Below, piece after piece: positions 1 to 64,000 of a stretch of 64,000 nucleotides of DNA. The position numbers and the translations under genes are program-made. Positions within the stretch are counted from its first letter, which is position 1, and every line of letters starts with the position of its first letter. Origin of the DNA: Candidatus Desulfovibrio gallistercoris (lineage in GTDB: Bacteria > Desulfobacterota > Desulfovibrionia > Desulfovibrionales > Desulfovibrionaceae). Where the stretch lies: the NCBI GenBank assembly GCA_019118745.1, contig DWYJ01000041.1, forward strand, positions 19,651-83,650. The letters are read 5' to 3'. Below the pieces are notes generated by a model, which did not search any database, was not told where the DNA came from, and saw nothing but the letters and a program-made list of their open reading frames with translations.

Positions 1-1
1 C

Positions 2-637
2 GTGGCGGCCATGTGTTCTCGTGCCCTCTGGCTGGGCGGGCCCAGCCATGCCGGTGTGCTCTTCATCCGGCCCCTTTGGCGCAACTTTCTGGAGCCCTGC
101 GCCCTGCCCGTGAGCTGGCTGGCCTTTCTCATCTACGTCGCCTATTCCAGCATCCTGACCTTCCTCACGCCCTACGCCAAGGAGCTTTCCCTTGCCGGGA
201 CGGCCAGCGTCTTCTTTATTATCTATTCGGCAGCCATGCTGGTCACCCGCCCGGCCGCAGGCCGGGTCTTCGACCGGCGCGGGCCGGATTACGTCATGTA
301 TCCGGCCATAGCGGTCCTGGCGGCGGGCATCCTGCTGCTGTCCTTCTGCAACGGCAGCCTGCTCATGCTGCTTTCCGGAGCGTGCATCGGCGCGGGCATC
401 GGCGTGCTCCAGTCCTGCGGCCTGACCATCGCGGTGCAGGCCTCGCCGGAGGAACATGTGGGGCTGGCCAATTCCACGTATTATATCTTCATGGATATCG
501 CCGTGGGCTTCGGGCCGACGGTCCTGGGCCTGCTGCAGCCCTTCACCGGGTACCGCGGCATGTACGTGGGCATGGCGCTGCTCTGCGTCTGCTGCCTGCC
601 GGTGTATGCGCGCATCCGACCGCGCGCCCGGCGCTGA
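2..637 (+). CDS. MFS transporter, C-terminal part (5' truncated by window)
   Basis: Hydrophobic protein with MFS-like loop VTRPAAGRVFDRRGPDYV; open at window edge. Confidence 0.8.
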   Translation: MAAMCSRALWLGGPSHAGVLFIRPLWRNFLEPCALPVSWLAFLIYVAYSSILTFLTPYAKELSLAGTASVFFIIYSAAMLVTRPAAGRVFDRRGPDYVMYPAIAVLAAGILLLSFCNGSLLMLLSGACIGAGIGVLQSCGLTIAVQASPEEHVGLANSTYYIFMDIAVGFGPTVLGLLQPFTGYRGMYVGMALLCVCCLPVYARIRPRARR

Positions 638-735
638 ATCCCGCTCCGGCGGCAGAAGGCTGGACTTTGCCTGAAAAACAGGCTATGTGATGCCGTTACA
701 TCAAACGGGGAAAATACCCCATGCTGGAGGAACTC

Positions 736-846
736 ATGGCTCACAAGAAGATCGAGCGCAAGAAAGAACTGGATCGCCGCCGTCATCGCCGCGCCCAGCG
801 TCTCAAGCAGCGCGTGCGCGAAGCCAAGGCTGCCGCCAAGAACTAG
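736..846 (+). CDS. Small highly basic 36-aa protein MAHKKIERKKELDRRRHRRAQRLKQRVREAKAAAKN
   Basis: GGAGG 5 nt upstream of ATG, Lys/Arg-rich ORF ending in TAG; below the 60-aa cutoff of the ORF track. Confidence 0.65.
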   Translation: MAHKKIERKKELDRRRHRRAQRLKQRVREAKAAAKN

Positions 847-1120
847 AGCGGTCACACGCCAGGCGTGGCCGCTCCGGCGGACGCGGGAGCGGACGCCCGC
901 ACCCGGGCAGGCGGAAAACATGAGCTTTTCCGCCGCACGGGCAGTGCAGCCATCGCACGGACCGCACAGCACGTGGCCAGGCAGCAGGGGCTGCGGCGCG
1001 GCCTGCCTTCCCATCCGGGCACATGGCGTGAGCATGTGCGGCATGCCGCATCCCGAAAGATAACTTTTTTCTACGGCCGACGGCCCTTGCGGGCTGTTCT
1101 GGCCGCTATTGGCGTCTGTT

Positions 1121-1423
1121 ATGCCCATTTACGAATATCAGTGCCCCAAGTGTCAGCATGTGTTTGAGGAGATGGTCTCCCTCTCGCAGGCGCATGGCGA
1201 GGAACCCTGTCCCCTGTGCGGCGCGCTCTCGCCGCGCATGATCTCCCACACCTCCTTCGTCCTCAAGGGCGGCGGCTGGTACGTCAGCGACTACGGCTAC
1301 CGCAAGGGCATCAAGGAGGACGGGGGCAGCTCCGCCTCGGAGACGAAAGCCTCCTCCGGCGGCGATGCCGCCGCGCCTGCCGCTCCGTCCGCATCAGGCA
1401 CGCAAACCACGCCGTCCGCATAG
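1121..1423 (+). CDS. FmdB-family zinc ribbon protein
   Basis: MPIYEYQCPKCQHVFEEMV...CPLCG. Confidence 0.9.
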   Translation: MPIYEYQCPKCQHVFEEMVSLSQAHGEEPCPLCGALSPRMISHTSFVLKGGGWYVSDYGYRKGIKEDGGSSASETKASSGGDAAAPAAPSASGTQTTPSA

Positions 1424-1432
1424 GATTATTCC

Positions 1433-2746
1433 ATGATCGATCGCTACACCCGCCCGGAGATGGGCCAAATCTGGACACTGGAAAACCGTTACCGCGCCTG
1501 GCTGGAAGTGGAGCTGGCGGTATGCGAAGGCTGGGCCGAACTGGGCCGCATCCCGGCCGAGGCGGTGGAGGTCATCCGCCGCAAGGCCGTCATCGACGTG
1601 GACCGCATCCAGGAGATCGAGCAGACGACCCGTCACGACGTCATCGCCTTCCTCACCTCGCTGGAAGAGAAGATCGGCCCGGAAGCCCGTTACATCCATC
1701 TGGGCTGTACCTCGTCCGACATCGTGGACACGGCCAACGGCTATCTTTTCCTGCAGGCGGGCAAGCTCATCCTGGCGGACATGGACATGCTGCTGGCCTC
1801 GCTGCGGCGGCTGGCCGAAAAGTACAAGGGCGTCCTCTGCATGGGGCGCACCCACGGCATCCATGCCGAGCCCACGAGCTTCGGGCTCAAGATGGTGGGC
1901 TTCTATGCCGAGTTCGCGCGGCATCTGGAACGGGTGAAGGCCGGACTGGAGAGCGTGCGCGTGGGCAAGCTCTCCGGCGCGGTGGGCACCTACGCCTTCC
2001 TTTCGCCGGAGCTGGAAGCCGGGGCGCTCAAGCGTCTCGGCCTGGAAGTGGACCCGCACTCCACCCAGATCGTGCAGCGTGACCGCTATGCGCATTTCTT
2101 CACCTCGCTGGCCATCCTTGCGGGCGGGGTGGAGCGCCTTTGCGTGGAGCTGCGCCACCTCCAGCGCACCGAAGTGCTGGAAGTGGAAGAGGGCTTCGGC
2201 AAGGGGCAGAAGGGCTCCTCGGCCATGCCCCACAAAAAGAACCCCATCTCCGCGGAGAACATGTGCGGCCTGGCCCGCCTGCTGCGCGGCAACGCGCTGG
2301 CCTCGCTGGAGAACCAGGCGCTCTGGCATGAGCGGGACATCAGCCACTCTTCCGTGGAGCGCGTCATCATGCCCGACTCCACCATCCTTGCGGACTACAT
2401 CCTCAACCGGCTGGCCCGCCTGCTGGACGGGCTGGTGGTCAAGCCCGAGCGCATGCAGGAGAACATGGACCGCTCTTTCGGCCTCTACTTCTCGCAGCGC
2501 GTGCTGACGGCCCTCATTGCCACCGGCATGCCGCGCCAGCAGGCTTACGAAGCCGTGCAGCGCCTGGCCATGCAGAGCTGGGAGAGCCGCCGTCCCTTCC
2601 CGGAACTGGTGCGCGCCGATGCCGCCATGCGGGAGAAGCTGGGCGCGCAGCTCGACGAGGATACGGCGGACGGACTGTTCGATCCCGCCTTCTATCTGCG
2701 GCATGAGGACGAGATCTATGCTCGCGTCCTTGGCCGCACGGAGTAA
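1433..2746 (+). CDS. purB: Adenylosuccinate lyase
   Basis: MIDRYTRPEMGQIWTLENRY; signature GSSAMPHKKNPI. Confidence 0.95.
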   Translation: MIDRYTRPEMGQIWTLENRYRAWLEVELAVCEGWAELGRIPAEAVEVIRRKAVIDVDRIQEIEQTTRHDVIAFLTSLEEKIGPEARYIHLGCTSSDIVDTANGYLFLQAGKLILADMDMLLASLRRLAEKYKGVLCMGRTHGIHAEPTSFGLKMVGFYAEFARHLERVKAGLESVRVGKLSGAVGTYAFLSPELEAGALKRLGLEVDPHSTQIVQRDRYAHFFTSLAILAGGVERLCVELRHLQRTEVLEVEEGFGKGQKGSSAMPHKKNPISAENMCGLARLLRGNALASLENQALWHERDISHSSVERVIMPDSTILADYILNRLARLLDGLVVKPERMQENMDRSFGLYFSQRVLTALIATGMPRQQAYEAVQRLAMQSWESRRPFPELVRADAAMREKLGAQLDEDTADGLFDPAFYLRHEDEIYARVLGRTE

Positions 2747-2749
2747 GTC

Positions 2750-3319
2750 ATGACGGAAGACATGATGCAGCTCAAGCGGCGTCTTGCACGCCTGCTGGTG
2801 GAAAAATCCTACCGCGAGGGGGACTTCGTCCTCGCCTCCGGCCGTCGCAGCGACTACTATTTCGATTGCCGGGTGACGGCCCTGCACGCGGAAGGCTCGT
2901 GGCTCATCGGCTCCCTCTTCAATCATCTGCTCGCCGACCTGCCCATCGTGGGCGTGGGCGGCATGACCATGGGCGCTGACCCGCTGGTGTCCGCCACCAC
3001 GGTCATCTCCCACACGCTGGGCCGCCCCCTGCACGGCATGCTTGTGCGCAAGGAAGCCAAGGGACACGGCACCGGCCAGTATGTGGAGGGGCTCGGCAAC
3101 TTCACTGCCGGCGACAAGGTCGCCATGCTGGAGGATGTGGTGACCACGGGCGGGTCTCTGCTCAAGGCCTGCGACCGGGTACGAGATGCGGGGATGGAGA
3201 TCGTGGCCGTGTGCGCCATTCTGGATCGTGAGGAGGGGGGTCGTGAAAAACTCCGTGACGCGGGCTATGACCTGCGGGCGCTGTTCACACGCAAGGAACT
3301 TGTGGAACTGGCCCGCTAG
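2750..3319 (+). CDS. pyrE: Orotate phosphoribosyltransferase
   Basis: PRPP-binding motif VAMLEDVVTTGGSLLKA; follows purB. Confidence 0.92.
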   Translation: MTEDMMQLKRRLARLLVEKSYREGDFVLASGRRSDYYFDCRVTALHAEGSWLIGSLFNHLLADLPIVGVGGMTMGADPLVSATTVISHTLGRPLHGMLVRKEAKGHGTGQYVEGLGNFTAGDKVAMLEDVVTTGGSLLKACDRVRDAGMEIVAVCAILDREEGGREKLRDAGYDLRALFTRKELVELAR

Positions 3320-5453
3320 GAGGGATGCCGGGCCCCATCCCCGCTGCCGCACGGCCGCAAAGGGGCTTTGCCGCCTGCTGGCCGCCGGCTGCCTGGGCCT
3401 GAGCCTGGTTTTCCCTGCCTACGCCGACAACTGGCAGGCCCCTCTGGTTGACGAGGGCCTGCCTTCACATCTTGTGGCGGTGGACAAACACCGTCAGTCC
3501 TTTCTGTTTTTCGAGCGCAAGAGCCCGCTGCGGCTCAAGTACACCTTCCCCTGCACGACAGGACAGGTCCCCGGCGACAAGCAGGTCATCAACGACAAGC
3601 GCACGCCCGAGGGCATCTATTTCGTCGAATACAAGATCGCCAGCGGCCTGGACTTTGCGGAATACGGCGGCGTCGCCTACACGCTGAACTACCCCAACCC
3701 CGTGGACAGGCTGCGCGGCAAGACCGGTCACGGCATCTGGATCCACAGCAAGGGCTTCGGCATCTTCCCGCGCGACACGCGCGGCTGCGTGGCCATCGGC
3801 CTGCAGGACATTGATACCGTGGGGCCGAGCCTCGTTCCCGGCACCGCCGTGGTGCTGGCCCACGCCGTGGATGAGAACAATGTGCCCCAGCGCGATGACG
3901 GCACGGCCCGCTATCTGCGCCACCGCATGCAGCAGTGGAGCGATGCCTGGGCCGCCCGTTCGGAAAAGATGTTCGATTTTTACGACGGCGCGGCCTACAG
4001 CAAGGCCACCGAGGATTTCGGCAAGTTCCGTCAGAACAAGCAGCGTCTGTTCAAGATGCTGTCCTTCATCAAGATCATCAACCGGGACATCCATGTGCTG
4101 CAGGGGCCGGGCTACTGGGTCACCTGGTCGGAGCAGTTCTACACCGCCTCCAACCTCTCCACCGAAGGGGTGCGCCGTCTGTACTGGCAGAAGGACGCCA
4201 AGGGCGAGTTCCGTATCGTCGGCATGGAATGGACGCCGCGGGACATGGGCATGCTGGCCGAGTTCAAGCAGGGGAAGCTCATCGCCCAGGCCCTGCCTGT
4301 CCTGAGCGACGGCAGCGAAGGTCCTTCGCGGCCCGCGCTGGACATGCCGGAAAGCGCCGCCGACGAGAAGGCCGCCGCGGCCGCGGGCAGCGAACAGGAA
4401 CGCCTGCTGGCGGCGGACGCGCTGGTGCCCCGCAATCGTCCGACGCAGATCACCGGAGAGATCAACTGGGGCAGCGGGGCGACGCTCGATACCCTGCGCC
4501 CTGATGAACGGGAGCTTTCCCTGACGGGCGGCGAGGGGGCCGCCGGCACGGAGACGCCGCAGGAAACGGCGGCGCCCGCGCAGGCGCAGCCTGAGACCGT
4601 CGCCGCCGGCGAGCCGCAGAAAGCGGCCGAAGCGGTCACGCCCCCCGCACCGGAACCGGCCACGCCTCCGCCACCCCCGGCGCTGGAGCTGACGCCGTCC
4701 CTGCGCGAGGAGCTCACGGCGCGGGCGTCGGCCTGGCTCTCGGCCTATGCCGGACGGGATACGAGGGCCGAGGCGCTGGAGAGCGGCTACTACGACGTCA
4801 AGGGTTTCAACAAGACGGCGGGGCTGCCCCGCGGCCTGAGCCTCGCGCAGGAGCGTCGCGAACGGCAGCGCCTGCTGCGCTCGCCCTGGCTGCGCATCTA
4901 TCCCGGCGCGCAGGAGTGGTCCGTGGACGGCCAGACGGCCCACTGCCGCCTGCCGGTGCTTTTCGTCGGCCAGCGCGGCATCGAGGAAGGCCTGCGGGAA
5001 CTCTGGTGGCAGCGCGGCGAGGATGGCGTGTTTCGTCTGGTCGCCGGCCGCTGGACGCCCGGTGAGCACGGCCTGTCCACGGTCTATCTGGAAGCCGCCA
5101 GCGGCGAGGCCAGCGCCATGCTCGAGCGCTGGCGCGCAGCCTGGGAGAAGGCCGATCTGGACGCCTATATCGCCTGCTATACCGCCGACGCCCTGCAGCA
5201 GGGACGGCGCGGGGCCCGCAATCTGCGCCAGCAGAAGCAGAACCTCTGGCAGCGGGTCACCCCCACCCTCGTGCAGCTCAGCGGCATGCGCTTCACGCTG
5301 GACAAGAAGGGCCTGCGGGCCGACATGATGCAGAACTACGCCGACAGCAAGGGCATGAGCGACCGGGGGACCAAGACCCTGTTGCTGGAATACGACGGGA
5401 CGAGCTGGCGCATCGCCCGTGAAGACTGGGCGGCCGAACCGTCCGCACGCTAG
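3300..5453 (+). CDS. L,D-transpeptidase (YkuD) with C-terminal NTF2/SnoaL-like regions
   Basis: HGIWIHSKGFGIFPRDTRGCVAI catalytic motif; signal peptide LLAAGCLGLSLVFPAYA; TTG start at 3300 inferred, preceded by AAGGA. Confidence 0.85.
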   Translation: MWNWPARRDAGPHPRCRTAAKGLCRLLAAGCLGLSLVFPAYADNWQAPLVDEGLPSHLVAVDKHRQSFLFFERKSPLRLKYTFPCTTGQVPGDKQVINDKRTPEGIYFVEYKIASGLDFAEYGGVAYTLNYPNPVDRLRGKTGHGIWIHSKGFGIFPRDTRGCVAIGLQDIDTVGPSLVPGTAVVLAHAVDENNVPQRDDGTARYLRHRMQQWSDAWAARSEKMFDFYDGAAYSKATEDFGKFRQNKQRLFKMLSFIKIINRDIHVLQGPGYWVTWSEQFYTASNLSTEGVRRLYWQKDAKGEFRIVGMEWTPRDMGMLAEFKQGKLIAQALPVLSDGSEGPSRPALDMPESAADEKAAAAAGSEQERLLAADALVPRNRPTQITGEINWGSGATLDTLRPDERELSLTGGEGAAGTETPQETAAPAQAQPETVAAGEPQKAAEAVTPPAPEPATPPPPPALELTPSLREELTARASAWLSAYAGRDTRAEALESGYYDVKGFNKTAGLPRGLSLAQERRERQRLLRSPWLRIYPGAQEWSVDGQTAHCRLPVLFVGQRGIEEGLRELWWQRGEDGVFRLVAGRWTPGEHGLSTVYLEAASGEASAMLERWRAAWEKADLDAYIACYTADALQQGRRGARNLRQQKQNLWQRVTPTLVQLSGMRFTLDKKGLRADMMQNYADSKGMSDRGTKTLLLEYDGTSWRIAREDWAAEPSAR

Positions 5454-5455
5454 GC

Positions 5456-6217
5456 ATGAGCAACGATACGCGACTGAGCCTCATCCTGATGAGCGACGAC
5501 GGCGCGCGGCGCACGCTGCGCGTACGCCGGGGGCGTTTTTACGTCTTCATGATCTGCCTGTTCTGCTTCCCGCTGCTCGCTGCGGGGCTGGGCTGGTGGT
5601 CTTTCCAGCTCTGGCGGAGCAATGCCGCGCTGGTGGCGGAGCAGGCCCGTCTTGAGCGGGCCCTGCTGGAAGCGGAGGCCACGGCCGAACGGCTGGAGAA
5701 CCTCGAGATCCTCCTCAAGGAGCAGAATGTGGACGGCCGCCGTCTGCTGGCCCATCGTCTGGTAGGCCACTCGGAAGCGACGGCCTCCGTCGAGCCGGAG
5801 GAGAGCCCCGAAGTGCAGAAGGAGATGGAGCAGGCCCTGAAGCAGCCGAGCGAGGGGCCCGGCCATGCGGAATTCCCCGCCGTCGCCTCCGACCTCGTGA
5901 AGGTGCTCAACGTGCGGGCCCGCTCCTTGGGCAACGGCCGTCTGCGCGTCTCGCTCGACTTGCGCAATACCGAACGGCAGAAGGTGGTCTCCGGCGTGGT
6001 GGAGGTGACCCTGCTGACGGCCGACGGCCAGCAGCATGCCGTGAGCTTTGAGCCGGACGATGTGGGGGATTTCCGCATCAGCCGCTTCAAGCGCGCGGTC
6101 ATGGTCTCCCGCTTGCCCCGCTCCGTGGGCAAGCTGGAAAACAGCCAGGTCATCATAGAAGTGAAGAAGACCGACGGCGAGCTCCTCTTCCGCAACATTT
6201 TTGCCGTCGAACGCTGA
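5456..6217 (+). CDS. Membrane-anchored coiled-coil protein, function unknown
   Basis: Single N-terminal TM segment followed by coiled-coil EQARLERALLEAEATAERLENLEILL; close-packed after the transpeptidase. Confidence 0.75.
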   Translation: MSNDTRLSLILMSDDGARRTLRVRRGRFYVFMICLFCFPLLAAGLGWWSFQLWRSNAALVAEQARLERALLEAEATAERLENLEILLKEQNVDGRRLLAHRLVGHSEATASVEPEESPEVQKEMEQALKQPSEGPGHAEFPAVASDLVKVLNVRARSLGNGRLRVSLDLRNTERQKVVSGVVEVTLLTADGQQHAVSFEPDDVGDFRISRFKRAVMVSRLPRSVGKLENSQVIIEVKKTDGELLFRNIFAVER

Positions 6218-6226
6218 CCGTAAGGC

Positions 6227-6250
6227 GCTCCGCAAGGAGCGCTTTTTTTC
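6227..6250 (+). terminator. Rho-independent terminator
   Basis: GGCGCTCCGCAAGGAGCGCTTTTTTT. Confidence 0.85.
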
Positions 6251-6319
6251 GTGATTTGTCCTGCGGGCCGCATGGCTGCGGCGCGCCGCAAGAAAGCCTG
6301 TTCTGCTTGGCCCCTCCAC

Positions 6320-6440
6320 GTTCCATCCCATGTGGCCTGCCGCTTTGCGGAAAAATACGGTTTTTCCTCGTAGTTTTGGCGCGGCGGCGCGATGCGCCGC
6401 CGCTTCGCGCTTTGCCGTTTTCAATGGCGAAACGCTCTAA
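6320..6440. repeat. R1 dispersed intergenic repeat, diverged copy
   Basis: Shares GGCCTG.CG..GCGGAAAAA...GCGGCG...CGCCGCC...TTTTCAA.GGC.A..CGCTCTA with the 49895 copy. Confidence 0.55.
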
Positions 6441-6473
6441 AAAAAACGCCCGCTTCGCGGGCGTTTTTTTTAC
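6441..6473. terminator. Bidirectional Rho-independent terminator
   Basis: AAAAAAACGCCCGCTTCGCGGGCGTTTTTTTT. Confidence 0.85.
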
Positions 6474-7105
6474 GGGACCGGAGATCAAGGACGATTTTCG
6501 CTCTGAGGCTGATCCTGCTTTTACAGCTGAAGCGATTGCGGGTCCGCCTGTTGAAGTGCATCCCCATCCGTACGAGAGCACAGACCGACGGCAGGGTAGC
6601 GCAGCAAAGACTGAATTTTTTTCACCTGACGGTGAACGTACTGCATGTGTGCTCAAAAGCCGGGGGACAAAGAAAGCTTGTCTGTGGTAGCCCGTATCGC
6701 CGTCATGCAAATAACTGTTGTATCATAGTAACATCTTCAAAAAGAGCTTTATTTTTGATTGAATAATATTATTGCAATATGATAATGTGATTTTATTATC
6801 TAGTAATCTTCTTGAATATAATGGGTTGTTCAAAAATTCTTTTATTATAAAGTGAAAAAAATCGTGTTGGTTGAACAACCAATCATTTATCAGACCTGAA
6901 AAAAAGCTCATATTCTTCTGATTTGGCATAAAAAAATTGTTCACAAGAGACATTTTCTTTGCCTCCTGCACGAAAATTTGCTATCCCAGAAGAGCGAACC
7001 GCCATTTCGGCTGGGAAGGGCGCTCGCATGGTCTGCGGCAGGGGCGGCAACGCTCCCTCGAAACCACGACCGCAAGGTCGGCAACGCTGCAATGAGGAGG
7101 CGGCT

Positions 7106-8515
7106 GTGGAAATTTTTGTTGAGTTGCTGAAAGGCTTGAACAGCATCGTCTGGGGGCCCGTCATGCTCGTACTGCTGGTCGGTACGGGCCTGTACCTCAA
7201 TTTCGGTCTCAAATTCTATTCTTTCCGTAACTGGATGCGCGCCTACAAGTGCCTGTGGGACGGGCGCGATCACAAGTCCGAACACGGTGAGATCTCGCCG
7301 TGGAACGCTCTGATGACCGCCATCGCCGCCGACATCGGTACCGGCAACATCGTGGGCGTGGCCACCGCCATCGCCATCGGCGGCCCCGGCGCGCTCTTCT
7401 GGATGTGGGTGACGGCCCTCGTGGGCATGATGACCAAATTCTCCGAAGTGCTGCTCTCCGTGCACTTCCGTGAAAAGACGCCCGCCGGCAACTGGGTGGG
7501 CGGCGCCATGTACTTCATCAAGAACGGTCTGGGCAAAAACTGGACCTGGCTTGCCATCTGCTTCGCCGTGTTCGGGGCCTGCGCCTGTATCGGCACCGGC
7601 GCCATGGTGCAGGCCAATGCCGTATGCGGCAACCTGGTGAGCACGTTCGGCTTCAACAAGTATCTGGTGGCCGTGGTGCTGGTGATTTTGTGCGTGATGG
7701 TGCTGCTGGGCGGCGTCAAGCGCGTCGGCGCCGTGGCCGGCAAGCTCGTGCCCTTCATGGCCGGTTTCTACATCATCATGTGTCTCATCATCATCGGCCT
7801 GCACATCGACCGCGTGCCTTCCGTGTTCATCTGGGTCGTCAAGGACGCCTTCACGCCCACCGCGGCGCAGGGCGGCTTTGTGGGCGCCACCATCATGATG
7901 GCCATCCAGATGGGTATGGCCCGCGGCATCTTCTCCAACGAAGCCGGCCTCGGCACAGCCCCCATGGCCCATGCGGCCTCCACGGCGGAAAGCCCGCTGG
8001 TGCAGGCGTCCATCGGCATGCTTGACGTGTTCATCGACACCATCATCGTCTGCTCCATGACCGGTTTCGTGATCCTGGTCGCCGTGGTGCCGGACGTGCT
8101 GCCCGCCGGCGTGGCTCCCACGGTGGTCCCTGGCGATCCCCTTTGGAGCAGCGGGCTCAATGGTGGGCAGCTCAGCGCCGTGGCTTTCGGATCCACGCTG
8201 GCAGGTTTCGGGGAGTACGGCGTGAGCATCGCGCTGGCCCTTTTTGCCTTCACCACCACCCTCGGCTGGTGCGTCTACGGCGAACGCTGCGTCATCTTCC
8301 TTTTCGGCGACAGGGCCCAGATTGCCTTCCGCATCGTGTACTGCCTTGCCGTGGGTGTGGGTGCCGTCATCGCCCTCGACATGGTGTGGCTCATCGCCGA
8401 CACCTGCAATGCGCTCATGGCCTTCCCCAACCTCTTCGGCATCCTCTTCCTGAGTCCGGTGCTCTTCCAGATCGTCCGGGAGGAGGTGAAGAAGGACCCG
8501 CGCTTCGTCTGCTGA
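7106..8515 (+). CDS. AGCS-family sodium:alanine/glycine symporter
   Basis: GTG start after GAGGAGG; GIFSNEAGLGTAPMAHAAS signature. Confidence 0.93.
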   Translation: MEIFVELLKGLNSIVWGPVMLVLLVGTGLYLNFGLKFYSFRNWMRAYKCLWDGRDHKSEHGEISPWNALMTAIAADIGTGNIVGVATAIAIGGPGALFWMWVTALVGMMTKFSEVLLSVHFREKTPAGNWVGGAMYFIKNGLGKNWTWLAICFAVFGACACIGTGAMVQANAVCGNLVSTFGFNKYLVAVVLVILCVMVLLGGVKRVGAVAGKLVPFMAGFYIIMCLIIIGLHIDRVPSVFIWVVKDAFTPTAAQGGFVGATIMMAIQMGMARGIFSNEAGLGTAPMAHAASTAESPLVQASIGMLDVFIDTIIVCSMTGFVILVAVVPDVLPAGVAPTVVPGDPLWSSGLNGGQLSAVAFGSTLAGFGEYGVSIALALFAFTTTLGWCVYGERCVIFLFGDRAQIAFRIVYCLAVGVGAVIALDMVWLIADTCNALMAFPNLFGILFLSPVLFQIVREEVKKDPRFVC

Positions 8516-8543
8516 CCGCCGGCGAAACAGCATTTGTGACGAC

Positions 8544-8575
8544 AGGAGCCGCCCTTCGGGCGGCTCCTTTTCGTT
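8544..8575 (+). terminator. Rho-independent terminator
   Basis: GGAGCCGCCCTTCGGGCGGCTCCTTTTCG. Confidence 0.8.
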
Positions 8576-8734
8576 TGTCCGCGTTTCCAGCGCGTTGCCC
8601 GACGTTGGACGCGCATAGCCTGCCTGTCCTCGCCTTGACGGTTGGAAAAGATTTATTTAAGCTTAATAATAACTACTACTATTTTTTTCTTGTGCGGCAT
8701 GCACGAGAGGAGAGAAGACCCCACAGGAGGACTG

Positions 8735-9277
8735 ATGAACCGAATCTGCAAGCTGGGATTGTTGTCCGCGGCCCTCATGCTGGCGCTCTTCGGCCAGGCG
8801 GCGGCGCAGGGCAAGGACGAGCCGCGCAAGGAAAGCGCCGTGCGGCCTGCGCCCAACGGGCTGGAGATCCCGAAAGACTTTGAGAACTAGGCCGTCATCT
8901 CCGTGTCGCACCGCACGGACCGCAAAAGTATGCGCGTCATCCTCGGCAACGATATCGCCGTGAAGGCGGCGCGTGCGGGACAAACGAACCCGTGGCCCGA
9001 CGGGGCCATCGTCGCCAAGGTGGCGTGGAGCGAGAAACAGGATGAGCTGTGGCCTGCCGCGGTGGTGCCGGACAAGCTCCTGAACGCGGAGTTCATGTTC
9101 AAGGACAGCAAGCGCTTTGCGGACAACGGCACGGGCTGGGGCTGGGCCAGATGGGTGGGCCCTGACCGGGAACCCTACGGCAAGGACGCGAATTTCGAGA
9201 AGGAATGCATCGACTGTCACGCCCCGGCGGCGGAGGACAGAGACTGGGTCTTCACGCACGGCGCAGCCATGCGCTGA
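8735..9277 (+). pseudogene. Cytochrome P460 family c-type heme protein interrupted by an in-frame TAG at 8888-8890
   Basis: Signal peptide, then PNGLEIPKDFEN[TAG]AVISVSHRTDRKSMRVILGNDIAVKAARAGQTNPWPDGA and heme motif CIDCH; both halves in the same frame. Confidence 0.85.
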
Positions 9278-9298
9278 TGCGCCTGCCGACGTTCGATC

Positions 9299-9328
9299 CA
9301 CGGGCCGCCGCCAGGCGGCCCTTTTTTC
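9299..9328 (+). terminator. Rho-independent terminator after P460
   Basis: GGGCCGCCGCCAGGCGGCCCTTTTTT. Confidence 0.8.
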
Positions 9329-9339
9329 TGTGCAGCGTG

Positions 9340-9475
9340 CTGCCGTTGAAAAGGCGATACGCGAGGCGGCTGCACAGCGCCGCCCGGCCAAAACCCAGCG
9401 GGAAGCCCGCGTTTTCCCCGCGAAACGACAGACCGCAGAGAGTGGGGAACAAAGCCTTTCGACCGGAAAGTGCGC
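9340..9475. repeat. R1 dispersed intergenic repeat, inverted orientation
   Basis: GAGGCGGCTGCACAGCGCCGCCCGGCCAAAACCCAGCGGGAAGCCCGCGTTTTCCCCGCGAAACGACAGACCGCA; close to the copy at 42167. Confidence 0.75.
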
Positions 9476-9664
9476 CAAGCTCCCGCCTGCCGTGCCTGCC
9501 GGCGGACGTGTCGCTGTCCCTCAGGGCGGGCTTTCCGCAATGTGAAAAAAAGAGCAGCAGATTTGTGGGGATGAGCGCTTCACAAGGGGGTGTCGTTTTG
9601 GTACGTTTGCCTATGAGTCTCCGTTTTCGGCGGGTCGTTTTGCAGCCGGCGGGGTGCGCCATTC

Positions 9665-10504
9665 ATGACAAGGAGGGGCAAGGCTTTGCAAAAACGCTAT
9701 CTTCCTGTGACCATCGTGGTCGTGGTTCTGGCCGTCCTCGGCATAGGGGGGTATGTCGTCCCCCTGCTCATGCCGCAGGCGGCTCCTGTTTCGCCGCAGC
9801 GCATCCTGCTGCCCAACGCCGGCGGCGCCGTGGTCTTCGACCATAACGCCCATGCGGCACTGCCCGACATGACGTGCAGCACCTGTCATCACGACAGCCT
9901 GACGCCCAAGCCGGAGCCGGCCGCCGTGCGCTCCTGTGCGCAATGTCACGGCCTGACCTTTGACGAGAGCTTCCGCAAGGAACACGTCACCCGCTATGAC
10001 GGGGAGGCCTGCGTCACCTGTCATCACTACGAGCTTGCCCGCAAGGACTGGGGCCACAAGCGGCACGCCCGCGAGATGGGCCTTGATTGCCGGGACTGTC
10101 ACCACAAGGATACGGGGATCGAGCCCGAACCCCAGAACTGCGCCGACTGCCATGAAGCCGGCGCAGCGCCCACGCACAAGCCCGCCGAGTCCGGTACGCC
10201 GCCCAACCTCGCGGATGCCGTGCACGCCCGCTGCGTGACCTGCCATGAAGATCTGTTTGCCAAGAAGGTCAACGGCTGCGCGTCCTGCCACGATGTGAAG
10301 CCCATGCGGGAGCAGCCCGCCGAAGCGCGCAGCAAGGTGTCCCCGCTGTATGCCGACTGCGTCGTCTGCCATGAGGCGGGCGGCGACAAGCTGCTCCTGG
10401 GCCGCATGGACGCTTTCCACAAGCAGTGCATGGGCTGCCATGAGAGCAAGGGCAAGGGGCCGTTCAAGAAGGGGCAGTGCGCCCAGTGTCATACCTCGAA
10501 GTGA
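9665..10504 (+). CDS. dhcA: Decaheme c-type cytochrome (Rnf-associated)
   Basis: Ten CxxCH motifs counted; N-terminal TM/signal; immediately upstream of rnfC as in Desulfovibrio. Confidence 0.9.
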   Translation: MTRRGKALQKRYLPVTIVVVVLAVLGIGGYVVPLLMPQAAPVSPQRILLPNAGGAVVFDHNAHAALPDMTCSTCHHDSLTPKPEPAAVRSCAQCHGLTFDESFRKEHVTRYDGEACVTCHHYELARKDWGHKRHAREMGLDCRDCHHKDTGIEPEPQNCADCHEAGAAPTHKPAESGTPPNLADAVHARCVTCHEDLFAKKVNGCASCHDVKPMREQPAEARSKVSPLYADCVVCHEAGGDKLLLGRMDAFHKQCMGCHESKGKGPFKKGQCAQCHTSK

Positions 10505-10511
10505 GGCAAGC

Positions 10512-11783
10512 ATGAAAGAACTTTTCCAGATGCTGCCGGATCCGCGTTTCCATCTGGTGTACGGCATCACGCAGCGATTCAGCGAGGGGCCAAGCCCGCG
10601 GCAGGTGCGCCTCAACCGTGAGGGCTTCAAGCTCCTGGAGGGCGTCAGCAAGAAAGCTCTGGTCTACCCCTACCAGAAGCTGGGCGTGCATCCCTCCCCG
10701 ACCAAGGGGGACGTGTTCTCGCCCATTTTCGGACGGATCACGGAAGTCAACGAGCGCTCCATCTTCGTGGAGGCGGTGGAGCCCGACGAGGAGCTGCGCG
10801 CCGCCGCCCAGAGCGTGGAGAAGGTCGATCTGCTGGCCATGCCCGAACGGGGCGCGGACCTTGTGCCCATCCTCAAGGGGCTCGGCCTCAATACCCGATC
10901 GCTCGGCCAGGACTGCGAGACCCTCATCATCAACGGCCTCAACCCCGATCCGGGCGTGACCTGGGCCGAACCCATGCTGCTGGCCCATCAGCGCAACCTG
11001 CACAACGGGCTGGAGATGCTGCGCCGTCTTTCTCCGGCCAAGCGCATCCTGCTGGCCGTGCCCAAGGAGATACGCCTCCAGCACCATGATGTGGAGATCG
11101 TGCACGTGCCCTCCCACTATCCGGCCAGCGTCAACGCCCTGGTCATCAAGGCCGTGACCGGCAAGGAACAGCCGGAAGGCGTGGGCATCGTGGGCCTGCA
11201 CAACGTCTGGAGCCTCGGCCGGGTGGCCGTGACCGGCCTGCCGCTGACGGAGACCGTCATCACCATCGGCAGCTTCACCCATTCCGGCAACTATATCGTG
11301 AAGGAAGGCAGCATGCTCGGCGAGCTGCTGGCCTTCGCCAACATCGAGCTCAAGGACGGGGATACCCTGGTGCGCGGCGGCCCGCTGCGCGGGGAGAGCA
11401 TCGAGAAGCTCTCGCGCAGCGTCACCAAGGGAGCCACGGGCGTCTTTGTGGTGGAAGCGGGCAGCGTGCCCGTCATGGAAGGTCACAGCCCCTGCATCAA
11501 CTGCGGGGCCTGCGTGCTGGTCTGTCCCGCCCGCCTGAGCCCCAACCTGTTGAGCCGCTATGCGGAATTCGCCCTGCATGAGCGGGCCCGCAAGGAATAC
11601 GTGGAGCAGTGTCTGGAATGCGGCCTGTGCGGCTATGTCTGCATCGCGCGGCGTCCCGTCCTGCAATATATCCGCCTGGCCAAACACAAGCTGGCCGAGG
11701 CCGATGCCGCCCGGCGTCTGGAAGAACTGAAACCCGTCGGACAAGAGGACGCCGCGTCCGGCGCCGCCAAAGGAGGCAACTGA
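10512..11783 (+). CDS. rnfC: Rnf electron transport complex subunit C
   Basis: VHPSPTKGDVFSPIFGRITEV; two 4Fe-4S motifs CINCGACVLVCP and CLECGLCGYVC. Confidence 0.95.
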   Translation: MKELFQMLPDPRFHLVYGITQRFSEGPSPRQVRLNREGFKLLEGVSKKALVYPYQKLGVHPSPTKGDVFSPIFGRITEVNERSIFVEAVEPDEELRAAAQSVEKVDLLAMPERGADLVPILKGLGLNTRSLGQDCETLIINGLNPDPGVTWAEPMLLAHQRNLHNGLEMLRRLSPAKRILLAVPKEIRLQHHDVEIVHVPSHYPASVNALVIKAVTGKEQPEGVGIVGLHNVWSLGRVAVTGLPLTETVITIGSFTHSGNYIVKEGSMLGELLAFANIELKDGDTLVRGGPLRGESIEKLSRSVTKGATGVFVVEAGSVPVMEGHSPCINCGACVLVCPARLSPNLLSRYAEFALHERARKEYVEQCLECGLCGYVCIARRPVLQYIRLAKHKLAEADAARRLEELKPVGQEDAASGAAKGGN

Positions 11784-12736
11784 TGACTACCGCGCCGTCT
11801 TCCGTGCTGCTGGCCATGAGCGCGCCGCCGTACTGGCATTGCGGGCGCAGCATCCGGCGGCAGAGCCTCTACATGCTGGCGGCGTTGCTGCCCGCCGTCT
11901 GCTTTGCCGTCTGGAACTGGGGCCTGCCCGCCGTGCGCGTCATGGCTCTGAGCGTCGCCGTCTGCGTGGCGGTGGAGGCCCTCTGTCAGCGCCTCATGGG
12001 CCGCGAGCTGGCCGTGGACGACCTGACGGCCGTCTGTTCGGGCCTGCTGCTGGCCTTCCTGCTGCCGGCGGATTCCCCGTGGTGGCTCGTCCTCATCGGC
12101 GCGGTCACGTCCATCACCCTGGGCAAGATGGCCTTCGGCGGCCTGGGGGCCAATCCGGTCAATACCGTTCTGGTGGGCTGGGCCGTGCTCTTCGTCTCCT
12201 TCCCCCTGCACATGGACGCCAATGCCGCTTCGCTGGGCACGTCCTTCGTGGACCCGCTGGTGCGGCTCAAATTCTTCGGGGCCGAACAGGCCGCCCACAT
12301 CCCGCTGACCGACCTGCTGCTCGGCCGTCAGATCAACGGGCTCGGGGCGGGGCAGATCGCCGCGCTTTTCGTGGGCGGTTCGCTGCTCTGCATGCGGGGG
12401 ATACTGCGCTGGCACTCGGCGCTGGGCTTCTTCCTCGGCGTGGCGGGCATCGCGGCCATCTTCCACGCTTCCGATCCGGCGCTGCATGCCTCGCCGCTCT
12501 ATCATCTCTGCACGGGCTCGGTCATGCTGGGGGGCTTCTTCCTGATCACCGACCCGGCCAACGCCCCGTCGCGTCCGCTGCCCATGTTCCTTTACGGGCT
12601 CATCGGCGGCGGGCTGGTGATGGCCATACGCAAATACGGCGTCTACACGGACGGTACGCCCTTTGCCATCCTGCTGGTCAACATGCTGACCCCGCTTCTG
12701 GACATGATCCGTCCCAAACCTTTCGGAGTGCGCTAG
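11783..12736 (+). CDS. rnfD: Rnf complex subunit D
   Basis: Polytopic; ITDPANAPSRPLPMFLYG; operon position. Confidence 0.93.
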   Translation: MTTAPSSVLLAMSAPPYWHCGRSIRRQSLYMLAALLPAVCFAVWNWGLPAVRVMALSVAVCVAVEALCQRLMGRELAVDDLTAVCSGLLLAFLLPADSPWWLVLIGAVTSITLGKMAFGGLGANPVNTVLVGWAVLFVSFPLHMDANAASLGTSFVDPLVRLKFFGAEQAAHIPLTDLLLGRQINGLGAGQIAALFVGGSLLCMRGILRWHSALGFFLGVAGIAAIFHASDPALHASPLYHLCTGSVMLGGFFLITDPANAPSRPLPMFLYGLIGGGLVMAIRKYGVYTDGTPFAILLVNMLTPLLDMIRPKPFGVR

Positions 12737-12737
12737 C

Positions 12738-13316
12738 ATGGGCGATATCCTACGCATGATCGTTGTGTTGTCGGCCCTGTGCGGCCTGAGCGGCTTTGCG
12801 CTTTCCTATCTCAAGATGGTGACGGCGCCGGGCATCGAGGAGCAGGTGCTCACCTACGTGCAGGGGCCGGCCATCCACAAGGTCTTCACCGGACTGGACA
12901 ATAACCCCATCGCCGATCGCAAGGCCTTCAGCCTGCCCGACGGGCGGGAAGTGCGCGTCTTCCCGGCGCTGCGCGGCGGTCTCCTGGTCGGGGTGGCCAT
13001 CGAGGACAAGGGCAAGGGCTACGGCGGCGCCGTCGGCGTCATGGTCGGCTTCAACGTGGCCGACGACACGCTGGCGGGCATCGGCACGACCGAACTCAAG
13101 GAGACCCCCGGCCTCGGCATGCGCATCGCCGAACCCGGCTTCACCGGGCAGTTCATCGGCAAGCCGCTGCCGGTGGCCCTCAAGGCGCAGGGCGGCGGCA
13201 TCGACGCCGTTTCCGGGGCGACCATCTCTTCCGCCGGCGCGGTGACGGCCGTCAACAACGCCGCCGCCGTCTACAAGGCTCTCAAGCCTGAAATCCTCAA
13301 GACCTGGGGCAAATAG
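12738..13316 (+). CDS. rnfG: Rnf complex subunit G (FMN-binding)
   Basis: ETPGLGMRI and DAVSGATISSAGAV (FMN attachment S/TGAT). Confidence 0.93.
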   Translation: MGDILRMIVVLSALCGLSGFALSYLKMVTAPGIEEQVLTYVQGPAIHKVFTGLDNNPIADRKAFSLPDGREVRVFPALRGGLLVGVAIEDKGKGYGGAVGVMVGFNVADDTLAGIGTTELKETPGLGMRIAEPGFTGQFIGKPLPVALKAQGGGIDAVSGATISSAGAVTAVNNAAAVYKALKPEILKTWGK

Positions 13317-13324
13317 GAGGCACC

Positions 13325-13993
13325 ATGAGCGTCATGCACGAATTTACCAAGGGCCTCTGGCAGGACTTGCCGCCCTTCCGCCTGGTGCTGGGCCTCTGTC
13401 CCACCCTGGCCGTGACCAGTTCGGCCAATAACGGTCTGGGCATGGGGGCTGCCGTCATCTTCGTCCTTGTGCTGTCCAACATGCTCATTTCCATGGTGCG
13501 CGGCATCATCCCCAAAAAGGTGCGCATCGCCTGCTTCATCGTCATCGCGGCCTCTCTGGTGGTGGCGGTGGAGCTGCTCATGCAGGCCTATGCCTATCCG
13601 CTCTATCAGCAGCTCGGCATCTTTGTGCCGCTCATCGTCGTGAACTGCATCATCCTGGCCCGCGCGGAGGCCTTTGCCGCCAAGAACGGCGTGGCCGCCT
13701 CGGTGGCCGACGGGCTGGGCATCGGGCTGGGCTTCACCCTGTCGCTGACCTTCCTGGGCTCCCTGCGCGAGATCCTGGGCAACGGGACCTGGTTCGGCAT
13801 GCCCGTCATGTGGGAGGGCTTCGAGCCGTTCCGCATCATGGTGCAGGCGCCGGGGGCCTTCATCTGCCTGGGGCTCATCCTGGCGGGGATGAACGTCATC
13901 AACGTCTGGCAGGCGCGGCGCAAGGGCCTGCGCGAGCCCGATCCGGTGGGTTGCAGCGGCTGCGGCTGCTGCTCGCTCGACAAGAAGGACTGA
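13325..13993 (+). CDS. rnfE: Rnf complex subunit E
   Basis: GLWQDLPPFRLVLGLCPTLAVT; Cys-rich C-terminus GCSGCGCCSLDKKD. Confidence 0.93.
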   Translation: MSVMHEFTKGLWQDLPPFRLVLGLCPTLAVTSSANNGLGMGAAVIFVLVLSNMLISMVRGIIPKKVRIACFIVIAASLVVAVELLMQAYAYPLYQQLGIFVPLIVVNCIILARAEAFAAKNGVAASVADGLGIGLGFTLSLTFLGSLREILGNGTWFGMPVMWEGFEPFRIMVQAPGAFICLGLILAGMNVINVWQARRKGLREPDPVGCSGCGCCSLDKKD

Positions 13994-14005
13994 TAGGAGA
14001 CGGAT

Positions 14006-14581
14006 ATGGAAATCTTCCAGTTGTTCATTGCCGCCATCTTCGTCAACAACATCGTCCTTGCGCAGTATCTGGGCAACTGCCCCTATCTGGGCTGCTCCAA
14101 GGAAAAGAGCGTGGCGCTGGGCATGGGCGGCGCGGTGATCTTCGTCATCGTCGTCTCCACGCTCTGCACCTGGCTCATGCAGAGATACGTGCTGGCGCCC
14201 TACGGCCTCGGCTATCTGCAGACCATCGTCTTCATCGTGGTCATCGCCTCGCTGGTGCAGTTCGTGGAGATGTTCCTCAAGAAGATGGTCCCGCCGCTCT
14301 ACGCGGCGCTGGGCATCTTCCTGCCGCTCATCACCACCAACTGCGCGGTCATGGGGGTGGCCATCCTGGTGCAGCGCGAGGAGTACGACCTCGTGACCTC
14401 GCTGCTCTATGGTCTGGCTTCGGGCATGGGCTTCACGCTGGCTCTGCTGCTCATGGCGGGCATTCGCGAGCGTCTGGATACCTGCCGTCTGCCCAAGGCG
14501 CTGGCGGGAACGCCCATCGCGCTGATCATGGCCGGGCTCATGTCGCTGGCCTTCATGGGCTTCAAGGGTATGGCGCAGTAG
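14006..14581 (+). CDS. rnfA: Rnf complex subunit A
   Basis: IAAIFVNNIVLAQYLGNCPYLGCSKE. Confidence 0.94.
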   Translation: MEIFQLFIAAIFVNNIVLAQYLGNCPYLGCSKEKSVALGMGGAVIFVIVVSTLCTWLMQRYVLAPYGLGYLQTIVFIVVIASLVQFVEMFLKKMVPPLYAALGIFLPLITTNCAVMGVAILVQREEYDLVTSLLYGLASGMGFTLALLLMAGIRERLDTCRLPKALAGTPIALIMAGLMSLAFMGFKGMAQ

Positions 14582-14624
14582 CGCCGTCCGAACACGCCGC
14601 CTGCGGGCGGATGAGGATTCTGCT

Positions 14625-15509
14625 ATGGTGACGACATCCATCATCATCCTTTTCGGGCTGGGGCTGCTGGCTTCGGTGGTGCTGGCCGTGGCTTCGCGCG
14701 TCTTCTACATCAAGGAGGACCCGCGCGTGGAGGCCGTGCTGGAAGTGCTGCCCGGGGCCAATTGCGGCGGCTGCGGCTTTGCCGGTTGCGAAGGCTACGC
14801 CGCTGCGGTGGTCAATGACCCCAAGATCCCGGCCAACAGCTGCTGCGCCGGCGGCGCGCAGACCAGCATCGCCGTGGGCGAACTGACGGGCAAGACCGTG
14901 TCCGAGGCCGAGCCCCTCATGTCGCTGCGCCGCTGCGACAAGGTGGCCGGCAACGTGGCCCTGCGCTATCAATATCAGGGCATGCCCTCCTGCGCGGCGG
15001 CGGCCATGTTGCGCGGCGGCGTGGACAACTGCCAGTATTCCTGCCTCGGTTTCGGCGACTGCGTCGTGGGCTGCCCCTTCGAGGCCATGCGCATCGTCAA
15101 CGGCCTTGTGCAGGTGGATGCCCGCAAGTGCATCGGCTGCGGGCGCTGCGTGCAGACCTGCCCGCGTGGGGTGCTGGAGCTCGTGCCCAAGCGGGCCCGC
15201 GTGGCCGTGTACTGCAATACCCGCGACAAGCTGCGCGCCGTGACCGACATCTGCGACAGCGGTTGCATCAAGTGCTGCAAGTGCGTCAAGGCCTGTCCGG
15301 CCAAGGCCGTGCGGCTGGAGAACAACCGCATCGTCATCGACCAGCTGCAATGTCTTTCCTACGGCGGCGAGTGCAACGAGGCCTGTGTGGCCGGTTGTCC
15401 GCGGCATATCTTCCGCTACACGCGGGGCATCATGGAAGAGATACGCCCCGTTTCCGGGACCATCCCCCAGACCGCCGCTGCCGCCCCGCAGGCGTCCGCC
15501 CAGGAGTAA
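14625..15509 (+). CDS. rnfB: Rnf complex subunit B (multi Fe-S)
   Basis: LPGANCGGCGFAGCEGYA; CIGCGRCVQTCPRG; CIKCCKCVKACPAKA. Confidence 0.94.
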   Translation: MVTTSIIILFGLGLLASVVLAVASRVFYIKEDPRVEAVLEVLPGANCGGCGFAGCEGYAAAVVNDPKIPANSCCAGGAQTSIAVGELTGKTVSEAEPLMSLRRCDKVAGNVALRYQYQGMPSCAAAAMLRGGVDNCQYSCLGFGDCVVGCPFEAMRIVNGLVQVDARKCIGCGRCVQTCPRGVLELVPKRARVAVYCNTRDKLRAVTDICDSGCIKCCKCVKACPAKAVRLENNRIVIDQLQCLSYGGECNEACVAGCPRHIFRYTRGIMEEIRPVSGTIPQTAAAAPQASAQE

Positions 15510-15513
15510 CGTC

Positions 15514-16524
15514 ATGGTAAAGTCTTCCTCCCTTTTTCGTCCTCTTGCCGCCCGCTGCGGGCGGCGTGATTTCCTGCGCGGCCTGCTTCTGGGCGGCGGC
15601 GCGCTGGCCGGGATGGGCCTGCTGCCGGGGACGGCCCGGGCCCTCGCCCTGCCGGGAGCCGCGCCCTATGCTCGTACCGAACTCTTCATGGGCACTTTCG
15701 TGCGCGTGCAGATCGCCGGATGCGGTCAGGCGCAGGCCTCCGAGGCGGCGGAGCGCGCCCTCGGCCTGGGGCGGCGTCTGGCCGCCCTGTATGACCGGCA
15801 TGACGGCGGTTCTCCGGTGAGCGTGCTCAATGCGCGGGGGAGCCTGGACGGCGCTCCCGCCGAGCTGTGTTCCCTGCTGGAGCAGGCGGCCGCCATCCAT
15901 GCCCGCACGCCGCATTTCGACATCAGCGTGCTGCCCCTGCTGCAATGGCGGCAGGCCGCGGGCGCAGGCCCGGACGCGAAGGCGGACAAGGCGCTGCGCG
16001 AGCTCGTGGATGCCCGCGCCATCCGGGTGGACGGCAGCCGTATCCGGCTGCTGCGGCAGGGCATGGGCATCACCCTGGACGGCATCGCCAAGGGGGCGGT
16101 GGTGGACGCCATCTCCGCCGAGCTGCTCCGCTGCGGCTGCCCCGATCACCTCGTGGATGCGGGTGGCGACATCGTGGCCCGCGGTACGGCCGACGGCGGC
16201 AGGCCGTGGACCATCGCCGTGGAGGACCCCGAAAAGCGCGGCAGCTATCCCGCCGTCCTGCCTCTGCGGGATCAGGCCATAGCCACGTCCGGCAATTATG
16301 AGCAGTCCGGCGGGCATCTTTGCGATCCCCGCAGCGGCGCCGTCTCCCGCCTGCGTTCGTGCAGCGTGGTGGCCGGGCGGTGCAGCCTGGCCGATGCGCT
16401 GGCTACCGGCCTTTCCCTGCTGCCCGCCGGGCATGTGGCTGCGGGCGCGGCGGCCCATGCGGCGGCGAGCCTTGCCGTGGACGGCGGCGGACGTTCGGCC
16501 TTTTCGGCCAACTGGCCCGCGTGA
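15514..16524 (+). CDS. apbE: FAD:protein FMN transferase with Tat-like signal
   Basis: RRDFLRGLLLGGGALAGMG signal; GITLDGIAKGAVVDA, DAGGDIVARG; end of rnf operon. Confidence 0.9.
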   Translation: MVKSSSLFRPLAARCGRRDFLRGLLLGGGALAGMGLLPGTARALALPGAAPYARTELFMGTFVRVQIAGCGQAQASEAAERALGLGRRLAALYDRHDGGSPVSVLNARGSLDGAPAELCSLLEQAAAIHARTPHFDISVLPLLQWRQAAGAGPDAKADKALRELVDARAIRVDGSRIRLLRQGMGITLDGIAKGAVVDAISAELLRCGCPDHLVDAGGDIVARGTADGGRPWTIAVEDPEKRGSYPAVLPLRDQAIATSGNYEQSGGHLCDPRSGAVSRLRSCSVVAGRCSLADALATGLSLLPAGHVAAGAAAHAAASLAVDGGGRSAFSANWPA

Positions 16525-16557
16525 CGTGTCCCGGCGGCGGGCCGGGGACACGCGGCG

Positions 16558-16592
16558 AAGAGGGGAGAGCTTCCGGCTCTCCCCTCTTTCTT
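16558..16592 (+). terminator. Rho-independent terminator of rnf operon
   Basis: AAGAGGGGAGAGC-TTCCG-GCTCTCCCCTCTT followed by T-rich tract. Confidence 0.85.
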
Positions 16593-16635
16593 TTGCGCTG
16601 CCCGGCATGGGGAGCGCGGGTCTTTCCGCCTTGTC

Positions 16636-16656
16636 AATATTCTAGGAATATTCTAG
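16636..16656. promoter_or_regulatory. Direct repeat AATATTCTAG x2, period 11 bp
   Basis: AATATTCTAG-G-AATATTCTAG between rnf terminator and TPR gene. Confidence 0.45.
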
Positions 16657-16713
16657 AAAAAGGGACATCGTCCACCGGGCAGCCGCCCGCTCCCAGAAAA
16701 AGAGAAAACGATC

Positions 16714-17670
16714 ATGTCGCGTTCCAAACGAAAATCTTCCGCGCGGCGGAATGTCTCCGCCGCCGACACGCCTGCTGCTGCCGCTTCTTCCGTTTCATGC
16801 ACGGAAACGACGCCAGCCGGACCTGACGCCGCGGCCTCTGCCGCCCCTGCGTCCGTCTCCCGTACGCAAACGGCGCAGGCCGGGCTTGACGATACGATCC
16901 CTGCCGCACCGCCCAGCCCAGTGACGCTCCCTCTGCCGGGCAGCGTTCCGCCGCAAGTTCCCGGGAGCCCGAAAACGGGCGTTTCCGGGCTCACCTGCGT
17001 GCTTTGCTGCATCATCTGCCTGCTGGCCGGTCTGTTGCTGGGGAACCTCCTGCCGCATGTCCTCGACGGACGGGGTGGGGGAGGGGAGCCCGCACGTCCC
17101 GAGGCGGCCGCTTCGTCTCCGGCCCCGGCAGCGGCTCAGGCCGAGGCTGCCTCTCCGTCCGCGCCCGCTGCGCCGTCCGCCGCGGCGGCAGCCCCCGCGC
17201 AGGGAGCGGCGCAGGCGATGTCCCCGCAAGCGGGTGCGAATCTGGAGCTGGAGCACATCGGCCACCTCGAAAAGAGCCTTGCCGCCAATCCGCAGGATGT
17301 CGCGCGCTGGACGGAGCTTGGCAATGCCTACTTCGACATGCATCAGCCGCTCAAGGCCATCGAGGCCTATGAACGCTCGCTGGCGCTGCGGCCCGGCGAT
17401 CCCAACGTGCTGACCGATCTGGGCATCATGTACCGTGAGAGCGGGCAATACGAACTGGCCCTGCGGAGCTTTGACCGGGCCATGCGCGCGGACCCGACGC
17501 ACGAGAATTCCCGTTTCAACAAGGGGATCGTCCTGCTGTTCGACCTGCACCGGCATGCCGAGGCCAAGGCTGTCTGGCAGGAGCTGCTGCGCATGAATCC
17601 CCGGGCCACGGCCCCGGACGGGACGGGCCTGCGCACGCTCATCGAGCAGTGCGACAAGCCGTTGCCCTGA
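16714..17670 (+). CDS. Membrane-anchored TPR protein
   Basis: TM segment LTCVLCCIICLLAGLLLGNLLP; TPRs WTELGNAYFDMHQPLKAIEAYERSLALRPGDPNVLTDLGIMYRESGQYELALRSFDRAMRADP. Confidence 0.85.
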   Translation: MSRSKRKSSARRNVSAADTPAAAASSVSCTETTPAGPDAAASAAPASVSRTQTAQAGLDDTIPAAPPSPVTLPLPGSVPPQVPGSPKTGVSGLTCVLCCIICLLAGLLLGNLLPHVLDGRGGGGEPARPEAAASSPAPAAAQAEAASPSAPAAPSAAAAAPAQGAAQAMSPQAGANLELEHIGHLEKSLAANPQDVARWTELGNAYFDMHQPLKAIEAYERSLALRPGDPNVLTDLGIMYRESGQYELALRSFDRAMRADPTHENSRFNKGIVLLFDLHRHAEAKAVWQELLRMNPRATAPDGTGLRTLIEQCDKPLP

Positions 17671-17754
17671 CGTCTGTCGAGAAGATCTTGCAATCATCGC
17701 ATCTGCCTGAACGACATGCCAACTCGCTATGTCCTGCTTGCTTCCGGTGAGAGA

Positions 17755-17897
17755 CCGCCGCATGTCCCGCCTTCCCCTGCGGAAAGCGCGCTGGGGAAGG
17801 GATGGGGGGCGTGGGGGGAAGGGGAACCCCTCCCGCGCCGGCGGAGGGGTTCCCCTTCCCCCCAAACGAAACCGCACATAGTGTCAACAGGCCCTGG
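17755..17897. repeat. R2 dispersed intergenic repeat with perfect 21-bp inverted repeat (17813-17833/17843-17863)
   Basis: Shares GCGCGCTGGGGAAGGGATGGGGG and terminus GTGTCAACAGGCCCT with copies at 51516 and 60430. Confidence 0.8.
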
Positions 17898-17913
17898 GAG
17901 TGGGAGAAAAGCC

Positions 17914-20900
17914 ATGTTTGAACGCATCCGTACGGCGGTCGCCGCCGTGAGTCTGTCCCGTCACCTGCGCACGATGCTGCCGTCCGCGCTGGCGATCCTG
18001 CTGCTTTGCGCCGCCACGGCCGGCGCGGCCATCCTGCAACCGCCGGCGCCGCCCGTGCCGCCCGTGGCCCGGACGCTCCCCGCCGGGGAGTCCGCGGAGA
18101 TGGTGCCCGCTCATTTGAGCCAGCCCAGCCTGTCCCTGCTGCCTTTCCTTCAGGTCTATGTGGACACGACGGGCGAGATGGACGTGGAAGAGGTGGCGGC
18201 CCTGGCGCCGGACAAGAACTTCGCGCCGCTGGACGTGAAGCGCCTGCCGCGCGTGACGGGCGTGACCTGGCTGCGCTTCGTGCTGGATGCCGCCGCGCCT
18301 GGCCAGGAGAGCAGCGCCATCCTGCTCGACATGGGCGAGAGCGTGCCCGGTACGCCCACGCTCTATAATCCGCTGTTCGATACCCTGAGCAATTCTGTGG
18401 AGTGGCGGGAAAATACGCCGACCTCCCGCAATGTCCTGCTGCTGCCCCGCGCGGGCGCGGAAGCGCAGGTCTGCTTCCTGCGGCTGGACGGGCTGCCCGG
18501 GCTGTGGTTCTCGCCCACGCTGCGCACGCCGCACAATGCAGCTACGGATCTTTCCGGCCTGGCCTCCAAGAGCGCGCTGGTCGCGCTGGCGGTGGTCATG
18601 CTGCTGTGTCTGTTGCGCGGCCTGTCCGAGCATGGCCAGTGGCGCATCTGGACGGCCCTGTATGTCGCGGCCGCGCTGGTGCAGGGGTATTTCGGCATCC
18701 CCGGCAACGGGGCCGGATATTTTTCGCTCGAGGATACGGCCGCTTTGCTGACGCCGGGCCTGGCGCTCATGTTCCTGCCGCATGTGGGGCGGCATCTCAT
18801 GCAGACGCGGGGGCGGCACCGCTTCCTTGACGCGCAGTTCATCCTGCTGGTGCTGCCCGGCGCGGCGCTGGCCCTGCTGCCGCTGGTGCCGGACATGGCC
18901 TGGACGGCGCGTTATCTGCCCCTCTGGCCCGCCGGCAGCCTGCTGTGCGTGCCCACGGCCACGGCGGCCTGCCTCATGGGCCTGCCGGGGGCGCGGCGCT
19001 TCCTGCTGGGCATCCTCCTGCAGTCGGCGGCCGTGGCCGCGTCCGTCCTCGGGCTGGACTCCGGCTATGCGCCCGGCGTGCTGGACTCGCTGCCGCTCTG
19101 GGGCACGGCCCTGAGCGCGCTGCTCATCACCGCGACCGCCGTTCCCCGTCGGGAAGAGGAGGAAGACGAGGAAGAGGCCCCCATCGACCTGACCATGCCG
19201 GCCGTCAGCCAGGGGGTGTCCCTGGCCGATGACGGGCCGTTGAGCATGGGGACGCCCCAGCGTTCGGATCAGCTCCCTCTGCTGGAGGACCCCCATCTGC
19301 GCCTGCTGCCCTCGAGCGAGGAGGGCATAGCCCTGCCCCGCCTGGACGAGGAGATGCCGGAGCCCGTCGCCACCCCCGTGCCGCCTCGGACGGAAACGCC
19401 GCCCGCGCCGTCCGCACGGCCCGCGGCCGATCCGCTGGATGCCGAGCGGCTGGAGGAAGCCCTGCGGCGTCCTTTGGACGACCTCATGCGGGAGAGCGCC
19501 GTGCTGGATCAGTGCTCTTTGCCGCCTTCCGCGCGGGAGACGGCCCGGAACATGACCACGGCCGCCCGTCAGATGCTGGCGGTGCTGCGGGACCCTGCCA
19601 GCGTCCTGCCCGGCGTGTCCGCCCCGGCTCTGCAGGAGACCTTCGATCTGCAGGAACTCATGCGTTCGGTGCATGATTCCGTGGCCGCGGCGGCGGAGAA
19701 CAGCGGCATCGCCCTGGCCTGGTACATGCCTCCCTACCTGCCGTCCTTCTACAGCGGCGAATATCAGGCGCTGGATGCGGTGCTGCGCGAACTGCTGGAA
19801 AGCGCCGTCCGCGCCACGCGTCAGGGGGCTGTGCATTTTTCGGTCCGGCGCGTGCCGGACAGCGACGATCCCGGTTATCTGCTGTTCACCGTACAGGACA
19901 GCGGCTCCGGGACGCCCCCGGCGGAACGTTCCAGCCTGGCGCTGAGTCACGCCTGGGAACTGGCCGGGCGCAGCAACGGCTTTTTGAGCGCCGAGTGCGG
20001 CATCAGGGGCGCGACCATCGCCTTCACCCTGCATCTGGAGCCTGTGGAAGGCGCAGCGGAGGCCCCGTCGGCTCCGTCGGCGGCCCACGCGGGCCGGTCC
20101 GCCCGGCGGGCGCGCATCCTCGTGTGCACGCCCGGCGCTATGGACCGTCAGGCGCTGGTGCACATGCTCGACGGCTTGTCCTGCGTGGTCCTGCAGGCGC
20201 GTACCCTGCCGGAAGCGCTGGCCCTGCATGAACAGCGCCCGGTGACCATGCTCATCGCCTCCGGTTCGCAGGTGTCCGTCAAGGCGCAGGAAACGCTGGA
20301 GCGTTTCCGCCAGCGCGCCACGGCGGCGCATCTGCCGGTCTTCGGGGCCATCGCCGTCACCGGGGACGACAGCCAGTGGGATGCGCTGGCCGCGGCAGGC
20401 TTCACGCATGCCCTGCTGGAGCCTGTGGATCGTGAGGCCCTGCGTCAGACGGTGCGGGAGATCCTGGAAGCCTTCTTCGGCAGTCAGGGCGCGGAGGAGG
20501 CTGCCTCTTCGGAGGCTGCCGCGGGCCATCCCGCCGGCTTCCCGCCGCTTTCCGGCCTGCTGGCGTCGCCGTCCCGTGGGCGGGAAGAGGCGCAGCCCGG
20601 CGAGCCCGCCCCTGAAGCGGCTGCCGAGGCCGCGCCCGCGTCGGAAGACGTGGCCGCGGTTTCCTCCGCCGGGCAGGCGACGCTGCCGGAGACCGGCGAA
20701 GAGCCGGCTGCCGCCCCGGCGGAAAGCGTGGAGGATGCGCGCCCGGCTCTGGATAATCGCTGGGGCGAGACGGCCCCTGCCGTAGAGACGGCGAGCGGCG
20801 CGACGCAGGCCGCAACGGTCACGGACACGCCGGAAACGGCCCCGGCAGAGGATCTGCCTGTCATCGACAATCAGTGGGGCGCGGCTCCTGCGGCTTCTCC

Positions 20901-22365
20901 CGCAGCGGAGGAACTGCCGGATCTGGATAACCAGTGGGGCCGGACCGTGCCCACGACGTTCATGGCGCGTGAGGAAGCCACGCCTGCCGCTGCTGAAGAA
21001 GCGGCTCCGCCTGTCGAGGCGACCGTGCAGGAGGCCCCCGCGCCGTATGCGGAAGAGATCTTGCTGCCTGAGGCCCCTGCGGCCTCTGCCGCATCCGCTG
21101 CGCCGTCCGTAACGGAGCTGGCCGTGACGGAGCAGCCCTCGGAAGCGGAGGCGGATCTGCCGTCCCCGGCCGGGGAAAGCGCTTCTCAGGCCCAAGCGGA
21201 AAACCTGCCGCCGCTTGAGGATGCTGCGGAGACGGCGGCCGCGCCGGCCGCAGCCGTGGCGCCGGAAACCAAGGCGGCATCGGCAGATACGGTGACGCCG
21301 GACGAGGCGGCGGCCGATGCGGCGGAGGATGATGGAGCGCTTGCGACCGGTGATGCCGGGGAGGGCGCTGCCGCGCCGCTCGCGGCCACGCCGTCGGCTT
21401 CTGCGGGCATCTCGCCGCAGGTCACGCCTTCGCCTGCTTCCGGCGAATTCCTGGAGTGGGTGGGCGAGCCGACGCCCATCCCGTCCAGCCGCCCCAAGGC
21501 TGAAGGTATCCGCAAGCCCGCCGCGCAGGCCGCAGCGGAAACGTCGGCCCCTGCGGGCGCAGCACAGCCGGTCACGCTGACCATGCAGGAAGCCCTCAGG
21601 GCTGCGGAGCAGGGACAGCTGCCGGGCGCGCAGAAGGCGGCACCGCAGCCTCAGGCGCGCCAGACGTCCGCCGTGCTGGATCTGCCCACACCTTCCGAAG
21701 GCGCGGCGGAAGAGAACGGCGCCGGCGTACCGTCCTTCCTGCGGCGAGTGCTGGGGCGTCTGCAGGGGCAAAGCGAAAGCACGAGCACGCCGTCCGGGCC
21801 GCAGAGCGGCCGGGCCCGCGCGGCCGATGCACGCCGCAGAGCGGCCCTGGCGGCCCGCACCGGCGGTCAGGCTCCGTCCGCTCCCGCCACCTCCGGCACG
21901 CCTGCCGCTGCCCCGGCTGCCGCAGGCAGCGCAGCGGCTCCTGTGAGCGCACCGTCCGTGGAAAGGCCCGTGGCCGTCACGACGCCTGCCGCTCCCGCAG
22001 CCCAGACGTACACGCCGCCGGTCGCGCCTGACCCGGCTCCCGCGCCCGCTCCGTCAGCCGCTCCCGCGGCAGGGAGCGGCGCCGCCGCCGATCAGGAGAT
22101 GCTGGATCTCGTGGCCCGTTTCGACGCCGCCGTGCGCAAGGCGCAACAGGCCTTTGCCAACGGCAATTGCCTTACGGTCGCCGTGGCGGCGGAGAGCATC
22201 GCCCGCGATGCGGACGCTTACGGCTTCCGTTCGCTGGGCCGCATGGCGCGTTGCGTGGAACAGGCGGGCCGTCATGAGGATCTGGGCGCGCTGCGGGATC
22301 TGTTGCCGGATCTGGTGGCGCAGGTGGAACGCAACCGCATCGCCATCCAGAAGGAACTGCGCTGA
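17914..22365 (+). CDS. Large 7TMR-DISM / histidine-kinase-like ATPase / receiver-like / Ala-Pro-Glu-rich linker / HPt-like protein
   Basis: Extracellular domain plus about 7 TMs; LDAVLRELLESAVRAT and VQDSGSGTPP (N- and G1-box-like); REC-like region; HPt-like helical C-terminus. Confidence 0.7.
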   Translation: MFERIRTAVAAVSLSRHLRTMLPSALAILLLCAATAGAAILQPPAPPVPPVARTLPAGESAEMVPAHLSQPSLSLLPFLQVYVDTTGEMDVEEVAALAPDKNFAPLDVKRLPRVTGVTWLRFVLDAAAPGQESSAILLDMGESVPGTPTLYNPLFDTLSNSVEWRENTPTSRNVLLLPRAGAEAQVCFLRLDGLPGLWFSPTLRTPHNAATDLSGLASKSALVALAVVMLLCLLRGLSEHGQWRIWTALYVAAALVQGYFGIPGNGAGYFSLEDTAALLTPGLALMFLPHVGRHLMQTRGRHRFLDAQFILLVLPGAALALLPLVPDMAWTARYLPLWPAGSLLCVPTATAACLMGLPGARRFLLGILLQSAAVAASVLGLDSGYAPGVLDSLPLWGTALSALLITATAVPRREEEEDEEEAPIDLTMPAVSQGVSLADDGPLSMGTPQRSDQLPLLEDPHLRLLPSSEEGIALPRLDEEMPEPVATPVPPRTETPPAPSARPAADPLDAERLEEALRRPLDDLMRESAVLDQCSLPPSARETARNMTTAARQMLAVLRDPASVLPGVSAPALQETFDLQELMRSVHDSVAAAAENSGIALAWYMPPYLPSFYSGEYQALDAVLRELLESAVRATRQGAVHFSVRRVPDSDDPGYLLFTVQDSGSGTPPAERSSLALSHAWELAGRSNGFLSAECGIRGATIAFTLHLEPVEGAAEAPSAPSAAHAGRSARRARILVCTPGAMDRQALVHMLDGLSCVVLQARTLPEALALHEQRPVTMLIASGSQVSVKAQETLERFRQRATAAHLPVFGAIAVTGDDSQWDALAAAGFTHALLEPVDREALRQTVREILEAFFGSQGAEEAASSEAAAGHPAGFPPLSGLLASPSRGREEAQPGEPAPEAAAEAAPASEDVAAVSSAGQATLPETGEEPAAAPAESVEDARPALDNRWGETAPAVETASGATQAATVTDTPETAPAEDLPVIDNQWGAAPAASPAAEELPDLDNQWGRTVPTTFMAREEATPAAAEEAAPPVEATVQEAPAPYAEEILLPEAPAASAASAAPSVTELAVTEQPSEAEADLPSPAGESASQAQAENLPPLEDAAETAAAPAAAVAPETKAASADTVTPDEAAADAAEDDGALATGDAGEGAAAPLAATPSASAGISPQVTPSPASGEFLEWVGEPTPIPSSRPKAEGIRKPAAQAAAETSAPAGAAQPVTLTMQEALRAAEQGQLPGAQKAAPQPQARQTSAVLDLPTPSEGAAEENGAGVPSFLRRVLGRLQGQSESTSTPSGPQSGRARAADARRRAALAARTGGQAPSAPATSGTPAAAPAAAGSAAAPVSAPSVERPVAVTTPAAPAAQTYTPPVAPDPAPAPAPSAAPAAGSGAAADQEMLDLVARFDAAVRKAQQAFANGNCLTVAVAAESIARDADAYGFRSLGRMARCVEQAGRHEDLGALRDLLPDLVAQVERNRIAIQKELR

Positions 22366-22369
22366 GTTT

Positions 22370-22395
22370 TTCCGGCCCGCCTTGGCGGGCCGGAA
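22370..22395. other. Perfect 12-bp inverted repeat TTCCGGCCCGCC-TT-GGCGGGCCGGAA
   Basis: Directly after the stop of the large ORF; no downstream T-tract. Confidence 0.6.
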
Positions 22396-22409
22396 ATCGG
22401 TTTGCCGCC

Positions 22410-23843
22410 ATGTGGGATACGCTTCATCCTGTGCAGCTCGTGCTGCTGGTCCTCTTCCATCTGCTGGCCTGGGGCGCAGCCGGTCATGCCGTGCTGACCA
22501 AGCGCGACCCGCGTTCCGCACTGGGCTGGTCGGCGGCGCTGATCTTCCTGCCGGTGGTGGGCCTGCTGCTCTATCTGGCCTTCGGCATCAGCCGTACCCA
22601 GAGCGCCGCACAGCGCATGCTGCGCCGGCTGGCGGCAGGGGAACCCTACATCCCCCTTTCCGGGGAGGTCCCGCAGCCGCCGGAGCGCATCCCCGACCAG
22701 GCCGTGCTGCTGGAGCGGCTGGGTCGCCGTCTGACCGGGCAGGAGCTGTGCGGCGGTAACCGCATCGAGCCCCTGCGTAACGGCAATGAGGCCTATCCGG
22801 CCATGCTGCGCGCCATCCATGCGGCCCATGAGCGCGTCTACCTCTCCTCCTACATCTTTGCCCACGGCAGCACGGCCGAGGCCTTTTGCGAGGCGCTGGC
22901 CCTTGCGGCGGCGCGCGGCGTGGATGTGCGCGTGCTGGTGGACGGTTTCGGCGGGCGCTTCTACTCCCTGCGGCGGCCCTGGGCGCATCTGACCACCAGA
23001 GGCGTGCGCGTGGCGCAGTTTTTGCCGCTGCAACTCCTGCCGCCCAAGCTGTGCATTAATCTGCGGACGCACCGCAAGCTGCTCGTCTGTGACGGGATCG
23101 CCTTCACCGGCGGCATGAACATCTCGGATCACCATGTGCTGTCCGGGCGGAAGGGGGACGTGCAGGACATGCAGTTCCGTTGCAGCGGGCCCATCGTCCA
23201 TCAGCTCTTGCGGGCCTTCCTGCTGGACTGGGGCTTTGCCTGCGGCCGGCCGGAGCCCGTGCCTGCCCCAATCGACCCGGCGGCTTCCGAAGGGGACAGC
23301 CTCTGCCGCCTGGTGCTGGACGGCCCGGACTCCGATGACGACACCCTCAATGACCTCATGGCCGGTGCCATCAGCGGGGCGACGCGCAGCGTGCACATCA
23401 TGACGCCCTATTTCCTGCCCTCCCACGAGCTGATGACCAGCCTGCGCAGTGCGGCGCAGCGGGGGCTGGACGTGCGGGTCATCCTGCCGGAGCGCAACAA
23501 CCTGCCCTATGTGCACTGGGCGAGCTTCCGCCTGCTGCCGTCCCTGTTGCGGGCGGGCGTGCGCGTGTGGCACCAGCCGCCGCCCTTTGCCCACACCAAG
23601 CTGCTCGCCGTGGACGGCTACTATGCCCAGATCGGCTCGGCCAATCTGGACGCCCGCAGCCTGCGCCTGAATTTCGAGCTGAACATGGAGGTCTTCGACC
23701 CGCAGTTTCATGATCTGCTCGTACGCCACATGCGGGATGCCGCGGGACGGGGCCGGGAGATGACCTTAGCCCGGCTGGAGGCCCGCAGCCTGCCGCTGCG
23801 CCTGCGGGACGCCGCCTGCTGGCTGTTTTCGCCCTATTTGTAG
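22410..23843 (+). CDS. cls: Cardiolipin synthase / PLD-family phosphatidyltransferase
   Basis: Two HKD motifs HRKLLVCDG and HTKLLAVDGYYAQIGSAN; N-terminal TMs. Confidence 0.92.
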   Translation: MWDTLHPVQLVLLVLFHLLAWGAAGHAVLTKRDPRSALGWSAALIFLPVVGLLLYLAFGISRTQSAAQRMLRRLAAGEPYIPLSGEVPQPPERIPDQAVLLERLGRRLTGQELCGGNRIEPLRNGNEAYPAMLRAIHAAHERVYLSSYIFAHGSTAEAFCEALALAAARGVDVRVLVDGFGGRFYSLRRPWAHLTTRGVRVAQFLPLQLLPPKLCINLRTHRKLLVCDGIAFTGGMNISDHHVLSGRKGDVQDMQFRCSGPIVHQLLRAFLLDWGFACGRPEPVPAPIDPAASEGDSLCRLVLDGPDSDDDTLNDLMAGAISGATRSVHIMTPYFLPSHELMTSLRSAAQRGLDVRVILPERNNLPYVHWASFRLLPSLLRAGVRVWHQPPPFAHTKLLAVDGYYAQIGSANLDARSLRLNFELNMEVFDPQFHDLLVRHMRDAAGRGREMTLARLEARSLPLRLRDAACWLFSPYL

Positions 23844-24010
23844 CGGAAGGGCGGCGTCGGCTTGACAGGCCGTGAGCGCCATAGTAGCCCTTGCCCAGAT
23901 CGTCCGCTGTCGTGCCCGCCGCGCATCCGGCGGCTGAGCCTCTGCGGGAGGCCGTCCGCGCCGTTTCGCGGGGCGGCCCCATCCATCGCTGTGTCTTCGG
24001 AGGAAAAGCC

Positions 24011-24964
24011 ATGTCACGCCCCGCCCCCCTTCTGGCGCTGGTCGTCCCCTGTTATAATGAAGAGGAGATCTTGCCCGGCACCATGACGGCGCTGGCCGAC
24101 GTCCTGAAAGACTGCAAGGCCAGAGGGCTCGTGCGGGAAGACAGCTTCGTCCTCTATGTGGACGACGGCAGCGCCGACGCCACCTGGCGGCTGCTGGAGC
24201 AGCGTCATGCCGTTGACCCCTGTTGCCGGGCCATCCGTTTTGCGGCCAATGCCGGACATCAGAATGCCGTCTGGGCGGGCATGATCACGGCCCGCGACTG
24301 GGGGGTGGACTGCATCATTAGCCTGGACGCGGATCTGCAGGACGATACGGCCGTTATCCCCGACATGTTGACCGAATATGCCGACGGCAGGGACATCGTC
24401 TACGGCGTGCGCTGCGACCGCAGTACGGACACCCGTCTGAAGCGGGATACGGCGCACCTGTTCTATGCCCTCATGGGCTGGCTGAAAACGCCCCTCATCC
24501 CGGATCACGCCGATTACCGGCTGGTGGGACGGGCCGTGCTCGAAGCGCTGGACGCCTTTCCCGAGCGGGACATCTTTTTGCGAGGACTTTTTCCCTCGCT
24601 GGGCTTCAGCACGAGCAGGGTGTACTATACGCGGCGGGAGCGCGCCGCAGGCAAAAGCAAGTATCCTTTCTGGAAGATGGTCTGCTTCGCCTGGAAGGGC
24701 ATAACTTCCTGTAGTCCTGCTCCTCTGCGCCTCTCCGCTTTCATGGGGTCGCTCTGCATGCTGGCGGCGCTTGCCTACAGTTTCGTCTCCCTGTTCAAGT
24801 ATCTGGAAGGCGAGACCATACCCGGCTGGACATCCCTGATCATCGTGGTGCTGTTGCTCGGATCGGTGCAGCTTTTCTGTCTGGCGCTCCTGGGCGAGTA
24901 TGTGGCCAAGATCTTCAGTGAGGTCAAGCGCAGGCCGCGCTATCTGGTGGAAAAGACCTTATGA
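24011..24964 (+). CDS. GT2 glycosyltransferase (GtrB/DPM1-like) with C-terminal TMs
   Basis: LALVVPCYNEEEILP, VDDGSADATW, DADLQDD; two C-terminal TMs. Confidence 0.92.
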   Translation: MSRPAPLLALVVPCYNEEEILPGTMTALADVLKDCKARGLVREDSFVLYVDDGSADATWRLLEQRHAVDPCCRAIRFAANAGHQNAVWAGMITARDWGVDCIISLDADLQDDTAVIPDMLTEYADGRDIVYGVRCDRSTDTRLKRDTAHLFYALMGWLKTPLIPDHADYRLVGRAVLEALDAFPERDIFLRGLFPSLGFSTSRVYYTRRERAAGKSKYPFWKMVCFAWKGITSCSPAPLRLSAFMGSLCMLAALAYSFVSLFKYLEGETIPGWTSLIIVVLLLGSVQLFCLALLGEYVAKIFSEVKRRPRYLVEKTL

Positions 24965-25458
24965 GTCTGATCCGTCCCCTGCTTGCCTGCGGGCGGAAGT
25001 TGACGGCCCTGCGTTGGGTACGCTTCTGCGTGGTGGGCGGGGCCGCCACGCTGTGTTATCTCCTGCTGGGACTGCTGTTCGTCTCGCTCTTGCGCTGGCC
25101 GGTGCTGGTCGGGAACGGACTGGCCTACGTCCTGAGTTTTGCCGTTTCCTACCTTGGGCAGAGCCGCTGGACCTTTGCCGGCAGCTCGCAGGCCGCCAGC
25201 CCCCGGACGCGACTGCCTGCCTTTGCCCTCACCCAGCTTTTCGGTTTGGCGCTCAACTCGGCTCTGATCGGGGCCTTCACGGGGCTGGGGCTGGCCTACG
25301 AACTTGCCATGCCCGTGACGGCCGTGCTGGTGGCTGTGGTCGTCTATGTGTTGTGCCGTTTCGGCGTGTTCCGGCAAAGCGCCGGGGCAGGCGAGGCGGC
25401 GGGTCGTGCGGCATCGGCCGCAGGCAGCGTCCATGCTGAAGGAAGGCGGGAGGGATGA
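24961..25458 (+). CDS. GtrA-family membrane protein
   Basis: RFCVVGGAATLCYLLLGLLFV; LSFAVSYLGQSRWTF; overlaps the GT2 stop. Confidence 0.88.
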   Translation: MSLIRPLLACGRKLTALRWVRFCVVGGAATLCYLLLGLLFVSLLRWPVLVGNGLAYVLSFAVSYLGQSRWTFAGSSQAASPRTRLPAFALTQLFGLALNSALIGAFTGLGLAYELAMPVTAVLVAVVVYVLCRFGVFRQSAGAGEAAGRAASAAGSVHAEGRREG

Positions 25459-25459
25459 C

Positions 25460-26890
25460 ATGACGAAAAAAGGACTTGTCCACTACGGCATACCGCTGCT
25501 GTGCACGCTGTTGTGCGTTGCGGCCTCCCTGGTCGATCTTTGGGCATTTCGGGTGAATGACTGGGATTTCAGCTATTTTTCCGTCCTGCCCTGGAACCTC
25601 GGCAACGGGCAGGGCTGGCATGTGCCCTTCCATGAGCTGGGGGCGGGTTTCCCGTTTTATGCGCATCACTGGCAGCCCTTCGTGCTGGCGCTCGTTCCCT
25701 TCCTGACTTGGTTCGACAGCCCGTACACCCTTTCCGTCCTGCATGCGCTGGCGATGGGAGCCTGGTTCTTCCTGCTGCCGCTTTTCGTCCGTCAGGTCTA
25801 CCGCGAGGCGGGAAGAGAAGACTATCTGGGGGCAGCGCTCTTCTGGCAGCTTGTGCTGTTCGTCTATACGCCTTTCTGGGGGCCGTGGCGTTACCAGACG
25901 CATATAACGACGCTCGTCAGTCCCGCGCTCTTTCTGGCCGTACTGTGCCTGCACCGGCGGCGTGCGGTCTGGGCCTGTTTCTGGTGCCTGCTGGTGGCCT
26001 TTGGTCAGGAGCGCTCTTCTGTCGCCGTCTTTTCCGTCGGGATGTATGCGATCCTCATTTTGCGCCAATACCGGCTGGGGGGCGGGCTCTGCCTGGCTTC
26101 AGGCCTGTATTTCCTGGGTATCGTCAAGGTGCTTTTCCCCTTTCTGCGCGGCGGCGATGCGTACGCCTTTTCCGCCTCCATCAGCCCGTTCCATGATTTT
26201 TTAAAGAAGTGCCTTTTTTTGCTGAAATACCTGGCCTATACGTTTTTCCTGCCCCTGGCGGGGAAGCGCGCCTTCCTGACGGCGGCCTGCAGTCTGCCGG
26301 TCCTGGGCATCGGTCTGGTATCGAGCCGGGAAAGCATGTACGCCTTCGGGCACCACTATCAGGATGTCTCGGCCCCCTTCCTGCTCATGGCCGGGGTGTA
26401 CGGTCTGCTGTGGTTGCAGGAACAGCGTCTGGGGCATCGTCTTTTTTCGTCCCGCAAGCTGCTTGCGGCAGGCTGCGCCGTCCTGCTCATCGTGTCCTTT
26501 GCGCAATGCCGCTTCCTGCATCCGCTGGTGCACCTTGGCTTCGTGGCGACCGATCCCCGGCGGGCCGACTATGCCCGGCTGCATGAGGAGCTCGAACATT
26601 TGCTGCGTATCTCGGAAGGAAAGCCGCTTTTTGTGCAGTCTGGCATAGGGCCGCTGGTCTCATTGCGGACGGAACGGTACAGCCTCGTCGGAGAGGAGGA
26701 TCTGCGGCGGGAGTTCGCCGCCGGGGAGCATGTGGCTATCTCGCCGTTGTGCGGCACATACGCCTTCCCGGACTATGCGTCCCTGCAAAAGGGGCTTGAC
26801 GGCAACGGCACGCTGGAGCTCGTGCAGGATTCCGGCCGTCTGCGCATCTATAAAGGCAGAGCGGACGGCGTCCCCGCTCCCGCCCACTAG
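25460..26890 (+). CDS. Polytopic membrane protein, DUF2079/GT39-like
   Basis: DLWAFRVNDWDFSYF, LGAGFPFYAHHWQPFVLALVPF; many TMs; follows GT2-GtrA. Confidence 0.7.
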   Translation: MTKKGLVHYGIPLLCTLLCVAASLVDLWAFRVNDWDFSYFSVLPWNLGNGQGWHVPFHELGAGFPFYAHHWQPFVLALVPFLTWFDSPYTLSVLHALAMGAWFFLLPLFVRQVYREAGREDYLGAALFWQLVLFVYTPFWGPWRYQTHITTLVSPALFLAVLCLHRRRAVWACFWCLLVAFGQERSSVAVFSVGMYAILILRQYRLGGGLCLASGLYFLGIVKVLFPFLRGGDAYAFSASISPFHDFLKKCLFLLKYLAYTFFLPLAGKRAFLTAACSLPVLGIGLVSSRESMYAFGHHYQDVSAPFLLMAGVYGLLWLQEQRLGHRLFSSRKLLAAGCAVLLIVSFAQCRFLHPLVHLGFVATDPRRADYARLHEELEHLLRISEGKPLFVQSGIGPLVSLRTERYSLVGEEDLRREFAAGEHVAISPLCGTYAFPDYASLQKGLDGNGTLELVQDSGRLRIYKGRADGVPAPAH

Positions 26891-26939
26891 GGCTTGGTAG
26901 CCCCATTCGTTACGTGTTTGAGGGGAAGGGAAATCCCTC

Positions 26940-27085
26940 GCTCTGCTGTCGATGCCCGTAAGGCTCCTGCGTCGCCTAACGGGCACGTCCCTGCGGGCCG
27001 CCATTCGGTCGCGCTCTGCTGTCGATGCCCGTAAGGCTCCTGCGTCGCCTAACGAGCACGGCCCTGCGGTCGCGCTCAGGGCAGC
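26940..27085. repeat. Two tandem 73-bp units of the R2-associated hairpin repeat
   Basis: GCTCTGCTGTCGATGCCCGTAAGGCTCCTGCGTCGCCTAACGGGCACG starts at 26940 and again at 27013. Confidence 0.85.
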
Positions 27086-27867
27086 CAGCGTACGAGCCCC
27101 TTGGGGAAATCCGGGGGGAGCTCGTGCTCTTCGACCTTCCTGGTCTTGAAGCGGACGCGCTTGCCGTGAAGATCGGTATATTCAAGGTATCTGTAACCTT
27201 CCCCCAAGCCCAGGAATGGTTTGTGGAAGCCCGCCCTGAACTTCGGGTGCGGCTGCGCTGAGGAGTCGCCGAGCAGGGGCCTGAGGTCCCTGCCGTCTTT
27301 TTCCGTCATCAGGTATTCCTCATAAATGGGGCCATGCTCACCGGAGAAGGTGACGAAATAATAATTGCCGTACACGCGCCGCCACTGCAGCACATAGCGC
27401 CCCCCTTTCATATTTTGCTGGCCTGCGTAGTAGGCATCCGCGGGCGTGTCCTCGGGAACGCTGAAGGTCGTGCCGTCTTCGAAGCGGACGCGTTGGGGCA
27501 TAAAGCCTCCGTCCGCCTCCATGCCCGTGAAGCTGCGCCGTTCCGGATTGTCGAAGTACGCGATGTCGCGGATCACGACACCTTCAGGATCTGTAAGGTC
27601 GTAGATCGAGATGGCGCCGACCTTGAGTTTGTCCCCTTGCTGGACGCTCATGAGGACATTCTCGTACTCGCCTCCTTTCAGCATGGGGTGGATGCAGGGA
27701 GCGGACGGGTCTGTGGAATGGATATACGGGATGAGCGCCTCGAGGGGCACCCGCGATTCCCTGAAAAGATAATATCTGGCCTCCTGTGCGGGCTCTGCCG
27801 TGCAGGGGCTGGTCAGGAGCAGGATAAGCGCAAACGCAAGGCTAAGGCGTCGCCGAAAAGCGGACAT
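27076..27867 (-). CDS. Secreted protein, tandem paralog 1 (subfamily A)
   Basis: Signal peptide MSAFRRRLSLAFALILLLTSPCTAEP; ends ELPPDFPKGLVRWLP; RBS AGGAGGTCATC. Confidence 0.85.
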   Translation of the reverse strand: MSAFRRRLSLAFALILLLTSPCTAEPAQEARYYLFRESRVPLEALIPYIHSTDPSAPCIHPMLKGGEYENVLMSVQQGDKLKVGAISIYDLTDPEGVVIRDIAYFDNPERRSFTGMEADGGFMPQRVRFEDGTTFSVPEDTPADAYYAGQQNMKGGRYVLQWRRVYGNYYFVTFSGEHGPIYEEYLMTEKDGRDLRPLLGDSSAQPHPKFRAGFHKPFLGLGEGYRYLEYTDLHGKRVRFKTRKVEEHELPPDFPKGLVRWLP

Positions 27868-27913
27868 GATGACCTCCTGTGGAGTGCGGCGTCAGGCTGC
27901 GGCGTCTCCGCGC

Positions 27914-28708
27914 TCAGGGCAGCCAGCGCACGAGTCCCTTGGGGAAATCCGGGGGGAGCTCGTGCTCTTCGACATACCTGACCTTGAAACGGACGCTTTT
28001 GCCGTGAAGATCGGTATACTCAAGATAGCTATAGGCTTCTCCCAATCCCAGGAATGGTTTGTGGACCCCCTCCCTGAACTTCGGATGCGGCTCCGCTGAG
28101 GAGTCGCCGAGCAGGGGCCTGAGATCCCTGCCGTCTTTTTCCGTCATCAGGTATTCCGCATAAATGCGTCCATTACGCTCGCCATACTCGGTAACAAGAT
28201 AATAATTGCCGTACACGCGCCGCCACCGCAGCACATAGCGTCCCCCTTTCATATTTTGCTGGCCTGCGTAGTAGGTATCCGCGGGCGGGTCATCGGGAGC
28301 GTGGAGGGTCGTGCCGTCTTCAAAGCGGACCCTGTGGGGCGCAGCTTTCCCGTCCGCCTCCATGCCCGTGAAACTGCGTCGTTCCGGATTGTCGAGGTAG
28401 GAGATGTTGCTGACTGAGATCCCTTGCGGATCTGTGAGGGAGTAGATCGAGATGGTGGCGATCTTGAGTTTATCCCCTTGCGGGACGCTCATGACGACAT
28501 TCTCGTACTCTCCTCCTTTCAGCATGGGGTGGACGCAGGGAGCGGACGGGTCAGTGGAATGGATATACGGGATGAGCGCCTCGAGGGGCACCCAGGAGTC
28601 CCTGAAAAGATAATATTTGGCCTCCTGTGCGGGCTCTGCCGCACACGGGCTGGTCAGGAGCAGGATGAACGAGAACGCAAGGTTCAGGTGTCGCCGGAAA
28701 GTGGGCAT
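27914..28708 (-). CDS. Secreted protein, tandem paralog 2 (subfamily A)
   Basis: Near-collinear with paralog 1; start MPTFRRHLN. Confidence 0.85.
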   Translation of the reverse strand: MPTFRRHLNLAFSFILLLTSPCAAEPAQEAKYYLFRDSWVPLEALIPYIHSTDPSAPCVHPMLKGGEYENVVMSVPQGDKLKIATISIYSLTDPQGISVSNISYLDNPERRSFTGMEADGKAAPHRVRFEDGTTLHAPDDPPADTYYAGQQNMKGGRYVLRWRRVYGNYYLVTEYGERNGRIYAEYLMTEKDGRDLRPLLGDSSAEPHPKFREGVHKPFLGLGEAYSYLEYTDLHGKSVRFKVRYVEEHELPPDFPKGLVRWLP

Positions 28709-28753
28709 GATGACCTCCTGTGGGTGCTGCATCGGGCTGCGGCGTCTCCGCGC

Positions 28754-29569
28754 TCAGGGCAGCCAGCGCACGAGTCCTTTGGGGAAATCCGGGGGCAGGT
28801 CCTTCTCCTGGACCACCTTGATCTTGTAGCGGATGCGCTTGCCGTCGTGATCGGTAGCGTCAAAATAGGGGGCAAGGTCCGCATCGGACGCGATGCTCTT
28901 GCGGCAGGTCGTGAAGTCAGGATGCGGCTCCGCCGAGGATTCCCCAAGCAGGGGCCTGAGATCCTTGCCGTTTTCCTCTGTGATCAGGTATTCGGCAAGA
29001 ACGACCTCCTGAGAGTATTTGGCGACGAAATAATAATTTCCGTACACGCGCCGCCACTGCAGATGGAAACGCCTCCCGTTTATGACTTTACGACCGTGGG
29101 AATATTCGTCCACTTCGCCCGTGAAGTAGGCGTCCGCCGGCGGGTAAGGGTCGGAAGGGAAAGCGCGGAGTTCCGTGCCGTCTTCGAAGATGACATGGTC
29201 CGGGTCGGCTGTCGGCGATTCTGCCTCCATGCCCGCGAAACTGCGCCGCTCCGGGTTCCTGAGGTACAGGATCTTCGAAACGAAAGGCCCTTCCTTGTCC
29301 GCGATGCATTCCGGCGGGAAGAGGGCGGCCTTGAGGATGTCCCCCTCCTGGACGGTCATGACGATGAACGAGTGGAGACCGGTGCTATGGATGCGGGGAG
29401 CGGACGGGTCGCCGGCACGCAGGTAGGAAGCGAATTTTTCGAGAGAGATGCGGGAATTCAGGTTGATGATGTTGTATTTTGGTCCCTGTGCGGGCTCTGC
29501 CGCGCAGGGGCTGGTCAGGAGCAGGATGAACGAGAACGCAAGGCTCAGGCGTCGCCGGAAAGCGGACAT
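28754..29569 (-). CDS. Secreted protein, tandem paralog 3 (subfamily B)
   Basis: Same signal peptide and C-terminus; B-type core KYNIINLNSRISLEKFASYLRAGDPSAPRIH. Confidence 0.85.
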   Translation of the reverse strand: MSAFRRRLSLAFSFILLLTSPCAAEPAQGPKYNIINLNSRISLEKFASYLRAGDPSAPRIHSTGLHSFIVMTVQEGDILKAALFPPECIADKEGPFVSKILYLRNPERRSFAGMEAESPTADPDHVIFEDGTELRAFPSDPYPPADAYFTGEVDEYSHGRKVINGRRFHLQWRRVYGNYYFVAKYSQEVVLAEYLITEENGKDLRPLLGESSAEPHPDFTTCRKSIASDADLAPYFDATDHDGKRIRYKIKVVQEKDLPPDFPKGLVRWLP

Positions 29570-29611
29570 GATGACCTCCTGTGGGTGCTGCGTCAGGCTG
29601 CGGGGCTGCGC

Positions 29612-30424
29612 TCAGGGCAGCCAGCGCACGAGCCCCTTGGGGAAATCCGGGGGCAGGTCCTTCTCCTGGACCACCTTGATCTTGTAGCGGATGCGCCTGC
29701 CGTCGTGATCGGTAGCGTCAAAATAGGGGGCAAGATCCGCATCGGATGCTACGGTCTTGCGGCAGGTCGTGAAGTCAGGATGCGGCTCCGCCGAGGATTC
29801 CCCAAGCAGGGGCCTGAGATCCTTGCCGTTTTCCTCTGTGATCAGGTATTCCGCAAGCACGAGTTCCCGGGCGTATTTGGTGACGAAATAATAATTTCCG
29901 TACACGCGCCGCCACCGCAGATAGAAACGCGCCTCGGGTATGACGTAAGTGCCGCGGGAATATTTGCCCACTTCGCCTGTGAAATAGGCGTCCGCCGGCG
30001 GGTCGGAGAAAACGTGAAGGGCCGTGTCGCGATCAAAGGTGACGGCGAACGGGGACTGACAGTCATGCGGCGTCGTTTGCGCCATGCCTGTAAAAGTGCG
30101 CCGCTCCGGGTTCTCAAGATACAGGATCTGCGAAACGAAGGGCCCTTCCTTGTCCGCGATGAATTCCGGCGGGATGAGGGCGGCCTTGAGGATATCCCCC
30201 TCCTGGACGGTCATGACGATGAACGAGTAGATGCCGGTGTTATGGATGCGGGGAGCGGACGGGTCGCTGGCACGCAGGTAGGAAGCGAACTTTTCGAGGG
30301 AGAAGCGGGAATTCAGGTTGATGATGTTGTATTTTGGCCCCGGTGCGGGCTCTGCCGCGCAGGGACTGGCCAGGAGCAGGATGAGCGAGAACGCCACGCT
30401 CAGGCGTCGCCGGAAAGCGGACAT
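29612..30424 (-). CDS. Secreted protein, tandem paralog 4 (subfamily B)
   Basis: Close to paralog 3; start MSAFRRRLSVAFSLILLLASPCAAEPAP. Confidence 0.85.
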   Translation of the reverse strand: MSAFRRRLSVAFSLILLLASPCAAEPAPGPKYNIINLNSRFSLEKFASYLRASDPSAPRIHNTGIYSFIVMTVQEGDILKAALIPPEFIADKEGPFVSQILYLENPERRTFTGMAQTTPHDCQSPFAVTFDRDTALHVFSDPPADAYFTGEVGKYSRGTYVIPEARFYLRWRRVYGNYYFVTKYARELVLAEYLITEENGKDLRPLLGESSAEPHPDFTTCRKTVASDADLAPYFDATDHDGRRIRYKIKVVQEKDLPPDFPKGLVRWLP

Positions 30425-30482
30425 GATGACCTCCTGTGATAGGGGCGCGGGATACAGGCTGGGCTCATCCCGACGCCGACAA

Positions 30483-30544
30483 AAACGGCAGCCCTGACGT
30501 CCGGTCAGGCGTGGCAAACGTCAGACCGTCGGCGGGCTGCCGTT
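30483..30544. other. Long structured inverted repeat, possible terminator or small RNA
   Basis: AAACGGCAGCCC ... GGGCTGCCGTTT with an inner hairpin; T-run on the minus-strand exit. Confidence 0.55.
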
Positions 30545-30559
30545 TCTTGCAGCAAGATG

Positions 30560-30647
30560 AAGCGTGTCGTCCGGCAGCGGGTTGTCTTTCTTGGCGGCGC
30601 TGTGCCGCCGCCTCGCGTTTTATCTTTTTCAAAGATAAAACGCCCTA
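30560..30647. repeat. R1 dispersed repeat, partial copy
   Basis: GGCGGCGCTGTGCCGCCGCCTCGCGTTTTATCTTTTTCAAAGATAAAACGCCCTA. Confidence 0.75.
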
Positions 30648-31313
30648 CCGCGAAAGATGCAGGCGCTGTACGCGCGCCGGCGGCAGGTTGACGAGGACGC
30701 GCCGCGTGCAGTCCGGGACGAAACCGGCCTGACTGAGCGGCGTCCTGCCCCAGAGGGCATAGGTGAACTGGATGACGCAGCCATCCGCATCCAGGCACTG
30801 CCGCATGGCGGCCATGATGCCTGCCCGACATTCAGGCGGCAGGCTGAGCAAGGGCAGGGAAGAGACGATGGCCGCCACCCGTCTGCCCTGAGGAAGGTAC
30901 TCGCCCAGACGCATGGCGTCTCCCTGCACGACGGGCACATGCGGGAAGCGGTTCTGCAGCATGCGGCAGAAGCTGGGCATGCGCTCGATGAGCAGCAGAC
31001 GCTGGGCGGGGAGCCCTTTTTTCAGCAGGGCCCGGGTGACCACGCCCGTCCCCGGCCCCAGTTCCACCACCATATCCTGCCCGTGGAGGACGGAAGGCGG
31101 CAGCAGGTCGGCCATGGTCTGGGCCAGGGCCGCGCTGCTGGGGCAGACCGCGCCCACACCGTGCGGGGCGCGGAGCGCCTGACGCCAGAAGGCCCCAAAA
31201 GAGGCCGCCATGCCAAGCACGCCGCCGTTGCCGGCGTACCGGCCCCAGTCGGCGCGCAAGTTGCGCCAGGTGCTGCTCAGGCGCTGTTGGGTAAATTGTG
31301 CAAAACGGGTCAT
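30645..31313 (-). CDS. SAM-dependent methyltransferase, phospholipid N-methyltransferase-like
   Basis: VVELGPGTGVVTRALLKKGLP; VCPSSAALAQTMADLL; QGDAMRLGEYLP. Confidence 0.8.
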   Translation of the reverse strand: MTRFAQFTQQRLSSTWRNLRADWGRYAGNGGVLGMAASFGAFWRQALRAPHGVGAVCPSSAALAQTMADLLPPSVLHGQDMVVELGPGTGVVTRALLKKGLPAQRLLLIERMPSFCRMLQNRFPHVPVVQGDAMRLGEYLPQGRRVAAIVSSLPLLSLPPECRAGIMAAMRQCLDADGCVIQFTYALWGRTPLSQAGFVPDCTRRVLVNLPPARVQRLHLSR

Positions 31314-31480
31314 GCCGGATCCTTTCCTGTCTTGCGGCGCGAATGCCTTGCATTGCTGACGCAGCATAGCCGCAAAAGCCTTCGGGCGCCAGTCTTTCCC
31401 GACGCCTTTCCGTACCCATGAGCGTAGCATGCGCTCCGTCAGCAATGCGTCATGCCTCCGGCCGGGGCCAGGGAGCATGT

Positions 31481-32785
31481 TCAGAAGGTGTAGCCCACAG
31501 TGACGGAATAGATGTTGGCTACGGTATCCCGGCTGTTGCCGCCCTTGATGTTGGACACGGCGCTGCGGATACCCCCGGCATCGGTCGTCCCGTAGTCCAT
31601 GTCGTATACCCACAGATGGGCATAGGCGAGGTCGAGCGTCCAGTTCTCCCAGGTGAAGCCCGCCCCCAGGCCCACGCCGGTACGGCCGTAGCTGGGGATC
31701 ATGAAGTCCGCGTGCGATTCGTTGGTGACCGGCGTCTCGTGCCAGATGCCCGCCCGCAGGGCGAGCCAGTCCAGCGGCTCGTATTCCACGCTGGCATTGA
31801 AGTTCCAGCCGTCGCGCCAGCCCTTCTGGTTGAGGGACTGATAGTCCGAGTCGAAGTAGATGTTCAGGGAGTCGTAGGAAGACCAGCGGGTGAAGACCGT
31901 GCCCACTTCAAAGCTCAGATTGTCCAGCGGCTTGTAGGCCAGACCCACGGCAAAGGAGTCCGGCAGATGGACCGTGCTGTGCGCGCCGGTATCCACCGTG
32001 TGGGGCACCTCGCCCTTTTCCGCCAGCAAGTTGCTCTGATGGCGGGAAAAGTCCACCTCGCCGTTGATGTTGAGCGTGACCGGGCTCTTGTAGGAAAAGC
32101 CCAGCGACAGTTCATCGGTCATGCGGAAGTGTGCGCCCAGATGCAGGCCCGCGCCCCAGCCGCTGCCGTTGAGGGTCAGCTTGCTGTCAGGGCCTTTGGC
32201 CGGGAAGAAGCCGACGAACTGCATGCTGGGGATCTGCTGCGTCATGGCGAAATTGGCGTACATGACCTCGACCCCGGCGGACAGCGAGAGGACGTCGTTG
32301 ACCTTCATGGCCACGGTGGGCACAAGGGAGAAGGTCTGGAAATTCACGCTGGTGAGGTTGTAGCGGCCGATCCAGTCGTCCGAGAACTCGTTGCCGAGAC
32401 CGAAGCGGGAAAACATGCCGAGCCCCAGCCAGAAGCGATCGTTGAGCTGATGGGTGATGTAGGCGTGCGGGGCGGGCCAGACGTTGGGCTTGGTGGTGGT
32501 CGTCCTGCTGCTGCCGTCGGCCATTTCCGCGCTGATGGTGCCCATGGGGGCAATGGCGGCAAAGCCGCCCATGATCCGCGTGCCGGGCAGCTGGGTGATG
32601 CCTGCGGCGTTGTAGGCAAGGGCCGAGGGGTCGTCGGCGCGGCCCACCATGCCGCCGGCCAGCGACAGACCGCGTGAACTCCACTCAGTAAGAGCAAAGC
32701 CCTCCGCCCGGGCAAGGCCGGCCTGACAGGCCCAGAACAGACAGCACAACAGCGGCAGATAGCGTTTTTTCACCACACCCTCCAC
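31481..32785 (-). CDS. FadL/OmpP1/TodX-family outer membrane protein
   Basis: EGFALTEWSSRGLSLAGGMVGRADDPSALAYNAAGI; terminal VGYTF. Confidence 0.9.
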   Translation of the reverse strand: MEGVVKKRYLPLLCCLFWACQAGLARAEGFALTEWSSRGLSLAGGMVGRADDPSALAYNAAGITQLPGTRIMGGFAAIAPMGTISAEMADGSSRTTTTKPNVWPAPHAYITHQLNDRFWLGLGMFSRFGLGNEFSDDWIGRYNLTSVNFQTFSLVPTVAMKVNDVLSLSAGVEVMYANFAMTQQIPSMQFVGFFPAKGPDSKLTLNGSGWGAGLHLGAHFRMTDELSLGFSYKSPVTLNINGEVDFSRHQSNLLAEKGEVPHTVDTGAHSTVHLPDSFAVGLAYKPLDNLSFEVGTVFTRWSSYDSLNIYFDSDYQSLNQKGWRDGWNFNASVEYEPLDWLALRAGIWHETPVTNESHADFMIPSYGRTGVGLGAGFTWENWTLDLAYAHLWVYDMDYGTTDAGGIRSAVSNIKGGNSRDTVANIYSVTVGYTF

Positions 32786-32917
32786 GGATTTTCCCTCCGA
32801 GGTCTCCGCACGTGCGGAAAACCTTCCTGAAAAATAAAATTTTGTAAAAATATTCTTGCATTGCAGGGCAAGTCAAGTTTTTTGTCGTCAGGATCAGACG
32901 GAAGAGAACGGCCCGCT

Positions 32918-32974
32918 GCCAGGGCGGCGGGCCAGAGCGCTTTGCCTTTGAAAAAGGCAATATGTGAGGCGGCG
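32918..32974. repeat. R1 dispersed repeat, partial copy
   Basis: CAGAGCGCTTTGCCTTTGAAAAAGGCAATATGTGAGGCGGCG. Confidence 0.6.
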
Positions 32975-33814
32975 TCAGTCGAAAAAGCCGCTGATGCGTG
33001 CCGCTTGCCGGAGCTCGCAGGGCCAGAAGCCCGTGGCGTGCAGGATATGCCGCACCTGTGCGGCGGCCGTGTCCAGCGGGCGTTCGTGTTGCAGCACCGG
33101 CTCCGGGCATAGGCGCAGGCGAAAGTCTCCCAGCGCCGGGCGGCCGTCCGTATCCGTCAGGGCCGCCAGGGCCGCTTCGGCTGCAGCAAGACGGCGCAGG
33201 ACCGTCTCTTCCGGGCGGCAGCCGTAGGCAAAGCGGGTCAGCAGGCAGGGGCGGGCCGTCTGGTCCGGGTCCTCAAGGCCCCAGCAGGCTCCCAGACGGC
33301 GCAGCTCCGCCTTGGTGACGCCGGCCTCGGCCAGCGGCGAAGCCACCCCGGCTTCCCGCAGGGCCCGCAGGCCGGGCCGGTGGGCGTGCAGGTCGTCGGC
33401 ATTGCTGCCGTCGCAGAGCAGAGCTTCCGTGAGGCCGCGGGCCTCGAGTCGTTCCCGCAGGGCGGCCAGCAGGGCCTTTTTGCAGGCATAGCAGCGCTCC
33501 CGGCTGCCGCTGACGACCTCCGGCAGCGCAAGCGGCGAAAAGGGCACCACTTCCAGCTCCAGGCCGCGCGCCGCCGCCCAGTGGAGCGCGGCGCGGCTTT
33601 CCGCTTCGGGCACATGGGGCCCGCCGGCGTGCAGGGCGAGGAAGGGGATGCCTTCCCGTTGCAGGGCCAGGCAGAGGAAGCGGCTGTCCACGCCGCCGGA
33701 GAGCGCCACGGCCAGCGCCGGAGCCGTTCGGGCGCAGGCCGTCAGACGCTCGTGCAGCCGTTGTGCGGCGGCGGCCGGCGGGGCGGGCAGGGCCGGCCCG
33801 TGCCCGGCTACCAT
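32975..33814 (-). CDS. larE: LarE-like ATP-dependent sulfur transferase
   Basis: [15 protein letters not shown]-loop; [21 protein letters not shown]. Confidence 0.85.
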
Positions 33815-34587
33815 GTGAGGCGGACCTTGGCCCCGCGCCGGGCCATCTCTTCCTTGCACTGACGGATGGTGTACTGGCCGTAATGCACGATGGAGGCGAT
33901 GAGCGCCGCCGACGCGCCGCCCGTGCTCACGGCCTCGTACATGTGTTCGGGGCTGCCCGCGCCGCCGGAGGCGATGACCGGTATGCTCACGGCATCGGCG
34001 ATGGCGCGGGTGAGCGTGAGTTCGTAACCGTCGCGGGTGCCGTCGGCGTCGATGGAGTTGACGCAGAGTTCGCCCGCGCCCAGCTCCTGACAGCGCCGCG
34101 CCCAGGCGATGGCGTCCAGCCCCATGCGCTTGCGGCCGCCGTGGATGACGATCTCATAGCCGGACGGGATGTCCGGGCTCACGGGCACGCGCAGCACGTC
34201 CATGCCCACCACGATGGCCTGCACGCCGAAGGCGGCTGCGCCGTCGCTGATGAGCTGCGGATCCTTGACCGCCGCGGAGTTGATGGACACCTTTTCCGCC
34301 CCGGCCACCAGCACGGCCCGCATGTCCGCCACGCTGGAGATGCCGCCGCCCACGCAGAAGGGGATGAAGATCTGTTCGGCCACCCGTTCCACCACGTCCA
34401 GGAAGATGCCGCGCTCTTCGGCAGAAGCCGTGATGTCGTAAAAGACGATCTCGTCCGCGCCTTCTTCGTAATAGCGGCGGGCGCTCTCCACCGGATCGCC
34501 GATGTCCTCGTTGCCCGCAAAGCGGATGCCCTTGGTCAGGCGTCCGGCCCGCACGTCCAGACAGGGGATGACACGTTTACTGAGCAT
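33808..34587 (-). CDS. hisF: Imidazole glycerol phosphate synthase cyclase subunit
   Basis: [23 protein letters not shown]; full-length. Confidence 0.95.
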
Positions 34588-35218
34588 GGCGCACCTCGCG
34601 GCAGTAATCGAAGAAGTTGCGAAGGATCTGGAGGCCGGGACGGCCGCTCTTCTCCAGATGGAACTGCACGGCCCAGAGGCCGTCACGGCCATAGACGGAG
34701 CAGAACTCCCGCCCGTAGCGGGTGGTGGCCATGACCAGTTCCGGGGCGGGCTCCACGTAGTAGCTGTGCACGAAGTAGAATTCCGCATCCGGGGACAGAT
34801 GGGCCAGCAGACGGCCGGGCCGGTGCAGGGTCAGGCTGTTCCAGCCCATGTGCGGCACCGGGGCGGGGCTGCCGTCCTCCTGCCGCAGGTCCCCGGCAAA
34901 GCGCAGGCAGCGGCCGGGCACGACGCCCAGCGTCCGCACGTCGTTCTCCTCGCTGGATTCCAGCAGGATCTGGCAGCCCAGACAGATGCCGAGCAGGGGC
35001 TGCCCCGCATCGATGGCCTGCCGCAGCACGCGGTCGAGCCCGGCCTCGCGCAAATGGTTCATGGCCTGTCCGGCCGCGCCCACGCCGGGGAAGATGATGC
35101 CCTGCGCGCCGAGGAGCACGTCCGGGTCCGCCGTGACGGTGCAGGGGATGCCGAGATGTTCCAGCGCGCGCCGGACGCTGGTCTGATTGCCTGCCTTGTA
35201 TTCCAGAATTGCCAGCAT
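34577..35218 (-). CDS. hisH: Imidazole glycerol phosphate synthase amidotransferase subunit
   Basis: [33 protein letters not shown]. Confidence 0.93.
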
Positions 35219-35402
35219 GTCGTCGATCCTTGCCGGGGTTGTCCGGGCCTGCCCGCCGGGGCCTGCGCCGGAAAAATGTGCCAATGCCGTCCCCGCCGGG
35301 GCGCGGCGTGCGTCCCCGCCCGTTTCGCCGGGCGGCGGGACGGCGGCAGTATAGCCGCAAGCCCGGCGTCCGGCAACGTGTCCCCGGCCCGCGCCGCCGG
35401 GC

Positions 35403-38400
35403 TCAATAATTGATCTTCCAGCGCACGCCCGCCGAGGTGTTGTTCTGTTCGGTGCGCACCTGCGCCTTGCTGTGGGGCGTCATCTGGAGTTCGATGATCA
35501 CGGCGGTGCTGTCCGGCTTCATGCCCTGCGCCACGCCGAGATAGAGCTTTTCGCCGATGAACTTCCCCGCTTCCAGGGTGCTTTCCTCGCTGCTGTTGCC
35601 GTCCTCGTCGGAGGTCGTGCGGGAGCCGACGCGCAGCACGTCCACGCCGAGGGTCTTGCGGGCCACGTCCAGCACGTTGAAGCCGCCGCCGCCGAAACCG
35701 GCCAGTTCGGCCACCGCCGCGGCCAGCCGCAGGTTCTCGAAGCGGCCGAGATCGCTGGAGGCGCGCCCGAACATGATGCGCGAGATGATCTCTTCCTGCG
35801 GCATGGTGGGCGTGCTGGTGAGCTGGAATTTCGGGTTCTGCGCCGTGCCGCCCACCCGAACGTCCGCCACGATGTCCGCGGCCTCGTGCCGCAGCACCAC
35901 GTCAAGCAGGGGATTGGACGGCGGGCCGCCCGCAAAGCGCACGATGCCCCGGTACAGATTGAACTTGGCATTGAGGAAGTTGAAGGTGCCTTCCACGGCT
36001 TCCACGCTCCCCGTCACGCGGGGATCGGTCAGCGGGCCGCCGGCATGGATGTCCACCTTCCAAAGGCTGTCGAGGCCGCGTCCCTGCACCGTGAAGCGGC
36101 CGGTGGTGCGCACGCGCGCATCAAGCCTGCCCACGGCGGGACGGGCCTTGGGCGCGGGTTTGGCGGCGTTGCTGGTCTCGCTGATGGGCAGGGTGGTGAT
36201 GCTGCTGGTGGTCGTGATGCGGTCGATACGCACCTCGCCGGAATCCACGCTGATGTCCGCCTGGACCTGCGGGGCCGTCAGCGGCCCCCGGACGGAGGCC
36301 GTGCCGGAAAGGGCTATGGTCACGTCCCGCCGCCGCAGGGGGTGGAGGCTGTCCAGCCGTCCCGACAGGTTGAGCGACCGCCCCGCCGGCGAAAGTTCCC
36401 CGTTGAAGGTGGCGCGGCCCTTGCGGCCGTCGCTGAGGGAGGCGTCCAGCCGCACGCGGCCCAGTCCGGCCAGTCCGTCCAGACGGCTGCGGGCCAGCTC
36501 CGCCCGTACCTGGATATCCTGCAGCAGCACGCCCAGGGCCACATCCTCGAAGCGGCCTTTCTCCAGACCGACAGCCGCGGACAGCGCCGGGGCCTCCAGC
36601 GTGCCGGAAAGATCGGCCCGCAGGTCCAGACGGCCGGACAGGCGGCGGTCCGCCATAGGCACGAGGTTCCAGAGCGGGGCCACCGCGCCCTGCCAGCGCA
36701 GTTCGCCCTTGAGGGCGGCCCGCGGCGAAAGTCCCGGCAGTCCGCCGGAAAACGTCAGGGGGAGGGTGAAGCGCCCGGAGACGGTCTCCGCGCCCAGCAG
36801 TTTGCGGCTGTTTTCGGGAATGTTGAGGGCCAGCGTCAGTTCGCCGCCCCCCCGGCCCTGCCGGACGCTGCCGGTGACGCCTCCGTCCAGCGGCGGCAGC
36901 GGCGCGCCGGGCAGATGCAGACCGTTCACCTTCAGGGAAAATTTGCCCTGCGGCTGGGCCGGGCTGCCGTTGACGGCAGCCTCCAGCGCCACCTGCCCCT
37001 GCGGCAGAGCGGGGACGACCACCTGCCACGGGGCGAGCTCCGTGGCCAGCAGCCGCAGCCGTGCCGTCAGCGCATCCGGCGCAAGGCGGCCGGAAAGCTG
37101 CAACTGGCCTGAGGGCGTCAGGCGGATGTGCAGGGGCTCGCAGTCCAGACTGCGGGCCGTGTAGCGCAGGTGGGCCGCCTTTTCCAGCCGCAGGCCCACC
37201 TTGTGTGCGGGCAGTTCGGCCTTCAGGCGGCTGAAGGCAAGGCTGCCGGGCTGCCATTCCAGGCGGACGTCGGCCTGCACGTCTCCGGTGGAAGATGCTT
37301 CCAGCCGCAGCGGTCCGGCCAGCGGACCGCCGGCCTGCACGTGCGGCCGCACAAGGCGCAAAGAGGCCGCTTCCAGCCGTTCGGCCCGCACATCGGCCGC
37401 CAGAACGGGGACAGCCTCCGGCGCGGGCGCTCCTCCGGCGGCGTCCGCCTGACGCGGCGCGAGGTCCAGCCGTACGGCCAGGGCCTGCCAGAGCAGCAGC
37501 GTTTCCCGCTCCTGACGGAGCTGGCCGCGCGGCGCCGTCAGTGCCAGATGCCAGTCCGTCACGCCCCAGAGCCGTGCGCGTTCGCTGTCGCTTTCGCGCC
37601 CGCTGGCGCGCACCGCAAGCGTGAGGGGCTGTCCGTCGGCCTGGAGGCCGGGCAGCAGCAGCGCGCCCAGGCGATCGAAGCTCTTCCAGTCCGTGACGGC
37701 CAGTTCCAGCCGGCCCCGCATGGGCGGCAGCTGCCGCAGGACGGCGGAGATCCGGCGGCTGACGATGTCGTCCGCCATGTGTTGCGCCTCACTGGCCGCA
37801 GGCGCGGGCTGTCCGTCGACCGCTTCTTGCGGCGGGACGTCCGGCGCTGCGGCGGCCGGGGCCTGTCCGTCCGTGAGCAGGAGATCCGTCCCCCAGTGGC
37901 CGCGCAGGCGTACGCCCGCGCCGTCCAGCGAGATGTCCTCCAGCGAGAGACGCCAGAAGGACTGTTGGTCGTGGCGGCGCAGTCCGGCGGCCAGCAGGAT
38001 GTCCGCCCGCAGGGGGATGTCGCCCAGCCGGGTCGAAGTATGCAGGGCCAGCCGCAGCGTGCCGCCGTCCAGCGTCGCGCGCCAGCGCAGCGGCAGGGAA
38101 TCCAGCCGCAGGAGGGGAGCCGTCAGGCGGAGGGGCTTGGCCGGGGCCGTCCGGGCGGCTTTTGCCGGTGTGACGGCAGGCTGTTGCGGTGCGGCGGGGC
38201 CATGAGCCGCCGGAGCAGAGGCGGCAGGCGCGGCAGGGTCCGACAGGGCGGCGGGCAGCAGCTCCGTGCCGTCCACGGCCAGGGAAAGTTGCGGTGCGCC
38301 CAGCGGGCCGTTCAGGCGGAGTTCAGCCGATGCCGGGCCGGACAACAGGGCGGCCCAGGCTTCCGGCTGCGGCTCCGGCGTGACGTCGAGCCGCAGGGCA

Positions 38401-39518
38401 AGCTCCAGCGGCGCGTCCCAGAGCGGCTCCGGCGCGGCGGCCAACTGCAGGGAAAGGCGTCCGGCAACCTGGGCGATGCCTGCGGTGGCGTCGATCTCCG
38501 GCAGGGCGAGCGTCCACTGTCCGTCCGTCTGCCGCTGTGCCTGCAGGCGCAGGCGAGCCTGGGCCCGGCCCGTGCCGAACAGGGGGAGCAGGGCGTCCGG
38601 GAGCCTTCGGGTCCGGGCCGTCATGGGAGAAGGGGACGCCACGGCGGCGGCATCCGCGGCGGCGGGCGTGGCATGGGCGGCCGCGCCGTCAGAAGGCGCG
38701 GCGGCAGCGGGAGGCGTGGCCGCAGCCTGGCCCTCCTGTGCCGTCTCCTCGCTTGGGGACGCTTCGTCCTGCGGCCAGAACGCGTGTGCCGTCAGCTCGG
38801 CCCGTACATCGGCGCGAGAGCCCAGCCCGCCGTCAAGGCGCAGCTCCAGGGAAACGCGGGGGAAGGGGCCGTCGGCGTCCGGCGTGTCTTGCCTGTCCGG
38901 CGGCAGCATGGCCAGCCATTCCGGCGGCAGGGCCAGCTTGTCCACGCGGACGAGCGCCTCGACGCGCGGCAGGACGCCGGGAAGATCGCCCAACAGGGCG
39001 AACACCTCCTGGATGCTCCGGCCGATGTGATCCGCCAGCTGGCCGGGCGTGCGTTCCGGCTCCGCTTCCGGCGGACTGTCCGGCAGCTGGGGCAGGCGGT
39101 AGAGGCCGCCCCCGTTCAGGGCCAGGGGGTCCAGATGCAGCACGAGGCCATCCTGCCAGCCGAGCCGCCAGGACAGGGCCACATCGGGGAGATCCAGCCA
39201 GCGACCGGCGGCGTCCTCGCCGCAGACGGCCAACCGGGGATGGAAGGGGAGCCCTTCCAGTTTGCGCACGGTCAGGCGCAGGCCCGATGTCTCCAGCGCC
39301 GTCGTCAGCGTGGCGTTGAGGGTCTCCCGCAGCCAGCTCTGCCCGGAAGCGGTGCAGAGCCAGCCCAGACCGCCCCCGGCAAGCAGGAGCAGGAGCACAA
39401 GGCAGAGCAGCAGCGCGTGCAGCAGACGGCGCAACCGCCGGGCGGGCTTGCGCGGCGGGGGCGACACGGCGAAAGATGCCGAAGAGGGGGCCGTGGGGCC
39501 GGGAGCGTCCTGCCGCAT
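35403..39518 (-). CDS. tamB: Translocation/assembly module TamB-like
   Basis: 1371 aa, N-terminal TM, AsmA/DUF490-like C-terminus [17 protein letters not shown] ... [39 protein letters not shown]. Confidence 0.92.
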
Positions 39519-41704
39519 CAGAACGACTGCCCTATGCTGATGTAGAATTGCACCGGCGGATCTCCATCCACGGGATTGAGGGGCGTGGCCACGTCAAGGC
39601 GCAGCGGGCCCACAGGCGTATAATAGCGCAGGCCGAGCCCCGCTCCCCAGTGCATGTCACGCAGGGTGGGGTACTGTTCGCGATAGGCCATGCCGCCGTC
39701 CAGGAAGGGCACGAGCCCCATGTCTTCCGTGATCTTGACGCGGGCCTCCAGATTGACCAGCTGATAGGAGCGGCCCCCCAGCGGATCGCCCTTGCTGTTG
39801 CGCGGGCCGAGGGACTGATAGGAGTAGCCGCGCACGCTGCCCGCGCCCCCGGCGTAATAGCGCATGGATGCGGGCATGGCATGCAGGGGGACGCCCGCCA
39901 TCATGCCCGCCGCCACTCGCGCCGCCAGCACGAGCCGGTCGTCCGGCTTGCCGCGCCGGGTATGGAAGGGGGCATAATAACCCATCCATTCGGCCTCGCC
40001 GGTCAGGGCGGTGAAGGTGGTGTCGTAATAGCCCGCAACAGGGCTGAAGAGGATCTTGCCCAGGGTGCCCTCACGCGGGCTGACCTTGTTGTCCCGGCTG
40101 TCGCGGCGGACGGTGAAGCGCGGCCCGATGACGCTGTAGAGGCGCATGCCGTGGCCGTCTTCGGCGATCTGGCCGCCGTCGCCGCCCACGCCCACGCCCA
40201 CGCGCCAGTAACGGTTGACCCGGCGGTTGAGGTAGGCATAGCCCGCCAGACCGCGCCGCTCGTAGGCGTCCGTATCCTCGTGCAGGGCCGAGGCTTCGGC
40301 GTCCAGGCTCTGGCCGGAGCGCAGGAAGGCGGGCTTTTCGAAGCGGGCCACGAGCCCCTGCTTTTCCGTGGTGACGGGCAGGTTCAGGCGCAGGGTCTCG
40401 CCGTTGCCGAGGATGTTGCGGTGTTCCCATTCGGCTTCCACGCCGAAGCCGGTGTCCGTATCGTAACGGGCTTCGGCCGCCAGCGAGCGGAAGGGTGCGT
40501 CCTCCACGCTGAGATCCAGCGGCAGGGCGGCGACCTTGCCGGGGCCGGACTGCTGCCGCCACTCGTCCAGGGCCGGTTTGAGGGTGACGCTGTTGAACAG
40601 ACCGAGGCCCCGCAGGCGGTCGCCGTAATTGCCCACGCGGCGGCTGTTCCAGCGCTCGTCATCGGGCCGCCAGTAGGCCAGCCGCCGCAGATAGGCTTCG
40701 GCCACTTCGCTGGCGCTCACGAGGCGCACCTCGCCCATGAGCGCGGGCGGGCCGGGATCGATGACGATGTCGGCATTGATGGTCCGCAGTTCCCTGTCGA
40801 CGGTGTACCGGCTGCTGGCGGTCTTGGCGATGGGGTAGCCCTGACGCCGCAGGTAGCGTCCCACCCTGTCCACCGCCTCCAGCATCTCTTCGGCGGTGAC
40901 GGGCTTGCCCGGTTCGAGGCGCAGGTGGCGCGGGAAGCGCGGCGGGGACACCGGCTCGCGCGCCTCACGGCCCAGCAGGCCCTGCAGGCCGCTGTACTGG
41001 GCGCGGCGGGTGCCGCTGCGGAAAGCTTCCGGCACATAAGGCTCGGGCTCATACCGGACGACGGCCCGCCCCAGCACGTAGCGGGGGCCGGGCACGAGGC
41101 GCAGCACGACCTGCGCCTTCTTGCCGCTCGTGTCGATGTGGAAGTCCGCCGTCCCTTCGTAATAGCCCTGCGCGTGCAGGAGCTGTTCGGCGCTTTCCTT
41201 GTCCAGGCGGGCCCGTCGTTCCAGGGCCAGCAGGCTGTCAGGCGCTTCCTTGCGCAGTTGCAGCAGGGTGCTGGCCCCTTCCATCTTGTCCTTGAGCGCA
41301 TCCGCCGCTTCGGCAAGGGCATCCTTGCGCGGCGCGGGCGCGCCCGTTTCGTGGGCGGCATCGGGGTCCACCGCCGAGGGCGTGAGCTTGCGGGGGCTCT
41401 CCTCCTTCTCCTCTTCCAGCGGACGGGCGTAGGGGTCGACGTCCGCGCGGGCGGCGGCCACCTCCTTTCTGACGGCGGCGGCTTCCGCTTTCAGGCGCTG
41501 CCCGCCGTCGTCCGGGCGGGGGAGAGGCTTTTCCACCACGATGCGTACATCATAGGGCACGGGATCGGCCGCCCAGGAGGTCTCCTTGGGGGCGGCTTCT
41601 TCCTGCGGCTGTTCCTGCAACATCTGGACGAGGCCGCAGCCCCCCAGCAGGGGGAAGATGAGCAGCCAGCAAAGGAGGTGGGTAAAAAAGCGGCGGAAAA
41701 ACAT
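39518..41704 (-). CDS. tamA: TamA/BamA-family outer membrane protein
   Basis: POTRA region, GGAGSVRGYSYQSLGPRNSKGDPLGGRS, C-terminal beta-barrel VQFYISIGQSF. Confidence 0.92.
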   Translation of the reverse strand: MFFRRFFTHLLCWLLIFPLLGGCGLVQMLQEQPQEEAAPKETSWAADPVPYDVRIVVEKPLPRPDDGGQRLKAEAAAVRKEVAAARADVDPYARPLEEEKEESPRKLTPSAVDPDAAHETGAPAPRKDALAEAADALKDKMEGASTLLQLRKEAPDSLLALERRARLDKESAEQLLHAQGYYEGTADFHIDTSGKKAQVVLRLVPGPRYVLGRAVVRYEPEPYVPEAFRSGTRRAQYSGLQGLLGREAREPVSPPRFPRHLRLEPGKPVTAEEMLEAVDRVGRYLRRQGYPIAKTASSRYTVDRELRTINADIVIDPGPPALMGEVRLVSASEVAEAYLRRLAYWRPDDERWNSRRVGNYGDRLRGLGLFNSVTLKPALDEWRQQSGPGKVAALPLDLSVEDAPFRSLAAEARYDTDTGFGVEAEWEHRNILGNGETLRLNLPVTTEKQGLVARFEKPAFLRSGQSLDAEASALHEDTDAYERRGLAGYAYLNRRVNRYWRVGVGVGGDGGQIAEDGHGMRLYSVIGPRFTVRRDSRDNKVSPREGTLGKILFSPVAGYYDTTFTALTGEAEWMGYYAPFHTRRGKPDDRLVLAARVAAGMMAGVPLHAMPASMRYYAGGAGSVRGYSYQSLGPRNSKGDPLGGRSYQLVNLEARVKITEDMGLVPFLDGGMAYREQYPTLRDMHWGAGLGLRYYTPVGPLRLDVATPLNPVDGDPPVQFYISIGQSF

Positions 41705-41821
41705 GCGGCATGGTAGCCTGTCCCCTGCCGGGCCGCAAGGGGCCTGACGGCTTGGAAATCCCGGCGCTCTGCGCTACAAGGGAAAGAACATCATCCCCCT
41801 AGCCTCTACAGGAGAGCCGAC

Positions 41822-42169
41822 GTGAAATATGATCTTTGCCTGCATGTTGACCTGAACGACGCCGCCCTGCTGGCGCTGGCCCTCAAGAATGCCCGCAACT
41901 ACCAGAATGCCCTGTCCGAGGAAACGTATGAACTGGTCATCGTGGGCAACGGCCCTTCGGTGACGCTCTTCACCGCCGCCCAGCCCGCCCTGCGGGAAAC
42001 GGCCCGTCCGCTCATGGACAAGGGGCTCAAGATCCGCCTGTGCCGCAATGCCCTCAACGACAATAATCTGACCGAGGCCGATCTCTGGCCGGGCATCGAG
42101 GTGGTGCCCGCCGGCCTCGTGGAGATCGTGCGCCTGCAGCAGGCCGGTTTCGCCTACATCAAGCCGTAG
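41822..42169 (+). CDS. DsrE/F-like family protein
   Basis: GTG start; KYDLCLHVDLNDAALLALALKNARNYQNAL...YELVIVGNGPSVTLF. Confidence 0.7.
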   Translation: MKYDLCLHVDLNDAALLALALKNARNYQNALSEETYELVIVGNGPSVTLFTAAQPALRETARPLMDKGLKIRLCRNALNDNNLTEADLWPGIEVVPAGLVEIVRLQQAGFAYIKP

Positions 42170-42317
42170 AGCATTTTGCCTTTGAAAAAAGGCAAAATGC
42201 GAGGCGGCCGCACAGCGCCGCCCGGCCGAAACCAAGCGGAAGAACCGCGTTTTTCCGCGAAACGCCAGACCGCATGCTTTGGAACGCGAAGCGTTTCAAA
42301 CGAAAAATGCGTTAGAC
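42167..42317. repeat. R1 dispersed repeat, full-length inverted copy
   Basis: TAGAGCATTTTGCCTTTGAAAAAAGGCAAAATGCGAGGCGGC ... TTTCAAACGAAAAATGCGTTAGA. Confidence 0.85.
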
Positions 42318-42459
42318 CGGCGGCTGGACACGATAAAAGCGCCCTTTCCCGCAGTTGGCATGCCTTGCGGGAAAGGGCGCTTTTTCATACGCTTCGAAGT
42401 TTGCGCCCGAAAGGGACGCGGACCGGCTGTCCCTGACGACCTGCCGGCAGCTTGTGGCC

Positions 42460-42575
42460 GGAAGACGGCGGTGCAGAGCCGCCCGGCCCAAACCCATCGA
42501 GAAAACCGCCTCTCCTTACGAAACGACAGGCCGTATGGTTTGGAACGCCACGTGTTTCAAACGGAAAATGCCCTA
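42460..42575. repeat. R1 dispersed repeat, 5'-truncated inverted copy
   Basis: CAGAGCCGCCCGGCCCAAACCCATCGAGAAAACCGCC...AACGACAGGCCGTATGGTTTGGAACGCC..GTTTCAAACGGAAAATGCCCTAGA. Confidence 0.8.
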
Positions 42576-43382
42576 GACGAGCTTGTCCTTCTGCTTTTCG
42601 GCGTATTCCAGCATCTTCCTGGCTTCCTCGAAGTCCGGCTTGAGCTGGAGCGCCGCCTTGGCGGCCATGATGGCCTTGTCCCATTTCTGCCAGTCGATGT
42701 AGAGCCGGCCGATGTTGAAATAGAGATTGGGCTCGTTGCGCAGATACTGGGAACCGCGCAGGAAGTAGCTTTCGGCCACGTCGAACTTGCCGAGCTTGCG
42801 CAGGGCGATGCCGGCGGCGCTGTAGAGGAAGAGCATGTCCGGCTGACCGTCGATGGCGGCGGTGAGGTACTCCACGGCTTCCTCATACAGACCGGCCTTG
42901 AGCAGGATCTCGCCCGCCCTGCCGCGCAGGATGAAGTCCACGGGGTATTCCCGCACGAGCATGGCCAGCGTGGCCTTGCCCGCCACGACCTGTCCCTTGG
43001 CCAGTTCGTCCGCGGCCTTGGCCAGGCCGTTGCGCTTGCGCTCTTCCACTTCGCGCATGCGTTCCTGCGCGGATTCCATCTCCGCTTCCTGCAGGACGCT
43101 CAGCAGGTTGGCGAGCTGCTCATAAAGCGCCTTGCCCTGTCCGGGTTCATAGGTGAGGGCAAGCGCATAATGCTGCCGGACCCGCGGCATATTGGCGATG
43201 ACGGTGACCGCGTTGGCGATCATTTCCGAGAATTCCATCCGTTCGGCCTTCATGAGCGGCTGGCGGAGGATGACGGCCAGCGCGCTTTGCAGCGCCTGCA
43301 CCGCGGGCATGGCCTTGTCCTGTTTGGCGAGCGAGCTGATTTGCCCCAGCTGGCGACGGGCATTGGCTAATTCGGCAGACAT
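42573..43382 (-). CDS. TPR-repeat protein
   Basis: YLTAAIDGQPDMLFLYSAAGIALRKLGKFDVAESYFLRGSQYLRNEPNLYFNIGRLYIDWQKW. Confidence 0.8.
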   Translation of the reverse strand: MSAELANARRQLGQISSLAKQDKAMPAVQALQSALAVILRQPLMKAERMEFSEMIANAVTVIANMPRVRQHYALALTYEPGQGKALYEQLANLLSVLQEAEMESAQERMREVEERKRNGLAKAADELAKGQVVAGKATLAMLVREYPVDFILRGRAGEILLKAGLYEEAVEYLTAAIDGQPDMLFLYSAAGIALRKLGKFDVAESYFLRGSQYLRNEPNLYFNIGRLYIDWQKWDKAIMAAKAALQLKPDFEEARKMLEYAEKQKDKLV

Positions 43383-43695
43383 GTGCGCCTCGTTACGGTT
43401 ATATATGGATACGAAATCTATCCCAGCAGAGCAGGAGAGTAAAGCCCCAGCAGGAAACGGTTTTTCATCTCTAGAAAAAATATTGAGATTATTTAGTTTT
43501 TGTTTTGATGGCACAATTTTTGTTGCAAAATGGCTTTTGCCGGGGGCAGCCATTGACAAGCTTTTGCGGCGGATGCTAACTCTGTTCCTGCCGGGGATGA
43601 GTCCCGGCCGTCCTCAGTGGCGTCTCTACGCCATCCCGCAGGATCGTCCGCCCGATGGAACGCTACGGCGATACCGCCAAAAGGAAGGAAGCACC
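43383..43695. promoter_or_regulatory. Divergent intergenic region with AT-rich core
   Basis: AT-rich 43475-43535 between divergently oriented genes. Confidence 0.5.
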
Positions 43696-44067
43696 GTGCA
43701 AAAGACCCTGGAAGACATTTGCCTCAAACACGATAACGGAAGTGATCTGTGCTTTCGCGGGCGCCTTTTTTCCGAGTGCTCCTGGTTCGATGACGAACAT
43801 CAGGTCATGACCCGCCAGAAACTCTACGTGACGGACAAGAACGAACAGGTCTACTACATCGTCCGTTCGCACGGGCAGGAGCGCAGCCGCCATGCCTACC
43901 GGTTGAGCGTGGACGGGGAGACCTGCGTCATCTACAACGGGCGCAGCGAGATGTCCCTGCAGTTCGATATGCTGATGCTCGCCGTCCGTGGCCTCTGCGG
44001 TCTGGACGCCGGAGCCACCCCCACCCTCGGACAGGTGGAGGAGATGCTGCGCGTAGTCAACGGCTAG
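43696..44067 (+). CDS. Small conserved-looking cytosolic protein, unknown function
   Basis: GTG start after AAGGAAGGAAGCACC; 123 aa; followed by terminator. Confidence 0.7.
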   Translation: MQKTLEDICLKHDNGSDLCFRGRLFSECSWFDDEHQVMTRQKLYVTDKNEQVYYIVRSHGQERSRHAYRLSVDGETCVIYNGRSEMSLQFDMLMLAVRGLCGLDAGATPTLGQVEEMLRVVNG

Positions 44068-44108
44068 CCGCACCCCGCAGGCCGCCCGGTCTGCTCATCA
44101 TGCCGCCA

Positions 44109-44133
44109 GAGCCCCCGAAAGGGGGCTTTTTTC
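44109..44133 (+). terminator. Rho-independent terminator
   Basis: AGAGCCCCCGAAAGGGGGCTTTTTT. Confidence 0.85.
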
Positions 44134-44623
44134 ATATCCGCTCCAGCGCAAGCAGGAAGCGCTTGATGTCCAGCCCGGCCGAGTAGCCTCCCAGTTCGCC
44201 GCCCGTCCGCACGACCCTGTGACAGGGGATGATGATGGGCAGGGGATTTTTGCCGTTGGCATTGCCCACGGCACGGCAGGCGCCCGGCCGGCCGATGTGC
44301 CGGGCCAGCATGGCGTAGCTCCAGGTCGTGCCGTAGGGGATGGCGCACAGCCCCTGCCAGACGCGCAGCTGGAAGGGCGTGCCCCGCACGTCCAGCGCAA
44401 GGCTGAAGGCGCGCAGGCGGCCGGCAAAGTAGGCATCGAGCTCCTGCCGCGCCTGATCCAGATGCCGCAGCACGTCCGGCCCGGCCGCGTGTTGCGGAAG
44501 CTCGGGCTCGTGAGCGCAAAAGCGCAAGGCCGCAAGCCCCTGCACCGTGGCCGAGAGCTGGAGCTCCCCCAGGGGCGAGGACAGGCGCGCCGTGCCCAGG
44601 CCGCAGGTCCCGGCGGCGGTCAT
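44132..44623 (-). CDS. ogt: Methylated-DNA--protein-cysteine methyltransferase
   Basis: NPLPIIIPCHRVVRTGGELGGYSAGL. Confidence 0.93.
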   Translation of the reverse strand: MTAAGTCGLGTARLSSPLGELQLSATVQGLAALRFCAHEPELPQHAAGPDVLRHLDQARQELDAYFAGRLRAFSLALDVRGTPFQLRVWQGLCAIPYGTTWSYAMLARHIGRPGACRAVGNANGKNPLPIIIPCHRVVRTGGELGGYSAGLDIKRFLLALERI

Positions 44624-45795
44624 GCCACCCGCCTCTGTGCGGCCGGATCGTCCTGCGCCGGATCGCGGAGGAAGCAGGAGGCCAGTCCGCCCACGATGGC
44701 TACGGGCGCAAGGCAGAGCATGGCCGTGGGCAGGCCGCCGTAGTGGTCCGCCACGTAGCCCAGCACGGGGGTGGCGATGCCGCCCACGCTGAGGGCAAGG
44801 CCCAAGGTGACGCCGGAAGCCAGGCCCACATTGCGGGCAAGATACTTCTGCCCCAGCACGACCATGGCGCTGAAGGGAGCGAACAGACCGACAGCCAGCG
44901 GGGCCAGCAGCAGGGCCGCCAGCCAGGGAGATCCCGTCCGCGGGAAGAGCAGCAGGGCCGGCAGGCAGACGAGATAGGCGAGCCGGATGACCCGGCTGTA
45001 GCCGGCCCTGTCCGCCAGCATGCCGCCCAGCACGTTGCTGGTGACCCCGACGCCGCAGAAAAAGGTGAGGATGAGCCCGGCGTCGGCCTTGCTCACATTG
45101 AAGACGTCCGTCCAGTACAGGGGGATGTAGCTGTTGAGGCCCAGGAAGAGGATGGAGCGGGACATGATGACCAGCGTCAGGATGCCGAAGGCCCGCCAGT
45201 CGTTGTTGCCCTGTACGGCGTCGGCCTGTGTGGCGCTCTGCCCGGCGGGCGGCGTGTTGCCGACCAGCAGGCGGAACAGCAGGATGGACATGACCAGCGC
45301 AAGCAGGGCGAAGGCCAGCGTGCCGCGCAGGCCGAAAAGGTAGGTGGCCCCGGTGACCAGCAACGGCCCGGCCACGAAGCCGCTGTTGCCGCCGACGGAA
45401 AAGATGCTGAGGCCCGTGCCCTGCCGTCCGGCGGAAACGCGGTTGGCGTAGCGGGCCCCTTCCGGATGGAAGAGCGCGCCGCCGATGCCGCTCAGGACGA
45501 GGGCGGCAAAAATGGCGGCGTAGCTGTCCAGCAGGCCGCACAGGCCGATGCCCAGACCGGCCAGCAGGACGCCCAGCGGCGCAAAGATGGGCGTGCGCAC
45601 CTTGTCCGACAGCAGGCCGAAAACAGGCTGCACGATGGATGAGGCTACGGAGTAGGCGAACATCAGCCCGCCTGCCGTCTGGTAGTCGAAGTTGTGCATG
45701 GCCGCCAGATAGGGCAGCAGGGTGGGCAGTGCGCCGCCGTTGATGTCACAGGAAAGGTGACCAAGGGAAATGACAAGAACTTTTCGGATATCCAT
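44620..45795 (-). CDS. MFS transporter, Fsr-like
   Basis: SLGHLSCDINGGALPTLLPYL; 12-TM-like; overlaps ogt start. Confidence 0.85.
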   Translation of the reverse strand: MDIRKVLVISLGHLSCDINGGALPTLLPYLAAMHNFDYQTAGGLMFAYSVASSIVQPVFGLLSDKVRTPIFAPLGVLLAGLGIGLCGLLDSYAAIFAALVLSGIGGALFHPEGARYANRVSAGRQGTGLSIFSVGGNSGFVAGPLLVTGATYLFGLRGTLAFALLALVMSILLFRLLVGNTPPAGQSATQADAVQGNNDWRAFGILTLVIMSRSILFLGLNSYIPLYWTDVFNVSKADAGLILTFFCGVGVTSNVLGGMLADRAGYSRVIRLAYLVCLPALLLFPRTGSPWLAALLLAPLAVGLFAPFSAMVVLGQKYLARNVGLASGVTLGLALSVGGIATPVLGYVADHYGGLPTAMLCLAPVAIVGGLASCFLRDPAQDDPAAQRRVA

Positions 45796-46125
45796 GCGCG
45801 CTCTCCGCATCGGGCGTTGCCGTGACCTTACGCCTTAGCCTCCATGAGGTAAAGCGGCGGTGCGGACGCGAAGAGCGTTGCAACCCCAAAAGCTTTAAGA
45901 GCCCGCGCACGCCGTCATGCGGTCAGGCATGCGGCGTGCTGCGGGGAGGTTTCGCAAGGGACGGCATCGAAGATATGATGCGCATCATGCGGGAGAGAGC
46001 GGGGACGGAGACCGGGCGGACGCGCTGTGCGGAGACAGGAAACTGGTGCATGGCATGCCCCTGGGACGCTTGCGGCTGCCGCTCCTCCCGGAGCCTGCGC
46101 GTCTTGCCGGCGCATGCATGACGTT

Positions 46126-46326
46126 TCAGCAAAGCTTGAGGATGTCGCGGTAGACCTGGTACACGTCCAGGACGGCGTCACGCGGCGAAAGGTTGCGATC
46201 GCCGGACATGAGGAGGCAGGCCGAGCGGGCCATATGCAGGCGTACCCCCTTGTTGAGATTGTCGACCTCAGCGATGACAGGCGCTTCCAGGGCCTGTGGT
46301 TCCTGATCCTGATCCTGTTCGGGCAT
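46126..46326 (-). CDS. Small acidic-N-terminus protein, 66 aa
   Basis: GGAGG-N8-ATG; MPEQDQDQEPQALEAPVIAEVDNLNKGVRLHMARSACLLMSGDRNLSPRDAVLDVYQVYRDILKLC. Confidence 0.6.
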   Translation of the reverse strand: MPEQDQDQEPQALEAPVIAEVDNLNKGVRLHMARSACLLMSGDRNLSPRDAVLDVYQVYRDILKLC

Positions 46327-46435
46327 ATGCAGTTCCTCCATGAACAAGCATTTTATTAAATAATACATATTCAGTAAGCTTTTGACAAGGGAGGAACGGT
46401 TTTCGGTTAAATAATACTAATTTACTATGCTTTGA

Positions 46436-46560
46436 GCGTTTGGGCTTTGAATAAGGGAAAATGCACGACGACAGAGCGTCAACCGGCCAAAACCAGGCGG
46501 AAAAACAGCATTTTTTTTTTCATAAAGCGCCAGATCGGAGGGGACAGACGAAAAAGGCGC
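46436..46560. repeat. R1 dispersed repeat, diverged inverted copy
   Basis: AAAATGCACGACGACAGAGCGTCAACCGGCCAAAACCAGGCGGAAAAACAGCA..CATAAAGCGCCAGATCGG. Confidence 0.6.
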
Positions 46561-46574
46561 CAGGCCGGACCCGT

Positions 46575-46662
46575 TGGACGCGCAGGAGCCTTGCGGGCAT
46601 CGACAGCAGGGCGAGGGGTTCCCCGCTCCCGAACAGACAGCGGATAGTCGCAACAGGCCCTA
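46575..46662. repeat. R2 dispersed repeat, inverted copy
   Basis: CAGGAGCCTTGCGGGCATCGACAGCAGGGCGAGGGGTTCCCC...GTCGCAACAGGCCCTA. Confidence 0.7.
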
Positions 46663-46706
46663 AACGGACGGCATGGCGCGCGCATCGGCCGGCAGGCGGG
46701 GATGCG

Positions 46707-48233
46707 CTACGGCTGCGGCAGCGCCGCCGCGCCGTACACGATCTCGATAAGTTCGGCAAAGGCCCGGCAGAAGAGGCTCTTGCTCCTGTCGGGGAGCAGG
46801 ATGGCGCAGTCCGCCGTCAGCGCGCCGAGGCGCTGCTGCTGGTGCGTCTGGAGATGCTTCAGGCCGGGCGGGCCGTAATCGCGCAACGGGGCCCAGCACA
46901 GGAAGGGCATATCCGCCTCCTCATCCCGGCAGACGCGCAGTGCCCGTCCCTTCGGATGCTGTTTCAGGCGGACGAGGCAGGGCAGTCCCTTTTCCGCCCG
47001 GCGGCGCAGGGTACGGTAGAAGGCTTCCAGATTGTTGTAGAGCGGATAGCCTCGGAAGAGGTTGTACGATCGCTCCACGCTGCCGTCCCGGAGCCGCCGG
47101 AGCAGGAGCGCCAGTTCCTCCTGTCGTGAGGCCGGGCGGCAGTCGCCGATATATTCGCAGGGGACGGCGACCGCCTGCTGGGGGACCTCGCTTTGCAGGA
47201 TGCAGGCCAGGTACTCCCAAAAGAGCCCGCGCGCCTCGCCGGGCCGGTACAAGATGGATTCGCGCAGGCGGCGCAATGCGGGGACTTCGCCCTGTTCGAG
47301 CTGGGCAAGGCAGGCGGCGACGGCGGCGGAGACTTCCGCCGGTGTGGCGGCATGCTGCGCATAGGGGAGGGCCTGCTCGTCCCTGTCGTGCGCAGGGAGG
47401 CAGACGGCAGTCTGCCCGGTGGCCAGAAGAAAGATGTTGCCCGTGGTGGTATGGACATCATAGAGCAGGGCCGCCGCGCGCGGCAGGTAACGCAGGGTGC
47501 TGCCGCCCGTGTCCAGGATGAAGCGCTCGTCATGGCCCAGGGCCTCCGTCAGCGGGGCGTAGGCCGCTTCCGCGCCGGGAAAGGGACGGACGACGACATG
47601 GTGGTGCGGGAAATCTCGCAGGCAGCGGCGGACGATCTCCAGCTTCCGGGGGATCGGGCAACCGTAGGCCGTGATGCCGCAGCAATACATGATGATGTCC
47701 TTGCGGGGCTCGTTCAGCCAGCGCTCCCGCAGGAGGTCGAGCTTGAGGTTGCCGAACGGCAGCAGGCGCACCACGTCCCGCCGCCGCAGGGAGGAGACGA
47801 GGCCCTGGCCGGAGGCAGGCAGGTCCTGAGTGAGATAGTAATCGGCGTTGCCCAGATAGGCCGCCCAGCCGCCCAGCAGCTTCTCCGATTGCGGCGTCTC
47901 CCAGAAGGCGTGGGGGATGGCGATGAGCGGCACCTCCGGCGGAACGAGACCGGGCGGCGTGGAGTTGTCCGTGGTGAAGGCCGCACGGAAGGCGTAGCGG
48001 GCAAAAAAATCCTGCGGCAGATCCCGCAGGTTCCAGCCGTCGGGCGTGGCGAGGGGCTCGCCGTCGGCCTGCAGGCGCACGATGCGGCCGCCGCGCGCTT
48101 CCAGCAGGGGGCGGAGGCTTTCGTCCAGGCGGTGCATGCGCAGACGTTCCGCCACAAAGAGATAGTTGCCGGAAAAATCAAAATCGTCGGCTCGGCCGGA
48201 GGAAAGGGACGGGGCGGGATGATCAGCGGGCAT
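46707..48233 (-). CDS. Putative GT-B-like or glycerophosphotransferase-like protein
   Basis: DIIMYCCGITAYGCPIPRKLEIVRRCLRDFPHHHVVVRPFPG ... DERFILDTGGSTLRYLPRAAALLYDVHTTTGNIFLLATGQTAVCL; start uncertain. Confidence 0.55.
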   Translation of the reverse strand: MPADHPAPSLSSGRADDFDFSGNYLFVAERLRMHRLDESLRPLLEARGGRIVRLQADGEPLATPDGWNLRDLPQDFFARYAFRAAFTTDNSTPPGLVPPEVPLIAIPHAFWETPQSEKLLGGWAAYLGNADYYLTQDLPASGQGLVSSLRRRDVVRLLPFGNLKLDLLRERWLNEPRKDIIMYCCGITAYGCPIPRKLEIVRRCLRDFPHHHVVVRPFPGAEAAYAPLTEALGHDERFILDTGGSTLRYLPRAAALLYDVHTTTGNIFLLATGQTAVCLPAHDRDEQALPYAQHAATPAEVSAAVAACLAQLEQGEVPALRRLRESILYRPGEARGLFWEYLACILQSEVPQQAVAVPCEYIGDCRPASRQEELALLLRRLRDGSVERSYNLFRGYPLYNNLEAFYRTLRRRAEKGLPCLVRLKQHPKGRALRVCRDEEADMPFLCWAPLRDYGPPGLKHLQTHQQQRLGALTADCAILLPDRSKSLFCRAFAELIEIVYGAAALPQP

Positions 48234-48444
48234 GGCAGGCTCCGGCGGCGTGATGCGTAGAGGGACGGAAAGGGGCGCATGCCGGGTGCGGGCCGTGCGG
48301 CGCTTGAGGGAGGCTGCGTTCTCCACCGTGCCCGGCGATCCGGTATCTTCTCAAAAACACTAGGTATCCAACGGGCATTCGTCAAGCGCAGGTCTGTTGC
48401 GTCCATGCATGCGGCCTTCCGCTTGCGGACGCCTGTCCCCCTCT

Positions 48445-48600
48445 CTTTTTTTCAAAACCTCTTCCGTTTGGGCCGCCTTATGTTCCAAACCATGCGGCGT
48501 GTCGCGTTTCGCGGCGAAAACGCGCTTTCTCGCGCACGTTTGCCGGGTGGGCTGTGCCGTCGACTTGCATGTTACCTTTTTCAAAGGGAACATGCTCCAG
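48445..48600. repeat. R1 dispersed repeat
   Basis: TTCCGTTTG..CCGCCTTATGTTCCAAACCATGCGGCGTGTCG...CGGCGAAAACGCG...GTTACCTTTTTCAAAGGGAACATGCTCC. Confidence 0.75.
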
Positions 48601-48702
48601 CATTGCGCCGGGCTTGCGGAGCACGCCAAGCATGAGAAAAAGCTTGTCGCAGAATGAATAAAAGAGTAAATTATTTGCCTTATATCATTGCGAGGATATG
48701 GT

Positions 48703-49761
48703 ATGGCTACTCCCCCCAAGCATATCGCCATTATTGACGACAACCGCATGAAGCGGCTGTTCCTTGCCGGTCTTCTTGAAGATGCCTTCAGCATCCACTC
48801 CTACGGCAGCGGCGAGGAGGCCCTGAAGGAGATCCCGCATCTGGATCTCCAGTGTATCCTGCTGGACATCGACATGCCCGGCGAGGACGGTTTTCAGGTC
48901 ATCCGGCGCATCAAGAATATCCCCGCCATCGCGGATGTGCCCGTCATTTTCGTCACGTCGCTTTCGGAACAGGCCATCGAACGCCGGGGGCTGGAAAGCG
49001 GGGCCGTGGACTTCGTGGGCAATCAGTTTGCGCCGGAGATCATCCGTGCCCGCGTGCTGCACCATGTGGACCTTTACGGCTACCGCTGCCGTCTTGAAGA
49101 ACGGGTGCGCGAAAATACCAAGACCATCTTTGAGCTGCAGGACGCCATCATGGTGGCCCTGTCCGACCTGGTGGAATGCCGGGATGAGAACACGGCCGGT
49201 CATGCCCAGCGCACGCGCGCCTATGTGGAACGCCTCATCCAGCAGCTGCGGGAGGACGGCAGCTTCCACGACGAACTGACGGACGCTTTCGTGCGCGACG
49301 TGATCCGCGCCTCGCCCCTGCACGACATCGGCAAGATCGGCGTCCGGGACGCTATCCTCAACAAGCCCGGCCGCCTGAGCAAGGAAGAGTTCGAGGAGAT
49401 CAAGCGGCACACCATTTTCGGCGCGTCCGCCATCAGCCGGGCCATGCAGACCGTGCATGACGGTTCGTTCCTGCAGGTGCTGCGGGATATGACGTTCAGC
49501 CACCATGAGCGCTGGGACGGCACCGGCTATCCGCTGGGCCTCGACGGGGAGCGCATCCCGCTGGTGGGCCGCATCATGGCCATTGCCGACGTCTATGACG
49601 CGCTCATCAGCCGGCGTCCCTACAAGGACCCCATGTCTCACGAGCAGGCGGTGGGCATCATCCGCGACGGCATCGGCAGTCATTTCGATCCCGTGGTGGG
49701 CGCGGCCTTTCTGGCCTGCGAGGCGGATTTCCACCGCATCGCCCAGACGCACCGGTCCTGA
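48703..49761 (+). CDS. Response regulator with HD-GYP domain (c-di-GMP phosphodiesterase)
   Basis: REC IIDDNRMKR..ILLDIDMPGEDG; HDIGKIGV; HHERWDGTGYPLGLDGERIPLVGRIMAIADVYDAL. Confidence 0.94.
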   Translation: MATPPKHIAIIDDNRMKRLFLAGLLEDAFSIHSYGSGEEALKEIPHLDLQCILLDIDMPGEDGFQVIRRIKNIPAIADVPVIFVTSLSEQAIERRGLESGAVDFVGNQFAPEIIRARVLHHVDLYGYRCRLEERVRENTKTIFELQDAIMVALSDLVECRDENTAGHAQRTRAYVERLIQQLREDGSFHDELTDAFVRDVIRASPLHDIGKIGVRDAILNKPGRLSKEEFEEIKRHTIFGASAISRAMQTVHDGSFLQVLRDMTFSHHERWDGTGYPLGLDGERIPLVGRIMAIADVYDALISRRPYKDPMSHEQAVGIIRDGIGSHFDPVVGAAFLACEADFHRIAQTHRS

Positions 49762-49828
49762 GCGCCGCACGGAGAGGGATTTTCGTCTATTTCGTTCCTC
49801 TGTCCGTCATCAGACGGACAGAGGAAAA

Positions 49829-49862
49829 GGGCCGGAGCGGCATGCCGCTCCGGCCCTTTTGT
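49829..49862 (+). terminator. Rho-independent terminator
   Basis: GGGCCGGAGCGGCATGCCGCTCCGGCCCTTTTG. Confidence 0.8.
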
Positions 49863-49894
49863 CATGGCTTTGGGACGCCTGTCGTCCGCGTCCG

Positions 49895-50042
49895 TTAGAG
49901 CATTTTCTGTTTGCAACGTTTCGCGCTCCAACCATACGGCCTGTCGGTTCGTGGAAAAACGCGGTCATCCCGCTTGGTTCCGGCCGGGCGGCGCTGTGTC
50001 GCCGCCTCACATTTTGCCTTTTTCAAAGGCAAGATGCTCTAA
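49895..50042. repeat. R1 dispersed repeat, best full-length copy (148 bp)
   Basis: Termini TTAGAGCATTTT / AAGATGCTCTAA are inverted repeats, 11/12 matching. Confidence 0.88.
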
Positions 50043-51403
50043 GCGGAAAGCTCCTTCTGCGGCGCGTCGAGGGCCGCGGCCAGGCTTTCGTCCAGGCTGG
50101 GATGGGCGAACATGAAGGCCAGCGGGTGGCCGCTGTCCACGCGGTGCAGCACGAGCTGCTGCGCGGCGGTGACCAGATGGGAAACGCCGTGCCCCACGGC
50201 CGCCATGCCCACCAGGCGGCCGTCGCAACGCACGGCCTTCACGAAGCCGGTGATGTCGCCGTGGGCCTGCGCGATGGGGTTGGCGCTCAGGGGCGCGACG
50301 CCCACCGTGACCTTGCCCTGCAGGGCCGCGTCACGGGCCGTCAGGCCCACCCGCATGACTTCCGTGCTGCCGTAGACGCAGGCCGGTACCGGCCCGCCGG
50401 CATAGGGGCCGCTGATCTGCCCCAGGATGCGCCGCGTCACGTAGAGCGCCTGATGTTCGGCGGCATGGGCCAGCTGTACGCGTCCGTTCACGTCGCCGAT
50501 GGCATAGATGTGGGAGGCGGCCTCCAGAAAGTCGTCCGTTTCGATGGCCCCGCGGCCGTCCAGGCGGCAGCCCGCGCTCTCGCAGCCGAGGCCCTGGGTA
50601 TTGGGGCGGCGGCCCACGGCCAGCAGGGCCTTGGCGGCCGTGCGTTCCTGCCCGTCGGCCAGACGCAGCACGGCCTTGCCGTCGCGCGCCTGCAGGCCCT
50701 GCGTCATGCTGCCCGCCAGCACGGTGATGCCGCGCTTTTTCAGGGACTTCGCCATGTCGGCCGCGATGTCGTCGTCCTCGCTGGGCAGGATGTGCGGTGC
50801 GGCCTCCACCACCGTGACCGCGCAACCCAGCGCGGCGTACAGGTCGGCCATCTCCAGTCCGATGACGCCGCCGCCCACGATGAGCAGGCTTTCCGGCACG
50901 TCCGGCGTAGCCAGCAGATCCGTGCTGTCCAGGATGACGCTGTGATCGGGCTGCATGCTGGGGAAGGTCGTGGGCAGCGAACCCGTGGCGACGATGATGT
51001 CGTCCGCTTCGATATCCCGCGCGCCCTGCCCGCTCTTGAGCTTCACATGGCCCGGCCCGTCAAGGACGGCATGGCCGCAGGCGGTCTCCACCCCTTCGGC
51101 CGCGAGCTGCTTGCTCAGCGCCTGCCGGGTGCCGTTGACGAAACGCTGCATGCGGGCATGCAGGGCCGGGAAGTCCAGCTGCACCTCGCCCGACAGCACG
51201 CGCTGCCGTTCCAGCGCCTGTACGCCGGCTTTGGCCGTCACCGCGCCCAGCAGCATCTTGGTGGGGATGCAACCGCGGTTGAGGCAGGTGCCGCCCACTT
51301 CCGCGCCTTCCACAAGCAGGGCCTTCTTTCCGGCCGCGGCCAGCAGCCGTGCGGCACGGACGCCGCCGGGCCCGCCGCCGAGGATGCACACATCATAGGT
51401 CAT
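50039..51403 (-). CDS. lpd: Dihydrolipoyl dehydrogenase family flavoprotein
   Basis: GGTCLNRGCIPTKMLL redox motif; NAD motif LIVGGGVIGLEMADLYAALG. Confidence 0.93.
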   Translation of the reverse strand: MTYDVCILGGGPGGVRAARLLAAAGKKALLVEGAEVGGTCLNRGCIPTKMLLGAVTAKAGVQALERQRVLSGEVQLDFPALHARMQRFVNGTRQALSKQLAAEGVETACGHAVLDGPGHVKLKSGQGARDIEADDIIVATGSLPTTFPSMQPDHSVILDSTDLLATPDVPESLLIVGGGVIGLEMADLYAALGCAVTVVEAAPHILPSEDDDIAADMAKSLKKRGITVLAGSMTQGLQARDGKAVLRLADGQERTAAKALLAVGRRPNTQGLGCESAGCRLDGRGAIETDDFLEAASHIYAIGDVNGRVQLAHAAEHQALYVTRRILGQISGPYAGGPVPACVYGSTEVMRVGLTARDAALQGKVTVGVAPLSANPIAQAHGDITGFVKAVRCDGRLVGMAAVGHGVSHLVTAAQQLVLHRVDSGHPLAFMFAHPSLDESLAAALDAPQKELSA

Positions 51404-51515
51404 GGTCGTTCTCCTGGATCAGGTTGACAGCAAGCCGGCAATGCCGGCCGTTCGTCCCGCCGCCGGAAAGAAACACGGCACGGCATCTCCCCGGACGTTC
51501 CTGGGGCGGGCTCTT

Positions 51516-51740
51516 CTAGGGCCTGCTAACACAATTTTTTATAAATAATTTCAATGGATAATAAAGCAAGCCGTGTCTCCCGCGCGCTTTTTGGGGCGGG
51601 TTCGCCTCGTGTTCCTGCCTCTTCCCACGGTAAAAACGCGCTGGGGAAGGGATGGGGGCTTGGGGGATGGGGAACACCTCCGGCGCCGGCGGGGGGCCCC
51701 TTCCCCCAAGCAAGCAGTAAAGAGTGTCAGCAGGCCCTAG
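51516..51740. mobile_element. R2 MITE-like element, 225 bp with 17-bp terminal inverted repeats
   Basis: CTAGGGCCTGCTAACAC ... GTGTCAGCAGGCCCTAG (16/17 inverted match); no internal protein recognised. Confidence 0.8.
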
Positions 51741-52267
51741 TCATCGTCGCTCATGCGGAAGTCCACGCGGATCTTGAACATCCTGGTGGCCGGCAGATTG
51801 AGGATGGGCACTCCGGTCTGCGCGGTGATGCCGTCCAGCGTGGCCTGCACTTCTTCCCGTGAGGGGCCGATGCAGGTGAACCAGATATTGTAGGCATGTT
51901 CCCGCAGATAGTTGTGGGTGACGCCGGGGCAGGCGTTGACGGCGCTGACGAAGGCCTCCATGCGGTCATCTGGCACCTTGGCCGCGCAGAGCGTGGAGAC
52001 GAAACCCAGCTTGGCGGACTGGAAGTTCGCGCCGAGCCGCCGGATGATCTTGCGCTGCCGCAGGCTGCGCACGCGCTGGAAGGCTTCTTCCTCGCTGATG
52101 TCCAGCAGGCGGCCCAGTTCGGCATAGGGGCGGGGCGTGAGCGGGAACGCCGTCTGGATGATGTCCAGCAGGCGTTTATCCAGCGCGTCCAGCGTCACCG
52201 GTTCGGGAGAGACGGCCGCGCCGTCGGCCACGGGGGGCGTTGCGGGGGCGACAGGGGATGGGGACAT
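51737..52267 (-). CDS. Siroheme decarboxylase subunit (AhbA/AhbB, Lrp/AsnC-like)
   Basis: LDALDKRLLDIIQTAFPLTPRPYAELGRLLDISEEEAFQRVRSLRQRKIIRRLGANF. Confidence 0.88.
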   Translation of the reverse strand: MSPSPVAPATPPVADGAAVSPEPVTLDALDKRLLDIIQTAFPLTPRPYAELGRLLDISEEEAFQRVRSLRQRKIIRRLGANFQSAKLGFVSTLCAAKVPDDRMEAFVSAVNACPGVTHNYLREHAYNIWFTCIGPSREEVQATLDGITAQTGVPILNLPATRMFKIRVDFRMSDDD

Positions 52268-52337
52268 GGGATTCTCCTCTTGGCCGGCCTCGGACAGGGC
52301 GGGCCGTGCGGCAGGGCGGCCGGTCGCCGCATCCCTG

Positions 52338-52481
52338 GAGCCTTTTCCGTTTGCAACGCGTTGCGTTCCAAACCTTACGGCCTGTCGTCTTGCGGAAAAA
52401 CGTGCTCTTTCCGCCTGGCTTCGGCCGGGCGGCGCTGTGTCGCCGCCTCGCGTTTTGCTTTTTTCAAAAGGAAAACGCTCC
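52338..52481. repeat. R1 dispersed repeat
   Basis: GGAGCCTTTTCCGTTTGCAACGCG...GGCCGGGCGGCGCTGTGTCGCCGCCTCGCGTTTTGC..TTTTCAAAAGGAAAACGCTCC. Confidence 0.85.
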
Positions 52482-52546
52482 AAGCTCGTCGGGATACGGA
52501 GCGCGCGGGGCCCTTCCCGCAGGGAGGGCCCCGGCGCCGGCGGGCC

Positions 52547-53737
52547 TCAGCGGCCCTGACGTTTGGGTTCGTAAGTGCACAGGGGCTCGGGCCCCATGTG
52601 ATCGCCGTTCATGCTCCAGGCACGGGCGCGGCAGCCGCCGCAGACCTTGTGGAACTCGCAGACGCCGCATTTGCCCTCGTAGCAGGACTGCGTGCGGAAC
52701 TGCTTGAAATAGGCGCTGTTGCGCCAGATCTCCGGAAAGGGCGTCTTGCGGACGTTGCCGCAGTCCAGTTCCAGATAGCCGCAAGGCTGCACCTGCCCGG
52801 TGTGGCTGATGAAGCAGAAGCCCGTGCCGCCGAGGCAGCCGCGGGTCATGGCGTCCATGCCGAAGGTCTCCGGCGTGACGGCAAGGCCTTCCTCGTGGGC
52901 CCGCTGCCGCATGATGCGGTAGTAGTGCGGGGCGCAGGTGGCCTTGAGGTGCATGCGCGTGGTCTTGCGGAAGTCGTAGAACCAGTGCAGCACGTCCTCG
53001 TATTCCTGCGCGGTGATGACCTGGTCCGCCAGACCGGCGGCCCGGCCCATGGGCACGAGCAGGAAGATGTGCCAGGCGGCCGCGCCGAGCCGCTCGCACA
53101 GCTGGAAAATGTCCTTGAAGCTGTGCAGGTTGCTGCGGGTCACCGTGGTATTGATCTGGAAGGGCACCCCGGCCTGCTTGAGGAAGCCGATGCCCCGCAG
53201 GGAGGCGTCGAATGCGCCGGGCACGCCGCGGAAGTCGTCATGGCTGGCGGCATCGGCCCCGTCGATGGAGATGGACACCCGGTCCACCCCGGCGTCGCGG
53301 ATCTTTTCGGCCAGTTCGGGCGTGATGAGCGTCCCGTTGGGCGAAAAGGCGCAGGGCAGGCCCTTGGCATGGGCATAGGCCACCAGTTCATAGACGTCCG
53401 GCCGCATCATGGGATCGCCGCCGGTGAAGATGATGATGGGCTTGCCCACTTCGGGGAAGGTGTCGATGAGCGCCTTGGCTTCCGCCGTATCCAGCTCGCC
53501 GGGATAGGGTTCGGGATGCGCCTCGGCCCGGCAGTGCTTGCAGGCCAGATTGCAGGAGCGCGTCACCTCCCAGGCGATGAGCTTGCAGGTGGGGCTGCCG
53601 TCGGGCAGGACGCGGAGCGCGCCCATGCCGCCGGCCTGTCCGGGATGGCCCGGATGCCCGGCCTGTCCGGGGTGTCCCGGGTGTCCGGCGGGGCCGCCCT
53701 GCTGACCGTGTGCTGCGGTATGCGGATGGGCCGTCAT
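52547..53737 (-). CDS. ahbD: Radical SAM/SPASM heme synthase AhbD-like
   Basis: VTRSCNLACKHC; C-terminal Cys cluster CYEGKCGVCEFHKVCGGCRARA; next to hemB. Confidence 0.85.
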   Translation of the reverse strand: MTAHPHTAAHGQQGGPAGHPGHPGQAGHPGHPGQAGGMGALRVLPDGSPTCKLIAWEVTRSCNLACKHCRAEAHPEPYPGELDTAEAKALIDTFPEVGKPIIIFTGGDPMMRPDVYELVAYAHAKGLPCAFSPNGTLITPELAEKIRDAGVDRVSISIDGADAASHDDFRGVPGAFDASLRGIGFLKQAGVPFQINTTVTRSNLHSFKDIFQLCERLGAAAWHIFLLVPMGRAAGLADQVITAQEYEDVLHWFYDFRKTTRMHLKATCAPHYYRIMRQRAHEEGLAVTPETFGMDAMTRGCLGGTGFCFISHTGQVQPCGYLELDCGNVRKTPFPEIWRNSAYFKQFRTQSCYEGKCGVCEFHKVCGGCRARAWSMNGDHMGPEPLCTYEPKRQGR

Positions 53738-54729
53738 CAGCGTACCAGCCTCTTTTCCAGCAGCGTCTCGCTGAAATAGGTGATGAGCATGCGGGCCCCG
53801 GCCCGCTTCATGCCCAGCAGGCTTTCCAGCATGACGGCTTCTTCGTTGATCCAGCCGTTGAGCCCGGCCGCGCGGATCATGCTGTATTCGCCGCTGACCT
53901 GATAGGCGCAGAGCGGCAGGTTTACCGCATCGCGCACCTCCCGCAGGATGTCCAGATACGGCCCGGCGGGCTTGACGATGATGGCGTCCGCCCCTTCTTC
54001 CACGTCCGCCAGCGCCTCGATGAGGGCTTCACGCCGGTTGCCGGGGTCCATCTGATAGGCTTTGCGGTCGCCGCAGGACGGCGCGGATTCCGCCGCCTCG
54101 CGGAAAGGTCCGTAAAAGGCGGAGGCGTACTTCACCGCGTAGGACATGATGGGCACCATCACGAGGCCCGCCTCGTCCAGCGCCGCCCGGATGGCGGCCA
54201 CGCGGCCGTCCATCATGTCCGAGGGGGCCACCATGTCCGCCCCGGCCGCCGCATGGCTGACGGCGGTCTTGGCCAGCAGGGGCAGGGTGGGATCGTTGAG
54301 CACCACGCCGCCGGGCGTCAGCACGCCGCAATGGCCGTGGCTCATGTATTCGCACAGGCAGACGTCGGTGATGACGTAGAGGTCGGGCCAGCGGTGCTTG
54401 AGACGGCGCACGGCTTCCTGCACGATGCCGTCTTCGGCATACGCGCCGGAGGCCTTTTCATCCTTCTGCGCCGGGATGCCGAAGAGGATGACGGACTTGA
54501 GGCCGTTGTCCACGGCCTTTTCCACCTGCTTTTCCAGCTCGCCGAGGGAAAGCTGATACTGGCCGGGCATGGCCGAGATCTCCTTGCGGAAGGACTGGTC
54601 GTCCGTTTCCACCACAAAATAGGGCATGATGAGATCTTCGGCCAGCAGAGGGGCCGTGTCGCGGACCATGTCGCGGATCTGCGCGCTGCTGCGCAGACGG
54701 CGGCCACGATGAAAGAGCGGATGAGACAT
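53737..54729 (-). CDS. hemB: Delta-aminolevulinic acid dehydratase (porphobilinogen synthase)
   Basis: VAPSDMMDGRVAAIRAALD; SYAVKYASAFYGPFR; IIVKPAGPYLDILR. Confidence 0.95.
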   Translation of the reverse strand: MSHPLFHRGRRLRSSAQIRDMVRDTAPLLAEDLIMPYFVVETDDQSFRKEISAMPGQYQLSLGELEKQVEKAVDNGLKSVILFGIPAQKDEKASGAYAEDGIVQEAVRRLKHRWPDLYVITDVCLCEYMSHGHCGVLTPGGVVLNDPTLPLLAKTAVSHAAAGADMVAPSDMMDGRVAAIRAALDEAGLVMVPIMSYAVKYASAFYGPFREAAESAPSCGDRKAYQMDPGNRREALIEALADVEEGADAIIVKPAGPYLDILREVRDAVNLPLCAYQVSGEYSMIRAAGLNGWINEEAVMLESLLGMKRAGARMLITYFSETLLEKRLVR

Positions 54730-54964
54730 GGGTATACCTCGATGCGGGAGCTCCCGCGGTTGGTGACGGAGTGCGGGCCTCAGGCCCAGAGGCAGCATAG
54801 CGCAAAACGTCGTCCGCGCAAAGGGCGTCGCGAGGGGGCGGGCCGCTCTTCGGCGCGGAGGCGTTGCGTGCCCGAAGGCGGGACGGACGACGGGGCGGCG
54901 GCGAGCCAGGGCGGACGGGGCGTGGAATGCGGGCAAGGACGGAGAGCGGAGCCTGCCCCAGACC

Positions 54965-55097
54965 GACCTGAGTGGAAAAGGCCGCGCTTTGCGCGTATGG
55001 CGTTTCGCGGGGAAAAAGCGGTTTTCCCGCTCACGTTGGGCCGGGTAGCGCGGTGCCGCCGCCTCGCCTGTTGCCTTTGGAAAAGGCAACAGACTCT
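54965..55097. repeat. R1 dispersed repeat, diverged copy
   Basis: ATGGCGTTTCGCGGGGAAAAAGCGGTTTTCCCGCTCACGTTGGGCCGGGTAGCGCGGTGCCGCCGCCTCGCCTGTTGCCTTTGGAAAAGGCAACAGACTCT. Confidence 0.7.
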
Positions 55098-55140
55098 CTC
55101 CGGGGCCGTATCCCGGCCGGCTATCAACGGGCAAAACCAT

Positions 55141-55169
55141 AAAAAAAGGGGGAGGGTCACCCCTCCCCC
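55141..55169 (-). terminator. Rho-independent terminator for ahbC
   Basis: Minus strand GGGGGAGGGGTGACCCTCCCCCTTTTTTT. Confidence 0.85.
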
Positions 55170-55188
55170 GCAGCAGCGGAGCGGCAGA

Positions 55189-56370
55189 CTACAGGCCGAT
55201 CTCCTCGTCGGTGAGGTAGCAGGCCGGGTCCTGCGCCCATTCGTCGCCGTAGTAGGCTTCGGCGCGAGCGCGGAAGTTGCCGCCGCAGATATTGAGGAAA
55301 CGGCATTGGGCGCAGCGGCCCTTGACGTGCAGTTTCTTGTCCTTGAGCTTGTGCAGCAGCTCGATGGACGGATCATCCCAGATGGCGGAGAAGGGGCGTT
55401 CCAGCACATTGCCGAAGGTGTGGTTGCGCCAGAACTGGTCGGCGTGCACCTGCCCGTCCCAGGAGATGCAGCCGATGCCGCGCCCGGAGTTGTTGCCCTC
55501 GTTGTACTGGAGCAGCTCGAACACTTCTTCGGCCCGCTTGGGATCTTCCCGCTTCAGGCGCATCCAGACATAGGGGCCGTCGGCGTGGTTGTCCACGGTG
55601 AGGATCTCCTTGGGCTTGCCCTTGTCGAAGAGCGCGCGCGTCTCGTCCATGATGAGGTCGAGCACCTGCCGGGTCTCGGCATGGTCGAGGTCTTCCTTGA
55701 TGAGCTCGGAGCCGCGCCCGGAATAGACCAGATGATAGAAGCAGGCGCGCGGCACTTCCAGATCTTCCAGCAGGCGGAAGATGCCGGGGATCTCGGCCAC
55801 GTTGCGCTTGTTGATGGTGAAGCGCAGGCCCACCTTGAGGCCTTCGGCCTGACAGTTGGCGATGCCTTCCAGCGCCTTCTTGAAGGAGCCGGGCACGCCG
55901 CGGAAGTGGTCATGCACCGCTTCCAGGCCGTCCAGCGAGATGCCCACATAGGACAGGCCGACGCTCTTGAGTTCGCGGGCCTTTTCCTTGCTGATCAGGG
56001 TGCCGTTGGTGGAGATGACCGCCCGCATGCCCTTGGAGGTGGCATGGCTGGCCAGTTCCACCAGATCCTTGCGCACCAGCGGCTCGCCGCCGGAAAAGAG
56101 CATGACCGGCGCGCCGTAGGACGCGAGGTCGTCGATCATTTCCTTGGCCTTTTCGGTGGAGATGGCGTCAGCGCCGTCCACGTCCACGGCCTGAGCATAG
56201 CAGTGCACGCATTTGAGGTTGCAGCGCCGGGTCATGTTCCAGACGACCACGGGCTTCTTGTCCTTGGAGAATTGCAGCAGATGGGAGGGGAGCTGCCCGG
56301 AATGCCGGCCGTAGCGCAGCGCGTCCGAGGGCTCCACCTGTCCGCAATACAGTTTGGAGATGCCGATCAT
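55189..56370 (-). CDS. ahbC: Radical SAM/SPASM protein AhbC-like (12,18-didecarboxysiroheme deacetylase)
   Basis: MIGISKLYCGQVEPSDALRYG; TRRCNLKCVHCYAQA; CAQCRFLNICGGNFRARAEA. Confidence 0.87.
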   Translation of the reverse strand: MIGISKLYCGQVEPSDALRYGRHSGQLPSHLLQFSKDKKPVVVWNMTRRCNLKCVHCYAQAVDVDGADAISTEKAKEMIDDLASYGAPVMLFSGGEPLVRKDLVELASHATSKGMRAVISTNGTLISKEKARELKSVGLSYVGISLDGLEAVHDHFRGVPGSFKKALEGIANCQAEGLKVGLRFTINKRNVAEIPGIFRLLEDLEVPRACFYHLVYSGRGSELIKEDLDHAETRQVLDLIMDETRALFDKGKPKEILTVDNHADGPYVWMRLKREDPKRAEEVFELLQYNEGNNSGRGIGCISWDGQVHADQFWRNHTFGNVLERPFSAIWDDPSIELLHKLKDKKLHVKGRCAQCRFLNICGGNFRARAEAYYGDEWAQDPACYLTDEEIGL

Positions 56371-56383
56371 TGTCTGTTTATCC

Positions 56384-59053
<2,670 letters not shown>

Positions 59054-59152
59054 GAGAGTTCCTTTTGTGCGGTGCGCGGGGAGCGGCGGGGCCGCGGGCC
59101 GGCCGCAGCGGGGGCCGGGCAGGCCCGGCCGTGCGGCGATCGGCAGGACGGC

Positions 59153-60241
<1,089 letters not shown>

Positions 60242-60429
60242 AGGGCTGCTCCAGAAAAAAAGAGATGATTGGCTGTGCAGTCTAGCAAAGGGAGGGCGGC
60301 AAGGCAACTTGTTCCGCTTGCCGGGCCGCGCCCCCGCCAGGCGGCAAGAGGGCCGCATCCGTGGGGATACGACCCTCTTTCGACAACGCGATAGAGCGTT
60401 TCAAACTGAAATCGTTCTCGAACCAAGAC

Positions 60430-60771
60430 GCTTCGCCGCTTGTTTGGGGGAAGGGGAGCCCCTTGCTCTGCTGTCGATGCCTGTAAGGCCTTACGGCCTA
60501 ACAGGCACGGCCCTCCGGGCCGCCTTTCGGTCGCGCTCTGCTGTCGATGCCCGTAAGGCTCCCGCGTGCCTTTTGGGGCGGTCTTGCCTCGTGTTCCGGT
60601 GCTTCCCACGGTAAAAGCGCGCTGGGGAAGGGATGGGGGGCTTGGGGGGAAGGGGAACCCCTCCCGCGCTGGCGGAGGGGTTCCCCTTCCCCCCAACAAA
60701 CTATAAGACATCGACAGCAGAGCGAGGGGTTCCCCTTCCCCCAAACAGCAATAGTGTCGACAGGCCCTGAG
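60430..60771. repeat. R2 composite repeat block with hairpin units and a perfect 21-bp inverted repeat (60644-60664/60674-60694)
   Basis: Contains GCTCTGCTGTCGATGCC at 60465 and 60535, GCGCGCTGGGGAAGGGATGGGGGG, and terminus GTGTCGACAGGCCCTG. Confidence 0.8.
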
Positions 60772-60796
60772 CCGCGACAGGGGGAGCAAGCGCCGG

Positions 60797-61987
60797 TCAG
60801 GAGCGGTAATCGGCGTTCAGGCTGACGTAATCGTGGCTCAGGTCGGAGGCGTGCACGGCGGCCACGCCGGGGCCGTCGCCCAGCTCGATGCCCACTTCGA
60901 TATCCTTGCCCTTGAGGAGTTCGGCAAGCTGTTCTTCCAGATGATCATTGACGGGCTGGCCGTCGCGGAAGCGTTCGACGCCGCAGAGGGTGAGGCGCAC
61001 GGCGTCGGGGTCGATGGCCACGCCGCTGCGGCCCACGGCCGCCACGATGCGGCCCCAGTTGGCGTCCTGCCCGTAGATGGCGGTCTTGACGAGCTGGGAG
61101 TGGGCCACGGTGCGCGCCACCTGTTCGGCGTCGGCATCGCTGGCCGCGCCGCAGACGCTGATGTGCATGACCTTGGTGGCCCCTTCGCCGTCCTTGACCA
61201 GCATGTGGGCAAGGCGGCCCAGCACGTCGGTCAGGGCGTCTTCAAGCTGGCGGGCGTCCTGCTCGGCGGCGGCGGAGACGCCGGAGGCGCCGTTGGCCAG
61301 GCCGAGCACGGTGTCGTTGGTGGAGGTGTCGCCGTCCACCGTGACGCGGTTGAAGGTCTTGGCCACGGCGCGCGCGAACATGTCCTGCCAGGCTTCGCGC
61401 TCCACGGCGGCGTCGGTGAGCACCACGGAAAGCATGGTGGCCATGTTGGGGCAGATCATGCCCGCGCCCTTGGCCATGCCCGCGAGCCGCACCTCGCCGC
61501 CGGAAAGGCGGACCTGCCGGGTCACGAACTTGGGAAAGGCGTCCGTGGTCATGAAGGCGCGGGTGAAGCCCTCCGCATCCTGCGTGCCGAGGCTCCGGGC
61601 CAGCGCGGGCACGGCGGCGCGCCACAGGTCCATCTTGAGCTGCGCGCCGATGACGCCGGTGGACAGGGGCACGATCTCGTGCGGCTGCACGCCCACGGCT
61701 TCAGCCACCAGACGCTGCGTCTCGCGGCAGTTCTCGATCCCCTCGCGGCCGGTGCAGGCATTGGCCTGTCCGGAGTTGGCCAGCACGGCGCGGGCCGTGC
61801 CGTAGCGGGCCAGGATCTCCTGCCCGACCTGGACCGGAGCGGCCTTGAAGGCATTGGTGGTGAAGAGAGCGGCCATGACGGCCGGACGGTCGGAGACGAT
61901 AAGGCCGATATCGTTACGGCCGGGCTTCTTGAAACCCGCGGCGGCGGCGCCGGCGCGGAACCCTTGAGGCAGATCGCTTTTCATCAT
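60797..61987 (-). CDS. argJ: Bifunctional ornithine acetyltransferase / N-acetylglutamate synthase
   Basis: VLANSGQANACTG; MAKGAGMICPNMATML; VDGDTSTNDTVLGLANG. Confidence 0.95.
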   Translation of the reverse strand: MMKSDLPQGFRAGAAAAGFKKPGRNDIGLIVSDRPAVMAALFTTNAFKAAPVQVGQEILARYGTARAVLANSGQANACTGREGIENCRETQRLVAEAVGVQPHEIVPLSTGVIGAQLKMDLWRAAVPALARSLGTQDAEGFTRAFMTTDAFPKFVTRQVRLSGGEVRLAGMAKGAGMICPNMATMLSVVLTDAAVEREAWQDMFARAVAKTFNRVTVDGDTSTNDTVLGLANGASGVSAAAEQDARQLEDALTDVLGRLAHMLVKDGEGATKVMHISVCGAASDADAEQVARTVAHSQLVKTAIYGQDANWGRIVAAVGRSGVAIDPDAVRLTLCGVERFRDGQPVNDHLEEQLAELLKGKDIEVGIELGDGPGVAAVHASDLSHDYVSLNADYRS

Positions 61988-62092
61988 TGACCCCGTGAGA
62001 GATGGACACATGGAACAAAGGCGGGAATTCCGCCCTTTCGGACACAATTCCCGCCCTTCATGATCAACAAGGCATCAGCTTGCGGTCGTGCG

Positions 62093-64000
<1,908 letters not shown>

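What the first reader, a model, noticed from the sequence alone, without database searches (positions are those of the whole stretch)
27076..30424. Four tandem paralogs of an unrecognised secreted protein family
Four consecutive ~265-aa minus-strand genes with signal peptides, the same AGGAGGTCATC ribosome-binding region, ~45-bp spacers and shared C-terminus (ELPPDFPKGLVRWLP or DLPPDFPKGLVRWLP). They form two pairs: A (27076-27867, 27914-28708) and B (28754-29569, 29612-30424). I recognise no family. They sit between a GT2/GtrA/polytopic operon and a phospholipid-methyltransferase-like gene. Local amplification suggests dosage or diversification of a periplasmic or surface role.
Basis: partly seen in the sequence, partly recalled or inferred. 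Interest (0 to 1): 0.72.

Follow-up and report, generated by a model that had tools for sequence, protein, structure and literature searches.

The report
Four orphan toxin-immunity genes in tandem
Four side-by-side gene copies in a gut Desulfovibrio-type genome belong to an unnamed protein family that, in sister genomes, sits directly behind a type VI secretion toxin gene, so they are most likely spare antidotes that protect the cell from toxins fired by related competitors.

Summary
In detail: four intact minus-strand paralogs at 27076-30424 form two pairs. Members of a pair are about 81% identical; the two pairs are about 50% identical to each other. They share the AGGAGGTCATC ribosome-binding region, 42-46 bp spacers and the C-terminus. 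They match no Pfam, NCBIfam or PADLOC family and no solved fold.

Relatives reveal the likely role. In two other Desulfovibrio genomes, members sit directly behind a TseH-like (PF25218, permuted NlpC/P60) type VI secretion effector, in the order vgrG - DUF4123 - effector - family member(s) - PAAR. These are the only TseH-like genes found in 247 family-level and 79 genus-level genomes. A third genome keeps a member beside TsiV immunity genes and a 96-bp vgrG remnant, as if the effector module had been deleted.

The window genome has a type VI apparatus gene elsewhere but no detectable TseH-like effector, so the array is best read as orphan periplasmic immunity genes. Low GC, low dS against a sister genome, elevated dN/dS and mosaic divergence point to horizontal exchange, duplication and recombination. 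Immunity is inferred from gene order and untested. Orphan immunity arrays are known; this protein family is undescribed in the libraries searched.

The parts
27076..27867 (-). copy 1 (pair A), 263 aa, putative orphan periplasmic immunity protein
   Evidence: ORF; 81% identical to copy 2; no exact ortholog in G224
27914..28708 (-). copy 2 (pair A), 264 aa, putative orphan periplasmic immunity protein
   Evidence: ORF; ortholog in G224, 89% aa identity, dN 0.057, dS 0.091; AlphaFold2 model pLDDT 78
28754..29569 (-). copy 3 (pair B), 271 aa, putative orphan periplasmic immunity protein; middle segment divergent from copy 4
   Evidence: ORF; ends 92-100% and middle 57-66% identical to copy 4
29612..30424 (-). 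copy 4 (pair B), 270 aa, first gene of the array, putative orphan periplasmic immunity protein
   Evidence: ORF; ortholog in G224, 95% aa identity, dN 0.022, dS 0.103; AlphaFold2 model pLDDT 78
27868..30438 (-). shared ribosome-binding region CACAGGAGGTCATC directly before each of the four starts (27868-27881, 28709-28722, 29570-29583, 30425-30438)
   Evidence: sequence
30470..30560 (-). hairpin with T run between the methyltransferase gene and copy 4, likely transcription terminator of the upstream gene
   Evidence: fold -44.3 kcal/mol, z -3.9

Best explanation
The four genes are an orphan array of periplasmic immunity proteins against TseH-like type VI secretion effectors. Shown: members of the same family are encoded directly behind a TseH-like effector in vgrG-effector-PAAR modules of two other genomes of the genus; the window genome has no detectable TseH-like effector; the copies diverge fast and as mosaics. 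Inferred: each copy is exported by its signal peptide, binds an incoming permuted NlpC/P60 effector in the periplasm and blocks it before it attacks envelope lipids or peptidoglycan. Different copies would match different effector variants of competing gut Desulfovibrio. The array would have arisen by acquisition or retention of immunity genes without the effector, followed by tandem duplication and recombination.
For: G212: hcp, vgrG, DUF4123, TseH-like effector, two tandem members, PAAR, then TssF. G244: vgrG, DUF4123, TseH-like effector, member whose start overlaps the effector's end, then PAAR, TssA and TssF. The G244 effector passes Pfam's TseH cut-off (31.3 vs 27 bits), and both effectors keep the GHAG and NCMT motifs of TseH structure 6v98. 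No other TseH-like gene in 247 family-level or 79 genus-level genomes. G335: member beside TsiV immunity genes (PF11876) with a 96-bp vgrG remnant where the effector module would be. TssF in 6 of 7 carriers vs 26 of 72 non-carriers in the genus, p = 0.016. Array orthologs: dS 0.09-0.10 vs 0.31-0.57 in flanking genes, dN/dS 0.21-0.62 vs 0.07-0.25; GC 0.58-0.60 vs 0.66; clustered differences. Literature precedents for orphan immunity arrays and for TseH acting on the envelope.
Against: Only two effector-linked loci are known, and their members are 32-58% identical to window copy 2, so the cognate effector of the window array itself has not been seen. The G212 effector is below the Pfam cut-off. 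Three diverged single-copy members (G017, G311, G335 contig 182) show no T6SS neighbours. The association test ignores relatedness of the genomes. No functional test exists.
Confidence: 0.78

Rival explanations
1. The family is T6SS-effector immunity at its origin, but the window array has been taken over for another periplasmic or envelope role, or is decaying without function.
For: No effector in the genome; members at the site are diverged from the effector-linked ones; dN/dS is above that of flanking genes.
Against: All four reading frames are intact with conserved ribosome-binding regions and C-termini; dN/dS is below 1; orthologs are kept in G224.
Confidence: 0.15
2. The family is an accessory part of effector delivery (adaptor or chaperone of TseH-like effectors) and not an antidote.
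For: It is encoded inside the vgrG-effector-PAAR module.
Against: It has an export-type N-terminus whereas effector loading happens in the cytoplasm; the module already has a DUF4123 chaperone; copies persist in genomes without the effector.
Confidence: 0.03
3. The family is an ordinary secreted or surface protein amplified for dosage, and its position beside T6SS effectors is coincidental.
For: Most carriers have members away from T6SS loci; no known family matches.
Against: Two separate effector modules place it in the same slot, a third locus shows it beside TsiV genes and a vgrG remnant, and copies differ strongly in the middle, which dosage does not need.
Confidence: 0.04

Closest known systems
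TseH-TsiH effector-immunity pair of Vibrio (PF25218 for the effector; PMC12994826, PMC5361080)
   Same: The effector next to the family members matches the TseH model and keeps its His and Cys motifs; immunity gene directly downstream.
   Different: The Desulfovibrio effectors are larger (411 and 462 aa) and travel in a vgrG-DUF4123-PAAR module; relation of the immunity proteins to TsiH was not tested.
Orphan immunity gene arrays of Vibrio cholerae T6SS clusters (PMC5361080)
   Same: Immunity genes kept without their effector; the proposed route is displacement or loss of the effector, as the G335 locus suggests.
   Different: The window array holds one family only, lies away from the T6SS cluster and seems to have grown by duplication.
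Tandem esaG and tipC immunity genes of type VII secretion (PMC9484751)
   Same: Strings of non-identical paralogs with conserved ends and variable middles, consistent with recombination between copies.
   Different: Different secretion system, phylum and protein family.
[quoted passage not shown]
   Same: Gut bacteria, divergent and fast-evolving orphan immunity genes.
   Different: No recombinase gene among the immediate neighbours of the window array; single immunity family; different phylum.

Membership tests
T6SS effector immunity family | members encoded directly downstream of a T6SS effector in vgrG/PAAR modules | tested here: met
   G212 and G244. Met for relatives; the window copies themselves have no effector beside them
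T6SS effector immunity family | located where the effector acts (periplasm for TseH) | tested here: inconclusive
   signal-peptide-like N-termini by eye; no predictor or experiment
T6SS effector immunity family | binds and neutralises the cognate effector | not testable with these tools
   needs co-expression and binding assays
Orphan immunity array | immunity homologs in a genome without the matching effector | tested here: met
   no A3 or PF25218 match in G000, a 99.95% complete assembly; an effector too diverged for both models cannot be excluded
TsiH family | sequence similarity to TsiH | not tested
   no TsiH sequence was compared; no immunity family in Pfam matched
TsiV (PF11876) and other Pfam immunity families | match to the family model | tested here: not met
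rAID cluster | adjacent tyrosine recombinase gene | tested here: not met
   neighbours are GT2, GtrA and DUF2079 on one side, methyltransferase and FadL on the other

The most novel reading that the evidence does not exclude
A previously undescribed all-beta immunity family forms polyvalent, recombining arrays that move between gut Desulfovibrio species apart from any effector, and new copies with divergent middle segments widen protection against a diversifying set of TseH-like envelope-attacking effectors.
Probability: 0.4. Interest if true: 0.62.

Novelty: new member of a known kind. Interest (0 to 1): 0.5.

Why it matters
It gives a function hypothesis to an unannotated protein family and suggests that gut sulfate reducers use TseH-like type VI effectors and keep orphan antidotes, as reported for Vibrio and Bacteroidales. 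The G335 locus looks like an effector deletion that left immunity behind. The mosaic array is a compact natural set for testing how immunity specificity evolves.

Tried and rejected
Pfam, NCBIfam and PADLOC searches of the window proteins gave nothing significant. PDB sequence search gave nothing; two AlphaFold2 models (pLDDT 78) gave no PDB fold match better than E 0.009, with TM-scores about 0.2. No related protein was found in plasmids, phages or viral contigs. The only hit outside the family in 396 phylum-level genomes (G355, E 0.004) is in a guanylate kinase reading frame whose WARVHGNYY stretch mimics the RWRRVYGNYY motif; rejected as chance. The neighbouring methyltransferase gene is too rare in relatives to reveal an empty site. 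Tat export was considered and rejected because the twin arginines are not conserved among relatives.

Full report
Observation. The four genes are real and at the stated coordinates. Copies 1 and 2 form pair A, copies 3 and 4 pair B. Within a pair the proteins are about 81% identical, between pairs about 50%. Spacers are 42-46 bp, each ending in CACAGGAGGTCATC before the start. A strong hairpin with a T run separates the array from the upstream methyltransferase gene, so the array is probably its own transcription unit; no sigma-70-like site was found upstream of it.

Family. No protein library names it. It is narrow: 7 of 79 genomes of the same genus and one genome of another genus in the same family carry it, and none of 396 phylum-level genomes outside that family does, once one chance match to guanylate kinase is removed. 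The fetched records that bear names are Desulfovibrio assemblies. Two models are mostly beta with moderate confidence and resemble no solved structure.

What relatives show. In G212 two tandem members follow hcp, vgrG, a DUF4123 gene and an effector, and are followed by PAAR, with TssF further on. In G244 the order is vgrG, DUF4123, effector, family member, a small secreted gene, PAAR and TssA, with TssF further on; the effector's end overlaps the family gene's start. The G244 contigs break inside the family gene with an exact 77-bp overlap, typical of an assembler stopping at a repeat, which suggests more than one copy; that the two contigs are neighbours is inferred from this overlap and the gene order. 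The G244 effector matches Pfam TseH above the curated cut-off (31.3 vs 27 bits); the G212 effector matches below it (22.0 bits); the two are 32% identical. Both keep the GHAG and NCMT motifs seen in the solved TseH structure 6v98, although that sequence match alone is weak (E 0.31). Searches of 247 family-level and 79 genus-level genomes find no other such effector.

How an orphan may form. In G335 (L015) the order is TsiV, DUF4123-TsiV, a 96-bp stretch 78% identical to G244 vgrG and readable in the matching frame, a family member 92% identical at DNA level to the 3' part of the G244 member, then the same small secreted gene. This is the G244 order with the vgrG-DUF4123-effector module missing. 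It agrees with the effector-displacement model for Vibrio cholerae arrays (PMC5361080).

The window array. G000 has TssF on another contig and no TseH-like hit. G224 carries orthologs of copies 2 and 4 at the same place, without the GT2-GtrA-DUF2079 operon. Synonymous divergence of these orthologs is 0.09-0.10, against 0.31-0.57 for four flanking genes, and dN/dS is 0.62 and 0.21 against 0.07-0.25. GC is 0.58-0.60 against 0.66 for the window. Copies 3 and 4 are 92-100% identical toward both ends but 57-66% in the middle, and the differences are clustered (permutation p = 5e-4). Clustering is what recombination would give, but selection on the middle segment could also produce it. The tree joins copy 3 with copy 4, copy 1 with copy 2, and the two G212 copies with each other, so tandem duplication probably happened more than once; several branches are long or weakly supported.

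Interpretation. The simplest account is a periplasmic immunity family for TseH-like type VI effectors, present here as an orphan array. TseH has a permuted NlpC/P60 core; it was first called a peptidase, and later showed phospholipase activity in one assay (PMC12994826), so the exact damage that the array prevents is open. Conserved ends with variable middles are known from type VII immunity strings (PMC9484751), and orphan immunity genes protect gut Bacteroidales (PMC12247911). Shown: gene order, distribution, divergence. Inferred: export, binding, protection, breadth.

Limits. Only two effector-linked loci exist in the data, assemblies break at the repeats, the association with TssF (6 of 7 carriers against 26 of 72 others, p = 0.016) ignores relatedness of the genomes, the effector profile rests on two sequences, and no experiment is available.

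Noticed in passing
window 26939-26996 and 27012-27069: Just downstream of the array lie two copies, 73 bp apart, of a palindromic interspersed repeat (core GCCCGTAAGGC..GCCTAACGGGC). The same 43-nt pattern occurs 119 times in the genome within 3 mismatches (66 forward, 53 reverse; reversed control 0), often as pairs about 73 bp apart: a REP/REPIN-like element.
   Followed up: partly
window 28424-30439 (+): A 671-aa open frame runs antisense across the array; most likely a by-product of codon composition in GC-rich DNA.
   Followed up: no
window 23847-27067: The GT2-GtrA-DUF2079 stretch present here is absent at the same place in G224, where the array directly follows the next conserved block, so this is a variable site on both sides.
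   Followed up: partly
L022 9713-9740 and 10530-10545: Both G212 members have a ribosome-binding-like GGAGACACGGCC directly before ATA or ATC rather than ATG/GTG/TTG in front of the signal peptide; the start codon is unclear and might be non-standard.
   Followed up: no
L020 102-6884 and L015 4253-7663: Several tandem TsiV (PF11876) genes, two of them fused to DUF4123-like segments, stand upstream of the family member: a fusion of a T6SS chaperone-like domain with an immunity domain.
   Followed up: no
L019 about 620-1136 and L015 8769-9284: A small secreted protein of about 172 aa with no convincing family match follows the family member in both G244 and G335 (69% identical); possibly a further immunity or envelope gene of the module.
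   Followed up: no
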